Assembly (NCBI GenBank): GCA_017427065.1 | Contig: JAFRTL010000002.1 | Span: 1-64,000 of the forward strand | DNA length: 64,000 bases | DNA from: Bacteroidaceae bacterium | Lineage (GTDB): Bacteria > Bacteroidota > Bacteroidia > Bacteroidales > Bacteroidaceae | Direction: 5' to 3' | In this document: positions 1-64,000 of the stretch, in pieces | How the letters are laid out: the number at the start of each line of letters is the position of its first letter | How positions within the stretch are numbered: the stretch's first letter is position 1 | Translations under genes and position numbers: made by a program | Notes under the pieces: generated by a model | Told to the model about the DNA's origin: nothing | Databases searched by the model: none | The model's input: only the letters and a program-made list of their open reading frames with translations

Positions 1-1506
1 GTCCATATCACCCAAGTGATCCTCATCACCCAGAATATCAGAAAGCACCACATACTTGTCACTCTCAGAGTCCTTAATCAGACCCATCGCGATACCAGAT
101 ACAGGTTTCTTCATCTTCACACCAGCATCCATCAGTGCCAATGTACCAGCACAAACAGTAGCCATAGAAGAAGAACCATTGGATTCCAAAATATCAGAAA
201 CGACGCGAACAACGTATGGATAATCTGCAGGAATCTGACCCTTCAGAGCGCGCCATGCCAAATGTCCGTGACCAATTTCACGACGACCAACACCACGCTG
301 TGCTTTTGCCTCACCTGTTGAGAATGGAGGGAAGTTGTAGTGAAGCAGGAAGCGCATCTTGCTGCGATCCAGTACATCATCCACAATCTTTTCATCCAAC
401 TTCGTACCCAGTGTACAGGTAGAAAGTGACTGTGTCTCACCACGGGTGAAGATAGCTGATCCGTGAGGACCAGGCAGTGGGCTCACTTCGCACCAGATAG
501 GACGGATCTCAGTAGGAACGCGGCCATCCAGACGCTTGCCCTCATCGAGCACGCAGCGACGCATGGCATCACGCATTACATCGTGGTAATAGCGATCCAT
601 CATTGCCTCCTTCTCTGCAAGCTCATCTTCGGTAAGGTCGGCATGAGCGGCAGTATACTGCTCCTTGAAGTCAGCCAGAATCTTGTCGAATGCCTCAGCA
701 CGTGCATGCTTGTCTAATGCCTGCTTCGTGATGTCGTAAGCTGGTTGATACAATTCCTTCTTCATCTGTGCACGCAGGTCCTCGTCATTTGTCTCATGAC
801 AGTACTCGCGTTTAACGGTAGAACCTACCTCTTCTGCAAGTTCCATCTGAGCCTTACACATAGTCTTGATAGCTTCGTGACCAGCTTTCAATGCACCAAG
901 GAGGTCTAACTCAGAAACCTCACTCATCTCACCTTCCACCATCATGATATTCTCGTAGGTAGCACCCACCATGATGTCCATGTCAGCATTCTTCAGCTGC
1001 TCGAAAGTTGGGTCAATCACGTACTGACCATCAATGCGAGCTACACGAACCTCAGAGATCGGACCACCAAAAGGAATGTCGGAAACAGCCAAAGCTGCAG
1101 AGGCAGCCAGGCCAGCCAATGCGTCAGGCATGTCCACGCCATCGGCAGAGAAGAGGATGATGTTTACGTAAACTTCTGCATGGTAATTGTCTGGGAAGAG
1201 TGGGCGCAAAGCGCGGTCCACCAAGCGGCAAGTCAGAATTTCATAATCTGAAGCCTTACCTTCACGTTTTGTGAATCCGCCAGGAAAACGGCCGAATGCA
1301 GAAAACTTTTCCTTATACTCCACCTGCAACGGCATGAAATCTGTTCCGGGAACTGCATCTTTTGCGGCACAAACAGTAGCCAGCAGCATAGTGTTTCCCA
1401 TGCGCAGCATAACAGCGCCATCTGCCTGTTTTGCCAGCTTTCCCGTTTCGAGTGTGATGGTTCTTCCATCAGGTAACTCGATTGTCTTAACGATTGGATT
1501 AATCAT
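1..1506 (-). CDS. pnp: Polyribonucleotide nucleotidyltransferase (PNPase), partial
   Basis: PNPase degrades RNA from the 3' end by phosphorolysis and acts in RNA turnover. The first 502 codons are present; the gene runs off the left edge, so the end of the second RNase PH core and the KH and S1 domains are missing (the family is usually about 700-750 residues). Seen in the sequence: [16 protein letters not shown] and [15 protein letters not shown] in the first core, and [11 protein letters not shown] at the edge, the hallmark of the second core. The start is ATG at 1504-1506 ([11 protein letters not shown]). A minus-strand -7 element TATCTTTG lies at 1549-1556, back to back with the promoter of the divergent lipoprotein gene. 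Confidence 0.97.
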
Positions 1507-1578
1507 AAAATGTTTTTCTATTTCTTTTAATACATCAAAAAATTCGCGCAAAGATACATAATTAATTTGGAAAAGCAC

Positions 1579-1586
1579 TATCTTTG
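1579..1586 (+). promoter_or_regulatory. -7 promoter element of the thioredoxin-fold lipoprotein gene
   Basis: TATCTTTG matches the Bacteroidetes -7 consensus TAnnTTTG. Transcription should start near 1593. This rules out a possible upstream start codon at 1584, which lies inside the element, and supports ATG 1614. I see no clear -33 TTG at the usual distance. Confidence 0.6.
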
Positions 1587-1613
1587 CAGCTGATTTTTAG
1601 GAATATTATAGAA

Positions 1614-2771
1614 ATGAAGAAAATGTTTATCATGGCGCTAACACTTATAGCGTTTAGCGCATGCAATAATCAGCCTACATCAGGCGGTAGTTTCAAAGTT
1701 GAAGGTGAGATAAGTGGTGCTGAGGGAAAGGTGTTGGTATTCGAGCATTCTGGCTTGCAGGGTATTCAGGCATTAGACTCTGTTAAGTTAGGCGCCAACG
1801 GTACTTTCTCATTCAGTCAGCCCTGTCCGGAATCTCCTGAATTTTATCGTTTGCGTATGGGTTATGATGTTATCAATCTTGCAGTAGATTCTACTGAAAC
1901 CATCACTGTGAATGCTGCAGCCGATAAGTTTGCAACAGGGTATAATGTAGAAGGTTCTGATGATTCACAGAAAATCAAGGAGCTCACGCTGAAGCAGATC
2001 GAAATGCAGAATAAGGTGGATGTCCTTGCCAATGCTTTACAAAACGATCAGATACCTGTAGGAGTTTATCAGGATAGCGTGACGAACATCGTTAACCGTT
2101 ACAAGGAAGATTTGAAGAACAATTATATCTTCGAGGCTCCTAATAAGCCTTATGCCTATTTCGCTCTATTCCAGCAAGTAGGGCAATATACACTTTTCGA
2201 TCCATTGGCTAGTCGTGAAGACATGCGTGTGTTTGCTGCTGTAGCAACCAGTTTATATACCACCTATCCAAATGCTGCTCGTTCTCAGAATCTTTACAAT
2301 ATCGTTATTAAGGGTATGCAGAACGATCGTCGTGCTCAGGGACAGGAGATCCAGTTGCCTTCTGAGGCTGTGATGGAGTCTGGCTTAATAGATATCAGCC
2401 TGCGTGACCTTAGTGGAAATGTTCATAAGTTGTCTGAGCAGAAAGGAAAGGTAGTGCTGGTAGATTTCACTGTATACCAGAGTGATTTCAGTGCTGACCA
2501 TAATTATATGTTGCGCGAAATCTATGATAAATATCATGACCGTGGTTTTGAGATTTACCAGATTTCCTTGGATTCTAATGAACATTATTGGAAGCTTACT
2601 GCCGACAATTTGCCTTGGATTTGTGTGCGTGATGCTAATGGCGTGAACTCTACCAACGTCTCCTCATACAATGTACAGTCTGTACCTACCATCTACCTTA
2701 TCAATCGTGATGGAGAACTTCATGCCAGTACAGAAAGCACGCTTGAAGCAGCTGTTAAGAGTCTATTGTAA
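1614..2771 (+). CDS. Thioredoxin-fold (TlpA-like) lipoprotein lacking CXXC
   Basis: This is a 385-residue predicted lipoprotein. The signal peptide MKKMFIMALTLIAFSAC ends in a lipobox-like FSAC. A DUF4369-like beta domain follows (about residues 25-120, KVEGEISGAEGKVLVF), then a helical linker, then a TlpA/AhpC-like thioredoxin fold from about residue 255 to the end (GKVVLVDFTVYQSDFS, SVPTIYLINRDGEL). Where TlpA proteins carry a WCxPC redox motif this one has TVYQSDFS, with no cysteine, so it is unlikely to be a thiol oxidoreductase. The cis-proline region (VQSVPTIY) is kept. The gene is monocistronic and divergent from pnp. Its role is unknown; binding or structural use of the fold is an inference. 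Confidence 0.85.
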   Translation: MKKMFIMALTLIAFSACNNQPTSGGSFKVEGEISGAEGKVLVFEHSGLQGIQALDSVKLGANGTFSFSQPCPESPEFYRLRMGYDVINLAVDSTETITVNAAADKFATGYNVEGSDDSQKIKELTLKQIEMQNKVDVLANALQNDQIPVGVYQDSVTNIVNRYKEDLKNNYIFEAPNKPYAYFALFQQVGQYTLFDPLASREDMRVFAAVATSLYTTYPNAARSQNLYNIVIKGMQNDRRAQGQEIQLPSEAVMESGLIDISLRDLSGNVHKLSEQKGKVVLVDFTVYQSDFSADHNYMLREIYDKYHDRGFEIYQISLDSNEHYWKLTADNLPWICVRDANGVNSTNVSSYNVQSVPTIYLINRDGELHASTESTLEAAVKSLL

Positions 2772-2825
2772 AGAGGATTATAGGATGATATTTATCCAAA
2801 ACATGTTATAGAGCATATCGTTTTT

Positions 2826-2857
2826 TTTGATTTGATGCTTTTTTAGGCTTATATTTG
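2826..2857 (+). promoter_or_regulatory. Promoter of greA
   Basis: TTTG at 2826-2829 and TATATTTG at 2850-2857 are separated by 20 bases, a full match to the Bacteroidetes promoter pattern. The start of transcription is expected near 2864, leaving a leader of about 100 bases before greA. Confidence 0.8.
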
Positions 2858-2881
2858 CACCGTGAAAGTTCGGAAAGAGGG

Positions 2882-2932
2882 TTCCAACATGTGAAGCATG
2901 TTGGAATTCTTTTTGTTTTATTTTTGTTTTTG
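2882..2932 (+). terminator. Intrinsic terminator inside the greA leader
   Basis: A perfect 10-bp stem, TTCCAACATG (2882-2891) with CATGTTGGAA (2897-2906), has a 5-base loop and is followed by a long T-rich run (2907-2932). It lies between the greA promoter and the greA start codon, so it would release an RNA of about 50-65 nt or act as an attenuator. A short competing pairing is possible between GGAA (2872-2875) and TTCC (2882-2885). Confidence 0.75.
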
Positions 2933-2967
2933 AAAGTATAATAATAAAATAGAATAAGGAGGATTAT

Positions 2968-3432
2968 ATGGCTTATATGTCACAAGAGGGCTATGACAAA
3001 CTGGTGGCCCAATTAAGACGCATGGAGGCGGTGGATCGTCCTCGCGTTATAGAAGCTATCAGGGAGGCACGCGACAAGGGCGACCTTTCTGAGAATGCTG
3101 AGTATGACGCCGCCAAAGAAGAGCAAGGCATGCTGGAGAGTAAAATCAATGAACTGAAGCAGATTATTGCTGATGCCAAGATTATTGATGCCTCAAAACT
3201 GAAGACCGATGCAGTGCAAATTCTTAATAAGGTAAAACTTAAGAATTTGAAGAACGGTGCTACGATGTCTTATACCATCGTATCAGATACTGAAGCCAAT
3301 CTGAAGCAAGGTAAGATTTCTGTAAACACGCCAATTGCGAAAGGTTTGCTGGGCAAGAAGGTTGGCGACCAAGTAGCAATTAAGGTTCCTAGTGGTATTA
3401 TCAACTTGGAAATATTGGACATCTCATTCTAA
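2968..3432 (+). CDS. greA: Transcription elongation factor GreA
   Basis: GreA enters the secondary channel of RNA polymerase and stimulates cleavage of backtracked transcripts. At 154 residues the length is normal. The N-terminal coiled coil contains the characteristic ARDKGDLSENAEYDAAKEEQ, with the acidic tip residues, followed by the C-terminal FKBP-like domain (SVNTPIAKGLLGKKVGDQV). The start is ATG 2968 (MAYMSQEGY), preceded by an unusually strong Shine-Dalgarno AAGGAGG at 2956-2962; a second in-frame ATG at 2977 is less likely. The HIT-family gene begins 12 bases after the stop, so the two form an operon. The leader contains a terminator, suggesting control by premature termination. Confidence 0.97.
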   Translation: MAYMSQEGYDKLVAQLRRMEAVDRPRVIEAIREARDKGDLSENAEYDAAKEEQGMLESKINELKQIIADAKIIDASKLKTDAVQILNKVKLKNLKNGATMSYTIVSDTEANLKQGKISVNTPIAKGLLGKKVGDQVAIKVPSGIINLEILDISF

Positions 3433-3444
3433 ACATTTTTACGT

Positions 3445-3837
3445 ATGGCAACAATATTCAGTAGAATCGTGGCAGGTGAGATTCCTTGCTACAAGATTGC
3501 AGAAAACGAGAAGTTTTTCTCTTTCCTGGATATCAATCCATTGGTAAAGGGACATACCTTGGTCATCCCCAAGCAGGAAGTTGACTATATCTTCGACTTG
3601 AGTGACGAAGACCTTGCTGAGATGACGGTTTTTGCCAAGAAAATAGCTGTGGCCGTGAAGAAGGCGTTCCCTTGCCGTAAGGTCGGTATGGCTGTTTTGG
3701 GTCTAGAAGTGCCTCATGCGCATATTCATTTGGTGCCTATGCAGACTGAGAAAGATTTGATTCTTTCTAATCCAAAACTTTCACTCCCTGCTGAGGAGAT
3801 GGAAAAGATTGCAGCGGCCATCCGTGCACAACTTTAA
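3445..3837 (+). CDS. HIT-family nucleotide hydrolase (HinT-like)
   Basis: A 130-residue histidine-triad protein, the expected size for HinT-type purine nucleoside phosphoramidases. The catalytic triad motif is HAHIHLVP near residue 90. The N-terminal core TIFSRIVAGEIPCYKI and FLDINPLVKGHTLVIPK are typical of the family, which cleaves AMP-linked phosphoramidates or related nucleotides in the cytoplasm. It is the second gene of the greA operon. An intrinsic terminator follows immediately. Confidence 0.93.
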   Translation: MATIFSRIVAGEIPCYKIAENEKFFSFLDINPLVKGHTLVIPKQEVDYIFDLSDEDLAEMTVFAKKIAVAVKKAFPCRKVGMAVLGLEVPHAHIHLVPMQTEKDLILSNPKLSLPAEEMEKIAAAIRAQL

Positions 3838-3842
3838 TAAAA

Positions 3843-3877
3843 AAGGTGGGAAACGACATCCCACCTTCTTTTTTTTG
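3843..3877 (+). terminator. Intrinsic terminator after the greA-HIT operon
   Basis: AAGGTGGGA (3843-3851) pairs with TCCCACCTT (3859-3867) around a 7-base loop and is followed by a T run. It separates the operon from the convergent manC gene. Confidence 0.88.
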
Positions 3878-3897
3878 TCAAAACCCTAATCTTTCCT

Positions 3898-4980
3898 CTA
3901 TACAAACTCGTCTCCGAATTTAATCTGCACATCGTTCACGTATTTTCTGATGGCACTCTCATTGTCTTTCTTACAAATCAGTAGCACATTGTCGCTCTCT
4001 GCCACCAGATAGCCTTCCAGATCTTCTATCACCGCCAGTTTATCCTTTGGCATTACCACGATATTATTACTGCTTTTATGAAAAGAAGCCTTGCCTTTCA
4101 GCGCTACATTAGCTTTCTTATCCTTAGGAGATAAATCGTAGAGAGAGCCCCAGGTTCCCAGATCCGACCACCCAAAATCACCTAAGGCTACGATGACATT
4201 ATCGGCTTTCTCCATCACGCCATAGTCTATGGAAACATTTGGACAAGCTGGGAAGATGAGGTCGATGAAAGCTTGTTCTTCGGAAGTGCCATAAACTTCG
4301 GGGTTGGAGGCCAACTTGTTGGTCAGTTCAGGTAGTGCCTGCTCTAAGGCGGCGATGATGCTGTTCACGTTCCACATAAAGAGACCTGAGTTCCAGTAGA
4401 ACTCACCGCTCTCCAAGAAGACCTTCGCCAGCTCCAATTCTGGTTTCTCCGTGAAAGTCTTAACACGATAATACTTATCGCGCACATGCTCAGCTATCTG
4501 AATATAGCCATAGCCCGTTTCTGGACGGTTTGGTCGTATACCCAATGTGATAAGTTTATCAGTTGTTGCTGCCATTTCCAGACCGCTTCTGATAGCTTCC
4601 AGAAACTCTTGTTCCTTCAGAATCAAGTGATCACTTGGAGCCACCACAATGTTGGCATTAGGGTTGATGGCCCTTATGTGATATGAAGCCCATGCGATAC
4701 AGGGAGCCGTATTACGTCGCATAGGTTCTAGCAAGATTTGGTTCTTGCTGATCTCAGGCAATTGTTCGCAGATAAGGTCGGCATACGCCTCGTTGGTTAC
4801 GAAAAAAATATTTTCCGTAGGTATGACCTTATTAAATCTGTCGAAAGTTTGTTGTAAGAGAGAGCGTCCTGTACCAAAGAAATCCAGGAACTGCTTAGGG
4901 AGCGTTTTGCGGCTGATAGGCCAAAAACGGCTGCCTATACCACCACACATGATTACACAGAAATTATCTTTATTCCCCAT
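3898..4980 (-). CDS. manC: Mannose-1-phosphate guanylyltransferase
   Basis: This enzyme makes GDP-mannose from mannose-1-phosphate and GTP for surface glycans. The 360-residue protein opens with the nucleotidyltransferase signature CVIMCGGIGSRFWPISRKTLPKQF, then EPMRRNTAPCIAWASY and APSDHLI, and a second sugar-binding signature TEKPE...WNSGLFMWNV. It has only the guanylyltransferase part; the C-terminal phosphomannose isomerase domain of bifunctional ManC/AlgA proteins is absent, as in other short family members. The gene stands alone, convergent with the HIT gene and divergent from tRNA-Leu. I did not find a clear promoter in the AT-rich upstream region. Confidence 0.93.
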   Translation of the reverse strand: MGNKDNFCVIMCGGIGSRFWPISRKTLPKQFLDFFGTGRSLLQQTFDRFNKVIPTENIFFVTNEAYADLICEQLPEISKNQILLEPMRRNTAPCIAWASYHIRAINPNANIVVAPSDHLILKEQEFLEAIRSGLEMAATTDKLITLGIRPNRPETGYGYIQIAEHVRDKYYRVKTFTEKPELELAKVFLESGEFYWNSGLFMWNVNSIIAALEQALPELTNKLASNPEVYGTSEEQAFIDLIFPACPNVSIDYGVMEKADNVIVALGDFGWSDLGTWGSLYDLSPKDKKANVALKGKASFHKSSNNIVVMPKDKLAVIEDLEGYLVAESDNVLLICKKDNESAIRKYVNDVQIKFGDEFV

Positions 4981-5085
4981 AATTATCTTTAGTCATTAAA
5001 ATTTATGCTAATATACATCATGTTTTTATGATTAAAAAACTTTTTAGGATAAATTTCCTTTTTTATTATTTTTTGTCATAAAGTA

Positions 5086-5115
5086 TTGCCGTTTCAGAAA
5101 AAAGCCTTATCTTTG
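5086..5115 (+). promoter_or_regulatory. Promoter of tRNA-Leu
   Basis: TTG (5086-5088) and TATCTTTG (5108-5115) are separated by 19 bases and lie 18 bases upstream of the mature tRNA. The minus-strand recombinase reading frame extends through this promoter to 5094. Confidence 0.8.
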
Positions 5116-6725
5116 CACCCGCATTCCTGCAATGCCCAGATGGCGGAATCGGTAGACGCGCTGGTCTCAAACACCAGTGGGGCAACCCATCCCGGTTCGA
5201 CCCCGGGTCTGGGTACTGAGTCGGAGTTTTCTTGTTGAGGCTCCGACTTTTCTTTTTCCTCCCCACGCAACTTACTTGTTTCTTGAAAGATAAGGTCAAG
5301 CACTTTGTTGTAGTTCTTGGTTCGATAATTTTCACCATCAAACTCAATCTTATCGAAAAACATCGAACCAATAAGTTTGCACTTGGTTTTTACAGGTGCA
5401 TCCGTCATAATTTTAGTTAAATTGTTGATGAGACTAACAGAAAAGTCGATTTTCTCTCTCATTCCTTTACCTTCGTTAGAAAGTAATGTTATTTGTCTAT
5501 CGAGTTCATTAATATCCTTGTCATAACGCACAGATATGCGTTTGTAAGCATCGTCTGTTATTGTTCCACTGAAATACTTGTTTTCGAGACTCTCGCGCAT
5601 CTCTTCAATCTTCTCTTTCTCTTTACGCAAAGCCTCAACATCACGTTGCTGCTCCTTTTTATGCTCACTATGCAAGTCTTGGAGTATTTCGTTGTAGAGG
5701 CATAATACTGCCTCATTTGGCTTTAGTCTGCCTACAAACTTAGCAAATCCTTTGTTAACTATGTCTGCACTTTTACGCAGATGCTTACCATCATGTGAGC
5801 AGTGGTAATATGTGTATTTGCCACCATTGCCTTTGCTTGTAGAGCCTGTTAGAGAATGACCACATATAGGACAAATAAGGTACTTCCTAAGGAATAAATC
5901 GGGGTTTATTGTCTTGCTCAGTTTAGGCGTTTTCTTGCGTTTACCGTCCAATATCTCTTGCACCTTATTGAAAGTTTCTCTATCTATAAGTGGTTCGTGT
6001 ATTCCCACGACTATCTGCTCTTTCTCGTCTTTATATGCCGGAACCTTTATGAGTCCTATATAGAAGATGTTTCTCAGCATCTCAAGGAAGGAACTCTCAG
6101 GGATTGATGGACATACTCTTCGCCTAATACTGCAAGGAGCCTCAGCACCTTTCGCTACTTCTCTGAATGCTTCACGTACTAAACTCGCTTTTGGCTCGTC
6201 TATTTCTACGTGAGTATCGTGTTTGCTTATGCGGACGTTTTTGTAGCCTCTTGGGGCTTTATTGGCGCATCTACCTTTCTTTAAGTTTCCGCGTATTCCA
6301 TCAATAGTTGCTTTTGCACGACTTATATTGTCACCTTGCGCCATTCCAATATATACGCCAAGGTTTGTCGCCCAACTTGCTGAGTTATAGTCAAGAGGTT
6401 CTTCTATGGAGTTAACCTCTACACCTAATTTCCTCAATGTACCCATATTTTCGCAAGCACTAAATAAGTCTCTTGAGTATCTGTTCCAACGCAGTACAAG
6501 CAGTTTATCAACTTGCCCTTTGTGCCCACGAATATATTTCATTATTCCTTGAATAACCGGCCGTTTCTCAAATGTCTTACCGCTTTCATCTTCTCGATGA
6601 GGCACATCTATAACATTGTAACCATTACGTTTGCAATAATTCATAAGACGTTCCTCTTGAACATCTAAACTTGTTCCCTCTGCTTGTTCATCTGAACTTA
6701 CCCTACAATAAATAATTACATTCAT
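5094..6725 (-). CDS. Large serine recombinase (integrase) with tRNA-antisense C-terminus
   Basis: A site-specific recombinase of the large serine family, 543 residues as read. The N-terminal catalytic domain begins MNVIIYCRVSSDEQ, with the nucleophile serine in RVSS at residue 10. A recombinase domain follows (GRCANKAPRGYKN), then a zinc ribbon CPICG...YYHC near residues 295-320 and a long coiled coil (about 355-450). Residues 1-505 end in SDSVP at the GGGTAC crossover. The rest, RPGVEPGWVAPLVFETSAS onward, is the antisense translation of tRNA-Leu and its promoter, so it is host-derived. The start is ATG 6725, overlapping the stop of the small upstream gene (ATGA). It is the likely integrase of this element. 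Confidence 0.93.
   Translation of the reverse strand: MNVIIYCRVSSDEQAEGTSLDVQEERLMNYCKRNGYNVIDVPHREDESGKTFEKRPVIQGIMKYIRGHKGQVDKLLVLRWNRYSRDLFSACENMGTLRKLGVEVNSIEEPLDYNSASWATNLGVYIGMAQGDNISRAKATIDGIRGNLKKGRCANKAPRGYKNVRISKHDTHVEIDEPKASLVREAFREVAKGAEAPCSIRRRVCPSIPESSFLEMLRNIFYIGLIKVPAYKDEKEQIVVGIHEPLIDRETFNKVQEILDGKRKKTPKLSKTINPDLFLRKYLICPICGHSLTGSTSKGNGGKYTYYHCSHDGKHLRKSADIVNKGFAKFVGRLKPNEAVLCLYNEILQDLHSEHKKEQQRDVEALRKEKEKIEEMRESLENKYFSGTITDDAYKRISVRYDKDINELDRQITLLSNEGKGMREKIDFSVSLINNLTKIMTDAPVKTKCKLIGSMFFDKIEFDGENYRTKNYNKVLDLIFQETSKLRGEEKEKSEPQQENSDSVPRPGVEPGWVAPLVFETSASTDSAIWALQECGCKDKAFF
5134..5215 (+). tRNA. tRNA-Leu(CAA), element insertion site
   Basis: An 82-nt class II tRNA. Acceptor stem GCCCAGA (5134-5140) pairs with TCTGGGT (5208-5214), followed by discriminator A 5215; no CCA is encoded. 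The anticodon stem CTGGT/ACCAG holds the loop CTCAAAC, anticodon CAA, reading UUG. The T-arm is CCCGG-TTCGACC-CCGGG and there is a long variable arm. The 3' end GGGTA forms part of the 6-base repeat bounding the integrated element, so the tRNA stays intact after insertion. A terminator supplied by the element follows at 5219. Confidence 0.96.
5211..5216. repeat. Left attachment repeat GGGTAC (attL core)
   Basis: GGGTAC covers the last bases of the tRNA-Leu acceptor stem, the discriminator base and one more base. The same six bases occur at 10059-10064, next to a terminator that looks like the tRNA's original one. Six bases is a typical core length for serine recombinases. The assignment rests on the arrangement at both ends, not on the repeat alone. 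Confidence 0.7.
5219..5259 (+). terminator. Element-borne terminator for tRNA-Leu
   Basis: An 8-bp stem, AGTCGGAG (5219-5226) with CTCCGACT (5241-5248), has a 14-base loop and ends in a T-rich run. It starts four bases after the tRNA. On the other strand the same bases encode part of the recombinase C-terminal region. The tRNA's probable native terminator is now at 10071. Confidence 0.75.
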
Positions 6726-6904
6726 TTGTTTCCTGTATTATTCCCCTTATTTTCATTCTCTATTTCTGCTACTGTATACAGAAATTCTCTAATCATTTTG
6801 ATTTCTTCGTCAGTGTATTTCCTTTCTCCTTTGTTTAGAATCTTTTTACATTCTAAAATTGTTAACATTATCTGTATTATATTACACTGTGTCATGGTTG
6901 ACAC
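6722..6904 (-). CDS. Small protein of unknown function upstream of the recombinase
   Basis: A 60-residue acidic, helical-looking protein (ERKYTDEEIKMIREFLYTVAEIE) translationally coupled to the recombinase: its stop TGA overlaps the recombinase ATG in ATGA. The start is either GTG 6904 or ATG 6895; both lie in a palindrome at 6889-6904. I do not recognise a family. Its position suggests a recombination directionality or accessory factor, but that is only inference from coupling. Confidence 0.65.
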   Translation of the reverse strand: MSTMTQCNIIQIMLTILECKKILNKGERKYTDEEIKMIREFLYTVAEIENENKGNNTGNK

Positions 6905-6925
6905 TTATTGAGGCCTATAATAGGC
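6889..6925. promoter_or_regulatory. Two adjacent palindromes, candidate operators of the recombinase operon
   Basis: GTGTCATGGTTGACAC (6889-6904) has 6-bp perfect arms, and GCCTATAATAGGC (6913-6925) has 6-bp perfect arms around one base. Both lie between the predicted promoter (6950-6983) and the coding region, where a bound repressor would block transcription or translation. Confidence 0.55.
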
Positions 6926-6949
6926 GTGTCGGATTAATTCCCTTCAGTG

Positions 6950-6983
6950 CAAATATACAAAAAAAATAATTAAAAATTGCAAA
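6950..6983 (-). promoter_or_regulatory. Promoter of the recombinase operon
   Basis: On the minus strand TTTG (6983-6980) and TATATTTG (6957-6950) are separated by 22 bases, slightly longer than ideal. Transcription should start near 6943, giving a leader that contains the two palindromes at 6889-6925. Confidence 0.6.
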
Positions 6984-6993
6984 AAATATTAAA

Positions 6994-7620
6994 TTATTTT
7001 AGGATAAGGCTTTGGCACTTGCGTATCGTGTTGACACTTGTACCTGTTATCTTCGCTATATTTCGTAGGCTGTAGCCCTTACGTAGCAAACGGATTTCTT
7101 CTATATACTGCTCTCTCATAACATCGTCAGGCTTCTTGTAGCCCTCTTTACGCCCAACTTTACCGCCATTGGCTCTGTAGTTCTTATAACCGCTCTCGAC
7201 ACGTTCACGGATGGTCTTACGTTCCATACGTGCCACCTCTGCCAAGATGGTGATGAGGAACTGAGACATAGGGTTAACCTCACCATTTTCGGTCAGTGTC
7301 TCGATGCCGTAGTTTTGGATGTAGAGACTAATGCCTAACCTGTTGAACTGCTCGATAACCTCCAACACTTGTAATGTGTCACGACCGAGGCGGCTGAGTT
7401 CTGTCACTGCCACCTTATTTATATGATGGGCTTGAACGTACTCCACCATGCGGCTCAGTTCCTTACGCTCACTATTCCGCTTTACTCCGCTGACCTTCTC
7501 CGAGAAAACAGCCTCAACAATCCATCCGTTACGATGAGCAAGGGCGGTAAGTTCATTCACTTGACGGTCATAGTCTTGTACGTTGGTGCTAACTCGTGCG
7601 AAGATACAAATTCTATCCAT
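6994..7620 (-). CDS. Resolvase/invertase-type serine recombinase
   Basis: A 208-residue small serine recombinase. The catalytic domain starts MDRICIFARVSTNVQDYDRQ, with the nucleophile serine at residue 11. VTELSRLGRDTLQVLE and the E-helix region (RMERKTIRERVESGYKN) are typical of the resolvase fold. A C-terminal Hin-like helix-turn-helix ends the protein (LLRKGYSLRNIAKITGTSVNTIRK). It may resolve multimers of the circular element, invert a segment or help transfer; no pair of crossover sites is obvious. It has its own promoter (7651-7681) divergent from the XRE gene. Confidence 0.93.
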   Translation of the reverse strand: MDRICIFARVSTNVQDYDRQVNELTALAHRNGWIVEAVFSEKVSGVKRNSERKELSRMVEYVQAHHINKVAVTELSRLGRDTLQVLEVIEQFNRLGISLYIQNYGIETLTENGEVNPMSQFLITILAEVARMERKTIRERVESGYKNYRANGGKVGRKEGYKKPDDVMREQYIEEIRLLRKGYSLRNIAKITGTSVNTIRKCQSLILK

Positions 7621-7650
7621 AATTGATATATACGTTAATTGTTTGTTCTA

Positions 7651-7681
7651 CAAAAATACAAAAAAGTTAAGAAACATCAAA
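7651..7681 (-). promoter_or_regulatory. Promoter of the resolvase gene
   Basis: On the minus strand TTTG (7681-7678) and TATTTTTG (7658-7651) are separated by 19 bases. It is back to back with the XRE promoter, so one regulator bound here could control both directions. Confidence 0.75.
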
Positions 7682-7717
7682 ATATAATTAACTTATTTTC
7701 TAATAATTCTGAAATTA

Positions 7718-7749
7718 TTTGTATTTTGCGGCAATTTCTATTATATTTG
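7718..7749 (+). promoter_or_regulatory. Promoter of the XRE-lipoprotein operon
   Basis: TTTG (7718-7721) and TATATTTG (7742-7749) are separated by 20 bases. Transcription should start near 7756, giving a very short leader of about 9 bases before ATG 7765. Confidence 0.78.
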
Positions 7750-7764
7750 CAGTAAAAAAATCAG

Positions 7765-8055
7765 ATGGGAAAGATGTTGGCAGATAATGTTAGACTTATA
7801 TGCAAGGAACAAGGTAAGCAACTTAAAGAATTGGCAGCAGATATGGGGATAGACCCGGCATCCTTGACGAGGGCATTGAATGGTAATGCTCGCCTTGATA
7901 CGCTTCAGAAGATTGCTGCCGCCTTGGGTGTGTCAATGAAGAGCCTATTTGAGCCATTGGATGATGTTGAGGGCTTTATCCGGATTCAAGGTGAATTATA
8001 TAAGTTTAACAGTAGAACTGAATTAGATAAATTACTAAATAATAATAAACAATGA
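7765..8055 (+). CDS. XRE-family transcriptional regulator
   Basis: A 96-residue DNA-binding protein with an N-terminal Cro/C1-type helix-turn-helix (VRLICKEQGKQLKELAADMG, IDPASLTRALNG, LDTLQKIAAALGVS) and a short C-terminal extension (GFIRIQGELYKFNSRTELDKLL) seen on many Bacteroidetes XRE proteins. It is the first gene of a two-gene unit; its stop overlaps the start of the lipoprotein gene by four bases (ATGA). It is the only obvious regulator in the element and so the best candidate to bind the palindromes in front of the recombinase operon. Confidence 0.9.
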   Translation: MGKMLADNVRLICKEQGKQLKELAADMGIDPASLTRALNGNARLDTLQKIAAALGVSMKSLFEPLDDVEGFIRIQGELYKFNSRTELDKLLNNNKQ

Positions 8056-8543
8056 AATATTATAAGTTATTTATATTCTTGATTTCAAGCACAATACTTT
8101 TTGTGGCTTGTGGTTCGCTAAAAAAGCCTGTTATACAACAAAACGAACCGCTTACATCATATAAATATTTCTATATTACTCCTACAACAGAATTGACTTC
8201 AGGTACAGGTGGAGTGTATGGAGGTCAATATGGTGTCTATGGGGGAAGTTCAACTAAAACTATCAACCCAAGTGATATCATTGCGGGAACTTTACTGAAA
8301 CAAGGTTTCATCCGATTGCCTGAGTTAGACACGCAGTTATTAAGTGAAACTCTTCTTGTAAATTATGGAGAGAGTGGTAGGCGAAGTCTTAATCTTGGTT
8401 ATTCCATCGAAGTCACAATTCAGTTCTTGGCTGCTCAAACTCATTCTGTTGTATGCATTTGTACTGCGGAAGGACAAGGTTCTACAGAGGCAGATGATAT
8501 AAGAATTGCGATTAATCGTGCTCTTTCACCTCTCTTTGAGTAG
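8052..8543 (+). CDS. Element-encoded lipoprotein, function unknown
   Basis: A 163-residue predicted lipoprotein: signal peptide MKYYKLFIFLISSTILFVAC with lipobox-like FVAC at residue 20. A glycine/tyrosine-rich stretch (GGVYGGQYGVYGGSS) around residues 54-68 precedes a compact alpha/beta-looking domain. I do not recognise the family; DUF4136-like envelope lipoproteins are a loose resemblance. It is translated by coupling from the regulator gene, so it is probably made while the element sits in the chromosome. By analogy with prophage-encoded lipoproteins it could alter the surface or exclude related elements, but nothing in the sequence proves this. Confidence 0.8.
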   Translation: MKYYKLFIFLISSTILFVACGSLKKPVIQQNEPLTSYKYFYITPTTELTSGTGGVYGGQYGVYGGSSTKTINPSDIIAGTLLKQGFIRLPELDTQLLSETLLVNYGESGRRSLNLGYSIEVTIQFLAAQTHSVVCICTAEGQGSTEADDIRIAINRALSPLFE

Positions 8544-8572
8544 CAGGATTATCTTTTATAATAAACTGACAC

Positions 8573-8621
8573 AAATGTATCAATGATTTCAATATGATTT
8601 ATTGATTTCATTGATACATTT
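8573..8621. terminator. Long dyad between convergent genes of the element
   Basis: A perfect 14-bp inverted repeat, AAATGTATCAATGA (8573-8586) with TCATTGATACATTT (8608-8621), encloses a 21-base loop and is followed by T-rich sequence. It sits between the lipoprotein and rep-like genes, which converge, so a two-way terminator is the simplest reading. Because it is close to the rep-like gene, an origin role cannot be excluded. Confidence 0.6.
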
Positions 8622-8700
8622 TTAATATGACACATTATTACATCTATACCAACAAGTTAGTGTTCCTTTAACGTTGCCGGTAAAGGGGGTTGTTATAACC

Positions 8701-9591
8701 CTACGAGCGACCGAGAATATGCTTCCAACAGGTATCTATCTCATGGCTTTGAAAATGAATAACATTCTCTAAGAAGTGAAAAAACATACCTTCAAGAGTA
8801 GCCTCATCAATGAGAATCAGAGGCGAATAGACAATACCTCTACGTTCTACGTAGTGCTTGATGTCCTCGGAATTCAGATGTACCTCTGTACGAAAAAGCC
8901 TCTTGGGATTACCATAGTGCTCTAATATATATTGTTTGTCAGAAGCGTTGCTGATTTCCGCAGCCTTATCATAAGTTTGTACTGTTATGCCCTTAGTTTT
9001 GTCTTTGATGGCATTACGCTGCTTGATGGTTACTGTCTTATACTTGTCTTGCTTGTTTAGGCTACCGCTTGTCGTATAGGTGATTTCTGCTCTATCCTCG
9101 TCTCGGTCTGTGATACGTTTGCCATTTAAGATGGTGGAAACATTCTTTTTGTGGGCATATGCCTTAACAAGTGGACTGATGGCAAACGGAGTATCAAGGC
9201 ATAAATCAAGGCTCGTCACATTGTGAAACGTCAGCCCTAATCTTTGCTCAATGTAAGTCAGAGCGTGAAAATCATCCGTATAGAGTGTTTCGTTGTTGAG
9301 GCTCATCCATACTTTTCGCAATCCGTTGGTGTGAGTGTTGCTTTGTTCGTCACCTCGTGCGAGGTTGAATTTTATGTAGCCCCATTCTATGTCTCGTTTG
9401 CCGTTCCATAGTCTAATGGCATATACGTTATCATAATAGCGTCCCTCAATGCGGTAAAGTCTGAACTCGTTCAAATCAAGACACTCGCCAAAGGCGAGGG
9501 TATTAAGTTTGTCGTAGTAGTAAGGATGCACGACTTCGTAGCAGATAGTCAGAGCATCGATTTGAATAGGTCTTTTACATACTCGTTTCAT
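8701..9591 (-). CDS. Putative replication initiation (Rep_trans-like) protein
   Basis: About 296 residues from ATG 9591 (MKRVCKRPIQIDALTICYEV); an open frame continues upstream to 9690 but overlaps the small upstream gene, and ATG 9591 overlaps that gene's end by 17 bases, suggesting coupling. Features resembling the Rep_trans/phage gpII-type rolling-circle initiators are NVTSLDLCLDTPF and TVQTYDKAAEI, the latter carrying a Tyr-Asp-Lys of the type used for nicking. I cannot confirm the family without a profile search. If right, the element can replicate as a circle after excision. Confidence 0.6.
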   Translation of the reverse strand: MKRVCKRPIQIDALTICYEVVHPYYYDKLNTLAFGECLDLNEFRLYRIEGRYYDNVYAIRLWNGKRDIEWGYIKFNLARGDEQSNTHTNGLRKVWMSLNNETLYTDDFHALTYIEQRLGLTFHNVTSLDLCLDTPFAISPLVKAYAHKKNVSTILNGKRITDRDEDRAEITYTTSGSLNKQDKYKTVTIKQRNAIKDKTKGITVQTYDKAAEISNASDKQYILEHYGNPKRLFRTEVHLNSEDIKHYVERRGIVYSPLILIDEATLEGMFFHFLENVIHFQSHEIDTCWKHILGRS

Positions 9592-9766
9592 TTTGTTGGT
9601 TATTACTCTCGTTATTATCGTTTGGGCGATATGGTATGGTTGCCCAATACTGACGCATTGCGTCACTGATTGCTTGTTTGTGGGTCTCACTATGTGAGCG
9701 ACCTCTCAATTTCTGTGAGATACGCATCTTGGTATCGTCACTTAAATCTCTAAATTGTCGTTTCAT
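9575..9766 (-). CDS. Small basic protein upstream of the rep-like gene
   Basis: A 63-residue protein, very basic at its N-terminus (MKRQFRDLSDDTKMRISQKL, then RGRSHSETHKQAISDAMRQY). The pattern of short helices with GRSHSETHKQAIS resembles NUMOD3-type DNA-binding segments, an impression from motif memory. It precedes and overlaps the rep-like gene by 17 bases, so the two are probably co-translated. It may bind DNA at the origin or regulate rep. Confidence 0.62.
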   Translation of the reverse strand: MKRQFRDLSDDTKMRISQKLRGRSHSETHKQAISDAMRQYWATIPYRPNDNNESNNQQNETSM

Positions 9767-9953
9767 ATTATTTAATTTTAATATAAATAGTAGTAAAGTA
9801 AAAAAAGTTAGAATAGTAAGGTAATATATTTCTTGAAAACTTCCGGAATTATAGGAAGAACAGTTTTATACCTACTAAATAGTAATTTTAATTAAGCAAT
9901 AAGGGATACAACCCCCCCCTGTTAGAAATGGTATTCCACCCTCCTTATGGTGG
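9767..9953. other. AT-rich non-coding region of the element
   Basis: No convincing gene. It holds an imperfect dyad CTTCC-N9-GGAAG near 9839-9857 and a run of eight C at 9912-9919. AACCCCCCCC preceded by GGGATAC (about 9903-9919) resembles, on the other strand, the GGGGGTTGT..CCC sequence at 8686-8702 that ends the rep module. This may be the upstream regulatory or origin region of the rep genes. Confidence 0.45.
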
Positions 9954-10058
9954 TTATGTGTGTACCATCGGTGGCATTGTTGGGTCAGGAATGTCTTTGC
10001 GCAACTCCCAAATCAAATCAAGGTCGCGCAAAAAATGGTTCGAGAATAGAACGGTTAA
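9954..10058 (-). other. Displaced original 3' end of the recombinase gene
   Basis: Read on the minus strand from the right GGGTAC copy, this segment continues the recombinase frame exactly: residues 1-505 end in SDSVP, and GTACCC is followed here by LTVLFSNHFLRDLDLIWELR and a further 14 residues, with stop TAA at 9954-9956. Joining the two GGGTAC sites, as in a circular element, gives a 539-residue recombinase with a protein-like C-terminus instead of one copied from the tRNA. In the integrated state these codons have no upstream gene on their own. Confidence 0.65.
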
Positions 10059-10064
10059 GGGTAC
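10059..10064. repeat. Right attachment repeat GGGTAC (attR core)
   Basis: Second copy of the six bases at the tRNA-Leu 3' end. To its right lies GATAAAA and then a strong terminator, consistent with the original downstream sequence of the tRNA gene. Confidence 0.68.
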
Positions 10065-10070
10065 GATAAA

Positions 10071-10101
10071 ACGGAGAGTTTTGCTCTCCGTTTTTCTTTT
10101 T
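10071..10101. terminator. Terminator, probably the native one of tRNA-Leu
   Basis: ACGGAGAG (10071-10078) pairs with CTCTCCGT (10084-10091) around TTTTG, preceded by AAAA and followed by a T run, so it can work in both directions. It ends transcription of DUF1294 from the right and, before the insertion, would have ended tRNA-Leu. Confidence 0.85.
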
Positions 10102-10102
10102 G

Positions 10103-10384
10103 TTATTTTCGAAAGAAGAAATACCAAATGATTATGGCCTGCACAAGGATAATTGCAGGAATACCATACTTGAACTTCTTGTGTTGTGTCTTGTGATGCC
10201 ATACTATCATGCCCAACCATGCTCCGATGCTGCCACCAAGCACAGCAAGCATCAATAGTGCTGCCTCTCTGATTCGCCATTTGGAACGCTTGGCTTTCCA
10301 TTTGTCCAAACCATAGGTAAGGAAAGTTGCCACATTGATGATGGCAAGGTATTGCAGGGCGATGTCTAATGGGATGTCTATCAT
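10103..10384 (-). CDS. DUF1294 family membrane protein
   Basis: A 93-residue integral membrane protein of the DUF1294 family, function unknown. Seen: a first hydrophobic segment (ALQYLAIINVATFLTYGLDKWKA), the family hallmark R-I-R-E-A-A-L followed by a glycine-rich segment (LAVLGGSIGAWLGMIVWHHKT) with the conserved His-Lys-Thr, and a last membrane segment (IPAIILVQAIIIWYFFF). It lies 24 bases downstream of the MalY-like gene on the same strand and is probably the last gene of that operon. Confidence 0.85.
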   Translation of the reverse strand: MIDIPLDIALQYLAIINVATFLTYGLDKWKAKRSKWRIREAALLMLAVLGGSIGAWLGMIVWHHKTQHKKFKYGIPAIILVQAIIIWYFFFRK

Positions 10385-10408
10385 AGTATCATTTTTTGAA
10401 CATCATAC

Positions 10409-11677
10409 TTATTTTCCAAACTCTCGTGCTATCCTGCCAAGGGCTTCATCGAGCAGAGAGGTAGGGACTCCGAGGTTCATACGGACAAAACCTTCGCCGC
10501 CAGGCCCGTATGAGGCGCCGTTGCTGAGGATGACTTTAGCACCGTCTTTAAAGCGATTCATCAAATCAGTCTGTGGCAATCCTAAAGAGCGACAGTCAAT
10601 CCACATCAGGAACGAAGCACTGGGGCGGAAGGCAGTCATGCCCATCTGATTCTCCGAGAAGAAATCAAGTGTCCGTTGCACATTTCCTTCGATGTAATGC
10701 TTCAAGGCCTCAAGCCATCGAGTGTCGTTTCGATAGGCCGCAATGGTGGCCACGATGGTTGGGATGGATGCCTCTTCCATCTTACAATTCTCTAAGGTTT
10801 CTGTATATCGCTCACGTAATTCTTGGTTTGGTATCACACAATAGGCAGTACCCGTGAGACCAGCTAAGTTGAACGACTTGGTAGGTCCAGTGAAAATCAT
10901 TCCTACACGAGTTGCTGCCTCACTTACGCTGCAGAATGGGAAATGCTGCACGCCATAGAGAGTGAGGTCGGAATGAATCTCGTCAGATACTACGATAACT
11001 CCGTGACGATCGCAGATGTCGGCTAGTTGCACTAAGGTTTCACGTTCCCAATGGATGCCACAGGGGTTGCTGGGGTTGCATAGCACCAGCATTTTGGTGC
11101 GGTCGTCAATGAGTTGTTCCAATGCCTCGAGGTCCATTTTGTAATGCTCACCTTCCAGGATCATAGGGTTATCTACCGCCACTCGTCCCAATCGCTCTAT
11201 GTAGAGTCTGAAATGGTCGTATACAGGAGGCTGAACGATAATCTTATCCCCAGGCTGTGTGAAGGTGAGATAAGCCTGGTTCATGCCAGTGATCACTCCA
11301 GGGACGTAGTTTATCCATTCACGTTCCACTTGATAACCATAGTAGTTTTTCTGCCACCCTGCAATGGCATCATAGAACTCTGGCGGTATGTTGGTATAGC
11401 CCAGCACATCACGGTCGATGCGGGCTTCAAGGGCTGCCTTTACGAAGGGATCTGTACCAAAATCCATATCAGCGATCCATAAAGGTACCTCGCCATTGGT
11501 GGCTCTGCCATATCTGATGCTCCAAGTGCCATCGCGGTCGATACGTTTGTCGAAATCAAACGTCTCTGTAGAGGTGGCAGCGGCGCATGAAGCCAGCGCT
11601 ATTCCCAGCGAACTGGTGGGAAGCACTGAAGTGACACCTGCTGCTGCCAATCCTTTGATGAAATGACGTCTTTTCAT
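10409..11677 (-). CDS. MalY/PatB-type PLP enzyme with a Tat lipoprotein signal
   Basis: A fold-type I PLP enzyme of the MalY/PatB (cystathionine beta-lyase/aminotransferase) family, 422 residues. Family motifs: PLWIADMDFGTDPFVKAA, GVITGMNQAY, NPSNPCGIHW, VSDEIHSDL, and the PLP-binding lysine K267 in GPTKSFNLAG. Unlike normal cytoplasmic relatives it begins MKRRHFIKGLAAAGVTSVLP, a twin-arginine signal, and reaches ALASC at residue 31, which could be a lipobox. This predicts export of a folded, cofactor-loaded enzyme. Its ATG overlaps the carbonic anhydrase stop by four bases, so it is in that operon. Confidence 0.9.
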   Translation of the reverse strand: MKRRHFIKGLAAAGVTSVLPTSSLGIALASCAAATSTETFDFDKRIDRDGTWSIRYGRATNGEVPLWIADMDFGTDPFVKAALEARIDRDVLGYTNIPPEFYDAIAGWQKNYYGYQVEREWINYVPGVITGMNQAYLTFTQPGDKIIVQPPVYDHFRLYIERLGRVAVDNPMILEGEHYKMDLEALEQLIDDRTKMLVLCNPSNPCGIHWERETLVQLADICDRHGVIVVSDEIHSDLTLYGVQHFPFCSVSEAATRVGMIFTGPTKSFNLAGLTGTAYCVIPNQELRERYTETLENCKMEEASIPTIVATIAAYRNDTRWLEALKHYIEGNVQRTLDFFSENQMGMTAFRPSASFLMWIDCRSLGLPQTDLMNRFKDGAKVILSNGASYGPGGEGFVRMNLGVPTSLLDEALGRIAREFGK

Positions 11678-12225
11678 AAGTCAGTTGGTATTTCTTCCAG
11701 TGCACCCGTTTCAGAATCGATGATAAAACCACGCACCACTATATCCTTCGGAACAAGGGGGTGCGTTTTGATGGTCTCTACAGTTTTGCGAACTGATTCT
11801 GGCGTGTCCTTAAAACCTTCCAGCCAATGATGCAGATCGATGCCACACTTCTGGATGGTGTCGAGTGTTTCATCTGTCACTCCACGATCCAACATCTGGT
11901 GATGGAAGTGATCAAAACTCATGTGGCAGGCTCCGCAATGAGAGTGTGCCACCACCATGATTTCTTCCACACCCAGTTCGTAGATGGCCACGATGAGGCT
12001 GCGCATCGCAGAGTCGAAGGCTGAGATTACCAAACCTCCTGCGTTCTTGATGATCTTGGCATCGCCGTTCTTTAGTCCCAGCGCTGCTGGAAGCAGCTCT
12101 GTGAGGCGTGTGTCCATGCAACTCAGCACTGCCAGTTTCTTGTCAGGATATTTATCCGTCAGATACTGTTCATAACCCTTCCGAGCCACGAACGTCTTGT
12201 TATAGTCAATAATCTGGTCTATCAT
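11674..12225 (-). CDS. Beta-class carbonic anhydrase
   Basis: Interconverts CO2 and bicarbonate. The 183-residue protein has the zinc ligands of the beta class: C36 in CMDTR (with D38 and R40), and H94 and C97 in HSHCGAC. NAGGLVISAFDSAMRSL is the usual substrate-pocket region. No signal peptide is seen, so it is cytoplasmic. It is the middle gene of the minus-strand run from the C_GCAxxG_C_C gene to the MalY-like gene. Confidence 0.95.
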   Translation of the reverse strand: MIDQIIDYNKTFVARKGYEQYLTDKYPDKKLAVLSCMDTRLTELLPAALGLKNGDAKIIKNAGGLVISAFDSAMRSLIVAIYELGVEEIMVVAHSHCGACHMSFDHFHHQMLDRGVTDETLDTIQKCGIDLHHWLEGFKDTPESVRKTVETIKTHPLVPKDIVVRGFIIDSETGALEEIPTDL

Positions 12226-12235
12226 AGTTTTATAT

Positions 12236-12733
12236 TTATTTAATAGGTGTTAGATATTTGCTTCTTAAGTAGTTCGCAAAGATCCGTGCCGCACTTTCTA
12301 CTTTAGCAGCACACGGACGGATTTTGTAGTATTCGGCAGTGCGTGGAGAAGCCACATAACTCGACTGAGCCTTTTCAACCCCTTTGAGTCCTAGGATCTC
12401 AGCGCAAATCAGACTGCCGTTGTCAGCCTTGGATTGCGCCAGCAATTCCTGTACCACCTTGTAGCAGGCCGACTTCCCCTCACGGTCGTTCCCCTCAATC
12501 TGTCCGCAGTCCAAGCCCACCAACATCACGATGCCAGACACAGCACCACACATCATGCGCATACGCCCCACGCCGCCTCCAAATCCGGCAGCGATACGTT
12601 TTGCCATCAGATCGTCAAGACCATATAAGTCGGCAAATGCTGCCACCACACTCTGGCAGCAGCCATAGCCCGCCATGAAGTTCTCTACGGCTCGGCCTAC
12701 ACGCTCTTCCAAATCTTGTTCATTGAGTCTCAT
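12236..12733 (-). CDS. C_GCAxxG_C_C family protein
   Basis: A 165-residue member of the C_GCAxxG_C_C family, a putative redox or metal-binding protein of unknown function. The hallmark cysteines are GYGCCQSVV, the glycine-rich GGGVGRMRMMCGAVSG, LDCGQIEG and late cysteines (SLICAEIL, IRPCAAKV). It is the first gene of the operon with carbonic anhydrase and the MalY-like enzyme, 10 bases before the anhydrase start. Confidence 0.9.
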   Translation of the reverse strand: MRLNEQDLEERVGRAVENFMAGYGCCQSVVAAFADLYGLDDLMAKRIAAGFGGGVGRMRMMCGAVSGIVMLVGLDCGQIEGNDREGKSACYKVVQELLAQSKADNGSLICAEILGLKGVEKAQSSYVASPRTAEYYKIRPCAAKVESAARIFANYLRSKYLTPIK

Positions 12734-12758
12734 ATCCTGTTTTGTAATGATTGTTTGC

Positions 12759-12789
12759 CAAAGTTATAAAGAAATACAGACAATGTCAA
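12759..12789 (-). promoter_or_regulatory. Promoter of the C_GCAxxG_C_C operon
   Basis: On the minus strand TTG (12789-12787) and TAACTTTG (12766-12759) are separated by 20 bases. It faces away from the NifU-like gene promoter at 12839-12870. Confidence 0.75.
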
Positions 12790-12838
12790 ATAGGTATGGC
12801 AAATAGCTTGCTAAAAATTGAAAATACTGAAATAAAAG

Positions 12839-12870
12839 TTTGCATAATTCGGTTTGTTTCACTACATTTG
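12839..12870 (+). promoter_or_regulatory. Promoter of the NifU-like/GGGtGRT operon
   Basis: TTTG (12839-12842) and TACATTTG (12863-12870) are separated by 20 bases. Transcription should start near 12877, 36 bases before ATG 12913, so the longer reading frame beginning at 12751 is not used. Confidence 0.78.
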
Positions 12871-12912
12871 TCATTCATTAAGCTAACTAATTTTTTTAAA
12901 ATCAAAGAGAAT

Positions 12913-13614
12913 ATGATTTATTCAACTGAAGTGAAAAACATGTGTAGCGTCTGCAAGGGCGCTTATCATGGTCCTGCACCCATTCCCGAGGAGGGCAAGT
13001 GGATTCAGGCAAAGGAAATTAAGGACATCTCTGGTTACACACACGGTGTTGGTTGGTGTGCTCCTCAGCAGGGAGCCTGCAAGCTGAGCCTCAATGTGAA
13101 GGATGGCGTGATTCAGGAAGCTCTTGTAGAGACTATTGGTTGTACTGGTATGACTCACTCTGCTGCTATGGCCAGTGAGATTCTGCCTGGAAAGACCATT
13201 CTTGAAGCACTGAATACCGACTTGGTATGCGATGCCATCAATACCGCTATGCGTGAGTTGTTCTTGCAGATTGTTTACGGCCGTACTCAGAGTGCTTTCT
13301 CAGAGGGTGGTTTGGCTATCGGCGCTGGTCTGGAAGACCTCGGTAAGGGTCTCCGTTCTCAGACTGGTACACTCTATGGCACAGTAGCCAAGGGTACCCG
13401 TTATCTGGAACTCACTGAAGGTTACATCACCAAGCAGTACCTCGATGCTAACAATGAGGTTTGCGGTTATGAGTATGTACACCTCGGCAAGATGATGGAA
13501 GCCATCAAGAACGGTATGGACGCTAATGAGGCTTTGAAGAAGTTTACCGGCTCTTACGGTCGTACGACTGAGGAGCAGGGTGCTGTGAAGGCTATTGACC
13601 CACGTAAAGAATAA
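12913..13614 (+). CDS. NifU/IscU-like iron-sulfur scaffold-type protein
   Basis: A 233-residue protein of the IscU/NifU-like scaffold superfamily, in the form paired with GGGtGRT proteins. Conserved cysteines occur in NMCSVCKGAYHG, VGWCAPQQGACKLSL and ETIGCTGMTHSAAMAS. The start at ATG 12913 (MIYSTEVKNM) fits the promoter at 12839-12870. The stop is followed at once by a strong ribosome binding site for the GGGtGRT gene. It presumably assembles or carries an Fe-S cluster for a partner encoded next door; the exact pathway is not known to me. Confidence 0.88.
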   Translation: MIYSTEVKNMCSVCKGAYHGPAPIPEEGKWIQAKEIKDISGYTHGVGWCAPQQGACKLSLNVKDGVIQEALVETIGCTGMTHSAAMASEILPGKTILEALNTDLVCDAINTAMRELFLQIVYGRTQSAFSEGGLAIGAGLEDLGKGLRSQTGTLYGTVAKGTRYLELTEGYITKQYLDANNEVCGYEYVHLGKMMEAIKNGMDANEALKKFTGSYGRTTEEQGAVKAIDPRKE

Positions 13615-13627
13615 GGAGGACGCGACT

Positions 13628-14644
13628 ATGATTAGAAAAGTACAATTCGAAAGTCAGGAGCGCCGTATCAACCAGGTTCTGGCAGCTCTGAAGGAAAATG
13701 GCATCAACAGTATTGAAGAGGCCAATGAGATTTGTGATAAGGCTGGGGTAGATCCCTATTTGATGTGCGAGGAAACTCAGCGTATCTGCTTTGAGAATGC
13801 CAAGTGGGCATATGTTTGCGGTGCTGCCATCGCCATTAAGAAAGGCGTGAAGACTGCTGCTGATGCAGCCGAGGCTATCGGTATTGGTCTGCAGAGCTTC
13901 TGTATCCCTGGTTCAGTTGCCGACGATCGTAAGGTGGGTATTGGTCATGGTAACTTGGCTGCCCGTCTGCTCCGCGAAGAGACTGAGTGCTTTGCCTTCT
14001 TGGCAGGTCACGAGTCATTCGCAGCTGCTGAGGGTGCCATCAAGATTGCTGAGATGGCCAATAAGGTACGTAAAAAACCGCTTCGCGTGATTCTGAACGG
14101 TCTTGGAAAAGACGCTGCACAGATTATCAGCCGTATCAATGGTTTCACTTATGTACAGACTCAGTTTGACTACTACACTTCTGAACTGAAGATTGTTCGT
14201 GAGGTACCTTATGGCAACAATCCTAACCGTCTGAAGGTGAAGTGCTATGGTGCTGACGACGTACGCGAGGGTGTAGCTATCCTGTGGCATGAGAATGTTG
14301 ACGTGTCTATTACAGGTAACTCTACCAACCCAACTCGCTTCCAGCATCCAGTAGCTGGTACTTACAAGAAGGAGCGCGTGCTTGCTGGCAAGCCTTACTT
14401 CTCTGTAGCATCTGGTGGTGGTACGGGTCGTACATTGCATCCAGACAACATGGCTGCCGGTCCTGCTTCTTATGGTATGACTGATACACTGGGTCGTATG
14501 CACTCTGACGCTCAGTTCGCAGGTTCTTCTTCTGTTCCTGCTCACGTTGAGATGATGGGCTTCCTGGGTATTGGTAATAACCCAATGGTAGGTGCAACCG
14601 TAGCTATCGCTGTGGCCATCGACTTGGCACTGAACAAGAAGTAA
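13628..14644 (+). CDS. GGGtGRT family protein
   Basis: A 338-residue protein recognised by its namesake motif SVASGGGTGRTLHPDN near residue 260. Further conserved stretches include KVGIGHGNLAARLL and NSTNPTRFQHPVAGTYKKER. Function is unknown; the family regularly sits beside an IscU/NifU-like scaffold gene, as here, suggesting a two-component Fe-S linked system. The start is ATG 13628 (MIRKVQFESQ) with Shine-Dalgarno AAGGAGG at 13613-13619, overlapping the upstream stop; an earlier frame start at 13595 would overlap the neighbour and is rejected. A strong terminator follows. Confidence 0.92.
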   Translation: MIRKVQFESQERRINQVLAALKENGINSIEEANEICDKAGVDPYLMCEETQRICFENAKWAYVCGAAIAIKKGVKTAADAAEAIGIGLQSFCIPGSVADDRKVGIGHGNLAARLLREETECFAFLAGHESFAAAEGAIKIAEMANKVRKKPLRVILNGLGKDAAQIISRINGFTYVQTQFDYYTSELKIVREVPYGNNPNRLKVKCYGADDVREGVAILWHENVDVSITGNSTNPTRFQHPVAGTYKKERVLAGKPYFSVASGGGTGRTLHPDNMAAGPASYGMTDTLGRMHSDAQFAGSSSVPAHVEMMGFLGIGNNPMVGATVAIAVAIDLALNKK

Positions 14645-14669
14645 TTTACCTCTGTTCTTAGATAAATGA

Positions 14670-14706
14670 AAATCCCCAGCCTTATGGTTGGGGATTTCTT
14701 TTTGTT
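14670..14706 (+). terminator. Terminator after the GGGtGRT gene
   Basis: A 12-bp stem from AAATCCCCAGCC (14670-14681) to GGTTGGGGATTT (14686-14697) with a TTAT loop, then CTTTTTGTT. It also overlaps the end of the convergent Dabb gene. Confidence 0.9.
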
Positions 14707-15010
14707 AGATCTCGAAGTCCAGACAGCTACGCTGCACCGTGTAAGGGCGAACCTTGCCGTTGGCTACTGCCACGTGTGCAGGATGCTTGGCATATCCCTT
14801 CAGGGCTTCCTCACTTTCGAGGGTACTGTCGAGCATCACATCGGCATTTGATGATGCCAGACGTCCGTCGATGTGTACTTTCACATCCAATAATCCAGGA
14901 ACTTGGCCTACCAGACCTTCCAAACCGGCCTTGATGCCAGCTTTCACTTGCTGTTTCTCTTCCTCAGAGAGTTCTGGATTCAGTGTCCAGAGAATAATGT
15001 GTTTAACCAT
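14705..15010 (-). CDS. Dabb (stress-responsive A/B barrel) family protein
   Basis: A 101-residue Dabb-domain protein. It opens with the typical MVKHIILWTLNPELSEEEK, then VPGLLDVKVHIDGRLASSNADVMLDSTLES and the late YAKHPAHVAVANGKVRPY, where HPAH is the usual motif. Such dimeric ferredoxin-like barrels are small cytoplasmic proteins of mostly unknown role. It is probably monocistronic. Confidence 0.92.
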   Translation of the reverse strand: MVKHIILWTLNPELSEEEKQQVKAGIKAGLEGLVGQVPGLLDVKVHIDGRLASSNADVMLDSTLESEEALKGYAKHPAHVAVANGKVRPYTVQRSCLDFEI

Positions 15011-15096
15011 AACGATATACTATTCAAAAAGATTATTCATGATAGTTGTCTTGTCCATCGCAAAGATATATAAATTCTACCACTCCTCCAAAATAA

Positions 15097-15528
15097 TTAC
15101 TTGTTTGGCTCTACTACCACTTCCTCCTCCCGATACCTGTCGAAGCCGATGGAAGTGTCCACACCAAGTTCCTTGAAGATGTCGAGAATCCGACTTTGCT
15201 CTTTGGGACTTAATCCGAACTTCTCTTGCCCATGCCAGCGGCGGTCGAAGCTGGCACGGCTGCCAAAGCCTGCACGACTGAACAGGGTGCATAGGTGCTT
15301 GTGTGGCACTTCATTCCTGAGACGCTCAAAGCCGTAGGCGATGCGCTGGCACTTCTTGACGAGCAGGTAAGGACAGCCCTCGGATGTGGGGGTTACTAAC
15401 TCGGTGTTTACCACCGTCATGCTGGTCTCCTTGTTGCGTATTTGGAGGTAGTTCTTGTAACGCAGACATTGGTTGCACTGTGGACATGCTGCCAGAGGGC
15501 AGACAGTGTTTTGATCTAATTTCAACAT
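15097..15528 (-). CDS. DUF6078 family cysteine-rich protein
   Basis: A 143-residue Bacteroidetes-type protein that I take as DUF6078. The N-terminus is cysteine-rich (NTVCPLAACPQCNQCLRYKNY), likely binding metal, and the middle contains GCPYLLVKKCQRIAYGFERL and a small-domain motif FGSRASFDRRWHGQEKFGLSP. Function is unknown. It lies downstream of the VirE-type gene on the same strand, and its upstream region carries the direct repeats at 15559-15627. Confidence 0.8.
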   Translation of the reverse strand: MLKLDQNTVCPLAACPQCNQCLRYKNYLQIRNKETSMTVVNTELVTPTSEGCPYLLVKKCQRIAYGFERLRNEVPHKHLCTLFSRAGFGSRASFDRRWHGQEKFGLSPKEQSRILDIFKELGVDTSIGFDRYREEEVVVEPNK

Positions 15529-15558
15529 AGTAGTCTATTTTTATTAATTAGTTTCTTG

Positions 15559-15632
15559 TTTTGCTCACACTGTGAACATTTATGCCCACAGTTATGGGCA
15601 TTTTTGCTCACAGCGATGAACATTTGTGAGCA
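15559..15632. repeat. Imperfect direct repeats with nested hairpins upstream of DUF6078
   Basis: TTTTGCTCACACTGTGAACA... (15559-15584) and TTTTGCTCACAGCGATGAAC... (15602-15627) are near-identical copies 43 bases apart. Between and within them are ATGCCCA/TGGGCAT (15582-15588 with 15595-15601) and TGCTCACA/TGTGAGCA (15605-15612 with 15625-15632). These can be operators or a structured leader of the DUF6078 transcript. Confidence 0.75.
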
Positions 15633-15671
15633 TAGTATAAGGAATGTCGTCAACAATGGAATTGCATTTTG

Positions 15672-15767
15672 ACCTTCACCCTTCACCTTTTGTAAATATA
15701 ACATTGAATGTCAGTAAGTTAAGTGGGTGAAGGTGAAACCTTTCACCTTCACCTTACCTTCACCCAC
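15672..15767. repeat. Left inverted-repeat arm flanking the VirE-type gene
   Basis: A CACC-rich block. The 15 bases at 15672-15686 and the 23 bases at 15745-15767 recur exactly, reverse-complemented, at 17095-17109 and 17014-17036, with 58 bases between the two blocks on both sides. The spacers are also related (the first ~18 aligned bases agree at about 15). A perfect 13-bp palindrome GGTGAAGGTGAAA/TTTCACCTTCACC sits at 15726-15753 in this arm. The arm ends ten bases before the VirE stop codon. Confidence 0.85.
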
Positions 15768-15776
15768 CTTCACCCT

Positions 15777-16958
15777 TTAGGCAGCCTTGCGTGGTATTAA
15801 AAGGTACTTTTGGCCATGCTTGCTGTGTTGGGAGTCGAATCCCATGAACTTCAATATCTTTCCTATCCTCACACTGGTGTACATGCCTCCTTCGAGCATG
15901 GGATATTGCTGCTGTAAATCAGTGACCACATCCTTACAAAGCATCCATCGGCCCTGTTCATCGTCACTTGGCAATCGGAAACAACTTGCTATCATGCTTT
16001 CCAAGTCCACATGTTTGAAATAGGGTTGGTTTACTTCCTGTATCCTTGCCACTTCATCGTTGGTAAACCAATAAGGGATTTGTTGTACTTGGAACTCATA
16101 AAGCAGTTGGGCATAGAGTTGTTGATAGTCAATGGGTGTCTCGTTATCGATGAACATGCCTTTAGGCACTCTTAGACATAGATAGCGACGACTACCAGTA
16201 GGATCGCAAAGCGGATGCTCATCGTTGGTAGTGGCGAGGAAGGAAGCATAGCGCTTTCTATCCTCCTGACTCTTTCCAAAAATTGGCCTTCCATTAACCT
16301 TCACCCTTGAGAGTATCTGCTTCAGCTTTCCTTGTTGCGATGGTCCCATGTTGGCAAACTCATCGATATTTACTAAAAGGTTGTGCGTCAATGCCATATC
16401 GCTATCGAACTTATTCCCGAAGTTGATATGATCAAGGAAGTAAACCCGCAATTCTGGTGGCAGAAGTCTTACTGCGAAGGTACTCTTTCCACATCCTTGC
16501 GAACCAATTAAGACAGGCACACATTCATTGCCATGAAGCATGTCCATCCCCATCCAATGCGCCACTGCAGAACGCAGCCAAGTACTGCACCAATTCAGTT
16601 GTTCTGAAGTAAGTCCTGGAATCCTGTTGAATAATCCTGCCACATGATTCTGGCCATCCCAAGCAGGCAGGTGCTCCAGATAATCCTTGATAGGATCATA
16701 GTTATTGATAGCATCCGATCCTATATACTCCTCAATATCAGTACGAGGCGACTTCTCATAAAGTCCCTCTTTTTTGGCTTTTCGGACGATGGAATTGAGA
16801 GCTTCTGCTGTTAGGATCCTCCATTCGTCCGCTTCATCACTTAGTTTTCTTACCTCAGTCTTTCCACTGAGCACGTTTCGACGGAACTCGTAGTTCTCGT
16901 CAAGAAAGCTCTCTATCATGTAGATAGCTCCCTGATTTTCTGTCATTTCTATTTTCAT
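15777..16958 (-). CDS. VirE/VapE-type P-loop ATPase (DUF3874-like)
   Basis: A 393-residue protein of the virulence-associated E family, which are AAA-like primase-helicase ATPases of mobile elements. Seen: Walker A GSQGCGKST near residue 155, Walker B-like LLVNIDEFANM, a sensor/arginine region LATTNDEHPLCDPTGSRRYL, and a C-terminal winged-helix-like part (EGGMYTSVRIGKILKFMGFD) as in DUF3874. The N-terminal primase or VirE_N domain of longer relatives is missing, leaving a short linker. The start is ATG 16958 (MKIEMTENQG). No companion primase, HU or amidase gene is adjacent; the gene is boxed by mirrored repeats. A -7 element TATATTTG at 17161-17154 (minus strand) suggests a leader of about 190 bases containing the right repeat arm. 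Confidence 0.88.
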   Translation of the reverse strand: MKIEMTENQGAIYMIESFLDENYEFRRNVLSGKTEVRKLSDEADEWRILTAEALNSIVRKAKKEGLYEKSPRTDIEEYIGSDAINNYDPIKDYLEHLPAWDGQNHVAGLFNRIPGLTSEQLNWCSTWLRSAVAHWMGMDMLHGNECVPVLIGSQGCGKSTFAVRLLPPELRVYFLDHINFGNKFDSDMALTHNLLVNIDEFANMGPSQQGKLKQILSRVKVNGRPIFGKSQEDRKRYASFLATTNDEHPLCDPTGSRRYLCLRVPKGMFIDNETPIDYQQLYAQLLYEFQVQQIPYWFTNDEVARIQEVNQPYFKHVDLESMIASCFRLPSDDEQGRWMLCKDVVTDLQQQYPMLEGGMYTSVRIGKILKFMGFDSQHSKHGQKYLLIPRKAA

Positions 16959-17013
16959 ATAAATAAAGAATTAATTGTTAGTATTCATTTCATCTTTAAA
17001 ACAACAGGTGAAA

Positions 17014-17109
17014 GTGGGTGAAGGTAAGGTGAAGGTAAAGCCATTCATTTTCACCTACTTAGTCTGTTTACTTTCAGTCACTTACACTATGGAAGTGAAG
17101 GGTGAAGGT
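17014..17109. repeat. Right inverted-repeat arm flanking the VirE-type gene
   Basis: Mirror copy of the left arm: the 23-base block is at 17014-17036 and the 15-base block at 17095-17109, both made of GGTGAAG units. It lies in the predicted 5' leader of the VirE-type mRNA, while the left arm lies in its 3' region, so the transcript ends could pair. Confidence 0.85.
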
Positions 17110-17186
17110 AAAAGCATGAATCCGTCTTCTGCCTTCTCTCTCTGAAAGCATTGCAAATATAATATAGGAAGATTGCGGTTTACGAA

Positions 17187-17262
17187 TTTTCCCTCTTGTT
17201 ATGGGCTTTTATAGGGAAAACAGGGAAAATATAGGGAAACACAGGGAAAATCGCAGGGAAAA
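17187..17262. repeat. AGGGAAAA iteron-like array
   Basis: Five direct copies of AGGGAAAA (one shortened to AGGGAAA) start at 17213, 17222, 17233, 17243 and 17255, i.e. 9-12 bases apart and close to one helical turn. A sixth copy is inverted (TTTTCCCT, 17187-17194). The array lies between the VirE-type gene and the outer-membrane protein promoter and looks like a cooperative protein-binding site. Confidence 0.75.
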
Positions 17263-17315
17263 AGACAGCGAAAGGAATTCGTCACAAGCAAAGGGGGTGT
17301 TCGTGTAAAAACCAC

Positions 17316-17345
17316 TTGTACTCTCAAACCATCCCCTTACATTTG
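17316..17345 (+). promoter_or_regulatory. Promoter of the outer-membrane barrel gene
   Basis: TTG (17316-17318) and TACATTTG (17338-17345) are separated by 19 bases. The start of transcription near 17352 leaves a 30-base leader to ATG 17382. Confidence 0.75.
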
Positions 17346-17381
17346 CATCAGAAATAAGAACTAATTATATTATTGTTGTAT

Positions 17382-19760
17382 ATGAAGACAAACAGACTAC
17401 ACTTTTCGTTAAAGATTTTATTCCTCTTGTCAGGAATAAGCTTCTTACCTGTTTACCAAGCCCAAGCACAAGACATGGTGACTGCTACGGGTGAAAATGG
17501 ATTGGAGAAGACCGTAAGTTACGACGTAGAAAAATTCACGGACATACGCGACAAGAAACTTGAAGACGTGATCAAGAAAATGCCAGGCATCCAGATGATG
17601 AATTGGGGCGGCTCCACCTCCTTTACCTATAATGGTATGCGCATAGAGAAAATCTATGTGAATGGCCTCGATATGCTTGAAGGCAACTATGCACCTATTT
17701 ATAATATGAAACCCGAGGATGTGGAGCGTTTGGAAATCACAGAAAACCACATGAGCATGAAAATCATGAAGGGTGTGGAGTATAGTGATGCTGCTGCTGT
17801 GAACGTAGTGCTGAAAGACCATGCGCAGTCCAATTGGACAGGCTCGGTAAAGGGGGGCTTAGGCTTTTCGCCGCTGTTGGTGAATGCCGATTTCAACGCC
17901 CTTAACATCGGACAGAAGATGCAGACCACTGTGCTTTTTAAGGCCGATAATACAGGTCTGGACTTTAGTGGCTCCCTCAACGGCTTTGGTTCAGACTTTG
18001 GCTTTTATGATGGAGGCGGACAAGACTACAGCATCAAGGAGTTTCTCAAAGTGAGCCCATCACTTGCCCCACTCTCCAGCGAGCGTACACGCGACAATCG
18101 CAGTGGTATTGCCAACATCGGTACCACTTTCAAACTAAATCAGGACTACCAGCTGAACGTACAGCTGACCTACCATACCGACCGTCTCACGGCCTCCAGC
18201 TTTGATGAGACCACCTACTACCTCTCTGGCAACGAGACAGTAGTTGATGTGGTGGGCGAAAGTGCCAAATCCAAGCAGCAAGACATACAGGCAGACATCA
18301 CACTGCTGGCCAATACGGATACCAAGTATCTGCGCAACCAACTGAGCTTTGCCACCCAATGGTCCGACGTGAACAAGAACATCACTGGAGAGCGAGCCAA
18401 CGACCAGTTGGTAAACACCACCCCGCTGCTTCTCAAGGACGACTTCCTCTATAAGACACATCTGGGAAAGAACATCCTGAGTGTGAAGGCTGATGCAGGT
18501 CTCTACCTGCGTCCGCAAGACCTTGAAGTAAAGCGCGAACAACATCCATTCATGCAGCAGATCAAGGCCAACTCCTCTTATGCCAGCATAGGACTCACTT
18601 ACGACATCAGGTTAAACAACCAATTGAGTCTAAGTCTTAATAGCGGCGTTTCAGAGAACCTGAGAAGCCTGAAGGTGAATCGCTCAGAACTCCCAGGTCT
18701 GGAGATGCCCAACATGAAGTCAAAGTTGGATGTATTCAATGCCTATGCAGAGGCCAAGCTCACCTACATGACAGACAAGTTGCAGGCAGAAGTGAGCTTC
18801 CCCGTGAAATATGGCGACTATCACCTGACAGACCAGTTGAACAATAACAAGATGAACAAGTCTAAATTCTATCTGGAACCAGAGCTGAATATTAAATACG
18901 AGGCCTCCAGCAACCTCTCCCTGGCTTTAGAAGCCCGCTTGGATGTCGATGAAGTGGAACGTAAGAACCTCTATCCGGGCATGATCTTCCAAGACTATCG
19001 CATTGCTTCCAAGGGACTCCCTGCCATGAAGAATGAAACGGGAGGCTCCATCGAAGCCAGTGTATCCTACAAGTATCCAGCCGCCTCCTTCTTCGTCAAT
19101 GGTTCCGTGGAGCATAGTTGGGAGAAAGACCCCTTCGTGAGCGACAAGTCGTTTACCGACCTGTTCATCATCAACGGTCGCCACATCTTGCCAAGCACCT
19201 CCAACAATACAGAGTTCAGAGGTGACATAAGCAAGGGTATCAACTTCATGAAAGGTAAGATCGGTATGGAAGTGAGCTATGAAAGAGGTACCTCTAAGAT
19301 TGCCAGAAACGAGCAGTTTATCCCACTCAACAGCTCCGAATGGATGCTTTCACCTTATATTAATGGTCGTCTTACCTCATGGCTGAACGCCGTTTATCGT
19401 CTGGACTTCAACATGAGCAGCGTGAAGGTGAAGGATGCAGACACCTCCTCAAAGTCGAAAGGCTACACACAGTCGCTCGAGCTCATCTTCTCTCCATCGC
19501 CTAAGCTCAACTTCAGTGTGCTGGGTGAGCACTACTACACCGAGTTCAGCGATGATGTGTCAAAACACCTTATTCTGGCAGATGTCAAGGCAGAGTACAC
19601 CATTGATAGCAAGTGGCAACTGATTCTCTCCGCAAAGAACATTCTGAACCAAGACACCTACAACTACACGTTGGTAGATTCACGCGACTTCACCAAGAGC
19701 TACACCTCTTATAAGATTCGTCCGCGTAATATTTTGCTGAGCTTGTATTACAAATTCTAA
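17382..19760 (+). CDS. TonB-dependent receptor-like outer-membrane beta-barrel protein
   Basis: A 792-residue outer-membrane protein. A signal peptide (LKILFLLSGISFLPVYQAQA) is followed by a plug-like domain (KLEDVIKKMPGIQMMNWGG, IEKIYVNGLDMLEG, IERLEITENH-type ending), then a long series of alternating beta strands and a C-terminal aromatic end (ILLSLYYKF). The N-terminal carboxypeptidase-like domain common in SusC proteins is absent and there is no SusD partner, so glycan uptake is not implied. ATG 17382 is chosen over an in-frame TTG at 17373. The kinase and regulator genes follow directly, as in many Bacteroidetes barrel/LytTR groupings. Confidence 0.88.
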   Translation: MKTNRLHFSLKILFLLSGISFLPVYQAQAQDMVTATGENGLEKTVSYDVEKFTDIRDKKLEDVIKKMPGIQMMNWGGSTSFTYNGMRIEKIYVNGLDMLEGNYAPIYNMKPEDVERLEITENHMSMKIMKGVEYSDAAAVNVVLKDHAQSNWTGSVKGGLGFSPLLVNADFNALNIGQKMQTTVLFKADNTGLDFSGSLNGFGSDFGFYDGGGQDYSIKEFLKVSPSLAPLSSERTRDNRSGIANIGTTFKLNQDYQLNVQLTYHTDRLTASSFDETTYYLSGNETVVDVVGESAKSKQQDIQADITLLANTDTKYLRNQLSFATQWSDVNKNITGERANDQLVNTTPLLLKDDFLYKTHLGKNILSVKADAGLYLRPQDLEVKREQHPFMQQIKANSSYASIGLTYDIRLNNQLSLSLNSGVSENLRSLKVNRSELPGLEMPNMKSKLDVFNAYAEAKLTYMTDKLQAEVSFPVKYGDYHLTDQLNNNKMNKSKFYLEPELNIKYEASSNLSLALEARLDVDEVERKNLYPGMIFQDYRIASKGLPAMKNETGGSIEASVSYKYPAASFFVNGSVEHSWEKDPFVSDKSFTDLFIINGRHILPSTSNNTEFRGDISKGINFMKGKIGMEVSYERGTSKIARNEQFIPLNSSEWMLSPYINGRLTSWLNAVYRLDFNMSSVKVKDADTSSKSKGYTQSLELIFSPSPKLNFSVLGEHYYTEFSDDVSKHLILADVKAEYTIDSKWQLILSAKNILNQDTYNYTLVDSRDFTKSYTSYKIRPRNILLSLYYKF

Positions 19761-19769
19761 AGAATCATT

Positions 19770-19777
19770 TATCTTTG
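19770..19777 (+). promoter_or_regulatory. -7 element immediately before the histidine kinase gene
   Basis: TATCTTTG ends eight bases before ATG 19785, so a transcript starting at the normal distance would begin at or next to the start codon. The -33 match is poor. Confidence 0.5.
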
Positions 19778-19784
19778 CAAGGTC

Positions 19785-20813
19785 ATGAAATGGGAACGTA
19801 AAGACATATTGATATTCTTCATCCACGCGGCAGTGATGGTGCTGGTCATCATCCTGCCCGCTGTGGCTACCAGAATTGCCACCGCAGATGGCCATGAGGT
19901 GATAGATTCACTTTTCGACTCCATGGAGTATTTCATCCCCCTCTTCACCTTCTACCTAATCAACTATTATTGGCTGGTTCCCCACCACTATTACGAGAAC
20001 AAGTCGCTGTTTTGGGGGTTGAATGTCCTCCTAGGCATCCTGCTCTCTTTTGGCCTAGAGATGGTCGATGATGGCATCTTCTTTTGGGAAGATCGCCACT
20101 TCCATGCAGCGCGCTTCGCCTTCATATTTGCCATCGACGTGGTAACCTATCTGTTGGCAGCCTCCTGCGCTCTGGCCGTACGCTCCATCATGCGCCTGCA
20201 TAAAGTGGAGCTCCAGCTTCAAGAAGTGAAGCAGCAGAATGCCGAAGCCGAACTGGTATGGCTGAAGAATCAACTGAATCCACATTTCCTCTTCAACACA
20301 CTGAACAATATCAGCAGTTTGGTGCAGATAGATGCCGATACTGCCCAGAACAGCATCACGCAACTCAGCGACCTGCTGCGCTATGCCCTCTATGAAACCA
20401 ATAAGCCTGCTGTGGCACTGGCCGATGAAGTGGAGTTTATGGACAATTTCATCCACCTGATGAAGCTCCGTTGCAATGAGAAAGTCTGTGTGGAAACTGA
20501 TTTTCAGGTACCTGATTCTCCCGTCAGTATCGCCCCTATGCTGTTCATTTCCACGCTGGAGAACGCCTTCAAGCATGGTGTCAGCTCCCACGAAGCCTCT
20601 TTCATCAAGGCTGCCCTCCGTGTAGAAGATGCCCAAATTATCTTCACATGTGAGAACAGTAACTTCCCCAAGAAGACGGACGGGCGTACGGGCAAGGGCG
20701 TAGGTATAGAGAACCTGCAGCGTCGCCTCCAGTTGCTCTATCCAGAGAGAAGCAACTATACACAAACACTCACAGATGGTGTCTATCGCGTAGAAATCCG
20801 TCTTAATCCTTGA
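19785..20813 (+). CDS. LytS/YehU-type sensor histidine kinase
   Basis: A 342-residue membrane kinase of the His_kinase (PF06580) class. Four hydrophobic segments occupy about residues 8-130. The phosphoacceptor is H167 in NQLNPHFLFNTLNNIS, the class signature, followed by a HATPase domain with LENAFKHG (N box) and GKGVGIENLQRRL (G box). It lacks an extracellular sensor domain, so it probably senses within the membrane or through a partner such as the adjacent barrel protein. Its TGA overlaps the regulator's ATG (ATGA), so the pair is co-translated. Confidence 0.96.
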   Translation: MKWERKDILIFFIHAAVMVLVIILPAVATRIATADGHEVIDSLFDSMEYFIPLFTFYLINYYWLVPHHYYENKSLFWGLNVLLGILLSFGLEMVDDGIFFWEDRHFHAARFAFIFAIDVVTYLLAASCALAVRSIMRLHKVELQLQEVKQQNAEAELVWLKNQLNPHFLFNTLNNISSLVQIDADTAQNSITQLSDLLRYALYETNKPAVALADEVEFMDNFIHLMKLRCNEKVCVETDFQVPDSPVSIAPMLFISTLENAFKHGVSSHEASFIKAALRVEDAQIIFTCENSNFPKKTDGRTGKGVGIENLQRRLQLLYPERSNYTQTLTDGVYRVEIRLNP

Positions 20814-21547
20814 TGCCTATGGAACCTATCAGATGTATGGTTATAGACGATGAGCCCTTAGCAGTGCAGATGGTGAAATCCTTTATCCTGCGCACGCCGT
20901 TTCTGGAGTTCGTGTCCTCTTATACCGATGCCGTAGAGGCACTGGAGGCACTGAAAGCCAATCCGGTGGACCTGCTCTTCCTCGATATTAACATGCCCGA
21001 CCTCGATGGCATGAGTCTGGCAGCCATGGTGCCGCAGCAGACACGCATCATCTTCACCACCGCCTTCAAGGAATACGCCTTCGAGAGCTATGGCGTCAAT
21101 GCACTCGACTTCCTGCTGAAGCCCATCAACTATGCCCGTTTCATCGCAGCTGCAGAGAAAGCACGCCAATGGTTCGAACTCACGTCCTCCACGAAGGAAG
21201 ACGGTCCTGAAGATACACGCAGAAACACCATCTTCCTGCGTGTAGATAACGAACTGAAGCAGATCAGCATCGACCGTATCCTTTATGTCTCAGGCTTGAA
21301 GAACTATGTGATGTTCTATCTGGAAGGCGAGAAGCGCCCCTTGGTCACACACCTCACCATGAAAGCGGTGGAAGACATCCTGCCCCCTAAGGACTTCATG
21401 CGTGTGCATCGTTCCTACATCGTGGCGCTGCATAAGATCAAGAGCATCGATCGCAACAACACCATTCAGATAGGCGAAGAGTTCATCCACGTTTCCGAAG
21501 GCTACCAAGACGCCTTCAACGACTATCTGAAAGCCAATCTTCCCTAA
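20810..21547 (+). CDS. LytTR-family response regulator
   Basis: A 245-residue two-component regulator. The receiver domain has acidic residues D13/D14 (VIDDEP), the phosphoacceptor D59 in LFLDINMPDLDG and the conserved lysine in FLLKPINYARF. The C-terminal LytTR DNA-binding domain runs from about residue 140 (RNTIFLRVDNELKQI) through FMRVHRSYIVAL. The partner kinase overlaps it by four bases. LytTR proteins bind direct-repeat sites; I did not find a clear pair in front of neighbouring genes. Confidence 0.96.
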   Translation: MMPMEPIRCMVIDDEPLAVQMVKSFILRTPFLEFVSSYTDAVEALEALKANPVDLLFLDINMPDLDGMSLAAMVPQQTRIIFTTAFKEYAFESYGVNALDFLLKPINYARFIAAAEKARQWFELTSSTKEDGPEDTRRNTIFLRVDNELKQISIDRILYVSGLKNYVMFYLEGEKRPLVTHLTMKAVEDILPPKDFMRVHRSYIVALHKIKSIDRNNTIQIGEEFIHVSEGYQDAFNDYLKANLP

Positions 21548-21567
21548 GCTCATCAAAAATAGATAGT

Positions 21568-21596
21568 ACACAACTTTGTATAACACAACGTTGTGT
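21568..21596. promoter_or_regulatory. Operator palindrome over the nitroreductase -33 region
   Basis: ACACAACGTTGTGT (21583-21596) is a perfect 14-bp palindrome. A half-site copy ACACAAC precedes it at 21568-21574, exactly 15 bases upstream. The palindrome contains the TTG (21591-21593) that serves as the -33 element, so a bound regulator would block the promoter. Confidence 0.65.
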
Positions 21597-21621
21597 GTTC
21601 AAAAAATGTTTCATAAATTTG
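21591..21621 (+). promoter_or_regulatory. Promoter of the nitroreductase-like gene
   Basis: TTG (21591-21593) and TAAATTTG (21614-21621) are separated by 20 bases, with the start of transcription expected near 21628. Confidence 0.72.
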
Positions 21622-21651
21622 CGTTATCAATAACGATTAAAATGCTTTTTT

Positions 21652-22257
21652 ATGAAACGAATAGTAGTAATTTGGACATTAGTGGTTTCGATGATGGCAG
21701 CATTTAGCGGATGTGTCAATAACGCTTCTTCTTTTGATGAAGTAGTGGCTGCCCGTCGTAGCGTGAGGAGCTATGATTCCACCAAGAAGATTAGTGAAGA
21801 CCAAGTGCGCACCTTGATTGCCACGGTGCAGGAAGCGCCTTCGTGGGCCAATGTGCAGGCCACACGTTTCTATGCCGTGATGTCGGACGCGAAATTGAAA
21901 GAAGCGAAGGCGGCGATGCTGAACAACCAGAATACAGTAGCTGATGCTCCTGTGCTGATAGTGACCACCTATAGACAGGGCGAATCGGGTTTCTTCAGTG
22001 GTGAAGCTGCCAATGAGGTGGGTAACGGTTGGGGTGCCTTCGATGCTGGCCTAAGCAATGCCTTCTTAGTGCTCAAAGCGAAGGAGATGGGCTTCGATAC
22101 CGTGATTATGGGACTGCGTGATGCGAATGCTTTGCGTAATGCTCTGAGCATCCCAAGTGAAGAAGTCATCATGTCGGTAGTGGCGTTGGGCTATGGGAAT
22201 CAGGAACCTCGACGGCCAGAAAGGAAAGCATTGAATGAGGTGCTGCACATTAAATAA
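21652..22257 (+). CDS. Nitroreductase-family lipoprotein
   Basis: A 201-residue FMN-dependent nitroreductase-fold protein. Family features are the N-terminal VVAARRSVRSYD, QEAPSWANVQATRFY and the late VALGYGNQEPRRPERK. The body is short, typical of the small group. Unusually it starts with a signal peptide MKRIVVIWTLVVSMMAAFSGC, with lipobox FSGC at residue 21, which predicts a membrane-anchored protein outside the cytoplasm, where flavin and NAD(P)H supply differ. Its promoter overlaps a 14-bp palindrome. It is monocistronic and followed by a terminator. Confidence 0.9.
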   Translation: MKRIVVIWTLVVSMMAAFSGCVNNASSFDEVVAARRSVRSYDSTKKISEDQVRTLIATVQEAPSWANVQATRFYAVMSDAKLKEAKAAMLNNQNTVADAPVLIVTTYRQGESGFFSGEAANEVGNGWGAFDAGLSNAFLVLKAKEMGFDTVIMGLRDANALRNALSIPSEEVIMSVVALGYGNQEPRRPERKALNEVLHIK

Positions 22258-22266
22258 AAAAAAGAC

Positions 22267-22305
22267 AGGCAGGGCTTTTCATCTCGAGAAACCCTGCCTT
22301 TGTTG
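22267..22305 (+). terminator. Terminator after the nitroreductase gene
   Basis: AGGCAGGG (22267-22274) pairs with CCCTGCCT (22292-22299), with an inner TTTC/GAAA extension, followed by T-rich sequence. Confidence 0.85.
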
Positions 22306-22423
22306 TTGCTTTATGTTACGTCAAATAGAGAGATCTTTGTAAATTAGACGCAGCAAATAGTGAAAAAGTTGCATATCAAGGGTGACTTTTCCGCTATCTT
22401 TGAACGTTTTTTCGACGATTTTA

Positions 22424-22454
22424 TTGCGAAAGCCCTAAAATCGTGTTATATTTG
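22424..22454 (+). promoter_or_regulatory. Promoter of the first sugar isomerase-like gene
   Basis: TTG (22424-22426) and TATATTTG (22447-22454) are separated by 20 bases. A second -7-like element, TATCTTTG, lies upstream at 22395-22402 with a TTG 23 bases before it, so a weaker second start is possible. Confidence 0.75.
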
Positions 22455-22495
22455 ACCAAAATAGTCTATTTCTAACACTTTAAATATTATTCATT

Positions 22496-23455
22496 ATGAC
22501 GAACAGAAGAGATTTTTTAAAGCGTGCATCAGCCCTGACGCTGGGTGCATTGTTTGTAGATGGTATCACCTCTGAGGCTTCTGCCGCTACCCGTAATTCA
22601 ATGGCGAGCAAAATCTTAGGTTTGCAGACCTATTCACTGGGTCCAGAACTATCACAGCCCGACTTGGCTACAGGCTTGAAGAAGGTGAAGGAGTGTGGCT
22701 ATACTAATTTGGAGTTGGCTGGTTATCGCGAGGGTAACATCGGACAGGCTCCTGTAGCTGAGTTTAAGAAATTGGCCGATGATGCAGGTTTGACCATCAT
22801 CAGCTCTCACCTTACCCCTTCAGTACGTGGACAGTATTCTAAGGATAATATCGAGCAGATCAAGGACTTCTGGAAGAAGGCTACCGAGGATCACAACAAA
22901 CTGGGTGTGAAGTATATGGTACAGCCATCATTGCCACAGTGCAACAGTCTGGAAGATGCTCAGTATGTGGGCGAAGTATTCAATGCTGCTGGTGAAATCG
23001 CCAAGCAGGGTGGTATCCAGTTTGGTTATCACAACCACAACTATGAGTTCAACCGCCTGACTGCTGGTGGCACAGAGCCTATCAGCTTCGCTATCCGTGG
23101 CTATCGTCCTCCTCAGGGTCAGGAAATGCCTAAGACGGTAGAGGAAATATTCATCGAGAGCACAGATCCAAGCAAGGTGATCTTCGAACTCGACGTTTAT
23201 TGGACCGTGATGGGTGGCCAGGATCCTGTAGAGTGGATCAATAAGTATGCTAACCGCATCCAGATGCTGCATATCAAGGACCGTCTGGTATTGGGCGACA
23301 GTGGTATGATGAACTTCAAGAACATCTTTAATGCGTTCTATAGCCATGGGCATCAGTACTTCTTCGTAGAGATTGAAGATACCCGCAGTGGCAAGCAATT
23401 CGACCGCATCAAAGCCAGTGCAGATTTCTTGTTGGCAAGCGACTTTGTTAAATAA
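22496..23455 (+). CDS. Exported sugar phosphate isomerase/epimerase-like TIM barrel (paralogue 1)
   Basis: A 319-residue protein of the xylose isomerase-like TIM barrel family (AP_endonuc_2, PF01261). It starts MTNRRDFLKRASALTLGALF, a twin-arginine signal, with a probable cleavage after ASA near residue 31. The barrel shows GLQTYSLGPEL, LELAGYREG, IISSHLTPS, QFGYHNHNYEF (a metal-site strand), VIFELDVYWTVMGGQDPVEW, MLHIKDR and FFVEIED. Sugar substrate is unknown. It is the first of three tandem paralogues, each with its own promoter; unlike the other two it lacks a lipobox cysteine. Confidence 0.88.
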   Translation: MTNRRDFLKRASALTLGALFVDGITSEASAATRNSMASKILGLQTYSLGPELSQPDLATGLKKVKECGYTNLELAGYREGNIGQAPVAEFKKLADDAGLTIISSHLTPSVRGQYSKDNIEQIKDFWKKATEDHNKLGVKYMVQPSLPQCNSLEDAQYVGEVFNAAGEIAKQGGIQFGYHNHNYEFNRLTAGGTEPISFAIRGYRPPQGQEMPKTVEEIFIESTDPSKVIFELDVYWTVMGGQDPVEWINKYANRIQMLHIKDRLVLGDSGMMNFKNIFNAFYSHGHQYFFVEIEDTRSGKQFDRIKASADFLLASDFVK

Positions 23456-23477
23456 GTTTAAATTTTGTAACAAATTG

Positions 23478-23510
23478 AGGCTCGGTATCATACAAAACCG
23501 AGCCTTTTTC
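23478..23510 (+). terminator. Terminator between isomerase-like paralogues 1 and 2
   Basis: AGGCTCGGT (23478-23486) pairs with ACCGAGCCT (23497-23505) and is followed by TTTTTC. The -7 element TACCTTTG for the next gene begins two bases later, at 23512-23519. Confidence 0.88.
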
Positions 23511-23549
23511 ATACCTTTGCGCCCAAATACATTAACTTATCATTATATT

Positions 23550-24548
23550 ATGGCAACTAGAAGAGATTTTTTGAAGAGTGCATCTATGCTGACGCTTGGT
23601 ACACTCGCTGCATGTAATGCAAATGGTGGTGCAACAGCTGCTGCTAATCAGCCTGCTGCTCCAGGTTCTAAGTACATTGGCCTCCAGACTTATACACTGG
23701 GCGGTGAGTTGTATAACGACACTGCTAATGTGATTAAGAAGTTGGCAGAGGGTGGTTACACTGGCTTTGAGCTGGCAGGTTACAACCCACAGGCACGTGG
23801 CTTCCGTAGCTTCGGTCAGGACGCTGCTACTATTTCTGCTGCTGATTTCAAGAAGATGTGCGATGACGCAGGTATCAAGATCATTAGCTCTCACCTGACT
23901 CCTAACAACCTGGAGCGTGGTGCTAAGTATGATGCATCAACCAAGGACACTATCCTGGAATACTGGAAGACCGTTATCGAGGATCACAAGACTTTTGGTG
24001 TAGAGGCTATCGTTCAGCCTTCTCTGCCTACTATCCAGAACAAGGAAGACGCTCTGAACGTATGCGAGGTATTCAACGCAGTTGGTGAGCTGCTGGGTCA
24101 GAACGGTATCAAGTTCGGTTACCACAACCACAGCAATGAGTTCAATAAGGTTATCCCTGGCGGTGAGGCTGCTACTCCTTACTATCAGCGTGGTTTCCGT
24201 CGCCCAGGTGACGATACTCCAGAACCAGAGACTATTGAGAAGATATTCATTGAGAACACTGATCCTTCTAAGGTATTCTTCGAGTTAGACTGCTACTGGA
24301 CTGTAATGGGTCAGCAGGATCCTCTCGTTTGGTTGAAGCAGTATCCTAACCGCATCCAGTACCTCCACGTTAAGGACTTCGTGGTAATTGGTGCTTCTGG
24401 TGCTATGAACTGGGAGAACATCTTCACTCAGCACTATGCTAATGGCAACAAGTACTGGTTCGTAGAGATCGAGGGTACTAACAGTGGTCATCAGGTAGAG
24501 TATGCTCTTGAGAGCGCTAAGTACCTGCTGGGTCATGATTTCGTGTAA
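23550..24548 (+). CDS. Exported sugar isomerase-like TIM barrel lipoprotein (paralogue 2)
   Basis: A 332-residue xylose isomerase-like TIM barrel protein. It starts at ATG 23550 (MATRRDFLKSASMLTLGTLA); an open frame extends upstream to 23373 but crosses the terminator of the previous gene and is rejected. The twin-arginine signal ends in the lipobox LAAC, so it is a predicted Tat-exported lipoprotein. Barrel motifs match paralogue 1: GLQTYTLGGEL, FELAGYNPQA, IISSHLTPNN, KFGYHNHSNEF, VFFELDCYWTVMGQQDPLVW, YLHVKDFVV and WFVEIEG. Codon choice is strongly biased to a few codons, hinting at high expression. Confidence 0.9.
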   Translation: MATRRDFLKSASMLTLGTLAACNANGGATAAANQPAAPGSKYIGLQTYTLGGELYNDTANVIKKLAEGGYTGFELAGYNPQARGFRSFGQDAATISAADFKKMCDDAGIKIISSHLTPNNLERGAKYDASTKDTILEYWKTVIEDHKTFGVEAIVQPSLPTIQNKEDALNVCEVFNAVGELLGQNGIKFGYHNHSNEFNKVIPGGEAATPYYQRGFRRPGDDTPEPETIEKIFIENTDPSKVFFELDCYWTVMGQQDPLVWLKQYPNRIQYLHVKDFVVIGASGAMNWENIFTQHYANGNKYWFVEIEGTNSGHQVEYALESAKYLLGHDFV

Positions 24549-24573
24549 TTATTTACATTAACCTAATAGTAAG

Positions 24574-24614
24574 GTGGGGTTGCCAATTTTGGCAACCCCA
24601 CTTTCTTTTTCTTC
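24574..24614 (+). terminator. Terminator after isomerase-like paralogue 2
   Basis: GTGGGGTTGCC (24574-24584) and GGCAACCCCAC (24591-24601) form an 11-bp stem with loop AATTTT, then a T-rich tail. Confidence 0.92.
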
Positions 24615-24735
24615 TCTAATTTGCGCAAAATCATCTCATTAGGGTCAAATTATTAGGAAAAAACGTGAAGATTTCAAATTTTGTTCCTAACTTTGGGGTC
24701 AGATTATAAATTTTATTTAATAACTTAGTATAATT

Positions 24736-25740
24736 ATGGATAGAAGAAATTTCCTGAAAGGCGCTTCAATGCTTTCACTGGGCGCTCTCGCAGCATGCAA
24801 CAACGAGAAGGCTGCTCCTGCTCCTGCTGTTAATGTTGAAGTAAACAATCCTGACAAGTATTTTGGCTTGCAGATTTACACGCTGGGCAATGAGCTTTAT
24901 GCTGGTAACTTGGCTGACAACTTTAAGAAGCTGCATGACATGGGCTTCAAGTACATTGAGCTGGCTGGCTACGATGTAAACACTAATACTGTTGGTGGTG
25001 TTGACTTTACCGAGTTCAAGAAGCAGGCCAACGACGCAGGTCTTGAGATCCCTAGCTCACATGTTAACGCACCAGGTCTGTTCTCAGGCGTAGCTGGTCG
25101 TGAGAGCCGTGATGGTAGCGATGGTCAGTTCAACCGTTCTATGATCAACAAGGTGGCTGAGTCATTCAAGAAGGTGGCTGAGGATCATGCTAAGCAGGGT
25201 ATCCAGTATGTGGTTCACCCAATGATGGCTTACCTGAACACTGAGGATGATGTGAAGGCATTCGCAGAGATGCTGAACAAGAGTGGTGAGATCTTCAAGG
25301 CTGCTGGTATCCAGTTCGGTTACCACCATCACAACATGGAGTTCGCTCGCATGGTGAAGGGTGTTAAGGGCTTCCGTCTCCCAACTGTGTTGACTCCGCT
25401 GACTGCAGCTGATGGTCCTATGATCATGGATCTGCTGATGGACAACACTGATCCTGCTAACGTATGCTACGAAATGGATACTTACTGGACCGTGATGGGC
25501 CAGCAGGATCCTGTGGTTTGGTTGAAGAACCGTGCTAACCGCATCAAGTTGATGCACGTGAAGGACTTCGTAGTTCTGGGTGATTCTGGTGCTATGAACT
25601 TCAAGAACATCTTTGAGCAGTTCTATGCTAATGGCAACAAGTATCTGTTCTGCGAGATTGAGGATATCGACAGTGGCAAGCAGATGCAGCGCGTTGAGGC
25701 TTCTATGAAGTTTATCAATGCTCAGCCTTGGGTAAAGTAA
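24736..25740 (+). CDS. Exported sugar isomerase-like TIM barrel lipoprotein (paralogue 3)
   Basis: A 334-residue relative of the two preceding genes. The signal MDRRNFLKGASMLSLGALAAC has twin arginines and a lipobox cysteine at residue 21. The barrel shows GLQIYTLGNEL, IELAGYDVNT, IPSSHVNAPG, QFGYHHHNMEF, VCYEMDTYWTVMGQQDPVVW, LMHVKDFVV and FCEIEDIDS. A -7 element TAACTTTG lies at 24688-24695. Together the three may process related oxidised sugars in the periplasm, but no transporter or glycosidase nearby shows which. Confidence 0.9.
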   Translation: MDRRNFLKGASMLSLGALAACNNEKAAPAPAVNVEVNNPDKYFGLQIYTLGNELYAGNLADNFKKLHDMGFKYIELAGYDVNTNTVGGVDFTEFKKQANDAGLEIPSSHVNAPGLFSGVAGRESRDGSDGQFNRSMINKVAESFKKVAEDHAKQGIQYVVHPMMAYLNTEDDVKAFAEMLNKSGEIFKAAGIQFGYHHHNMEFARMVKGVKGFRLPTVLTPLTAADGPMIMDLLMDNTDPANVCYEMDTYWTVMGQQDPVVWLKNRANRIKLMHVKDFVVLGDSGAMNFKNIFEQFYANGNKYLFCEIEDIDSGKQMQRVEASMKFINAQPWVK

Positions 25741-25774
25741 TTGGGGATATCTTTCGCTAAAGATATTTTTTAAG

Positions 25775-25807
25775 AAAGGCGTGGCGTTTGTCACGCCTTT
25801 TTACTTT
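25775..25807 (+). terminator. Terminator after isomerase-like paralogue 3
   Basis: AAAGGCGTG (25775-25783) pairs with CACGCCTTT (25792-25800), then T-rich sequence. A separate small dyad GATATCTTT/AAAGATATT precedes it from 25746. Confidence 0.85.
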
Positions 25808-26308
25808 TTAAAGTTACTTATTCTTTTTTCTTTTGGGCGAGCAAAAGAAAAAGAATCAAAAAAGAAAACTCGCCGACTGCACTTCCGCAGCTAAAATGCA
25901 ATGCCTTTTTCCTAAGCGCCGCAAGACGTGCGCTTCGCGCTCTTTGCGGTGCGGCGCTTTTAACGGAAAAAACCATCGCATTTTTTCACGCTGCTCCAGT
26001 GAGGTCGGAATCTTTTTGTTTATTACATTGTCTTCTCCCTTTGATTAATTATGCTTGTAGGGATACATAAGCGAGCGAAGCAATGCAAACAAAGCGAAGT
26101 GATACAGGTCCGTCCTCACATCTGGAGCGTTAAGAAAATCGGGAAAGTTTTCTGTTAAAAAGCGCGGGCTGTTTGAGCAAGCAAAGCTTGCGAGTTTTCG
26201 CGCTTTAGGAAAACGTGAGTGATTTTTAGCGGAAGATGTGCAGACGGCGGGCTTTCTTTGGTTCGTTTCTTTCCCCCGTGGGAAAGAAATGAATAAGTAA
26301 CTTTAAAA
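25806..26308. repeat. Pair of mirrored ~200-bp structured repeats
   Basis: Two related blocks face each other. The outer ends are 18 identical bases, TTTTAAAGTTACTTATTC at 25806-25823 and its reverse complement at 26291-26308. Inward, both arms share CGCCG-CTGCAC-TTCCGC (25871-25888; 26229-26249), TTTTCCTAA-GCGC, a long hairpin (AAGCGCCGC/GCGGCGCTT at 25914-25922 with 25951-25959; AAAGCGCG/CGCGCTTT at 26159-26166 with 26199-26206), then GCTCCAG and GAGGxCGG (25993-26008; 26110-26128). The two hairpins keep the fold but differ in sequence. No plausible gene is inside; short open frames here follow the hairpins. Confidence 0.82.
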
Positions 26309-26362
26309 GAAAGCAATAAAGAATCAATAAAGAAAAAAGAAATAACTTGTAACATTGCAAAA

Positions 26363-26379
26363 TACTACGTTTTGTAGTA
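26363..26379. promoter_or_regulatory. TACTAC-N5-GTAGTA dyad upstream of gpmI
   Basis: Perfect 6-bp arms, TACTAC (26363-26368) and GTAGTA (26374-26379), in AT-rich flanks about 50 bases upstream of the gpmI -33 element. The arms resemble BlaI/MecI-type operators (TACTAC..GTAGTA), though the spacer is one base longer than the version I remember. Confidence 0.45.
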
Positions 26380-26427
26380 ATTTTGGCTTCGCCGAAGATA
26401 CTTGGCACTCGGAAAAGACAAATACAT

Positions 26428-26458
26428 TTGCCTTTTCTCTCGTTTTTACGTATCTTTG
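26428..26458 (+). promoter_or_regulatory. Promoter of gpmI
   Basis: TTG (26428-26430) and TATCTTTG (26451-26458) are separated by 20 bases; the start of transcription near 26465 leaves a leader of about 32 bases. Confidence 0.8.
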
Positions 26459-26496
26459 CAACCAAATAAGTACGTACAATTATATAGGAAAATATT

Positions 26497-28014
26497 ATGG
26501 CAAAGAAAGCGCTTTTAATGATTCTCGACGGTTGGGGAATCGGTGACCGTCAGAAAGATGATGTTATCTCCTCTACACCTACACCTTATTGGGATTACCT
26601 GATCTCTACTTATCCTAACTCTCAACTGCAAGCCAGTGGTGAGAACGTTGGTCTGCCTGACGGACAAATGGGTAACTCTGAGGTTGGTCACCTGAATATC
26701 GGTGCCGGACGTATCGTTTATCAGGATCTGGTAAAGATCAACCGTGCTTGCAAAGATGGTAGCATCCTTAAGAATAAGGAGATTATCGCTGCCTATACTT
26801 ATGCTAAGGAGCATGGCGTAGGCTTGCATATCATGGGCTTGACCTCTAATGGTGGTGTGCACAGCTCTATGGAGCATCTCTTCAAATTGTGTGACATTGC
26901 CAAGGAGTATGGCTTGGAAGGTCGTACGTTCATCCACTGTTTGATGGACGGTCGTGATACCGATCCTCGTAGTGGTATTGGTTTCATCGCTGAGGTAGAA
27001 GAGCATTGCAAGCAGAGTGCAGGTGTTGTGGCTTCTATTATCGGTCGCTTCTACACAATGGACCGTGATAAGCGTTGGGAACGTGTGAAAGTGGGTTACG
27101 ACCAGTTGGTACATGGCATCGGCAAGCAGAGCGACAACATGGTACAGGCCATGCAGGAGAGCTACGATGAGGGCGTAACGGATGAATTTATCAAGCCTAT
27201 CGTGAACAGCACTGTGGATGGTCGCGTGAAGGAAGGTGATGTATTTATCTTCTTCAATTACCGTAACGACCGTGCCAAGGAAATCACCATTGCACTGACT
27301 CAGCAGGATATGCCTGAGCATGGCATGCATACCATCAAGGATTTGCAGTACTATTGCATGACTCCTTACGATGCATCGTTCAAGGGTGTTCATATCCTCT
27401 TCGATAAGGAGAATGTAGCTAATACCTTGGGTGAGTATCTCTCAAAGAATGATAAGAAGCAGTTGCATATTGCAGAGACGGAGAAATATGCTCATGTGAC
27501 CTTCTTCTTTAATGGTGGTCGTGAGGCTCCGTTTGATGGTGAAGACCGTATCCTGGTGCCTTCTCCAAAGGTGGCTACCTACGATCTGAAGCCAGAGATG
27601 AGTGCCTACGAGGTTAAAGATAAGTTGGTAGAGGCCATCAATACTCAGAAGTATGATTTTATCGTGGTGAACTATGCTAATGGCGATATGGTGGGTCATA
27701 CGGGTATCTATGAGGCTATCGAGAAAGCTGTGGTGGCTATCGACAACTGTGTGAAGGAAACCGTTGAGGCTGCTAAGGCCAACGACTATGAGGTGATCAT
27801 TATTGCTGACCATGGTAATGCTGACCATGCCTTAAATGAAGACGGAACGCCTAACACTGCTCACTCACTGAATCCTGTACCATTCGTGTATGTTACCGCA
27901 AATAAGGATGCGAAGGTGGAGAACGGCGTATTGGCTGATGTGGCTCCTTCTATCTTGCATATCATGGGTCTGCCTCAGCCTGCAGACATGACAGGTAAAG
28001 ACTTGATTAAATAA
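26497..28014 (+). CDS. gpmI: 2,3-bisphosphoglycerate-independent phosphoglycerate mutase
   Basis: Interconverts 3- and 2-phosphoglycerate in glycolysis using two Mn ions and a phosphoserine. At 505 residues the length is standard. Motifs: [11 protein letters not shown] (first metal aspartate), [17 protein letters not shown] with the catalytic serine, [38 protein letters not shown] and [10 protein letters not shown] (second metal cluster). The stop TAA shares its last base with the ATG of the DUF3109 gene (TAATG), so the two are translationally coupled. Confidence 0.98.
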
Positions 28015-28598
28015 TGTACCAGATTGGAGACGTGCTGATTAGCGATGAGGTGCTGACAGAGCGTTTCATCTGCGACTTGAAAGAATGTATGGGTGCCTGC
28101 TGCATCGAGGGCGATGCGGGGGCACCCTTAGAATTAGATGAGGTGCTGGAGATTGAGGAGCTTTTACCCGTGATATGGGACAACCTGGATCTGCAGGCAC
28201 GTAAGGTCATCAACAAGCAAGGGGTGGCTTACACCGACCCTGAAGGACAGTTGGTCACCTCCATCGTGAATGGCAAGGACTGCGTCTTCACGTGTTACGA
28301 CGAGAAAGGCTGTTGCTTCTGTGCCATCGAGAAGGCGTTCCGTGAAGGAAAGACTAAGTTCTATAAACCCATTTCCTGCCATCTGTATCCCATTAGGGTG
28401 AAGCAGGTAGGCGACATGGAGGCGCTGAATTACGATCGTTGGACCATCTGTAAGGCTGCCTTGCTTTTAGGGCAGAAAGAGGATGTGAGGGTGTATGAGT
28501 TCCTCAAGGAACCTCTTATCCGTAAGTTTGGCGAGGCGTGGTATCAGGAGCTCGTAGAGGCTGTAGAGGAACTGAAACGTAGAGGCTATATTAAGTAA
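28014..28598 (+). CDS. DUF3109 family cysteine-cluster protein
   Basis: A 194-residue DUF3109 protein. Cysteines that probably bind a metal or Fe-S cluster occur in ICDLKECMGACC, DCVFTCYDEKGCCFCAIE and ISCHLYPIR, a layout related to YkgJ-type CxxxxCC clusters. Function is unknown. It starts on the last base of the gpmI stop codon and ends at a strong terminator. Confidence 0.9.
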   Translation: MYQIGDVLISDEVLTERFICDLKECMGACCIEGDAGAPLELDEVLEIEELLPVIWDNLDLQARKVINKQGVAYTDPEGQLVTSIVNGKDCVFTCYDEKGCCFCAIEKAFREGKTKFYKPISCHLYPIRVKQVGDMEALNYDRWTICKAALLLGQKEDVRVYEFLKEPLIRKFGEAWYQELVEAVEELKRRGYIK

Positions 28599-28618
28599 GC
28601 TCACGCAAGTGCGACATT

Positions 28619-28664
28619 AAAGCCCTGGCAGTAGGATTTTCCTACGTTCACCAGGGCTTTTTCC
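28619..28664 (+). terminator. Terminator after the gpmI-DUF3109 operon
   Basis: AAAGCCCTGG (28619-28628) pairs with CCAGGGCTTT (28651-28660), with an inner GTAGG/CCTAC stem, then a T run. It separates this operon from the convergent gyrB. Confidence 0.9.
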
Positions 28665-28694
28665 TTCATTTATGTAAGATGTGAAGTGCTTTCC

Positions 28695-30689
<1,995 letters not shown>

Positions 30690-30835
30690 TTAACTTCCTG
30701 GAGCCTGTTTTCGCGAGGCTCCTGTTTAGGTAGCAAAGTTACGAAAAATCTTTGGATTTCTTGCTAGAAATAAGGCATAAAATTGCAGTTTTTATCGAAC
30801 AATTTTAGCATGATTTGCAGACCAGCCTCCTGCAC

Positions 30836-30870
30836 AAAACAGAAAAGGCCGAACTCTATAGAGTTCAGCC
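30836..30870 (-). terminator. Terminator of rpsT
   Basis: On the minus strand GGCTGAACTC (30870-30861) pairs with GAGTTCGGCC (30856-30847) around TATA, followed by TTTTCTGTTTTG. It lies 37 bases after the rpsT stop. Confidence 0.88.
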
Positions 30871-30906
30871 TGATTATATATCACATAAGGGGGTTATTCC
30901 TAATAC

Positions 30907-31161
30907 CTAACCCAGCTTGTTGATGTGGAGAGCCAATCTAGATTTCAGGTTGTTAGCCTTATTCTTATGAATGATTCCCTTCTTTGCCATCTTGTCAAGC
31001 AACTTGGTTACTGCAGGTAACAAAGTAGCAGCAACTTCCTTCTCAGTAGTAGCACGTAACTTGCGAACTGCGTTTCTCATTGTCTTACCGTAATAGCGGT
31101 TGCGCAGTCTTCTCTTCTCATTCTGTCTGATTCTCTTCAGAGTTGATTTATGATTTGCCAT
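30907..31161 (-). CDS. rpsT: Small ribosomal subunit protein bS20
   Basis: An 84-residue, highly basic ribosomal protein that binds 16S rRNA early in 30S assembly. The typical beginning [21 protein letters not shown] and the end [34 protein letters not shown] are clear. It lies 45 bases downstream of tRNA-Glu on the same strand, so both may come from the same promoter (31298-31328). A terminator follows. Confidence 0.98.
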
Positions 31162-31206
31162 CTCGACTAATCTTTGTTTTTTAAATGTTATTTTTATTGT
31201 TATTTG

Positions 31207-31278
31207 TAGTCCATAGCAGAGTCGAACTGCTCTTTAGAGAATGAAAATCTCTCGTCCTAACCGATAGACGAATGGACC
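31207..31278 (-). tRNA. tRNA-Glu(TTC)
   Basis: A 72-nt tRNA on the minus strand. Acceptor GGTCCAT pairs with ATGGACT, with discriminator A. The anticodon stem AGAGA/TCTCT carries the loop TTTTCAT, anticodon TTC. The T-arm GAGCA-GTTCGAC-TCTGCT is regular. No CCA is encoded. Promoter at 31298-31328. Confidence 0.96.
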
Positions 31279-31297
31279 GTTTCTTCAGTTGCGACTG

Positions 31298-31328
31298 CAA
31301 AGGTAGGTACTTATTTTGAATTGACAAA
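31298..31328 (-). promoter_or_regulatory. Promoter of tRNA-Glu (and probably rpsT)
   Basis: On the minus strand TTTG (31328-31325) and TACCTTTG (31305-31298) are separated by 19 bases. The recO -7 element TAGCTTTG (31351-31358) lies just beyond it in the opposite direction. Confidence 0.8.
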
Positions 31329-31389
31329 GTTTTCTATGAAAAATTTTTTGTAGCTTTGTAGAGTTAAATCATTGAAGGAGGGTAAATTC

Positions 31390-32118
31390 ATGCAGCAGAC
31401 CACTCGTGGAATCGTGCTCCGCACCATAAAATATAAGGACTCTTCGCTCATGGCTGATGTCTATACAGATGTCCGTGGACGTTGCCAGTTCATGTTGCGC
31501 GTTCCCAAGACAGGACGTGCCAAGGTGCTTCCCGTGCTCTTCCAACCGTTGGCCATATTGGAGATGGAGATTGATGTGCGTCCCCACGCAACTATTTATA
31601 AGGTATTAGAAGCCAAAACGCTGACTCCCTTTAGTGACATCCCATTCAATCCTTACAAGCAGGCTATCGTGATGTTCCTCTCCGAATTTCTTACCCGTGC
31701 GTTGAGAGAAGAGGAGCAGGACCTTCCGTTGTTTGAGTATCTGCGAAATTCCATTTCGTTTCTCGACGGTGCTGTTCAGGGGTTCAGTAATTTTCATATT
31801 GTCTTTCTGCTGCGTCTCTCGCGTTTCCTCGGCATCTATCCCAATTTTGAGAACTATCACGAAGGCGATTATTTCGACCTTCTGAATGCCTGTTTCGTGG
31901 GTTCGCAGCCATTGACACATCCTCATTTCCTCAGCGTGCAGGAGTCATCGTATGTACCCCAGCTCTCGCGCATCAACTTTGAGACCATGCATCTGTTCCG
32001 TTTCAGTCGCACAGAACGGAATCGCATGCTCGCCGTCCTTAATGAATTCTATCGCCTGCATCTACCCGACTTTCCCGAACTCATGTCTCTCCAAGTGCTA
32101 CGTGAGTTGTTCGATTAA
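31390..32118 (+). CDS. recO: DNA repair protein RecO
   Basis: RecO helps load RecA onto SSB-coated DNA with RecR. The 242-residue protein begins with an OB fold (TTRGIVLRTIKYKDSSLMADVYTD... FMLRVPKTGRAKVLPVLFQPLAILE) and continues with a helical domain. The zinc-finger cysteines of many RecO proteins are not seen, as is usual in this phylum. ATG 31390 is chosen because it has a strong ribosome binding site AAGGAGG at 31375-31381; an in-frame TTG at 31372 lies upstream of that site. Confidence 0.94.
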   Translation: MQQTTRGIVLRTIKYKDSSLMADVYTDVRGRCQFMLRVPKTGRAKVLPVLFQPLAILEMEIDVRPHATIYKVLEAKTLTPFSDIPFNPYKQAIVMFLSEFLTRALREEEQDLPLFEYLRNSISFLDGAVQGFSNFHIVFLLRLSRFLGIYPNFENYHEGDYFDLLNACFVGSQPLTHPHFLSVQESSYVPQLSRINFETMHLFRFSRTERNRMLAVLNEFYRLHLPDFPELMSLQVLRELFD

Positions 32119-32310
32119 TTATTGAATTAGTATACGCTATTTCTCTAATAATATATCAGCGTTTCATAACCTCACACACTAATCTGCTGATAATATGGCT
32201 TAATTATACCATTGAGATACTTTCATTATCAAAACTTTTGTATATCTTTACGGCGGAGAACAATTTATCCTCCTTGCACAGAAATAACTAACTTTAATTA
32301 ATCTTTATTC

Positions 32311-32730
32311 ATGAAGAAGACTATTTTTCTGATACTTTTCTTATGTCTGTTTATGCAGGGATGCACGCAGAGTGAAAACCAAGACTCCCCATTGACCACC
32401 AGGCGCGAGATCATGCAGCAGTTCCTCGACGGAAAAGACTTCGACAACTATGTGCCCACCGTGTTTTTTATGCATTTCCCTGCTAGTTTGGGACAAGAGG
32501 CGGTCTATTACCATGTGCGCCATCTGAATCGTACAGGGGTGGATTTACTTAAGATACAGTTTGAGCAGCTTCAACCTACTTTCTCACCAGAAACGGCTGA
32601 GGATTGGCAGCATATCCAGCCCTTGCCACGCGATTTTTATGCACCTACCTTGGAGGTTGCGAAACAGGTAATTGACATCGTCGGTCAAGAGAATATCCGT
32701 GCTGCCATACGTACGGCACATGGACAGTAA
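32311..32730 (+). pseudogene. Truncated uroporphyrinogen decarboxylase-like lipoprotein
   Basis: An open frame of 139 residues with a lipoprotein signal (MKKTIFLILFLCLFMQGC, lipobox MQGC at residue 18). The rest reads like the N-terminal third of a UroD/methyltransferase barrel (RREIMQQFLDGKDFDNYVP, VDLLKIQFEQLQPTF, DFYAPTLEVAKQVIDIVG) and then stops at GQENIRAAIRTAHGQ. Full family members are roughly 340-380 residues and no continuation follows; the next gene starts 24 bases later. It could be a decayed gene or a short protein still in use. Confidence 0.5.
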
Positions 32731-32753
32731 TATTAACAATAATGAGATAGTTT

Positions 32754-33338
32754 ATGGAAAATCACATTACAAGGGAAGCAGCTTGGGAGCTGCTGAGAAA
32801 ATACAACAAGGATGCATTTCATCTTCAGCATGCGCTGACTGTGGAGGGGGTAATGCGATGGTTTGCTCATGAACTGGGGTTTGCCGATGAGGTGGACTTC
32901 TGGGGATTGGTGGGACTGTTGCATGATATCGACTTTGAACAGTTTCCTGACCAGCATTGCATCAAGGCACCTGAACTGCTGCGCAATGGCGGAGTAGGGG
33001 AGCAGATGATTCATGCCATCTGTAGCCATGCATATGGGATGCATGTGGATGTGAAGCCTGAACATCTGATGGAGAAGGTGCTCTTTGCTACGGATGAACT
33101 GACGGGACTAATCTGGGCAGCTGCACTGATGCGTCCTTCGAAGAGTGTACAGGACATGGAATTGAAGTCGCTCAAGAAGAAGTATAAATCGAAGGGCTTT
33201 GCGGCTGGCTGCTCACGAGAGGTCATCGAACAGGGGGCTGAGATGCTGGGATGGCCGCTGGATGAGGTGCTGCAGAAGACGCTGGATGCCATGAGGGCAT
33301 GTGAGGCAGACGTTATGCAAGGAATGGAGACGCTATAG
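32754..33338 (+). CDS. HD-domain (HDIG-type) hydrolase
   Basis: A 194-residue cytoplasmic HD-superfamily phosphohydrolase. Metal-binding signature: HLQHALTVEGVM, then GLLHDIDFEQFP (the HD pair) and ICSHAYGMHVD. Such small HD proteins are common in Bacteroidetes with unknown substrate, perhaps nucleotides. It starts 24 bases after the UroD-like fragment and probably shares its transcript. Confidence 0.9.
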   Translation: MENHITREAAWELLRKYNKDAFHLQHALTVEGVMRWFAHELGFADEVDFWGLVGLLHDIDFEQFPDQHCIKAPELLRNGGVGEQMIHAICSHAYGMHVDVKPEHLMEKVLFATDELTGLIWAAALMRPSKSVQDMELKSLKKKYKSKGFAAGCSREVIEQGAEMLGWPLDEVLQKTLDAMRACEADVMQGMETL

Positions 33339-33361
33339 AAAAAGGCATCTGTCATGATAAG

Positions 33362-33397
33362 AGGAGAGCAGGGTATCGTCTGATGCCCTGCTCTCCT
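33362..33397. terminator. Strong hairpin between convergent HD hydrolase and YqeY genes
   Basis: AGGAGAGCAGGG (33362-33373) pairs perfectly with CCCTGCTCTCCT (33386-33397), loop 12 bases. No U run follows on either strand, so it may stop transcription or simply protect mRNA 3' ends. Confidence 0.55.
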
Positions 33398-33419
33398 TGA
33401 TATAATAGATGTGCAGTGT

Positions 33420-33869
33420 TTACGCTAAGAGTTTCTTCACCATCTCATTGATGGCACGGCCTTCGGCCTTGCCAGCGAGCTGCTTGGTGGCAGTACCCAT
33501 CACCTTACCCATGTCTTTCATGCTGGTGGCGCCCACAGTCTCGATGATCTGCTTGATGGCTGCTTCCAGTTCTTCACCACTGAGCATCTTAGGTAGGTAA
33601 CGCTCGATGACAGCTACCTGTGCCAATTCCTCATCGGCCAGGTCTTGACGGTTCTGACCTACGTAGATCTGAGCAGCGTCCTTGCCTTGCTTCACCAGCT
33701 TCTGCATCAGCTTGAGGGCATCCTCATCGGTCAGGGTATCATTGGCTCCTGGGGCAGTCTTGGCCTCCAGAAATACTTTCTTCACATTGCGCAGGGTCTC
33801 CAGCGCTACTTTATCACGGGCCTTCATGGCGACCTTGATATCTTCACTGATTTGTTCGAATAATGCCAT
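33420..33869 (-). CDS. GatB/YqeY domain protein
   Basis: A 149-residue YqeY-type protein, related to the tail domain of GatB that contacts tRNA, though its own role is unclear. Seen: MALFEQISEDIKVAMKARDKVALETLRNVKK, IEVIERYLPKMLSGEEL-type segment and the final TSMKDMGKVMGTATKQLAGKAEG with RAINEMVKKLL. It lies 22 bases downstream of ftsZ, so it is the last gene of the division operon. Confidence 0.94.
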   Translation of the reverse strand: MALFEQISEDIKVAMKARDKVALETLRNVKKVFLEAKTAPGANDTLTDEDALKLMQKLVKQGKDAAQIYVGQNRQDLADEELAQVAVIERYLPKMLSGEELEAAIKQIIETVGATSMKDMGKVMGTATKQLAGKAEGRAINEMVKKLLA

Positions 33870-33891
33870 ATCTTTGAATTTTTAGTTTCCA

Positions 33892-35259
33892 TTAAAAAGT
33901 GATTACATTGGCACTGCCAGCCTCACCATCGAGCGTGGTGTCCACTTGCTGCTTGAGGTGTGTAGAATCTTCCTTAGCCTTCTGCTTAATGTTCTCCAGG
34001 GCCATCTTGGTACGCGTAAAGGTAGGAGAACCTTCGATCATGTCGATGAGGGCATCGTTGTCCAGGTCTTCTGGTGAGAAGAGATAAATGTAATTGTGCT
34101 TATACTTGTTCTTCTCTGTATTGGTACGCCCATAGATACGACTGATAAGTTCCACGTTCTTGGCTTCTTCTTCTTCATCGGCTTCCTTTTGTTCTTTGGT
34201 ACGTACATCGTGAAGCTTATCCATTCCTGGAATACTGGAGGATCCAAAGCCTGTGGCCAACACTGTGAATTTCACGTTCTTGCCCAGACTGTCGTCTTCG
34301 GCTTCTCCCCAGATTACCTCGATGTTAGGATCAAGGCTTTCCATGAAGTTGTCAATCTCATTGGTTTCTTCAATGAGCAGTGGGGCATCCTTGCTCCAGG
34401 AGATGTTGAATAGGATCTTCTTGGCGTTGGAGATATCGTTATTGTTGAGCAACGGTGATTTAAGTGCGTTCTCGATGGCAAACTTCAGACGCTTGTCTCC
34501 CTCGGCGATACCTGTGGACATGATGGCCACGCCACCATCTTTCAGAATCTTCTTCACATCACGGAAGTCCAGATTGATGTTACCTTCCATCGTGATGATT
34601 TCAGCGATGCTCTTCGTGGCGATAGACAGGATATCATCAGCCTTGGCGAACGCATCACGCATGGTGGTCATACCATCGGTGTAGATTTCGCGCAGACGCT
34701 CGTTGTTGATCACCAACAAAGCATCTACATTCTTCTGCATCTCTTCCACACCCTTCAATGCCTGGATGATCTTAGGATTGCGCTCGAAGAGGAACGGGAT
34801 GGTGACGATGCCTACTGTCAACATTCCCATCTCTTTGGCGATGCGTGCTACGATAGGGGCAGCTCCTGTACCAGTTCCACCTCCCATACCAGCGGTGATG
34901 AAGACCATTTGTGTACCGTCAGAGAAGAGACGCTTGATTTCATCAATGCTTTCCTCTGCCGCTTCACGTGCCACCTTAGGGTCGTTGCCTGCACCCAGAC
35001 CGCCAGTGGTCTTGGGACCTAACTGTATTTTAATAGGAATTTCCGATTTCTTCAGTGCCTGAAGGTCGGTATTACAAAGCACGAAGGTCACATCATGAAT
35101 GCCTTCTTTGAACATGTGCTTCACGGCATTACCACCGCCACCACCAACACCTATCACCTTGATGATCTTAGGTGATTCGGTAGGAAGGTCGAAGGGAACG
35201 ATCTCATCGCCCATAAATCCCATAGGATTCTCTAATTCGTTGATATTCAATTCTTCCAT
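33892..35259 (-). CDS. ftsZ: Cell division protein FtsZ
   Basis: Tubulin-like GTPase that forms the Z ring. The 455-residue protein has IKVIGVGGGGGNAVKHM, the tubulin signature GMGGGTGTGAAPIVARIAKEMG, NNERLREIYTDGMTTMRDAF and DFRDVKKILKDGGVAIMSTGIAEGDKR. The C-terminal third is a longer, acidic linker than in E. coli (TKEQKEADEEEEAKN region), ending GSANVITF. It starts 9 bases after ftsA. Confidence 0.98.
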   Translation of the reverse strand: MEELNINELENPMGFMGDEIVPFDLPTESPKIIKVIGVGGGGGNAVKHMFKEGIHDVTFVLCNTDLQALKKSEIPIKIQLGPKTTGGLGAGNDPKVAREAAEESIDEIKRLFSDGTQMVFITAGMGGGTGTGAAPIVARIAKEMGMLTVGIVTIPFLFERNPKIIQALKGVEEMQKNVDALLVINNERLREIYTDGMTTMRDAFAKADDILSIATKSIAEIITMEGNINLDFRDVKKILKDGGVAIMSTGIAEGDKRLKFAIENALKSPLLNNNDISNAKKILFNISWSKDAPLLIEETNEIDNFMESLDPNIEVIWGEAEDDSLGKNVKFTVLATGFGSSSIPGMDKLHDVRTKEQKEADEEEEAKNVELISRIYGRTNTEKNKYKHNYIYLFSPEDLDNDALIDMIEGSPTFTRTKMALENIKQKAKEDSTHLKQQVDTTLDGEAGSANVITF

Positions 35260-35268
35260 ATCTCGTTA

Positions 35269-36693
35269 TTATTTAGTGGTGTCATCTGTCATATTATCTT
35301 CTGCGAAGAGTTCGTTGGAAAGCTTTCCAAATGTCTCGCTGAACCAATTGCGCTTCGGTTTCTTGTTGGCTGTCTCTTCTTTCTGCCTACGCTTTTCTTC
35401 TTCTTTCCGCTTGCGCAGTTCTTCGGCTTCTTTCTTAGCTATTTCCCTGCGTGCCTCTTCCTCCTGACGTTTCAACTCTTCATCGTTGGCAAACATGTCT
35501 GCAGTTTCAGGATGTTCTACCACTACCTTAGGTTCTGGTCGTGGCTCTGGTTTACGACAATTCTCATTACCCATGCAAAGCAGGCCTATCAGTGCATTGG
35601 TGTTACCATCCTTGTTGATGGAGGCAGTGGTACCTTCCAAACGTTGTTGGGCTGAGAGGGCCTTGCGGATCTTCTCGATGTGGCTGACTTTCTTGAAAGC
35701 ATCTTCTAGGCCTGGAAGCTTGCAGGCGCCACCCGTGAAGACTACGCCTTGAAGCAACTTATCCTCGTAACCTGAGAGCTGGATCTGATTCCACACATTG
35801 GCAATGATCTCTTCAACGCGTGATTCGATGATGTCGCACACTTGGGAAGCAGGGACTGCACGACCGTCCATCAGCGTGATGGTTTTTTCTTCTGCCTCGA
35901 CATCTTCGGGAATGAAGTTCGCATAGTCTAGCTTGAGTTTTTCAGCTTCTTCTTCCTCCATCTGCAGTGTGGCAAGATCCTTGGTGATAGCATTTCCTCC
36001 AAGAGGAATGACAGCCAGATAGCGCATCAAGTTATTCTTGAAGACTGTGACGGTGGTGGTTTCGGCACCAAAATCTACCAAAGCACATCCTGCGCGGAGT
36101 TCATCTACTGTGAGCACACTGTGAGAAAGGGCTCGAGGGATGATAAACATATCAGCCGTTTCTATGTGAGCTTCTTCAAAACTCTGTTCCAGATTCTTGC
36201 GCATGGTAGCACGTGCCACTACATTGAGGAAGCGGGCAGTGAGATGCTGTCCTGTCACACCAACTGGCTCTGTCACCAGTTTACCGTCGATGTTGTATTC
36301 CTGTGGCTCAAAATCCAAGATACACATGTCTGCGATGGGATAATCACGGTTCTCATCGCAGATTTGGTCAATCAGAGTTTGTGAGATCTTATCCTCACTT
36401 GTCACTTCGCGGTTGATTTCGTTCTTCACCGTTCGCATGGATTGCCCGCCAATGCCTACATATACTTTGGCAATGGAACTTCCCAGCTGTACTTCCAGTT
36501 GTCTGATGACAGAGCTTAGGGCAGCTTTGGCCTTGTCGATATTGAATATTTGGCCTTTGCGAATGAAAAGGCGGGCATCTTCATAGGCGTATGCCATGAC
36601 GTTGATGCTGCCATCTACATTCTTCTGTCCTGCCATGCCAGAGATCCTTGAAGAGCTCAGTTCAATGGCGGCTATAAAATCTGTTGTTGCCAT
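35269..36693 (-). CDS. ftsA: Cell division protein FtsA
   Basis: Actin-like ATPase that anchors FtsZ at the membrane. At 474 residues it is longer than E. coli FtsA because of a charged C-terminal tail (KRQEEEARREIAKKEAEELR). Motifs: FIAAIELSSSRISGMAG at the N-terminus, KVYVGIGGQSMRTVKNEINREV, CALVDFGAETTTVTVF, VFTGGACKLPGLEDAF. The tail ends in a helix (RNWFSETFGKLSNELF) that is a plausible membrane-targeting segment. It is followed by ftsZ. Confidence 0.97.
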   Translation of the reverse strand: MATTDFIAAIELSSSRISGMAGQKNVDGSINVMAYAYEDARLFIRKGQIFNIDKAKAALSSVIRQLEVQLGSSIAKVYVGIGGQSMRTVKNEINREVTSEDKISQTLIDQICDENRDYPIADMCILDFEPQEYNIDGKLVTEPVGVTGQHLTARFLNVVARATMRKNLEQSFEEAHIETADMFIIPRALSHSVLTVDELRAGCALVDFGAETTTVTVFKNNLMRYLAVIPLGGNAITKDLATLQMEEEEAEKLKLDYANFIPEDVEAEEKTITLMDGRAVPASQVCDIIESRVEEIIANVWNQIQLSGYEDKLLQGVVFTGGACKLPGLEDAFKKVSHIEKIRKALSAQQRLEGTTASINKDGNTNALIGLLCMGNENCRKPEPRPEPKVVVEHPETADMFANDEELKRQEEEARREIAKKEAEELRKRKEEEKRRQKEETANKKPKRNWFSETFGKLSNELFAEDNMTDDTTK

Positions 36694-36724
36694 ATAGAGT
36701 TATTATAATTCAAATTTCATCTTT

Positions 36725-37462
36725 TCATTTCTTCGTGCAGACAATTTGGTTGCTGAACTCAATATTGATCATCGAGTACTTGTTCCATCCAACTTGATTG
36801 AGTACTTTCTGATAGAAGATCTTGAGCCTTTCCAGTTTCTGCTCATAATTGGTAAGTTTACCCATATATACCAGATGGTCGCCAACGCGTGGTACGAATT
36901 CCAGATTGTTTCCTGAGAGCACGTTGATTTGTTCTATCTGACTGTTCCAAAATTTGTCGTTCTGAAGGAAGATGCCAAACTTGTACAGTTCCTTGCTGGC
37001 ATATTCCTTACTTACTCTTCCTGTCACAACGGCCAGATGGGCAATATTGTGCCTTGCAGGAATGATGCTTCCTTCACCATCCAGGTAATAGTCATCACCA
37101 GCTGCCGTCATCACTCTTAAGACTGGAATGCGCTGTTTGATGTCAATAGCAATCTTATTACTTGGGGTCTTGTAGCAGTCGATTCGTTTAATGGCTGGAT
37201 GACTGGCCAGCACTTCTTCCATCTTGTTGGTATTGATGGAGTCAATGTCTTTTCCTACAGGATTCTGCTTATGTGAACTCAAGAGGCTGAGAATTTCTTT
37301 CTTCGTGATAAAGCCTGCTTCAGTGGAGTCGATAGAAACCAACTCGATGTCCTCGCATAGGCGTCCATGCGGCTTCTTGCTGAAAGCCGTGATTGCCAGG
37401 ACGAGATAAGCGATGACTGCCAGCAACAGGATGCTTAGAAAGATTCTCTTCAGTATTGACAT
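36725..37462 (-). CDS. ftsQ: Cell division protein FtsQ
   Basis: A 245-residue bitopic division protein. One N-terminal membrane segment (IFLSILLLAVIAYLVLAITAF) precedes a POTRA-like region (GFITKKEILSLLSSHKQNPVG, EVLASHPAIKRIDCYKTPSN) and the FtsQ beta domain (DYYLDGEGSIIPAR; GDHLVYMGKLTNYEQKLERL). It links the early and late division proteins. Upstream, two CTAGTTAG motifs lie in the 61 bases separating it from murC. Confidence 0.93.
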   Translation of the reverse strand: MSILKRIFLSILLLAVIAYLVLAITAFSKKPHGRLCEDIELVSIDSTEAGFITKKEILSLLSSHKQNPVGKDIDSINTNKMEEVLASHPAIKRIDCYKTPSNKIAIDIKQRIPVLRVMTAAGDDYYLDGEGSIIPARHNIAHLAVVTGRVSKEYASKELYKFGIFLQNDKFWNSQIEQINVLSGNNLEFVPRVGDHLVYMGKLTNYEQKLERLKIFYQKVLNQVGWNKYSMINIEFSNQIVCTKK

Positions 37463-37483
37463 ATAGTTACCTAATTTATTTAT

Positions 37484-37535
37484 CTAGTTAGCAAAATATT
37501 TTTTCCTAGTAAGAAATGTAAAACTAGCTAGTTAG
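37484..37535. repeat. CTAGTTAG motifs between murC and ftsQ
   Basis: CTAGTTAG (reverse complement of CTAACTAG) occurs at 37484-37491 and 37528-37535, with TTTTCCTAGTAAG between them at 37501-37513. The second copy overlaps the murC stop. The same motif recurs before glsA (49712) and the acyl-CoA ligase gene (58340-58389). Confidence 0.7.
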
Positions 37536-38906
37536 TACTTTAATTATATCAGGGATATAGTTGTCCATATCACCAGCACCGAGAACGATAATCACTTCCC
37601 GCTTTTTTGCCGCTAATAACTTTAACACTTCTTCTTTTTGACAAAGCGTCTTTTCGACACCTGGACGTAGATTATCGTAAATCAGTTGACTAGTCACTCC
37701 AGGAATAGGTTGCTCTCGAGCAGGGTAGATATTGGTCAGTATCACTTCATCGAGCAGAGACAGACTCTTGGCGAAATCACGGTAAAAGTCGCGTGTACGC
37801 GTGTAGAGATGCGGTTGGAAAATAGCTGTAATCTTCTTGTCTTGATAGAGCTCGCGGATAGAGCGCACGCTTTGCTCAATCTCTGCTGGATGGTGGGCAT
37901 AGTCGCTGATCAGTACCACTTCCTTGGTCTTCAAGCGGAAGTCGAATCGACGATCCACACCGCTGAAACTCTTCATTGCCGTACGAATCTCTTCTGCAGT
38001 GGCTCCATTCAGATGGGCTAGTGCCATAGCTGCAATGCCGTTTTCAATGTTGATGCTCACAGGAACACCCAATTCTATGTCATTGATGCGAGCATCGGGC
38101 GCGATGAAGTCGAACACGATCTCTCCGTTGCCAATGCGGACATTCTCTGCATGGAAATCACCTTCATTTCTGCTATAGGTATATATACGCACACCAGGCT
38201 TCACGTTAGGTTGCAATTCCAAGCCTGTATGGATAATCAAGGCACCACCTTCTTGAATAAGTGAGGTATAGTGGCGGAAACTCTCCAAATAGGCTTCCTT
38301 GGTGCCATAAATATCTAGATGGTCTGGATCAGTAGCTGTGACGACAGTCATGTAAGGACGCAACCAATGGAACGAACGGTCGAATTCATCGGCTTCGACA
38401 ACAGTAAACGGACTATCGTTTGAAAGCAGTAAGTTCGTTTCGTAGTTTTTGGAGATACCTCCTAAGAAAGCCGTGCATCCCAAAGCGGATTGGTGAAGGA
38501 TATGCGCAGCCATCGTACTGGTGGTAGTCTTTCCATGTGTACCTGCCACAGCGAGGCACTTGGTACCTGAGGTAACCGTACCCAATACCTGTGCACGCTT
38601 CTGGATTTCGAAACCTTCGTTTCTGAAATAAGTGAGTTCTTGATGTGTTTCAGGAATGGCGGCAGAGTAAACCACCAATGTAGTCTTAGGATCACGACAG
38701 TAGTCGGGTATAAGCGCGACATTTTCTTCGTAGTGAATGTCCACCCCTTCCTCGATAAGGCGGGCAGTAAGCTCACTTGGCGTACGGTCATATCCTGCCA
38801 CAGCTTTCTGCTTTGAAAGGAAGAAGCGTATCAAGGCACTTACACCAATGCCTCCAGCGCCTATAAAATAAACTGACTTTATCTCGTCTAATTTCATGAA
38901 TGTCAT
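37524..38906 (-). CDS. murC: UDP-N-acetylmuramate--L-alanine ligase
   Basis: Adds L-alanine to UDP-MurNAc, the first amino acid of the peptidoglycan stem. The 460-residue Mur ligase shows YFIGAGGIGVSALIRFF (UDP-sugar binding), the ATP loop AGTHGKTTTSTM, EADEFDRSFHWL and VISDYAHHPAEIE. Its ATG overlaps the murG stop (ATGA), giving tight coupling; a second ATG lies nine bases further in. Confidence 0.97.
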   Translation of the reverse strand: MTFMKLDEIKSVYFIGAGGIGVSALIRFFLSKQKAVAGYDRTPSELTARLIEEGVDIHYEENVALIPDYCRDPKTTLVVYSAAIPETHQELTYFRNEGFEIQKRAQVLGTVTSGTKCLAVAGTHGKTTTSTMAAHILHQSALGCTAFLGGISKNYETNLLLSNDSPFTVVEADEFDRSFHWLRPYMTVVTATDPDHLDIYGTKEAYLESFRHYTSLIQEGGALIIHTGLELQPNVKPGVRIYTYSRNEGDFHAENVRIGNGEIVFDFIAPDARINDIELGVPVSINIENGIAAMALAHLNGATAEEIRTAMKSFSGVDRRFDFRLKTKEVVLISDYAHHPAEIEQSVRSIRELYQDKKITAIFQPHLYTRTRDFYRDFAKSLSLLDEVILTNIYPAREQPIPGVTSQLIYDNLRPGVEKTLCQKEEVLKLLAAKKREVIIVLGAGDMDNYIPDIIKVLTS

Positions 38907-40039
38907 TCTTTAATAAGTTTCAGCACTTCTTTTGCAATGATATTGGCAGAATCGGGCAATGCTAAGGTTGCAATATTCTCGCTGAGACTCTTGAGTTTCT
39001 TGTCATCACGTACCGTATCCAAAGCCACAGGCATCAAGTTGTGGACAGCTTCAGAGTCTTTCACGTAAAGCGCTGCATCCTTGCTTACGAGCGCCAAGGC
39101 ATTCTTGGTTTGGTGGTCTTCGGCCACATTGGGAGATGGTACCAAGATAACCGGTTTTTGCAACAGACAGAATTCTGAAATGGAGCCTGCTCCTGCTCTT
39201 GAAATTACTAGGTCTGCAGCTGAATAGGCATCATCCATGTTCTTGATGAACTCCGTAATGAAGAGGTTTGGAATGCTGGCTACATGGTGGTTTGTCACTT
39301 CGTCGCCTGTCTTCTCCTTAATAAACTGCTTTACCTCTTCGATATAAATCTTGCCTGTCTGCCAGATGAACTGGATATCTTTGTTTTCCTTGACCATATC
39401 GATGGCAGCCTTCATGGTGTCATTGATGGTACGGGCACCTAGACTTCCTCCCACGATTAAAATAATTTTCTTGGTCTTGTCGAATCCAAAATTCTGAACA
39501 GCCTCGTCATGATTGGATTGATGAGTCAGTAAGTTCTGGCGTACAGGATTACCTGTCAGTATGATACGATCAGCTGGGAAGAAATTGTCCATTCCTTCAT
39601 AAGCCACACAAATCTTATCAGCACTCTTGGCCAAAAGTTTATTGGTGACACCAGCAAAGGAATTTTGCTCTTGAATCAGGATAGGAATACCCATCTTGCT
39701 GGCAGCCTTTAACGTTGGACCACTGGCAAAACCTCCTACACCCACTGCCACTTGTGGTTTGAAATCCTTGAGGATCTTGCGAGTCATCCACAGACTTTTT
39801 GCCAACTTATACAGTACGGGGATGTTCTTCAGGAGATTCTTCCTGTCGAATCCTGCTACAGGAAGACCTATAATCTTGTATCCTGCATCGGGAACACGCT
39901 GCATCTCCATTCTTCCTTCTGCACCTACAAAGAGAATCTCTGCCTCTGGGCACAGCTCCTTAATGGCATTTGCAATGGAAATAGCGGGGAAGATGTGTCC
40001 TCCTGTTCCGCCTCCGCTGATAATAATTCGTGGTTTCAT
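38903..40039 (-). CDS. murG: UDP-GlcNAc--lipid I N-acetylglucosaminyltransferase
   Basis: GT28 enzyme that converts lipid I to lipid II on the inner membrane face. The 378-residue protein has IISGGGTGGHIFPAISIANAI, VAVGVGGFASGPTLKAA, PILIQEQNSFAGVTN, LIVGGSLGARTIND and the donor-site region ISRAGAGSISEFCLLQKPVILVPSP. Coupled to murC downstream by ATGA and 18 bases from ftsW upstream. Confidence 0.97.
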   Translation of the reverse strand: MKPRIIISGGGTGGHIFPAISIANAIKELCPEAEILFVGAEGRMEMQRVPDAGYKIIGLPVAGFDRKNLLKNIPVLYKLAKSLWMTRKILKDFKPQVAVGVGGFASGPTLKAASKMGIPILIQEQNSFAGVTNKLLAKSADKICVAYEGMDNFFPADRIILTGNPVRQNLLTHQSNHDEAVQNFGFDKTKKIILIVGGSLGARTINDTMKAAIDMVKENKDIQFIWQTGKIYIEEVKQFIKEKTGDEVTNHHVASIPNLFITEFIKNMDDAYSAADLVISRAGAGSISEFCLLQKPVILVPSPNVAEDHQTKNALALVSKDAALYVKDSEAVHNLMPVALDTVRDDKKLKSLSENIATLALPDSANIIAKEVLKLIKE

Positions 40040-40057
40040 AAGCTATGTATTTTCAAT

Positions 40058-41362
40058 TTATTCTAATTCTGTATCGTTGTTCATTACCTCAGAGACTGGT
40101 TCTTCGTTAGTAGCCATGTCCGACTCGGAGGCATATTCATCTGCTCCAACGGTCACTGTAAGAGGGATGCTGGCATTGCGCAACCGTTCCTGCTCCAATT
40201 CTTCAGTATAGCGGCTCACACTTAGAATCATGCCTACGTAGGCACAATTGATGACTATGGATGTACCTCCCCTGCTGATAAGTGGTAAGGGCTGTCCAGT
40301 TACTGGTGCCAATCCAACTGCCACCATCATGTTGAACAAAGCCTGTATGACTAGCAATAAGGCGATGCCCAATACTAGGAAAGCAGGGAAAGTGCGATTG
40401 CATTTCTGGGCGATTCGTCCTGCGCGAACCAACAGACAGATATAAAGGAAGACGACCACAATGCCACCAACTAAGCCCAACTCTTCAATCACAATGGCAT
40501 AAATGAAGTCGGAATATGCCTGACTAAGGAAGTCGCGCTGCACGGAGTTTCCTGGGCCTTTCCCCACCACATTGCTGGTAGCGATGGCTATGCGTGCATG
40601 ACCTACTTGTCCGTTTTCATTGATATCAAACTTTGCGGCAGGTACCTTCTCACTGCTAAAGTCGCTTATACGTTCTTTCCATGTGCTGAAACGATGTCCT
40701 AATGGAATCTTGTTCAAGGTTGCATTGGGTGTCACTAACAGGAAGGTTACAAACAAGGCCATGAGCGACCCTAATATAGCACCTGTAAGTAGAAGTTTCT
40801 TTTTCTCTACCCTGCCTATAAACATCATGAGATAAACGGTACCAAAGAGTAAGGCTGCAGTGGACCAGTTTTCAGGGGCGATTAAAGCACATCCTACCAT
40901 GGTGATAATCATGATATACTTGAACGCATTGGGGTTGGCACCTTCTTCTGTCTGTTTTTTAGAAAGGATAAAGGCTGTGACGATGATGATGGCCATCTTG
41001 GCAAACTCGGAAGGCTGGAACTCAATACCAAAGAAACTGAACCAACGAGCTGCTCCATTGACACGGTCTCCACTGACCACACCCATGAACATCACCAGAA
41101 CCAATAAGACATATGAAATAGGCAATAAGAAGAACGGAATGGCTTGGAACCATTTGTATTGGACGTTGTGTACCAAAACCACGATTCCCACACCGAAAAG
41201 TAAATAAAGGCTATGACGAGTAATAGGTTGCCAATAATCGCCAGATCTGTAAGCCAGTGAACTGGTGGCACTGAATACCTCTACTACCGAAATCATACAA
41301 AGCATCAAGAAAATTATCCAGATGACCTTGTCGCCTTTGAATATGTTTTTTAATAAATCCAT
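40058..41362 (-). CDS. ftsW: SEDS-family peptidoglycan glycosyltransferase FtsW
   Basis: A 434-residue SEDS protein with about ten membrane segments that polymerises septal glycan with FtsI. Seen: GAARWFSFFGIEFQPSEFAKMAIII, the GHRFSTWKERISDF region, ARIAIATSNVVGKGPGNSVQRDFLSQAYSDFIYAIVIEELG, and GLAPVTGQPLPLISRGGTS, the family signature. A soluble acidic tail follows. Position between murD and murG is the standard dcw order and supports FtsW over RodA. Confidence 0.95.
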   Translation of the reverse strand: MDLLKNIFKGDKVIWIIFLMLCMISVVEVFSATSSLAYRSGDYWQPITRHSLYLLFGVGIVVLVHNVQYKWFQAIPFFLLPISYVLLVLVMFMGVVSGDRVNGAARWFSFFGIEFQPSEFAKMAIIIVTAFILSKKQTEEGANPNAFKYIMIITMVGCALIAPENWSTAALLFGTVYLMMFIGRVEKKKLLLTGAILGSLMALFVTFLLVTPNATLNKIPLGHRFSTWKERISDFSSEKVPAAKFDINENGQVGHARIAIATSNVVGKGPGNSVQRDFLSQAYSDFIYAIVIEELGLVGGIVVVFLYICLLVRAGRIAQKCNRTFPAFLVLGIALLLVIQALFNMMVAVGLAPVTGQPLPLISRGGTSIVINCAYVGMILSVSRYTEELEQERLRNASIPLTVTVGADEYASESDMATNEEPVSEVMNNDTELE

Positions 41363-41370
41363 CCTTTACG

Positions 41371-42714
41371 TTAAAGTTCTGTTGCATATTTTCTGAACTG
41401 ATCGCCTCGATCTTCCATGTTCTTGAAGAGATCGAAACTGGCGCAGCAAGGACTCAGAAGTACGGTTTCTCCTTTCTTCGCCAATCTGTAAGCTGCTTCC
41501 ACAGCATCCTTCATACCAGTGTTGATGTCTGCTACAGGTAGTCCCAGATGGTCGAATGCCTTGTGGAGTTTGCTGTTATCCACACCGAGGTAAATCAATG
41601 CGGAGCATTTTTCCTTAACTAAGTCTTTAATTTCCGTATAGTCGTTACCTTTGTCCTTACCACCTAGGATGAGTACTGTCTTGGTATTCATACTTTGCAA
41701 AGCATACCAGGTAGCATTGACATTGGTGGCCTTTGAGTCGTTGATGAAACGGATTCCGCGTACTGTTGCCACATATTCCAAACGGTGGGGAACACCTTGG
41801 AAGTCTGACAATGCCTTGCGGATGCATTCCTTTTTGATACCTGCAATATTTGCAGAGATACCTGCTGCCAACGAGTTGTAGAGGTTGTGCGTTCCACGCA
41901 GGGCCAACTCTTCTTGTTCCATGTTGAATTCGATAGGCTTTTCAATGATAACCTTGCCTTCGTCGGCATAGGCCACAGCACCATTTCCCTTAATGGCAGA
42001 GAAGGGGTAAAGCTGAGCTCTCAACCCGTATTTCTTCAGTTCGCGTTGGATAATAGGATCGTCATTCCAGAAGATGAATGCATCTTCTTCCGTCTGATTC
42101 TGTATGATGCGCATCTTGGAGTCCACATAGTTCTGCATACAGTTGTCGTAGCGGTCCAGATGGTCGGGTGTGATATTCATCAAGATGGCTATGTTGGCAC
42201 GGAAATCATACATGTTGTCCAATTGGAAAGAACTGAGCTCTATTACGTAGTAGTCATGTTCTTCCGTGGCAACTTGCAGGGCAAGGCTGCTGCCGATATT
42301 TCCTGCCAGTCCTACATTAAGACCTGCACTTTGGAAAATATGGTAAATCAGTGAGGTGGTCGTAGTCTTTCCATTAGAACCAGTGATGCAAACCATCGTG
42401 GCATTGGTATAGCGTCCAGCCAATTCTATCTCTGAGATAATAGGAATATGACGTTCTCTCAGTTTCACGATAAGTGGTGCATTGTCAGGAATACCAGGAC
42501 TCTTCACTACTTCATCAGCATTCAGGATTTTCTCTTCACTATGGTGCCCTTCTTCCCATTCAATGTCGTATTTATCCAATTGGGCTTTATACTTGTCCTT
42601 TATGCTTCCGGCATCCGACACAAAGGTATCGAAGCCCTTCAGCTTAGCAAGTACGGCAGCTCCTGCACCACTTTCGGCTGCTCCCAAAACCACTATTCTT
42701 TTCTGTCTTTCCAT
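41371..42714 (-). CDS. murD: UDP-N-acetylmuramoylalanine--D-glutamate ligase
   Basis: Adds D-glutamate to UDP-MurNAc-L-Ala. The 447-residue protein (from ATG 42714, MERQKRIVVLGAAESGAG) has CITGSNGKTTTTSLIYHI (ATP loop), VIELSSFQLDNMYDFRANIAILMNITPDHLDRYD, RFINDSKATNVNATWYAL and LSPCCASFDLFKNMEDRGDQF. An open frame reaches 42816 but runs into mraY and the CTCTAAA repeats, so the shorter start is chosen. Confidence 0.97.
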   Translation of the reverse strand: MERQKRIVVLGAAESGAGAAVLAKLKGFDTFVSDAGSIKDKYKAQLDKYDIEWEEGHHSEEKILNADEVVKSPGIPDNAPLIVKLRERHIPIISEIELAGRYTNATMVCITGSNGKTTTTSLIYHIFQSAGLNVGLAGNIGSSLALQVATEEHDYYVIELSSFQLDNMYDFRANIAILMNITPDHLDRYDNCMQNYVDSKMRIIQNQTEEDAFIFWNDDPIIQRELKKYGLRAQLYPFSAIKGNGAVAYADEGKVIIEKPIEFNMEQEELALRGTHNLYNSLAAGISANIAGIKKECIRKALSDFQGVPHRLEYVATVRGIRFINDSKATNVNATWYALQSMNTKTVLILGGKDKGNDYTEIKDLVKEKCSALIYLGVDNSKLHKAFDHLGLPVADINTGMKDAVEAAYRLAKKGETVLLSPCCASFDLFKNMEDRGDQFRKYATEL

Positions 42715-42723
42715 AATTCTTTT

Positions 42724-42757
42724 AACTCTAAACCCTAAACTCTTAACTCTAAAACTC
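42724..42757. repeat. CTCTAAA/CCCTAAA micro-repeats between mraY and murD
   Basis: A short run of imperfect heptamers (AACTCTAAACCCTAAACTC, then a further TTAACTCTAAAACTC) fills the 44-base gap. A similar run is at 48035-48062 between ftsL and rsmH. In the mRNA it is a purine/U-rich, unstructured spacer just before each start codon. Confidence 0.7.
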
Positions 42758-42758
42758 T

Positions 42759-44027
42759 TTATCGTATCTTCAGTGTTATGATTGTGATAGCTGCTAGTAC
42801 GATGGTTACAATCCAAAAACGTACGGTTATTTTTGCTTCGTGATATAATTGCTCAGGTTTCTTGAACTTCACTGTACTGCCAGCCTCTACCTGATTCATG
42901 CTCGTGCGGAAATGATCATGGATGGGCGTACGCTTGAACATGCGTTGCTTCAGTCCTTTCTTCTTTCCGGCTTTGTAGTAGTAACGTTGCAGGATGACTG
43001 ACAGGTTCTCCACTAAGAATACGCCACAGAGAATAGGTATCAGCAATTCTTTGTGGATGATGATTGCGATAACGGCAATGATACCACCAATGGTTAGACT
43101 ACCAGTATCACCCATAAATACTTGGGCAGGATAAGCATTGTACCATAGGAAACCAATCAAAGCACCCACGAAGGCACAGATGAATATTACCAATTCTTCT
43201 GAGCCTGGTATATACATGATATTCAAGTACGTAGCAAACTCAATGTGGCTCGACACGTATGCTAGGATGCCTAGCGTCACACCTATGATGGCTGAGTTTC
43301 CTGCCGCCATACCGTCCATACCGTCGTTGAGATTGGCACCGTTGCTTACGGCAGTAACCACGAAGATGGTAATCAGCACGAAGAGGATCCAACCTGCCGT
43401 TTGGGCATGGTCGCCCATAAAGCCCACGATGTCGGCATAATCCAAGTTATTGTTCTTAAAGAAGGGGATAGTGGTCTGTGTAGCCTTAATTTCTTTGGCA
43501 GCATGTATCACCATCTTTTCCTGTCCTGGTTCTCTGACTTCGATGTTTTCACGAATAACCACTTGCGGACTTAAATATAGTACCAATCCTACGATGAGGC
43601 CAAGACCAACTTGGCCGATAATCTTGAATTTGCCATGCAAACCTTCCTTGTCCTTCTTGAAGATCTTAATGTAGTCATCGGCAAAGCCTAAAGCACCCAG
43701 CCAAACGGTGGTAATGAGCATCAGTACCATATAGACGTTGTCTAGTTTTCCTAAAAGAAGACAAGGCAGCAAGATGGCAAACACGATGATGATACCACCC
43801 ATGCTTGGAACGCCTATCTTATTCACTCCAAAGGGATCTATCTTAGCATCGCGTTGGGTTTCTGTGATTTGATGACGCTTCAGCAGATTGATGAAATACA
43901 CACCGAAAATACTAGAGATGAGCAACGCCAGGATGATAGCAATCAAAGAGCGGAATGACGTGTAACCGAACATTCGCGCACCAGGGAAATTGAACGTCTC
44001 TAACCATTTAAACAGATAGTACAACAT
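42759..44027 (-). CDS. mraY: Phospho-N-acetylmuramoyl-pentapeptide transferase
   Basis: Transfers phospho-MurNAc-pentapeptide to undecaprenyl phosphate, forming lipid I. The 422-residue membrane protein has about ten membrane segments. Motifs: IDPFGVNKIGVPSMGGIIIV, LGFADDYIKI (catalytic aspartates), SNGANLNDGMDGMAAG, VFMGDTGSLTIGGI and the histidine motif KRTPIHDHFRTS. An extra periplasmic stretch (about residues 160-220) makes it longer than E. coli MraY (360), a phylum habit. Confidence 0.97.
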   Translation of the reverse strand: MLYYLFKWLETFNFPGARMFGYTSFRSLIAIILALLISSIFGVYFINLLKRHQITETQRDAKIDPFGVNKIGVPSMGGIIIVFAILLPCLLLGKLDNVYMVLMLITTVWLGALGFADDYIKIFKKDKEGLHGKFKIIGQVGLGLIVGLVLYLSPQVVIRENIEVREPGQEKMVIHAAKEIKATQTTIPFFKNNNLDYADIVGFMGDHAQTAGWILFVLITIFVVTAVSNGANLNDGMDGMAAGNSAIIGVTLGILAYVSSHIEFATYLNIMYIPGSEELVIFICAFVGALIGFLWYNAYPAQVFMGDTGSLTIGGIIAVIAIIIHKELLIPILCGVFLVENLSVILQRYYYKAGKKKGLKQRMFKRTPIHDHFRTSMNQVEAGSTVKFKKPEQLYHEAKITVRFWIVTIVLAAITIITLKIR

Positions 44028-44033
44028 ATGGCT

Positions 44034-45491
44034 TTATCCCTCCTTACTCATTATTTCTCTGATAACTTCTCGATCGTCAAAGTGGTGTTTTACCCCCTTA
44101 ATTTCTTGATAGTCCTCGTGACCTTTACCTGCCACTAATACCACATCACCTTTTTGTGCCAACATACAAGCTGTGCGGATGGCTTCCTTGCGGTCAGCAA
44201 TGCTTAGCGTTTTCTGCATGTCTTGCTCATCGAGACCTGCCAGCATATCGTTGATGATATCTTGTGGCTCCTCAAAACGTGGATTGTCCGACGTGATGAT
44301 AACCCTATCACTACGACGTGCAGCTTCTTTTGCCATGATAGGACGTTTGCCTTTGTCACGATTACCGCCTGCTCCTACTACAGTGATAATATTTCCCTTG
44401 CCATTCTGTACGCCTTGAATGCTGCTGAGCACATTTACCAATGCATCAGGGGTGTGTGCATAGTCCACTGTGGCTGTGTAACCCTTCGGAGAATGGAAGG
44501 TTTCCAATCTTCCTGCAACGGGATGCAAGTTGCTTAATGCTACCAATACTTCTTCCTCACTTCTTCCAAGTAAGACGGCTGCCCCAAAGACGGCCAATAG
44601 ATTGCTGGCATTGAATTGTCCCAAGAAATGGACGGCTAATTCACGTTTGTTAAACTCTAGCAACATGCCTTCCAGGTGACTTTCCAACACTTTGCCCTTA
44701 AAGTCGGCTAACGTGCGCAAGGAGTAGGTATGAATATGCGAAGCTGTGTTCTGTACCATCACCATACCGTTCTTGTCGTCCAAGTTGGTAAGGCTGAATG
44801 CATCCTTTGGCATATCATCGAAAAACTTCTTCTTAGCTTTCAAATAGTTTTCCACCGTTTTATGATAATCCAGATGGTCGCGCGTCAGGTTGGTGAAAAT
44901 GCCACCAGCAAACTTCAAACCTGCAATGCGTTTTTGGGCGATGCTATGGGAACTGACTTCCATAAAAGCATATGCACAACCTTCATCAGCCATCTGTCCT
45001 AAGAGTTGGTTTAGGGTAATGGGGTCGGGGGTGGTATGATCGGTAGGAATGGCTTTCCCATCGATGTAGTTGCATACAGTTGAGAGCAGTCCTACCTTGT
45101 ACCCAAAGCTACGGAATATATTATATAATAAGGTGGCGATGGTAGTCTTACCATTGGTACCTGTCACACCTACAAGTTTCAACTTGTCGGTAGGGTTTCC
45201 GAAGAAATGGGTAGCAAGAATACCTGTGGCTTCTTCAGTATCAGAAACGCGTACATAAGTGACATCATTCGATAACTCTGCAGGAAATTCCTCACAAAGC
45301 ACGGCCACTGCTCCTTTCTCTATGGCTGTAGGAATGTATTTATGTCCATCAGTCTGTGTTCCGCGCATGGCCATGAAGAGATGTCCTTGTTCCACCTTAC
45401 GCGAATCAATGTCTATACCTTTGATGTCCTTCTCAGTAGTACCCTTTACTTCCAAAGGACTGATGTTTTTAATGAGTTCTGATAATATCAT
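44034..45491 (-). CDS. murE: UDP-N-acetylmuramoyl-tripeptide synthetase MurE
   Basis: Adds the third stem amino acid. The 485-residue Mur ligase shows [73 protein letters not shown] and [14 protein letters not shown]. The substrate-specificity site reads [12 protein letters not shown], i.e. the DNPR motif of enzymes that add meso-diaminopimelate. It lies six bases from mraY and ten from ftsI. Confidence 0.97.
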
Positions 45492-45501
45492 AATTAATGA
45501 T

Positions 45502-47655
45502 TTAATTCAATGTCAGTGTTACTGTCTGTCCACGAGAGTAAGAACGACCTGCAGGAATGGTTTGCCTACGTACACGACCTACTCCTGATAGTCTTACATT
45601 CAACCCTTCTTGTTCCAACAAATAAACGGCATCCTTAGCACCCATACCCACTACATCGGGCATTACATTGTTTTTCTCCTCCATTGCGGCAAGTTCGAAA
45701 CTTACTGCAGCACTGTCTTGCATGGCTTTTCCCCATGCATTGTTACCCCTAGCCACAGAAGTATGTTCCATAGGCACATCCAGATGGTTCAGCACATAGT
45801 AAGTTTCTCCTAATTCTCCTGCTTTTACAGAAGGAATCACGTTGGTAGTGCTGTCTATAGCATGACGCATATCATAATGCAGATTTTTGGCATACACGCG
45901 CTCAGCTATTTTGCTGAACACACTGCCTGCCATTGTACCACCCGACGCAGGAAGTCCTGGTTTCTGAATGCTTACAATCATACTATACTTTGGTGCTTCG
46001 GCAGGGAAGTAACCGCAGAAACTTACTAAGTATCGACGGTTACTATGGTAACCAGCAGCACCTTGTGAAATCTGTGCAGTACCTGTCTTACCAGCTACTT
46101 GGAACTGCTTACTACCCGCAGGCTTTGCCAGACCCTGACTGACTACCTTACCTAATATCTCGCGTATTTCTGTCAGTGTTTTATCAGAGCAGATCTTAGG
46201 ATTAATCACTTCTGTTGGGAAGGATTCTAACACCTGTCCGTCTTTCACTATCTCACGTACAAACTTTGGCTTAACCATGGTGCCATTGTTGGCTATGGCA
46301 TTATAGAATGTCAATATGTTGATAGGAGGAATCTGTGTTTCATAACCGATACTCATCCAAGGCAATGTAGTCTTGGCAAAATAGCGTTCCTTAGGTCCGC
46401 GAACGTTAGGTTTACCCTCACCGGCGATCTCCAATCCTAGAGGAACACCGATACTCATGCGCTTCAAACCATCCACGAACTTCTGAGGATCGTCCTTGTA
46501 GTACTGGTCTATGATTGATGAAACACCCACGTTACTTGATACCTCTAGAATACGCGTAACATCTATTTCGCCATAACCACCACGATGCCAGTTGTGATCT
46601 TTCATCGCACTGCCATGCATCATTTTTACACCATTGCCTGTATTTACCATAGTGTGTGGGGTGATGTAACCATCTTCCAGTGCCACCATGATGCTGGCTG
46701 TTTTGAATGTTGAACCTGGTTCCATCATGTCACTGATGGCATTGTTGCGCATCTCATAGTATCCGCCATCATTGCCTTTTGTCATGTTGACGATAGCTTT
46801 TACTTCCCCCGTCTGTACTTCCATGAGGACGACTACACCTACGTAGGCATTAATCTCTTTCATCTCATCGATAAGCGCCTTTTCTGCAATGTCTTGCATG
46901 TCCACATCGATAGTGCTGATAACATCTGCGCCATCCACGGGAGCCACATCTACGATGTTAAGATAACGATCCATCACTTTCTGTCGGTGTGTCACACCAT
47001 TTTTCCCACGCAAAATACTATCGAAACTCAATTCCAACCCATTCTTTGCACCTAGTGTAGTATCGGCGTACACGTCGCCTAAAGTACGGGCAGCCAAAGA
47101 ACCAAAAGGTTTTTTACGCTGGTTATACTCCACACCCACTAATCCGCCACGATTAGCACCTTGATTAAAGATAGGTAGTTCCTGTACGGCCTTATACTGC
47201 AGGTAACTGATGCGTTTCGGATAGATCAGATAGTAACGACTCTCTTGATTGCGTCCGCGCTGTAAGTGTTGCTTGAAATAAGCAGCAGAGCGGTCTGGAA
47301 AGAGTTGGTGAAGTCCCGCAGCCAAATCGTTCAGATTGGCTTTGAACACAGAATCCTTGCGTGCCTGTTCTTTTACTTTGCGTTTGGGATCACTCTCGCT
47401 TACCATGAAATCCATGTAGATGCGGTATTCAGGTAGGGAACTTGCCATTAGCTTGCCATCACTGGACAGGATATTACCACGTGTTGAGGGCACACTCACG
47501 TTCTCGCGCACGAAACGGGCAGCCACGTCCTGCCAGTATCCTCGTTCCTTGAACATGATAATTCCGGCCTTAATCAGCACACAGATGCCGATGAAAGCCA
47601 GAAAAAACACTACAACAGCGTAGCGCATGATGATGTCCCTCTTGTTTACTGCCAT
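45502..47655 (-). CDS. ftsI: Septal penicillin-binding protein FtsI (PBP3) with PASTA domain
   Basis: Class B transpeptidase for septal cross-linking, 717 residues. One N-terminal membrane segment ([21 protein letters not shown]), a dimerisation domain, then the transpeptidase domain with active-site [12 protein letters not shown] (SxxK), SSN in [10 protein letters not shown] and AGKTGTAQ (KTG). A C-terminal PASTA domain ([20 protein letters not shown]... GQTVTLTL) is present, which E. coli FtsI lacks but which is usual in Bacteroidetes and Gram-positives. Follows ftsL by five bases. Confidence 0.97.
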
Positions 47656-47660
47656 ATACC

Positions 47661-48032
47661 TTATTTAATTAGGAAAGGAGGTGTTGTGGCTATTTCCAAC
47701 TCACTATTCTCCCGCTGTATATATTCTTCTATCTTGCTCTGTCTACTGCGCTCCATCAGTTGTGAACTGCGTGTCAAGGCATCGTACTTGATGTCTGTCA
47801 GTTCCTTTTTCAGACGATCGAGTTCGATTATCTGCTGCTGATAAGCGTAGCGGTTCTGTATATAGATGATCACTAGGAACATGATGAGCACGAAAAGTTT
47901 GAGATGGTGACTGAAGAATCCCGCTGCCAGGATATCGCCACCCACTATCTCACGCCACTTACCACTTTTCTTTGTTTTCTTAGTGGTCGTAGCCTTTGGT
48001 TTCTTTGCCTCTTTCGTATTCCTAAAAGCCAT
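47661..48032 (-). CDS. ftsL: FtsL-like division protein
   Basis: A 123-residue bitopic protein: a basic N-terminal tail (MAFRNTKEAKKPKATTTKKT), one membrane segment (LKLFVLIMFLVIIYIQNRYAY) and a leucine-zipper-like coiled coil (IIELDRLKKELTDIKYDALT). This layout and the location between rsmH and ftsI identify it as FtsL, which recruits FtsW-FtsI. The sequence is poorly conserved, so the name rests mainly on position and topology. Confidence 0.85.
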   Translation of the reverse strand: MAFRNTKEAKKPKATTTKKTKKSGKWREIVGGDILAAGFFSHHLKLFVLIMFLVIIYIQNRYAYQQQIIELDRLKKELTDIKYDALTRSSQLMERSRQSKIEEYIQRENSELEIATTPPFLIK

Positions 48033-48057
48033 TTCTCTAAACGTATAACTCTAAACT

Positions 48058-48969
48058 CTAAATCTTTTCCGCTACCCTTAGTTTGGCACTTCGAGATCGC
48101 GGATTTCGTTGTATTTCTTCCTCATCAGGTGCCTCAGCTTTAGTGGCTTTGGCGAAAGGAGAACACAGATTGCCATAAAAATCTTTTTCTACACGTCCCT
48201 CTATGTTACCCGTCTTCATGAGGTTTTTTACCAATCGGTCTTCCAACGAGTGATAAGTGATAACCACCAGTCTTCCACCTTGTTTCAAGACCTTTGGAGA
48301 AGATTCCAGCATTTCACGCAAAGCTCCCATTTCATCGTTTACTTCTATGCGCAATGCCTGAAATACCTTGGCCATTTCCTTCTTTTCCCTTTCACGAGGC
48401 ATCAGTGGAGAGATTACTTCCAACAGCCTTCCAATGGTTTGTAGCGGTTCAATGGCCCTTGCCTTCACAATCGCTTTGGCCAGCTGCCTACTGTTCTTCA
48501 GTTCGCCATAAAGACGAAGTACCTCTGCTAATGCTTCTTCCGTATAGTTGTTTATCACTGTAGCTGCCGTACGCGTAGCCTTCTGATTCATGCGCATGTC
48601 TAGCGGACCATCAGCGCGGAAGGAGAAACCTCTTTCCGCATCGTCCAAGTGATGAGAACTTACGCCAAGATCGGCCAGTATGCCATCCACTTGCTGTGCA
48701 TCATGATAGTGCAGCCAGTTTTGCAGATAGCGAAAGTTACTGCGGCAGAATGTGCATCGTTCATCTTGCGGCACATTAGCTATGGCATCTATATCTTGAT
48801 CCAAACAAAGCAGTCGGCCTTTGTCACTTAATCTGCGCAGAATCTCCCGACTATGTCCGCCACCTCCCATTGTCACGTCCACATAGACACCGTTTGGATT
48901 GGTTACCAAGGCATCAATGCTCTGCTTAAGCATTACTGGAACGTGATATGTGAGCTGTTCATTCTCCAT
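48058..48969 (-). CDS. rsmH: 16S rRNA (cytosine1402-N4)-methyltransferase RsmH
   Basis: Methylates C1402 of 16S rRNA using S-adenosylmethionine. The 303-residue protein opens with YHVPVMLKQSIDALVTNPNG, followed by the SAM motif YVDVTMGGGGHSREIL, GILADLGVSSHHLDDAERGFSF, QALRIEVNDEMGALREML and VITYHSLEDRLVKN. It overlaps mraZ by 11 bases (start inside mraZ), as is usual. Confidence 0.97.
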   Translation of the reverse strand: MENEQLTYHVPVMLKQSIDALVTNPNGVYVDVTMGGGGHSREILRRLSDKGRLLCLDQDIDAIANVPQDERCTFCRSNFRYLQNWLHYHDAQQVDGILADLGVSSHHLDDAERGFSFRADGPLDMRMNQKATRTAATVINNYTEEALAEVLRLYGELKNSRQLAKAIVKARAIEPLQTIGRLLEVISPLMPREREKKEMAKVFQALRIEVNDEMGALREMLESSPKVLKQGGRLVVITYHSLEDRLVKNLMKTGNIEGRVEKDFYGNLCSPFAKATKAEAPDEEEIQRNPRSRSAKLRVAEKI

Positions 48970-49444
48970 TATTTTCGTAGTTCACAGCATTCCAAAAGGA
49001 ATCGCTTCCTAAGGTATTTTGCAATGCACGACTGAAATCCTCTGCCTCCATAAATGGTTTCTCGGCTTTCTCACGAGCCCATATTTCGATGGTGTTATCC
49101 ATGCCTATGAAGCGCACTTCAGATTCGATGGCAGCCATCTTCAAGTAACGCTTTGGAAGCAGAATACGACCATTGCCATCGGGCACTAATAGCTCTGCAT
49201 CACTCACAAACTGGCGGAAGATATTCTGTTCCATGCGGTTCCAAGGGTTCAATCTGGAACGCAACTGCTCTTGTGTCTCCATCCACACACTTTCGGGATA
49301 GAGTACCAGACAGTCTTGGTACACATCTTTGCGAAGTACAAGTCGTTCCTCTCCACCTTCTGCCAGAATTTTTCTGAAATTGGCAGGGATGAAGACGCGT
49401 CCTTTGGCATCCACCTTAGCTTCTATGTTTCCTAAAAACTGCAT
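48959..49444 (-). CDS. mraZ: Transcriptional regulator MraZ
   Basis: First gene of the division cluster. MraZ is an AbrB-like, ring-forming DNA-binding protein that represses its own operon in E. coli. The 161-residue protein carries two copies of the domain, the first with KVDAKGRVFIPANFRKIL and the second with LLVPDGNGRILLPKRYLKM. The periodic boxes at 49488-49512 directly upstream fit autoregulation. Confidence 0.96.
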   Translation of the reverse strand: MQFLGNIEAKVDAKGRVFIPANFRKILAEGGEERLVLRKDVYQDCLVLYPESVWMETQEQLRSRLNPWNRMEQNIFRQFVSDAELLVPDGNGRILLPKRYLKMAAIESEVRFIGMDNTIEIWAREKAEKPFMEAEDFSRALQNTLGSDSFWNAVNYENNGE

Positions 49445-49848
49445 GATTATACCTCTTTCATAATATTCGCCGTAAAATTACACAATTCCCCACAATTCCC
49501 CACATAAATCCACAAAAACTTTCAAATTATTTTTCAACACCCTGTTGATAACTCTTTGAAAAGGGAAATTGAGGGTGGTGAAAGAAGGGGAAAGAATGTA
49601 TAAGAAATGAATATTGACGTAGAAAACAGTATTTTTATGCAAAATTAACGAGCAAATTATCCTCTTCTATGGGATGAAAAATTATTTTCCTAGTGAGGGC
49701 GTAAATTTTTCCTAACTAGAGAGGCAGAATGAAGTCACTAATGGTTCCTGTACATAGAGTTATTCAAATTTTGCATATTTATGCATTATCAAAAAAGTAG
49801 GATACGGAATAGCGAGATGACCATTTGAATACTTTTTACCAAAAAGTT
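49445..49848. other. Non-coding divergent region between mraZ and glsA
   Basis: About 400 bases with no gene. It holds the MraZ-type boxes, a possible minus-strand -7 element TAATTTTG (49647-49640) without a good -33, a sequence TGTTGATAA (49552-49560) one mismatch from a DnaA box, purine-rich AGGGAAA/GGTGAAAG stretches around 49563-49597, and a CTAACTAG motif at 49712-49719. Confidence 0.6.
49488..49512 (-). promoter_or_regulatory. MraZ-type binding boxes upstream of mraZ
   Basis: On the minus strand TGGAT (49512-49508), TGGGG (49502-49498) and TGGGG (49492-49488) are spaced exactly 10 bases apart, i.e. box-N5-box-N5-box. The known E. coli MraZ site is a set of TGGGA/G boxes separated by five bases. 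The boxes lie 44-68 bases from the mraZ start. Confidence 0.7.
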
Positions 49849-49878
49849 TTGCATTAAAGAAAGGAAAAGCTAACTTTG
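49849..49878 (+). promoter_or_regulatory. Promoter of glsA-glsB
   Basis: TTG (49849-49851) and TAACTTTG (49871-49878) are separated by 19 bases. The in-frame TTG codon at 49876 lies inside the -7 element, so translation must start later. Confidence 0.8.
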
Positions 49879-49893
49879 CAAGAAATTGTGAAG

Positions 49894-50766
49894 ATGGACT
49901 TGTCTTTCTTCACGTATTTACGTTGGCTAAAAAGCATTAAGATGGCTGAAAATTCATCTGTACTCATAGATATAGACCGTGTACTGGCCGAGAAAGCGAA
50001 AGGGAAACATATCCCTGGCTTCATAAGAAACTACTTGAAACGCATAGTGCATCAAGATGAACTGAATGAGTTCCTGCGCGAGCATGGCAATGAAGTTGGT
50101 TTGCCTTTCTTGAATAGTACGTTGGAGTTTCTCGATGCCCATTTGGTGGTAAACGGAGAGGAGAATTTGCCAGAAGGTGGTCCCTTTACTTTCGTAAGTA
50201 ATCATCCACTAGGCGGACAAGATGGATTGGCACTAGGAAAAGTGCTTGGAGAACACTATGACGGACGAATTAAATACCTGGTAAATGACCTGCTGATGAA
50301 CGTCAAGGGATTGGCTCCCTTCTTTATCCCAATCAATAAGACTGGAAAACAAAGTCGCGACTTCCCTCGATTAGTGGAGGCAGGTTTCCAAAGCAGTGAT
50401 CACATCATCATGTTTCCTGCAGGATTGTGCTCACGGAAGCAAAATGGCGTGATAAAGGATCTGGAGTGGAAGAAGACGTTTATCTCCAAGAGTGTTGAAT
50501 ATCAGCGCGATGTAGTGCCCATGCATTTTGAGGGACGTAATTCGGATTTCTTCTATCGTCTAGCTAATTGGAGCAAGGCATTGGGCATTAAATTCAACAT
50601 CGCTATGCTTTATCTGGCCGATGAAATGTTCAAGAACCGTCATAAGACTTTCACCATCACCATAGGCAAGCCTATCCCTTGGCAGACTTTCGACAAGAGT
50701 CGCACTCCTGCACAATGGGCGGAATACGTGAAAGACATTGTTTACCATCTGAATACTAACGCATAG
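49894..50766 (+). CDS. glsA: GlsA-type glycine-lipid O-acyltransferase (PlsC-like)
   Basis: A 290-residue PlsC-like acyltransferase. The motif block is FVSNHPLGGQDGLALGKVLG (the HX4D equivalent), PFFIPINKTGKQSRDF and IIMFPAGLCSRKQNG. In Bacteroides thetaiotaomicron a gene of this type, GlsA, next to the N-acyltransferase GlsB, makes the diacylated glycine lipids of the membrane; the same pair is seen here. The start is ATG 49894; ATG 49942 (MAENSSVLIDIDRVL) is a serious alternative because conservation seems to begin there. glsB follows 31 bases after the stop. Confidence 0.85.
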   Translation: MDLSFFTYLRWLKSIKMAENSSVLIDIDRVLAEKAKGKHIPGFIRNYLKRIVHQDELNEFLREHGNEVGLPFLNSTLEFLDAHLVVNGEENLPEGGPFTFVSNHPLGGQDGLALGKVLGEHYDGRIKYLVNDLLMNVKGLAPFFIPINKTGKQSRDFPRLVEAGFQSSDHIIMFPAGLCSRKQNGVIKDLEWKKTFISKSVEYQRDVVPMHFEGRNSDFFYRLANWSKALGIKFNIAMLYLADEMFKNRHKTFTITIGKPIPWQTFDKSRTPAQWAEYVKDIVYHLNTNA

Positions 50767-50797
50767 ACTAATATCCTGAAAAAAGAAAATAATAGAT

Positions 50798-51793
50798 ATG
50801 GAAGAAATAATCCAACCCATCAGCAAGGACTTGCTGAAAGCAGAACTAACTGAAGAGCGCAGGCTCAGAATGACCAACAAGAGCAGTAACGTGATTTATG
50901 TTGTGGATGCCCACAATGCTCCAAATACCATGAAGGAGATAGGGCGATTGCGTGAGATAGCTTTCCGCGCTGCTGGTGGTGGAACGGGTAAGTCGATGGA
51001 CATCGATGAGTTTGATATCATGGAGAATCCTTACAAGCAGCTCATCGTTTGGAACCCTGAGAAGGAGGAAATATTGGGTGGCTATCGGTACATTTGCGGT
51101 ACGGACGTTCGTTTTTACGACAATGGGGAACCAATGCTGGCCACTTCGCACCTTTTTAATTTCTCGGAACGCTTTATCAAGGAGTTTCTTCCATGTACCA
51201 TAGAATTGGCACGCAGTTTCGTGACTTTGGAATATCAAAGCACACGCGCTGGAAGTAAGGGTCTCTTTGCTTTGGATAATCTGTGGGACGGACTTGGTGC
51301 CCTGATGGTTATAAAGCCTGATGTGAAATACTTCTTTGGGAAGGTGACCATGTATCCTAGTTATGTGCGTAAAGGCAGGGATATGATACTCTATTTCTTA
51401 CGTAAACATTTTGGCGACAAGGAGAATCTGATAGTACCAAAGAAACCTCTGCTCTTGGAGAGTGATGAGAAGGAACTTGCAGATCTTTTCTGTTATGACA
51501 CCTTCAAGGATGATTACAAAGTGTTGAATGGTGAAGTGCGTAAAATGGGTTACAATATCCCACCACTAGTGAATGCATATATGGGACTAAGCCCTACAAT
51601 GCGTATGTTTGGCACTGCCATCAATTATGGTTTCGGAGATGTGGAGGAAACGGGTATCTTGATTGCTGTCAATGAGATCTTGGAAGAGAAGCGCATGCGT
51701 CATATCGAGAGCTTTATTAAGCAAGAACCCGATGCCTTTAAGGTCACCAGTGGACAAAACAAGGTTATCTACGAGCGAATAAAGATTGACTGA
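50798..51793 (+). CDS. glsB: GlsB-type glycine N-acyltransferase (GNAT)
   Basis: A 331-residue GNAT-fold N-acyltransferase, of the OlsB-like group that transfers a 3-hydroxyacyl chain from acyl carrier protein to an amino acid. Seen: EIGRLREIAFRAAGGGTGKSMDIDEFD, QLIVWNPEKEEILGGYRYI, and the central ELARSFVTLEYQ followed by ALDNLWDGLGA. With GlsA it should make glycine lipids (N-acyl then O-acyl transfer). The stop adjoins the convergent dgt gene with no spacer. Confidence 0.87.
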   Translation: MEEIIQPISKDLLKAELTEERRLRMTNKSSNVIYVVDAHNAPNTMKEIGRLREIAFRAAGGGTGKSMDIDEFDIMENPYKQLIVWNPEKEEILGGYRYICGTDVRFYDNGEPMLATSHLFNFSERFIKEFLPCTIELARSFVTLEYQSTRAGSKGLFALDNLWDGLGALMVIKPDVKYFFGKVTMYPSYVRKGRDMILYFLRKHFGDKENLIVPKKPLLLESDEKELADLFCYDTFKDDYKVLNGEVRKMGYNIPPLVNAYMGLSPTMRMFGTAINYGFGDVEETGILIAVNEILEEKRMRHIESFIKQEPDAFKVTSGQNKVIYERIKID

Positions 51794-53128
51794 TTACACT
51801 GCAGGCAAACTATTTCCGTTGATTTTGCGGTAGAGATCCAAGGCATAGACATCAGTCATGCCAGAAACATAATCGAGCACTGAAAGAATGCGCTCGAAAA
51901 GATTCTCGCTACGTATGCTGTACTGACTACTCACACGATTCATTAGCAATTGGGAATACGCTTTTTCTGGAGAAAGTACGGCTTCTGTCATTAAGTCGAT
52001 GAGTGTTCCGATGATACGGAAACCAGCAACTTCTATATCTACTACATCACGTGCACGGTAAATCTTTTCTTTGGCGACTTTGGCACATTGACGATATGCT
52101 TCACGGGGTAGTTCGGAGATATGGTCAATAAGTTCCCCCTCAAATTCTCCTTCAAGAATGGCTTCCTCATGACGCAGAAAAGCTTGTGTGCATTCATGGA
52201 TGAGAAGTCCAATGGCACGGGCACGAAGATAAGCTACCTGCTCATTATTGTCGGTTACCATCTCTAACATGCGCTTGATCTTCTCCTGTCGTTCTTCCTT
52301 GAAAAACGCCATGAAGAGATGGAATGTCTCCTCTTTTGAAAGTAATTTCAACTTGAAGCTATCTTCTATATCCATGATTTCGTAACAGATATCATCTGCA
52401 GCCTCCACTAAGTAAACCAAAGGATGGCGAGCGTAAATCAGAGGGTTGGTAGATTTGCAAATAATGCCCAATTCATCGGCGATTTTCCGAAAACTATCAA
52501 CTTCTGTTGTGAAGAATCCAAACTTGGATTTGCTTTTCGCTGCAGAGGACGAATATGGATATTTCACGATACTGGCCAATGTGGGATAGGTAAGTACAAA
52601 GCCGCCTTTTCTACGTCCTTCGAATTGATGGGTAAGCAGACGGAAAGCATTGGCATTACCCTCGAAATGGGTCAGATCGTTCCATTGGTCTTCTGTAAGT
52701 TCGTCTCTCAGTCTCTGCCCCTTTCCTTCTGAAAAATAAGTAGAGAACGCTCGTTCTCCAAAATGTCCGAAAGGCGGATTACCAAGGTCATGCGCCAAAC
52801 ATGCGGCCGACACGATGGAACCAATTTCTGGCAGGAAGGAATCCTGAAGCTCAGGTCTGCGTTGCAAAATACCGCGAGCCACATCGTTACCTAAAGAACG
52901 TCCTACACAAGAAACTTCCAAACTGTGTGTCAAACGATTGTGTACGAACACGCTACCTGGTAATGGAAAAACCTGTGTCTTGTTTTGCAGACGACGGAAC
53001 GGTGCAGAGAAAATCAGTCGGTCATAGTCACGCTGAAATTCCGAACGGTTCTCTTGATAATCGGGCTGATGCATGTCTTCCAGACCGAAGCGCTTTGCAG
53101 AAATGAGTTTGTTCCAATCCATATTCAC
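51794..53128 (-). CDS. dgt: Deoxyguanosinetriphosphate triphosphohydrolase-like protein
   Basis: A 444-residue HD-domain dNTP triphosphohydrolase, which removes triphosphate from dNTPs. Seen: [34 protein letters not shown] (first metal histidine), [19 protein letters not shown] (HD pair), [13 protein letters not shown] and [13 protein letters not shown]. It is convergent with glsB and divergent from dut. A minus-strand -7 element TAACTTTG lies at 53147-53140. Confidence 0.93.
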
Positions 53129-53196
53129 ATATTTTAGGGCAAAGTTATCAATTATTTGGTTTAAAAGCCGTATTTTCGCAGAAAATTATAGAGAAT

Positions 53197-53631
53197 ATGA
53201 AAGTACAGATTATCAATAAATCGAAACATGCGCTTCCTGCGTATGCTACGGAACAAAGTGCAGGGGTGGATTTGCGTGCTAACGTTAGTGAACCTGTCAC
53301 CATGCAACCATTGGAGCGCAAACTGATACCTACGGGTTTGTTCATTTCCTTGCCAAAAGGTTATGAAGCGCAAGTGCGTCCACGTAGTGGATTAGCTATT
53401 AAAAAAGGAATTACAGTACTCAATTCCCCAGGTACCATAGATGCCGATTATCGTGGTGAAATCTGTGTTATCCTTATAAATCTTTCAAAGGAACCTTTTG
53501 TGATTGAAGATGGCGAACGCATTGCACAGATGGTGATTGCCCGTCATGAGCAGGCAGAATGGGAGGAAGTGCAGGTATTGGATGAAACAGAGCGTGGCGC
53601 TGGAGGTTTTGGACATACTGGAAAACATTGA
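53197..53631 (+). CDS. dut: dUTP pyrophosphatase
   Basis: Hydrolyses dUTP to dUMP, protecting DNA from uracil and feeding dTMP synthesis. The 144-residue protein has all five trimeric dUTPase motifs: [41 protein letters not shown] and the C-terminal [11 protein letters not shown]. The TPR gene starts three bases after the stop; the divergent neighbour dgt also controls dNTP pools. Confidence 0.97.
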
Positions 53632-53634
53632 ACA

Positions 53635-55341
53635 TTGAATTTTAAGATCTTATATATTGTTTTATTGTTGTGTGCAGTGTTGCCGCTGCATGCACAGACA
53701 AAGCTTTCGGAAGCAGAGCAGAAACGTTTTGACTACTACTTCCTGGAGTCGGTCAATTGTAAACTAAAGCAGGACTACACATCCGCATACCAGATGCTGG
53801 AGCATTGCCTTGCCATTAACCCTACCTCTGCTGCTGCACATTACGAACTTTCTCAATACTACTTGATACTGGGACAGGCGGAGAAGGGATTGGAAGCCTT
53901 AGAGAAAGCTGTTGAATATGCCCCAGATAATTATTGGTATGGTCAGGGATTAGCTAATCTTTACTTACAACAAGGACAGGAAGGTAAAGCACTGGAATTG
54001 ATAGAGGAAATGACAAGGCGCTTTCCTGATCATGTCGAATTGCTATATACACTAGAAACACTCTATGATCGTAGTAGGCAATACGAGAAAGTTATCGAGG
54101 TGCTTAATATTCTGGAGCAAAGACGTGGTAAAAGTGAAGCTTTGACGATGGAGAAATACCGCATCTATCGACAGATGGATGATGAGAAGAGTGCTTTTAG
54201 AGAAATAGAAAGTCTAGTGAAGGAATATCCTAACGAAATGCGTTATCAAGTAGCGCTAGGAGATGCCTATCTACAAACAGGAAAGCGAGATAAAGCGCAT
54301 CAGATTTATAAGGATGTACTGAAACGTGAACCTGATAATGCTGCGGCACTTTATTCGTTAGCGTCTTACTATGAATTGACCGACCAAAAGGATCTTTATG
54401 AGCAGATATTGGATTCGCTGTTAATTAACAAAAAAGTGGAAGATGCTGTGAAGGTCAATGTGATGCGTCGCCTTATCGTGGAAGTTGAACAAGCGGGACA
54501 GGATAGTTCGAAGGTTATCAACCGCTTTGAGCGCATCTTACAACAAGATACCGAGAATGCTGACCTTACTATGCTTTATGTTCAGTATCTCATAGCCAAG
54601 AATATGCAAAAAGAATCTAAGCCTGTGCTTAGGAAGCTTCTTCAGATAGATCCTACCAATAGTAGTGGAAGAATGATGCTTCTGCAAGATGCTGTAAACG
54701 TGGAGGACTATGCGGAAATTATCAATCTCTGTGAAGCAGGCGTGGAAGCCAGTCCTGATGCTTTGGAATTTTATTATTATCTTTCGATTGCCTATGCCCA
54801 TGAGCAGCGACACGATGATGTCATCAGAACATGTAAGGCAGCACTTGAACATACCAATGATCAAAGTACCAAGGAGGTCGTCTCCGACTTTTATTCTATA
54901 CTTGGTGATACATACCATACCAAAGGCGATTTGACTCAGGCTTTTGAAGCTTATGAAAAAGCCATAGAACAGAATGCCAACAATATCAGTGCGTTGAACA
55001 ACTATGCCTACTATCTTTCACTTGAAAAGCGAGATCTGGATCGTGCCGAGGAAATGAGTTACAAAACTGTGAAAGCAGAGCCTGAAAATGGTACTTATCT
55101 GGATACATATGCTTGGATTCTTTTTGTAAAGGGCAATTATACACAAGCCAAACTTTACATAGACATGGCATTGAAAAGTGAGGATGCCCATAGTGCCGAT
55201 ATCATGGAGCACTGTGGGGACATCTATTATAAAACAGGAGATACGGCAGGTGCCTTGGAATATTGGCAAAAGGCATTGGAATTGGGAAGTAGTTCGTCAA
55301 AGTTGAAACAAAAGATCAGTCAGAGAAAATATGTGGAATAG
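53635..55341 (+). CDS. Exported tetratricopeptide-repeat protein, TTG start
   Basis: A 568-residue secreted or periplasmic TPR protein. A signal peptide (ILYIVLLLCAVLPLHAQ) is followed by about a dozen TPR units, for example SAAAHYELSQYYLILGQAEKGLEALEKAV and DTYHTKGDLTQAFEAYEKAIEQN. The only start that keeps the signal peptide is TTG 53635, because the codon two triplets upstream is the dut stop TGA, in the same frame; no in-frame ATG precedes the signal. It overlaps the DUF4292 gene by 11 bases. By its neighbours it belongs to an envelope module. Confidence 0.88.
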   Translation: MNFKILYIVLLLCAVLPLHAQTKLSEAEQKRFDYYFLESVNCKLKQDYTSAYQMLEHCLAINPTSAAAHYELSQYYLILGQAEKGLEALEKAVEYAPDNYWYGQGLANLYLQQGQEGKALELIEEMTRRFPDHVELLYTLETLYDRSRQYEKVIEVLNILEQRRGKSEALTMEKYRIYRQMDDEKSAFREIESLVKEYPNEMRYQVALGDAYLQTGKRDKAHQIYKDVLKREPDNAAALYSLASYYELTDQKDLYEQILDSLLINKKVEDAVKVNVMRRLIVEVEQAGQDSSKVINRFERILQQDTENADLTMLYVQYLIAKNMQKESKPVLRKLLQIDPTNSSGRMMLLQDAVNVEDYAEIINLCEAGVEASPDALEFYYYLSIAYAHEQRHDDVIRTCKAALEHTNDQSTKEVVSDFYSILGDTYHTKGDLTQAFEAYEKAIEQNANNISALNNYAYYLSLEKRDLDRAEEMSYKTVKAEPENGTYLDTYAWILFVKGNYTQAKLYIDMALKSEDAHSADIMEHCGDIYYKTGDTAGALEYWQKALELGSSSSKLKQKISQRKYVE

Positions 55342-55912
55342 CAAGCAGAAATATAGAAGTGGCATGGGCGTGCTGATAGCACTGCTGATGCTGGCATTCA
55401 CGGGATGTAAGACTTCCAAACAAGCTGCAAGAGTTGGTAGTGAGGAGAGTATGTATTTGTCATCAAAAGTAGAAGTAACCATTCCTCATGGAGATGCTGT
55501 GTACTCTGTCAATGGCACTATGAAATTGAAAAAAAATGAAATTGTGCAAGTCTCCTTCCTTATGCCTATCTTGCGCACGGAAGTGGCACGCATTGAAATC
55601 ACTCCTGACATCATCTTCCTTGTGGATAGGATGAATCATCGCTATGTGCGCACCACGAAGGAAGAACTGAAGGACAGACTACCTAGAAGATGGACATATA
55701 ATAGATTGGAGGACTTGATTTATCAAGCTTCTGAGCCTGACGGAAAGAAGACTATCTCTGGCGAGGAATTTGGCTTGGCAAAACTAGAGAAAGCTCGCGT
55801 AGAATTGTCAGATTTCTCACGGGAAGAAAACAATGTGAAACCCACCACGCTTTCTTCCCGATACACGGAAGTGACATTGGATGAATTACTTCAATTCCTC
55901 TTGAGTTTATGA
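55331..55912 (+). CDS. DUF4292 family lipoprotein
   Basis: A 193-residue predicted lipoprotein, DUF4292. The signal ends in lipobox FTGC near residue 26 (MGVLIALLMLAFTGC). The body resembles LolA/LolB-type envelope proteins (MYLSSKVEVTIPHGDAVYSV, VSFLMPILRTEVARIEITP, FLVDRMNHRYVRTTKEEL), the fold this family is thought to share, so lipoprotein or lipid handling is possible. It overlaps both neighbours (11 bases with the TPR gene, 4 with the EnvC-like gene). Confidence 0.88.
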   Translation: MWNSKQKYRSGMGVLIALLMLAFTGCKTSKQAARVGSEESMYLSSKVEVTIPHGDAVYSVNGTMKLKKNEIVQVSFLMPILRTEVARIEITPDIIFLVDRMNHRYVRTTKEELKDRLPRRWTYNRLEDLIYQASEPDGKKTISGEEFGLAKLEKARVELSDFSREENNVKPTTLSSRYTEVTLDELLQFLLSL

Positions 55913-57228
55913 AACGTTTGCTGCTTCTCCTTTGGTGTTGTTTGTTGCTGATTCCCTCGGGGGCTCAGACTAACAAGCGTATCAAGGATTTGCAAAATCG
56001 ACAAGGACAGCTGAAAAAACAAATTGAGGAAACGCGGACGTTGTTGAATACGACAAAGAAGGATATGGGTAGTCAGTTGAATAGCTTGAATGCCCTTTCC
56101 GGACAGATAGAGGAACGTCGTAAATACATCGATACACTGACAAATGATGTTGCACAGATAGAAGAAGAAATGGGCATTGTGGAACGACAGTTGTCAGGTC
56201 TTCAGACCGATTTGTTAGTCGCTAAAGACAATTACATTGCTTCACTGCGTTATCTTCAAAGACATGGTTCTATACAACAGAAACTGATGTTCATCTTTTC
56301 TGCTAAAAACCTTTCGCAAACCCTCAGAAGACTGCGTTATGTGCGAGAGTATGCCTCCTCACAGAAAGAGCAAGGATTGGCAATGCAGCAAATGCAACAG
56401 GAGATAACTGCTAAGCGTAAAGAATTGGAGGAGGTAAAGGCATCGAAAACTGACATGCTGCAATTGCGTGAAACGGAACGTAGAGAATTGGAATTACAGG
56501 AAAGAGAGAAACGGGCGATAGTTTCAGAATTACAGAAAAAGCAGCGCAGTCTTCAAGATGAAATCAAGAAGAAACAAGCAGAAGCCAATAAACTTAATGC
56601 TCAGATTGATAAATTGGTGGCAGATGAGATAGAAAAGGCACGGAAGCAAGCTGAAGAAGAGGCCAAAAGGGAAGCGGAAGCCAAGAAGAAAGAAGTGGCA
56701 AATGCCTCAAAGACACAGACCAAGAGTGAAACCGCCAAGGCTGCTCCCAAGACCGAAAGTAAACCTGCTGCTACTACAACATACAGTTCCAATAATTCCG
56801 ATAAGGTCTTGTCCTCAAATTTTGAACAAAACAGAGGCAAATTACCAGTGCCTATCACAACATCGTATATTGTGGTAAGCCATTTCGGACAATATAACGT
56901 GGAGGGGATGAGGAATGTCACTCTCGATAACAAAGGTATCGACATACAAGGAAAGCCAGGAGCAAAGGCACGTGCCGTTTTCAATGGAAAAGTGGCAGCA
57001 ATCTTCCAACTCAACGGACTTTTCAACGTTCTAGTAAGACATGGACAGTATATCTCTGTCTATTGCAATCTCTCATCTACGAGCGTAAAACAAGGAGACG
57101 ATGTTAGCACTCGACAAGAATTAGGTACCGTATATACCGATACCTCCAATGATAACCGTACGGTGCTTCATTTCCAATTGCGAAAAGAGCGCGATAAACT
57201 CAATCCCGAGCGATGGTTGCATCTATAA
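55909..57228 (+). CDS. EnvC-like murein hydrolase activator (degenerate M23)
   Basis: A 439-residue exported protein: signal peptide (LLLLLWCCLLLIPSGAQ), two long coiled coils (about residues 20-120 and 150-255), a linker rich in K, A, T and S, and a C-terminal LytM/M23 domain (about 305-439). In that domain the first zinc ligand motif HxGxD is replaced by NKGIDI, while later HxH-type elements (VRHGQYISVY; VLHFQLRKE) remain. Loss of a metal ligand plus the coiled coils matches EnvC, which activates amidases at the septum rather than cutting murein. The tail overlaps the convergent M20 gene by six bases. Confidence 0.9.
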   Translation: MKRLLLLLWCCLLLIPSGAQTNKRIKDLQNRQGQLKKQIEETRTLLNTTKKDMGSQLNSLNALSGQIEERRKYIDTLTNDVAQIEEEMGIVERQLSGLQTDLLVAKDNYIASLRYLQRHGSIQQKLMFIFSAKNLSQTLRRLRYVREYASSQKEQGLAMQQMQQEITAKRKELEEVKASKTDMLQLRETERRELELQEREKRAIVSELQKKQRSLQDEIKKKQAEANKLNAQIDKLVADEIEKARKQAEEEAKREAEAKKKEVANASKTQTKSETAKAAPKTESKPAATTTYSSNNSDKVLSSNFEQNRGKLPVPITTSYIVVSHFGQYNVEGMRNVTLDNKGIDIQGKPGAKARAVFNGKVAAIFQLNGLFNVLVRHGQYISVYCNLSSTSVKQGDDVSTRQELGTVYTDTSNDNRTVLHFQLRKERDKLNPERWLHL

Positions 57229-58290
57229 AGTTGCCCCATCTAAGATTTTCAAATAGAATTCGATAGCTTCCTCTATTTCCGACAAGTAGATAAACTCATC
57301 TGCAGTATGACTGCGATTACTCTTTCCAGGACCTAATTTCAAGGAAGAGAACGGCATTAATGCTTGATCGGATAAGGTGGGAGATCCAAACGGCTGGCGT
57401 CCTAATGAAATCATGCGTTGTACCAGTGGATGAGTAATCTCTACATGGGAAGAACTGAGTCTGAAAGAACGTGCCTTCACTTCAGAAGCGACATGTTGAC
57501 AAATGATGTCATATATTTCCTGATTACTATAGCATTCATTGCTGCGGATATCCACTACAAAATCGCACTTGTCGGGTACCACATTGTGTTGTGTGCCTGC
57601 ATTCACCATTGTCACACTCATCTTCACAGGACCAAGTAATGGGGAGACTTTCTCAAATTGATAGTCGCGGAACCATGCCATATCCTTCATGGCCAGATAT
57701 ATGGCATTGATGCCTTCGTTTCTGGCAGCATGTCCCGATTTTCCATGTGAAGTCACATCCAGCACCATCAGTCCTTTCTCAGCAATGGCCGGTTGCATTT
57801 CTGTTGGTTCACCAACGATGGCAAAGTTGATAGGAGGTAATAGCGGAAGTACACTTTCGATGCCTTCTTTTCCAGAGACTTCCTCTTCGCAAGAAGCCAA
57901 GAATATGAGGTTGTAAGTTTGGGTAGTACGACATAGTTGCATGAATGCTTGCATCAAACTTACCACACTAGCTCCCGCATCATTACTGCCTAGTCCATAG
58001 AGTTTTCCATCTTCTAAAGATGGAAGGAAGGGATCACGTGTCCATCCGCTAACTGGTTTCACGGAGTCGATGTGTGAATTCAGTAAAAGTGTTGGTTTCT
58101 TAAGGGAAAAATCAGGACTTAGACACCAGACGTTGTTGCCTTTCCGTCCGGTTTCCATGCCTTGCTCCTCAAGATATAGTTGCACTTGATTGGCTGCCAG
58201 TTCTTCCTCTCTGCTGATGGATGGAATGGCAATCAACTTGCTTAGCAGTTCCGTGGCTTCATGCGCCATGAAAGATAGATGTTCATTCAT
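57223..58290 (-). CDS. M20-family deacylase (ArgE-like)
   Basis: A 355-residue zinc amidohydrolase of the M20 family. Metal-site motifs: LLNSHIDSVKP, GLGSNDAGASVVSLM, FLASCEEEVSGKEG with the catalytic Glu pair, and VGEPTEMQPAIAEKG; the dimerisation domain holds HGKSGHAARNEGINAI. In this phylum such proteins include N-acetyl- or N-succinyl-ornithine deacetylases of arginine synthesis, which is the likeliest role, but no arg gene is adjacent. No export signal. Confidence 0.88.
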   Translation of the reverse strand: MNEHLSFMAHEATELLSKLIAIPSISREEELAANQVQLYLEEQGMETGRKGNNVWCLSPDFSLKKPTLLLNSHIDSVKPVSGWTRDPFLPSLEDGKLYGLGSNDAGASVVSLMQAFMQLCRTTQTYNLIFLASCEEEVSGKEGIESVLPLLPPINFAIVGEPTEMQPAIAEKGLMVLDVTSHGKSGHAARNEGINAIYLAMKDMAWFRDYQFEKVSPLLGPVKMSVTMVNAGTQHNVVPDKCDFVVDIRSNECYSNQEIYDIICQHVASEVKARSFRLSSSHVEITHPLVQRMISLGRQPFGSPTLSDQALMPFSSLKLGPGKSNRSHTADEFIYLSEIEEAIEFYLKILDGATL

Positions 58291-58339
58291 ACATTCATGT
58301 TTTCGTTGCGAAAATACGGAAAAAGGAAAATATATTTTC

Positions 58340-58389
58340 CTAACTAGGAAAAAATATTTCTCTAACTAGGAAAAAATAACTCTAACTAG
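58340..58389. repeat. Three tandem CTAACTAG motifs upstream of the acyl-CoA ligase gene
   Basis: CTAACTAG occurs at 58340-58347, 58362-58369 and 58382-58389, 22 and 20 bases apart, i.e. on the same face of the helix. Flanks are A-rich (AGGAAAAAATA). They end about 40 bases upstream of the -33 element of the ligase gene, a good place for a regulator. Confidence 0.75.
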
Positions 58390-58429
58390 AGACAAATAAC
58401 TGCTCAATTCAAGAAAATGACGTTGAAAG

Positions 58430-58460
58430 TTTGATAATTGCCAAGAAAGAAGTACCTTTG
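58430..58460 (+). promoter_or_regulatory. Promoter of the acyl-CoA ligase-prfB operon
   Basis: TTTG (58430-58433) and TACCTTTG (58453-58460) are separated by 19 bases; transcription should start near 58467. Confidence 0.8.
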
Positions 58461-58486
58461 AACTGCCTAACTAAAAATGTAAAATT

Positions 58487-60292
58487 ATGACTATACATCA
58501 TTTTTCTGTTTTAATTCATCGTCAGGCTGAGAAGTATGGGGATAAAGTGGCCCTTAAATATCGAGATTACTCAAAAGAACAATGGCTTCCCATTACTTGG
58601 AGACAATTCTCCGACAATGTGCGTCAGGTAGCCAATGCATTGGTAGCTTTTGGCGTGAAAGAATTTGAGAATGTAGGCATATTCTCTCAGAATAAACCAG
58701 AAAGTTTTTATGTGGATTTTGGTTGTTTTGCCAACAGAGCAGTGACCATTCCACTCTATGCTACCAGTTCTCCGGAACAAGCACGCTATATCATCAATGA
58801 TGCTCATTTGCGACTGCTGTTTGTTGGAGAGCAATTCCAGTATGATGCAGCCATCTCCGTGCAAGGCTATTGCCATACATTGGAACAAATCATTATCTAT
58901 GATCATACGGTGGTAAGAGACCCTCGCGATAAGACTTCCATCTATTTTGATGAGTTCTTGAAGAAAGGAGAGGGCTTGCCATTCAATGAAGTCGTGGAAG
59001 CACGTACTTCAAGAGCTTCGTTTGATGACCTTGCAAATATCCTTTACACTTCTGGCACTACGGGTGAACCTAAGGGTGTGATGCTGCACCATTACAATTG
59101 GCAGGAAGCCATGCGCACGCATCATGAACGCCTCTATACCATCAGTGATCAGGATGTTTCGATGAACTTCCTTCCATTGACGCACGTATTCGAGCGTGGA
59201 TGGTGTTATGTCTGCCTTAATGAAGGTGTCCAGATATGCATCAACCTTCGTCCTGCTGATATTCAGAAGACTATTCGCGAGGTACGTCCTAACTATATGT
59301 GTAGTGTTCCTCGTTTCTGGGAGAAGGTCTATATTGCAGTACAACAAAAGATTGCCAAGGAGAGCGGTGTGAGAAAGGCGTTGATGCTCAATGCAATAAA
59401 GACAGGTAAGGCCTATAATGTAGATTATCTTAGTAAAGGCAAGCAACCACCCGCATGGCTGAAGTTGAAGTACAAATTCTATGATTCAACTATACTCTCA
59501 ACCTTGCGAAAGGTGGTGGGTGTAGAAAATGGCAAGTTCTTCCCAACGGCAGGTGCCTCTGTATCCGATGAGGTCTGTGAGTTTACGCATGCAGCAGGCA
59601 TTAATATGATGGTGGGCTATGGACTTACTGAGAGTACGGCAACCGTTTGTTGTTTCCCTGTAGATAAGTTCATCATCGGCTCTGTGGGTGAGATTATGCC
59701 TGATTTGGAAGTGAAGATTGGAGAAAACAGTGAAATTCTGCTCCGTGGAAAGACCATCATGAGTGGATATTACCATAAAGCCGAGTCAACGGCGAGAGCC
59801 ATCGACAAAGATGGTTGGTTCCATACGGGTGATTCTGGTTATCTGGAAGGTCGTACCTTGTTCTTGAAAGAACGACTGAAAGACCTTTTCAAGACCTCCA
59901 ATGGCAAATATATCAGTCCGCAAGCCATAGAAACCAAGTTGGCTGTAGATCAATATTTCGAACAAGTCGCAGTGATTGCCGATAGATATAAATTCGTTTC
60001 AGCCCTTATCGTTCCAAATTACAAGGAAGTGGAAGCCTATGCTAAGAGTAAAGGCATTCGTTACGGAGGCATGGACGACTTGCTGCTGAATCCACAGATT
60101 AAGGAACTCTTCCAGTCGCGCATGGATACTTTGCAACAGCAGTTTGCCAACTATGAACGCATTAAGCGTTTCACATTGTTGCCAGAGCCGTTCAGCATGG
60201 AGCGTGGAGAACTAACCAATACGTTGAAGCTTCGCCGTAACGTTGTGGAACAGAATTACAAGGAAATCATTGATAAAATGTATCAGGAATAA
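58487..60292 (+). CDS. Long-chain fatty acid--CoA ligase-type AMP-forming synthetase
   Basis: A 601-residue ANL-superfamily enzyme of the FadD15/FAA1-like group, which activates fatty acids with ATP and CoA. Motifs: P-loop ILYTSGTTGEPKGVMLHH, FLPLTHVFERGW, VGYGLTESTATVCC, KDGWFHTGDSGYLE and KTSNGKYISPQAIE. No signal peptide; a peripheral membrane enzyme is likely. prfB starts 3 bases after the stop, so the two are co-transcribed. Three CTAACTAG motifs precede the promoter. Confidence 0.93.
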   Translation: MTIHHFSVLIHRQAEKYGDKVALKYRDYSKEQWLPITWRQFSDNVRQVANALVAFGVKEFENVGIFSQNKPESFYVDFGCFANRAVTIPLYATSSPEQARYIINDAHLRLLFVGEQFQYDAAISVQGYCHTLEQIIIYDHTVVRDPRDKTSIYFDEFLKKGEGLPFNEVVEARTSRASFDDLANILYTSGTTGEPKGVMLHHYNWQEAMRTHHERLYTISDQDVSMNFLPLTHVFERGWCYVCLNEGVQICINLRPADIQKTIREVRPNYMCSVPRFWEKVYIAVQQKIAKESGVRKALMLNAIKTGKAYNVDYLSKGKQPPAWLKLKYKFYDSTILSTLRKVVGVENGKFFPTAGASVSDEVCEFTHAAGINMMVGYGLTESTATVCCFPVDKFIIGSVGEIMPDLEVKIGENSEILLRGKTIMSGYYHKAESTARAIDKDGWFHTGDSGYLEGRTLFLKERLKDLFKTSNGKYISPQAIETKLAVDQYFEQVAVIADRYKFVSALIVPNYKEVEAYAKSKGIRYGGMDDLLLNPQIKELFQSRMDTLQQQFANYERIKRFTLLPEPFSMERGELTNTLKLRRNVVEQNYKEIIDKMYQE

Positions 60293-60295
60293 ACT

Positions 60296-61408
60296 ATGAT
60301 AACATCAGATCAACTCAAAGAGGTTATCAACCGCACAGAGGCGTTGCATCGCTATTTGGACATCGATGCTAAGAAGATGGAATATGAAGAAGAGCAACTT
60401 CGTACTCAGGATCCTGACTTTTGGACAGATCAGAAGGTGGCAGAAGCTCAGATGAAGAAAGTGAAGGAGATAGAGAAATGGCTGAATGGGTATAAGGAGG
60501 TAAAGACTCTTACTGATGAACTTCAGCTTTCGTTCGACTTCTATAAAGAGGAGATGGTGACTGAAGAAGAGGTTGATGATAATTATAAGAAAGCACTTGA
60601 CGCTATCGAAGCTTTGGAACTGAAGAACATGCTGCGCGATGAGGCCGATCAAATGGATTGTGTACTCAAAATCAACTCTGGTGCTGGCGGTACTGAGAGT
60701 CAGGATTGGGCCAGTATGCTGATGCGCATGTACTTGCGTTATGCAGAGCGTCACGGCTATAAGACGAGCATTGCTAATGTACAGGATGGTGATGAAGCTG
60801 GAATCAAGAGCTGCACCATCGATATCACGGGCGATTTTGCATATGGATACTTGAAAGGTGAGAATGGTGTACACCGCTTGGTCCGCGTCTCTCCTTACAA
60901 CGCACAGGGTAAGCGAATGACCTCTTTTGCCTCTGTTTTTGCTGCTCCTTTGGTGGATGATACTATCGAGGTTAAAGTTGATATGTCGTGTGTGTCTTGG
61001 GATACTTTCCGAAGCAGTGGGGCAGGTGGTCAGAATGTCAATAAGGTAGAGTCGGGTGTACGACTACGCTATCAATATAAAGACCCTTATACTGGCGAAG
61101 AAGAAGAGATATTAATCGAAAATACGGAAACTCGCGACCAACCAAAGAACCGAGAGAATGCCATGCAGCACTTGAAATCTATCCTTTATGACAAGGAATT
61201 GCAGCACCGTAATGAGGAGAAAGCCAAAGTGGAAGCTGGCAAGAAGAAGATAGAGTGGGGCTCACAGATCCGTAGTTATGTCTTCGATGACCGTCGCGTG
61301 AAAGACCATCGGACAGGTTATCAGACAAGCGATGTAAACGGTGTAATGGATGGCGAGATCGATGAGTTCATCAAAGCTTATCTGATGGAGTTTTCAGGTG
61401 GTGAATAA
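60296..61408 (+). CDS. prfB: Peptide chain release factor 2
   Basis: Reads UGA and UAA stop codons and triggers peptide release. The 370-residue protein has the GGQ motif in RSSGAGGQNVNKVES near residue 245. In place of the E. coli SPF stop-reading tripeptide it has SPY (VRVSPYNAQGKRMTSF). The N-terminal region ALHRYLDIDAKK is encoded in one frame: the usual autoregulatory frameshift site with an internal UGA is absent. It lies 3 bases after the acyl-CoA ligase gene. Confidence 0.96.
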   Translation: MITSDQLKEVINRTEALHRYLDIDAKKMEYEEEQLRTQDPDFWTDQKVAEAQMKKVKEIEKWLNGYKEVKTLTDELQLSFDFYKEEMVTEEEVDDNYKKALDAIEALELKNMLRDEADQMDCVLKINSGAGGTESQDWASMLMRMYLRYAERHGYKTSIANVQDGDEAGIKSCTIDITGDFAYGYLKGENGVHRLVRVSPYNAQGKRMTSFASVFAAPLVDDTIEVKVDMSCVSWDTFRSSGAGGQNVNKVESGVRLRYQYKDPYTGEEEEILIENTETRDQPKNRENAMQHLKSILYDKELQHRNEEKAKVEAGKKKIEWGSQIRSYVFDDRRVKDHRTGYQTSDVNGVMDGEIDEFIKAYLMEFSGGE

Positions 61409-61431
61409 TAATAATCTAAAAATTAAATACT

Positions 61432-61575
61432 ATGTCAAAAGCTAAAAAAACAACTAAAAAAGAACTTCGTGCCCAGAAACAAGAGAAGCAAGCCAAAATG
61501 GTAATCCGTGGTATAGCTATTGTCTTGGCTATCCTTGTGCTGCTGATGTTTGTCTGGTACGCAGGAAAAATCTGA
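61432..61575 (+). CDS. Small 47-residue single-span membrane protein
   Basis: An intact small gene starting at ATG 61432. The N-terminal half is strongly basic (MSKAKKTTKKELRAQKQEKQ) and the C-terminal half is one hydrophobic membrane segment (GIAIVLAILVLLMFVWYAG), so the basic part should be cytoplasmic. It lies 23 bases after prfB and 2 bases before the CYTH gene, in the same direction, which argues for a real gene. Family unknown. Confidence 0.75.
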   Translation: MSKAKKTTKKELRAQKQEKQAKMVIRGIAIVLAILVLLMFVWYAGKI

Positions 61576-61577
61576 TT

Positions 61578-62051
61578 ATGCCTTATGAGATAGAGCGGAA
61601 GTTTCTGGTGAAAGGGGACTTCCGCACTCAAGCGTATGCTAAGAGCCGTATTATCCAAGGATATATCAGCAGTGCGCATGGTAGAACGGTAAGGGTGCGC
61701 ATTCGTGATGAACGTGGTTACCTTACGATTAAGGGACCTTCGGATATTGGCGGCTTGGTACGCTTTGAGTGGGAGAAAGAGATTCCATTGAGCGAGGCTC
61801 TACAACTCTTGAAGATTTGTGAGCCTGGGATAATTGACAAGACGCGCTACCTTGTCAAGAGTGGTAAACATACATTCGAGGTAGATGAGTTCTATGGCGA
61901 TAACCAGGGATTGGTTATGGCTGAGGTGGAATTAGGGGCTCCCGATGAACCATTTGAAAAACCAGATTTTATTGGTGAAGAAGTGACGGGCGACCGTCGA
62001 TATTACAATTCTCAACTTCGTCAGCATCCGTTCAAAGAATGGGGTGTGTAA
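61578..62051 (+). CDS. CYTH-domain triphosphate tunnel enzyme
   Basis: A 157-residue CYTH protein. The hallmark ExExK-type start is EIERKFLV; arginine/lysine strands (RTVRVRIRDERGYLTIKG, DKTRYLVKSGKHTFEVDEF) and the acidic strand VMAEVELG line the tunnel. Bacterial members hydrolyse inorganic triphosphate or similar substrates with Mg2+ or Mn2+. It starts two bases after the small membrane protein gene. Confidence 0.93.
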   Translation: MPYEIERKFLVKGDFRTQAYAKSRIIQGYISSAHGRTVRVRIRDERGYLTIKGPSDIGGLVRFEWEKEIPLSEALQLLKICEPGIIDKTRYLVKSGKHTFEVDEFYGDNQGLVMAEVELGAPDEPFEKPDFIGEEVTGDRRYYNSQLRQHPFKEWGV

Positions 62052-62062
62052 AATGAAAAACG

Positions 62063-63364
62063 ATGGAGAAACTGTACGAATACATACCACAACAATTAGT
62101 CACCTTTTTATTGGTGACTCTTTTTTCCTTACTGATAGGCTTGTCATTGCGTAGACTGAATCTCAAGCCTGGCAAAGAGAGTATGTTGTTTGGTACCGAC
62201 CGTACGTTTACTTTCATCGGTATTCTGGGATATCTTCTCTATATCCTCGACCCTGTAGGATATAAGCTTTACATGGGTGGCGGTCTTATTTTAGGTTTGC
62301 TGCTCATCAGTTATTATGTGGCGAAGTTCTCAATGGTGCATAATTTCGGTGCTACAACCATCATCATTGCACTAATTACTTATTGTATTCCGCCCATTGT
62401 GGTTACGCAACCTTCGTGGTTTTATGTCACTTTGGTGGTGGCAGTGCTGCTCTTTGCAGAGATGAAACATACCTTTGCAGAATTGGCACAACGCATGAAG
62501 AATGATGAGATGATTACTTTGGCGAAGTTCCTTGCCATCAGTGGTATCATCCTGCCTATCCTTCCGCGTGAAAATCTGATACCAGGCATCAACCTCACGC
62601 CCTATACAGTATGGTTGGCAACAGTCGTTGTTTCAGGTATTTCTTACCTTTCCTACCTGCTTAAGCGTTACGTCTTCCATCGTTCCGGCACCTTTGTGTC
62701 AGGCATTATAGGTGGTCTTTACAGCAGTACGGCTACTATCTCCGTATTGGCACGTAAGAGTCGGACAGCTACGAAGGAGGAAGCACCTGAATATGTGGCT
62801 GCTATGCTAATGGCTATCAGTATGACTTTCCTTCGTTTCTTGGTACTTATTGGTATCTTCAGTAGGGCTGCCTTCTTTGCCATCTATCCGTACATGCTTA
62901 TTATGAGTGCCGTAGCAGGAGTGGTAGGAATGATGTTACATCGAACTGTAAAGATGCCCATTGCTGCTTCCGATGAAATGGCAGAAGAAGAATCCGATAG
63001 TGGTAATCCATTGGAATTTAAGGTGGCAATTATCTTTGCCATCTTATTTGTGGTGTTTACCATTATTACCCATTATACTTTAGAATATGCTGGAGAAAGT
63101 GGATTGAATGTACTTTCCTTTATTTCAGGATTGAGTGATATCACTCCTTTTATTCTTAACTTGCTACAAGGAACTGCCAGCGTGAATATTCATCTGGTGG
63201 TGGCGTGTACGTTGCAAGCTATTGTCAGCAACATTACCGTGAACATGTGCTATGCGCTGTTCTTTTCAGGAGGAAAACAACCAATGCGTCGACTGATTCT
63301 GAAATATTTCGGTATTGTTATCGTCGTAAATATTATTCTGTTGATAGTCTTTTATCTGATATAA
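62063..63364 (+). CDS. MgtC/DUF4010 family membrane protein
   Basis: A 433-residue integral membrane protein with about twelve membrane segments. The N-terminal part resembles MgtC/SapB (LLVTLFSLLIGLSLRRLN, FGTDRTFTFIGILGYLLY) and the C-terminal part DUF4010 (HRSGTFVSGIIGGLYSSTATISVLARKSR; LSFISGLSDITPFILNLLQG). Function is unknown; ion or small-molecule transport is a guess. It lies 11 bases after the CYTH gene and ends the run that began with the acyl-CoA ligase. Confidence 0.88.
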   Translation: MEKLYEYIPQQLVTFLLVTLFSLLIGLSLRRLNLKPGKESMLFGTDRTFTFIGILGYLLYILDPVGYKLYMGGGLILGLLLISYYVAKFSMVHNFGATTIIIALITYCIPPIVVTQPSWFYVTLVVAVLLFAEMKHTFAELAQRMKNDEMITLAKFLAISGIILPILPRENLIPGINLTPYTVWLATVVVSGISYLSYLLKRYVFHRSGTFVSGIIGGLYSSTATISVLARKSRTATKEEAPEYVAAMLMAISMTFLRFLVLIGIFSRAAFFAIYPYMLIMSAVAGVVGMMLHRTVKMPIAASDEMAEEESDSGNPLEFKVAIIFAILFVVFTIITHYTLEYAGESGLNVLSFISGLSDITPFILNLLQGTASVNIHLVVACTLQAIVSNITVNMCYALFFSGGKQPMRRLILKYFGIVIVVNIILLIVFYLI

Positions 63365-63367
63365 AAG

Positions 63368-63400
63368 AAGGGGAGTCTTTCTGACTCCCCTTTCTCATTT
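63368..63400. terminator. Terminator between DUF4010 and S41 peptidase genes
   Basis: AAGGGGAGTC (63368-63377) pairs with GACTCCCCTT (63383-63392), loop TTTCT, with A-rich and T-rich flanks, so it can serve both converging genes. Confidence 0.88.
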
Positions 63401-64000
63401 TATTTCTGAGCATCAATCTCTTTCAGTAATTCCTGCACTGCCGTTCTTAATTGGGTATCCTCTCCCTTTACTATTGTTTCAGGACTGTTCAGTACTAGGA
63501 TGTCTGGTTCCAGTTGTGTGTTCTCCAGGTAAGTGCCATCGGCTTGCTTGAAACCCACTATTGGCATGCCGAAGACCATCGTTGGGTCTTGCATGGTTTC
63601 CCAGGACACACTGCTCATGGTACCAGGCACAGGTGCACCAACCAACTTACCTAGATTCATGTGCTTATACACCCAAGGCGTACCATGTGCATTACTGTAG
63701 TTGGCCTCACAGGTCACCATGATGCTTGGGCGGTTCCAACGACGACTTGGCATCTCGCAAGCTACGACGTCACGAATTACCTGCTCCAAGTATTTCTCAC
63801 CGCTAAAGAGTACCTCGATGTCCTCATGCAGACGACCACCACCATTCCAACGCGTGTCTATCACGATGCCTTCTTTCATGTTGTACTTACCCAACAAGTC
63901 GGAATAGATGGTGCGGTAACTGCCATCGTTCATCGATTGCAGATGCACATAGCCCAAGCGTCCGTTTGACCAACGCTCCACATCAGCTGCACGTTGCTTT
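63400..64000 (-). CDS. S41 (tricorn/C-terminal processing) family peptidase, partial
   Basis: The C-terminal ~200 residues of a serine peptidase of family S41; the gene continues beyond the right edge, so its N-terminus is unseen. The segment carries the S41 core strand GIVIDTRWNGGG, a probable nucleophile serine in CEANYSNAHGTPW, and the oxyanion region GAPVPGTMSSVSWE, typical of tricorn-like proteases with a PDZ domain upstream. It is convergent with the DUF4010 gene. The frame is open from 63402 to the edge. Confidence 0.85.
   Translation of the reverse strand, partial: KQRAADVERWSNGRLGYVHLQSMNDGSYRTIYSDLLGKYNMKEGIVIDTRWNGGGRLHEDIEVLFSGEKYLEQVIRDVVACEMPSRRWNRPSIMVTCEANYSNAHGTPWVYKHMNLGKLVGAPVPGTMSSVSWETMQDPTMVFGMPIVGFKQADGTYLENTQLEPDILVLNSPETIVKGEDTQLRTAVQELLKEIDAQK

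Follow-up and report, generated by a model that had tools for sequence, protein, structure and literature searches.

Integration of tRNA-targeting large serine recombinases and the predicted loss of a conserved, attP-encoded C-terminal tail

A recombinase gene that runs into a tRNA gene

What becomes of a recombinase when the attachment site on which it acts lies within its own gene? The question is raised by a 4.85-kb element integrated at the 3' end of a tRNA-Leu(CAA) gene in the window, the 64,000-nucleotide stretch of Bacteroidaceae DNA analysed here (Table 1). The element encodes one large serine recombinase (LSR) in which the Resolvase N-terminal, Recombinase and zinc beta ribbon domains (PF00239, PF07508 and PF13408) all score above cut-off, while its best NCBIfam match, CcrB (E 9e-25), reaches 87.3 bits against a cut-off of 900, below what is required of a curated CcrB.

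The first-pass annotation had placed both GGGTAC copies in a single frame of this gene and read the integrated C-terminus as the antisense of the tRNA and its upstream region; both statements are borne out to the nucleotide. Residues 504-505 (VP) correspond to the core, residues 504-531 are antisense to tRNA-Leu(CAA), and those after 531 are antisense to the DNA upstream of it, including TATCTTTG, which we take to be a -7-like element of the Bacteroidota promoter type. Joining the two cores restores, as had been proposed, 539 residues, i.e. 505 followed by an in-frame tail of 34 codons starting LTVLFSNHFL. The circular and integrated states are thereby predicted to encode different C-termini, the predicted circle-form tail being a conserved protein end (see below). 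The explanation we favour, which joins steps read directly from the DNA with inferred ones, and which we consider probable, is that attP is embedded in the 3'-terminal part of the LSR gene and that integration removes this conserved tail, altering the enzyme.

Table 1 Position of the element's features in the window
Feature	Position	Strand	Basis
TATCTTTG, upstream of tRNA-Leu(CAA), antisense to LSR codons	5108..5115	+	sequence
tRNA-Leu(CAA), integration target; 3' end = attB/attL	5134..5216	+	ARAGORN
LSR, integrated form, 543 aa, stop 5094-5096	5094..6725	-	ORF + domain search
T-loop motif TCGAACC, attB-type half-site, 10 bp off core	5194..5200	-	sequence
Core GGGTAC/GTACCC at attL	5211..5216	.	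sequence
Terminator-like hairpin + T-rich run, 3' of tRNA, opposite LSR 3' codons	5218..5259	+	RNAfold energy alone, -17.2 kcal/mol
60-aa ORF upstream of LSR; similar ORF in 6/12 related elements	6722..6904	-	ORF list
Small serine recombinase (resolvase type), 208 aa; detected in 9/12 related elements	6994..7620	-	domain search
HTH repressor-like protein	7765..8055	+	domain search
163-aa protein, lipoprotein-like by eye, no family match	8052..8543	+	ORF + family search
329-aa protein of unknown family; detected in 5/12 related elements	8701..9690	-	family search
63-aa ORF, weak NUMOD3 similarity; near attR in 11/12 related elements	9575..9766	-	domain search
attP-encoded C-terminal tail, 34 codons (9957-10058) LTVLFSNHFLRDLDLIWELRKDIPDPTMPPMVHT + stop 9954-9956	9954..10058	-	sequence comparison
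Motif TCGAACC, attP-type half-site, 15 bp off core	10037..10043	-	sequence
Core GGGTAC/GTACCC at attR	10059..10064	.	sequence
Probable displaced native tRNA terminator: ACGGAGAG ttttg CTCTCCGT + T-run	10065..10096	+	by eye; cf. L062 empty site

On the tRNA strand, a terminator-like hairpin of -12 kcal/mol or lower lies within the LSR codons in 16 of 18 elements; opposite the linker codons, it would replace the tRNA's own terminator. This recurrence, together with a window LSR ORF that spans the whole tRNA gene and the -7-like element, would also fit an account in which convergent transcription, and not the tail, is what matters: once integrated, the LSR gene would have the tRNA promoter opposing its 3' end, with the terminator shielding the two genes from one another. 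Such a transcriptional switch leaves the conservation of the tail as protein unexplained, and we regard it as improbable in place of tail loss, although the two effects can coexist.

Recurrence in the family and spacing of the att sites

In a first set of loci, all 18 LSRs adjacent to a tRNA have an ORF that crosses the tRNA 3' end (the window included; L086 and L087 are near-identical). This set comprised 27 loci, nine of which (L074, L077, L078, L006, L083, L017, L022, L026 and L023) gave no match or lacked an antisense tRNA where the ORF ends; loci holding C-terminal remnants only, such as L011, L016, L019, L021, L025 and L028, were left out of it. A listing across the phylum gave 69 matches, and among the 40 analysed of the 68 outside the window, 32 LSR ORFs read into a tRNA (30 by script, G292 and G526b by coordinates). 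Four others (G507, G250, G449 and G519) have GxEP-like residues at or before the LSR end with no usable tRNA call, three (G588, G209 and G323b) have no tRNA and a normal stop, and G230c, also among the 10 stretches uncounted by the script, is tail-bearing. The codon phase over the core is the same in 15/17 first-set elements (the count leaves out the 18th, G038, which begins at the edge of its contig) and in 27/30 phylum elements. An IMG/VR relative, L224, likewise reads into a tRNA-Leu-like sequence uncalled by ARAGORN. At the level of sequence, the antisense-tRNA arrangement recurs family-wide, and the annotated C-terminus of such integrated LSR genes is partly host tRNA sequence.

Away from the tRNA the antisense C-terminus is not kept, in line with the first-pass reading: LSR relatives in G030, G168, G009 and G135 carry other codons. 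Two of these endings were considered as native tails and rejected, GTNHRNHRK... (G168, G009 and a remnant in G057) because it follows 13-14 bp of tRNA identity, and AFEIIKV.../AFEITKS... (G030 and G135) because the G030 copy does so too, the G135 tail being judged by its resemblance to that of G030. The ends in G168, G009, G057 and G030 resemble junctions that other elements have made at the same tRNA.

The 6-bp repeat by itself is no better than chance, and the core becomes credible through a spacing rule and through the conservation of the tail as protein. The rule (core, 15 nt, TCGAACC) was framed after viewing the window, G035, G057 and G129, so that these four are not independent. It located the tail-bearing attP half-site in 11/17 elements. 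In a scan of spacings from 5 to 25, 12/17 elements scored at 15 compared with 0-3/17 at each of the 20 others; the twelfth, G130, scored at a site elsewhere in the upstream DNA and unrelated to its tail, making 11 the true count. The G130 tail site was one mismatch worse in the scan and was found by tail similarity; counting this element, 6/17 have no rule-found tail-bearing attR. The same scan was not enriched in the phylum elements (4/30 at 15 vs 0-5/30 at 12 other spacings), 24/30 of which have no rule-found tail-bearing attR within the DNA searched (to ~38 kb in 18, 2-18 kb in the others).

TCGAACC stands off the core by 10 bp in attB but by 15 bp in attP, matching the 5-bp shift of LSRs: in the A118 (LI) serine integrase, the zinc-ribbon motif of attB is closer to the centre by 5 bp than that of attP (Rutherford 2013, PMC3783163), and the sections of that paper drawn on here do not describe a gene overlapping an att site. 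We infer that TCGAACC is bound by the LSR zinc ribbon.

An exact empty site was sought by DUF1294 synteny at 17 loci, the window's included, and a tRNA was present in L062 only. Its DUF1294 gene is in another orientation, and it shows the tRNA end followed by the native terminator; it is not the window's own empty site. That the repeat is fortuitous, or the bounds of the element misplaced, is scarcely credible: short as GGGTAC is, the spacing scan, the other conserved P arms, and the displaced terminator with its empty counterpart in another genome all stand against it.

Conservation of the tail as a protein end

In its tail-bearing (attP) form the gene consists of body, linker, core (VP) and a conserved tail of ~20-40 residues of the type [LF]-S-N-x-F-x-x-D-L. 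For the five tails found by the DNA rule, pN/pS is 0.30 overall and 0.23 outside the att half-site, with an excess of third-position changes (P=0.00045 and 0.00005 in shuffle tests that ignore sequence relatedness). The LSR frame stays open over 25 codons in 17/17 tails (five of them found by tail similarity), compared with 1/17 in each of the other forward frames; the reverse frames are open over this length in 1, 9 and 8 of 17. At attR the frame is open 1-23 codons upstream of the tail in 13/14 tails tested; in the window it is open for 108 codons, so that formally the tail might be the last part of a 115-aa ATG ORF. Subgroups have tails unlike in length and sequence, and those of group B give a pN/pS of 0.62 from three sequences. 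Run on 395 phylum genomes, a tail profile (A2) gave weak matches (E 3e-5 to 0.01) in six genomes other than that of the window. For the orphan tails of G265 and G588, the 20 kb of surrounding DNA shows no LSR match. Judged from these comparisons, the tail is conserved as protein.

The first nine tail codons overlap the attP half-site with its TCGAACC, as would be expected were the P arm conserved as a DNA element (an attP arm or accessory site) and its open frame incidental. Codons 10-25, outside the half-site, are nonetheless constrained (pN/pS 0.22-0.23, plus the third-position excess) and each of the two remaining forward frames is closed in 16/17. Conservation through DNA binding alone was rejected on this ground, and the DNA-element reading is largely refuted and very improbable.

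It may also be that attP lies at the LSR 3' end through mere compactness of the module, the tail being real in the circle and its loss harmless since the known domains lie well before it. Pfam matches in the LSR stop by residue 312, near-invariant alignment columns reach no further than N473, and integrated C-termini vary freely in length; in the part of McMurdie 2011 used here (PMC3146451), variable C-terminal translation is itself named as a trivial explanation for DsiB. A dispensable tail should, however, decay, and this one is conserved as protein, with the frame kept through the core; we therefore consider harmless overlap unlikely, if less so than the transcriptional account.

Known systems and a possible switch

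Overlap of a recombinase gene with its att site has precedents in DsiB and in Mx8. The accessible sections on DsiB (PMC3146451) describe a CcrB-like serine recombinase of ~540 residues from Dehalococcoides ssrA islands, whose 3' end always lies over attL with the stop outside the island; the authors proposed that it works fully only in a circle or beside another island. The window LSR is similarly CcrB-like (its match being below cut-off) with a 3' end overlapping attL, and DsiB islands likewise have a companion small serine recombinase and occur in tandem. The DsiB target, in the same sections, is tmRNA, entered at mid T-loop with a 20-bp repeat, whereas the targets here are tRNA genes, not ssrA, with a short core; no conserved attP-encoded tail is reported there, that part being called divergent, in contrast to the conserved tail and 5-bp rule found here. 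RecF-, ParB- and Mom-like Pfam matches of the six-gene ssrA-island module were absent from the window element's scanned ORFs, and the small serine recombinase alone of the module's partners has a counterpart.

The int gene of Mx8 is reportedly the subject of Tojo 1996 and Magrini 1999. As far as the consulted text goes (PMC6070905), this Myxococcus phage carries attP inside int, and integration gives a new 3' end and a changed yet active integrase; the likeness lies in an att site within the gene and a C-terminus swapped on integration. Mx8 differs in being a phage, and its enzyme is called an integrase in Islander, a word reserved there, in the portion seen, for tyrosine recombinases. The archaeal suicidal integrases of SSV1, pTN3 and pT26-2 also have att inside a gene altered by integration, and the complete enzyme has been likened to a directionality factor (PMC8371274, in part); these are tyrosine recombinases split in two, whereas the window enzyme is a bacterial serine recombinase that would lose its tail only. 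As far as the literature searched shows, there is evidence here for something new, namely a conserved attP-encoded tail predicted to be lost on integration in tRNA-targeting LSRs.

Since the insertion site lies within the LSR's own gene, insertion would cut off the conserved end and put backwards tRNA sequence in its place: as read from the sequence, recombination with the 3' part of the tRNA gene leaves the tail at the element's far end and brings antisense-tRNA codons onto the LSR. The zinc ribbon would read the T-loop, and the family could in this way use many tRNA genes. If the attP x attB reaction depends on the tail, or is steered by it, the integrated, tail-less enzyme would be altered in activity or direction and integration would be self-limiting; full function would be restored by tail-bearing LSR from a circle, or by a tandem copy lending its P arm. 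Tail loss on insertion may thus act as a built-in switch. More tentatively, as a serious possibility that we hesitate to favour, Bacteroidota-wide tRNA-targeting serine integrases could amputate their conserved C-terminus by recombination as a directionality switch without a separate factor, passing from integration-competent to quiet or excision-biased, with a tandem newcomer re-arming the resident.

What makes a serine integrase integrate or excise is a question for elements with no known directionality factor; for serine-integrase mobilizable elements none had been identified or proposed according to the relevant part of a 2017 review (PMC5704250). One enzyme occurring naturally with and without its tail makes the question directly testable. 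According to Islander (2014), no integrases other than the tyrosine type were known to target tRNA/tmRNA genes; the present data point to a family of serine integrases making use of the T-loop common to tRNAs, with many tRNA genes serving as attB.

The uninterrupted gene was expected in circular relatives. IMG/VR, viral-contig, phage and plasmid searches gave no circular close relative among the matches listed, beyond which plasmid records at 60-90% identity were counted (one in one search, two in another). Chromosomal junctions of the predicted tail-bearing form are present as remnants in G057, G173 and G129. An uninterrupted gene of this kind is found on a chromosome: in G230, a single-contig genome, the two states occur in tandem, one copy having an intact LSR with its tail (L190:449-2044, minus strand) and the next, beside the tRNA, having an LSR that reads into tRNA-Arg.

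The window element and its recombinase gene

The 4.85-kb element at tRNA-Leu(CAA) encodes a 543-aa large serine recombinase (LSR), whose nearest named relative found (71% identity) comes from a yak-rumen Prevotella MAG. Residues 504-505 of the protein correspond to the core GTACCC, through which the frame runs unbroken; the codons up to residue 531 are the antisense of the tRNA, and the later ones, ending in TGA, come from the region upstream of it. On the element side of the second core (attR), the frame of the LSR continues for 34 codons to a TAA. These codons, referred to hereafter as the tail, are cut off from the LSR gene in the integrated state. The first-pass annotation had proposed that joining the two cores restores a differently ended recombinase, and its coordinates and residue counts for LSR, cores and tail proved correct on the sequence.

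Features of the window element and of a tandem arrangement in a second genome
Feature	Position	Strand	Remarks
LSR ORF	5094-6725	-	Resolvase, Recombinase and zinc-ribbon domains
LSR stop codon (TGA)	5094-5096		
tRNA-Leu(CAA)	5134-5216		
Small serine recombinase	6994-7620		
329-aa protein	8701-9690		
63-aa ORF	9575-9766		Weak NUMOD3 similarity
Tail stop codon (TAA)	9954		
Second core (GTACCC)	10059-10064		Other end of element
Native tRNA terminator (apparent, by eye)	10065-10096		Apparently displaced to attR
Tandem elements at tRNA-Arg(CCG)	G230:C1, about 2.90-2.98 Mb		Loci L190, L201, L204, L205

The element further encodes an HTH protein and uncharacterised ORFs, and none of its ORFs scanned matched resistance families. 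The small serine recombinase was detected in 9 of 12 related elements, at 55-88% identity against 23-72% for the LSR, which suggests module exchange or a faster divergence of the LSR. The 63-aa ORF was detected beside attR in 11 of the 12 (not in genome G045). Counterparts of the 329-aa protein, 42-78% identical, occur in 5/12; it matched nothing in Pfam, NCBIfam or PHROGs at the thresholds applied, and nothing significantly in the PDB.

Recombinase genes that run into tRNA genes

Running into an antisense tRNA recurs across the LSR family. Antisense tRNA was found at the end of the ORF in 18 of 27 first-set loci with LSR relatives (window counted, C-terminal remnants excluded), and in 18/18 of these the ORF passes the tRNA 3' end and stops 9-164 nt past it. 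The targets are tRNA-Leu (CAA, TAG, TAA), Arg (CCT, TCT), Val, Asn, Lys, Met and Pro, the two Pro-targeting copies being near-identical. In a wider sample of the phylum, 48 of 395 genomes, the window's own counted, gave an LSR match at E<=1e-60; 40 stretches were fetched out of 68 matches, and the LSR crosses a tRNA in 32 (30 scored by script, two by coordinates), adding Ser and Glu as well as further Arg, Leu, Lys and Pro targets. A single codon phase is kept over the core in 15/17 first-set and 27/30 phylum elements. Three more distant LSRs (L224; L225, MT836653; L226, MT837677) all enter antisense tRNA or a sequence resembling tRNA; the frame differs in two of them, and the arrangement may thus be wider than this family.

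A hairpin of <=-12 kcal/mol with a T-rich run behind it directly follows the tRNA in 16/18 elements (a count made with no shuffle control), on the tRNA strand and opposite the LSR codons that precede the core; the hairpins of G035 and G095 are weak. The tRNA's native terminator seems, by eye, to have been moved to attR. At an empty site in genome G147, tRNA-Leu ends in GGGTAC and such a terminator follows immediately.

The motif TCGAACC, antisense of the T-loop, is 10 bp away from the attB core and 15 bp away from the attP core. Passages in Rutherford et al. (2013, PMC3783163) place the zinc-ribbon motif 5 bp nearer the centre in attB than in attP. This agreement favours GTACCC as the core and may explain why many tRNAs can serve, as the LSR would read their common part; the zinc ribbon would then bind TCGAACC. 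Five phylum elements at tRNA-Arg(ACG) have TCAAACC instead.

A detached tail conserved as protein

The rule core + 15 nt + TCGAACC was first seen in the window, G035, G057 and G129; it was next run on 17 elements with no use of protein information. Twelve of the 17 scored at spacing 15, against 0-3/17 at each of the 20 alternative spacings between 5 and 25; G130 scored via an unrelated site, so that the true count is 11/17, and its tail was located by similarity instead. The other misses had <3.3 kb of upstream sequence (three elements), 8 kb (one) or 28 kb (one). Among the 11 rule-found elements, the open stretch in the LSR frame is 27-40 codons long, core included. Two tail subgroups align clearly, with the consensus VPLTVLFSNQFLHDLDLIWELRExIP in subgroup 1 and VPLTDEILNLWNxFxxIVxYLQxTPQILKLIxSL, 34 codons in 3/3 members, in subgroup 2. 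A plain spacing scan of the phylum set gave no enrichment. There, a filter that used the tail motif, and is therefore not independent, picked out an attR with such a tail in 6/30 elements, and G449 was added by eye; coverage reached about 38 kb in 18 of the 30 elements and 2-18 kb in the others. Orphan attP-type tails occur at L127 (G588) and L129 (G265), with no LSR match within the 20 kb fetched.

The five rule-found tails of subgroup 1 give a pN/pS of 0.30 for codons 3-25 and of 0.23 for codons 10-25, outside the attP half-site, and third-position changes exceed column shuffles, which ignore relatedness (P=0.00045 and 0.00005). Adding four tails, three of them similarity-found, gives 0.27 and 0.22; subgroup 2 gives 0.62 from three sequences only. 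Over 25 codons, the LSR frame stays open in 17/17 tails, and the two remaining forward frames in 1/17 each. At attR, the frame leading into the tail is open for 1-23 codons in 13 of the 14 cases tested; in the window this open stretch is 108 codons long and overlaps, in a different frame, the adjacent DUF1294 gene. The tail thus generally belongs to no protein when the element is integrated, yet it is conserved as protein, which is most simply explained by its translation, fused to the LSR, in another state.

Tail-bearing forms and a possible role

The fused state occurs in chromosomes. In the single-contig genome G230, a 532-aa LSR continues through GTAGCC + 15 nt + TCGAACC and ends in a tail (...NSNLLLEDLLDL...), and the next LSR, about 53 kb further, enters tRNA-Arg(CCG). 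This is apparently a tandem pair, in which the older resident LSR has been lent an intact native-type tail by the P arm (the attP-derived side) of the newcomer, whose own LSR is the one entering the tRNA. Remnant junctions of the same tail-bearing form are present in G057, G173 and G129. In G030, G168, G009 and G135 (L006, L074, L040/L041 and L077), other elements appear to share the tRNA-Leu target, through a 13-14 bp core, and to place their own codons on a resident LSR, giving unrelated fusion tails.

We conclude from these sequence comparisons that attP lies inside the LSR gene and that a conserved tail is replaced on integration. The tail would matter for integration or for the direction of recombination. 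The integrase of phage Mx8 is described, in passages of PMC6070905, as altered and not inactivated by its swapped end; a similar alteration would fit as one of the modes compatible with the data.

The general idea is not new. Passages in McMurdie et al. (2011, PMC3146451) describe DsiB as a CcrB-like serine recombinase that is accompanied by a small recombinase and always overlaps attL at ssrA, and propose that its full function may be confined to the circle or to a position next to another island. The relevant passage of Islander (2014) gives tRNA/tmRNA genes as known targets of tyrosine integrases only, and among the openly licensed papers listed in the literature searches no other title or abstract opening describes a serine integrase whose conserved tail is lost when it integrates. 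The C-terminal part of DsiB is called divergent, with no conserved tail reported in those passages, whereas the tail of the window family is conserved.
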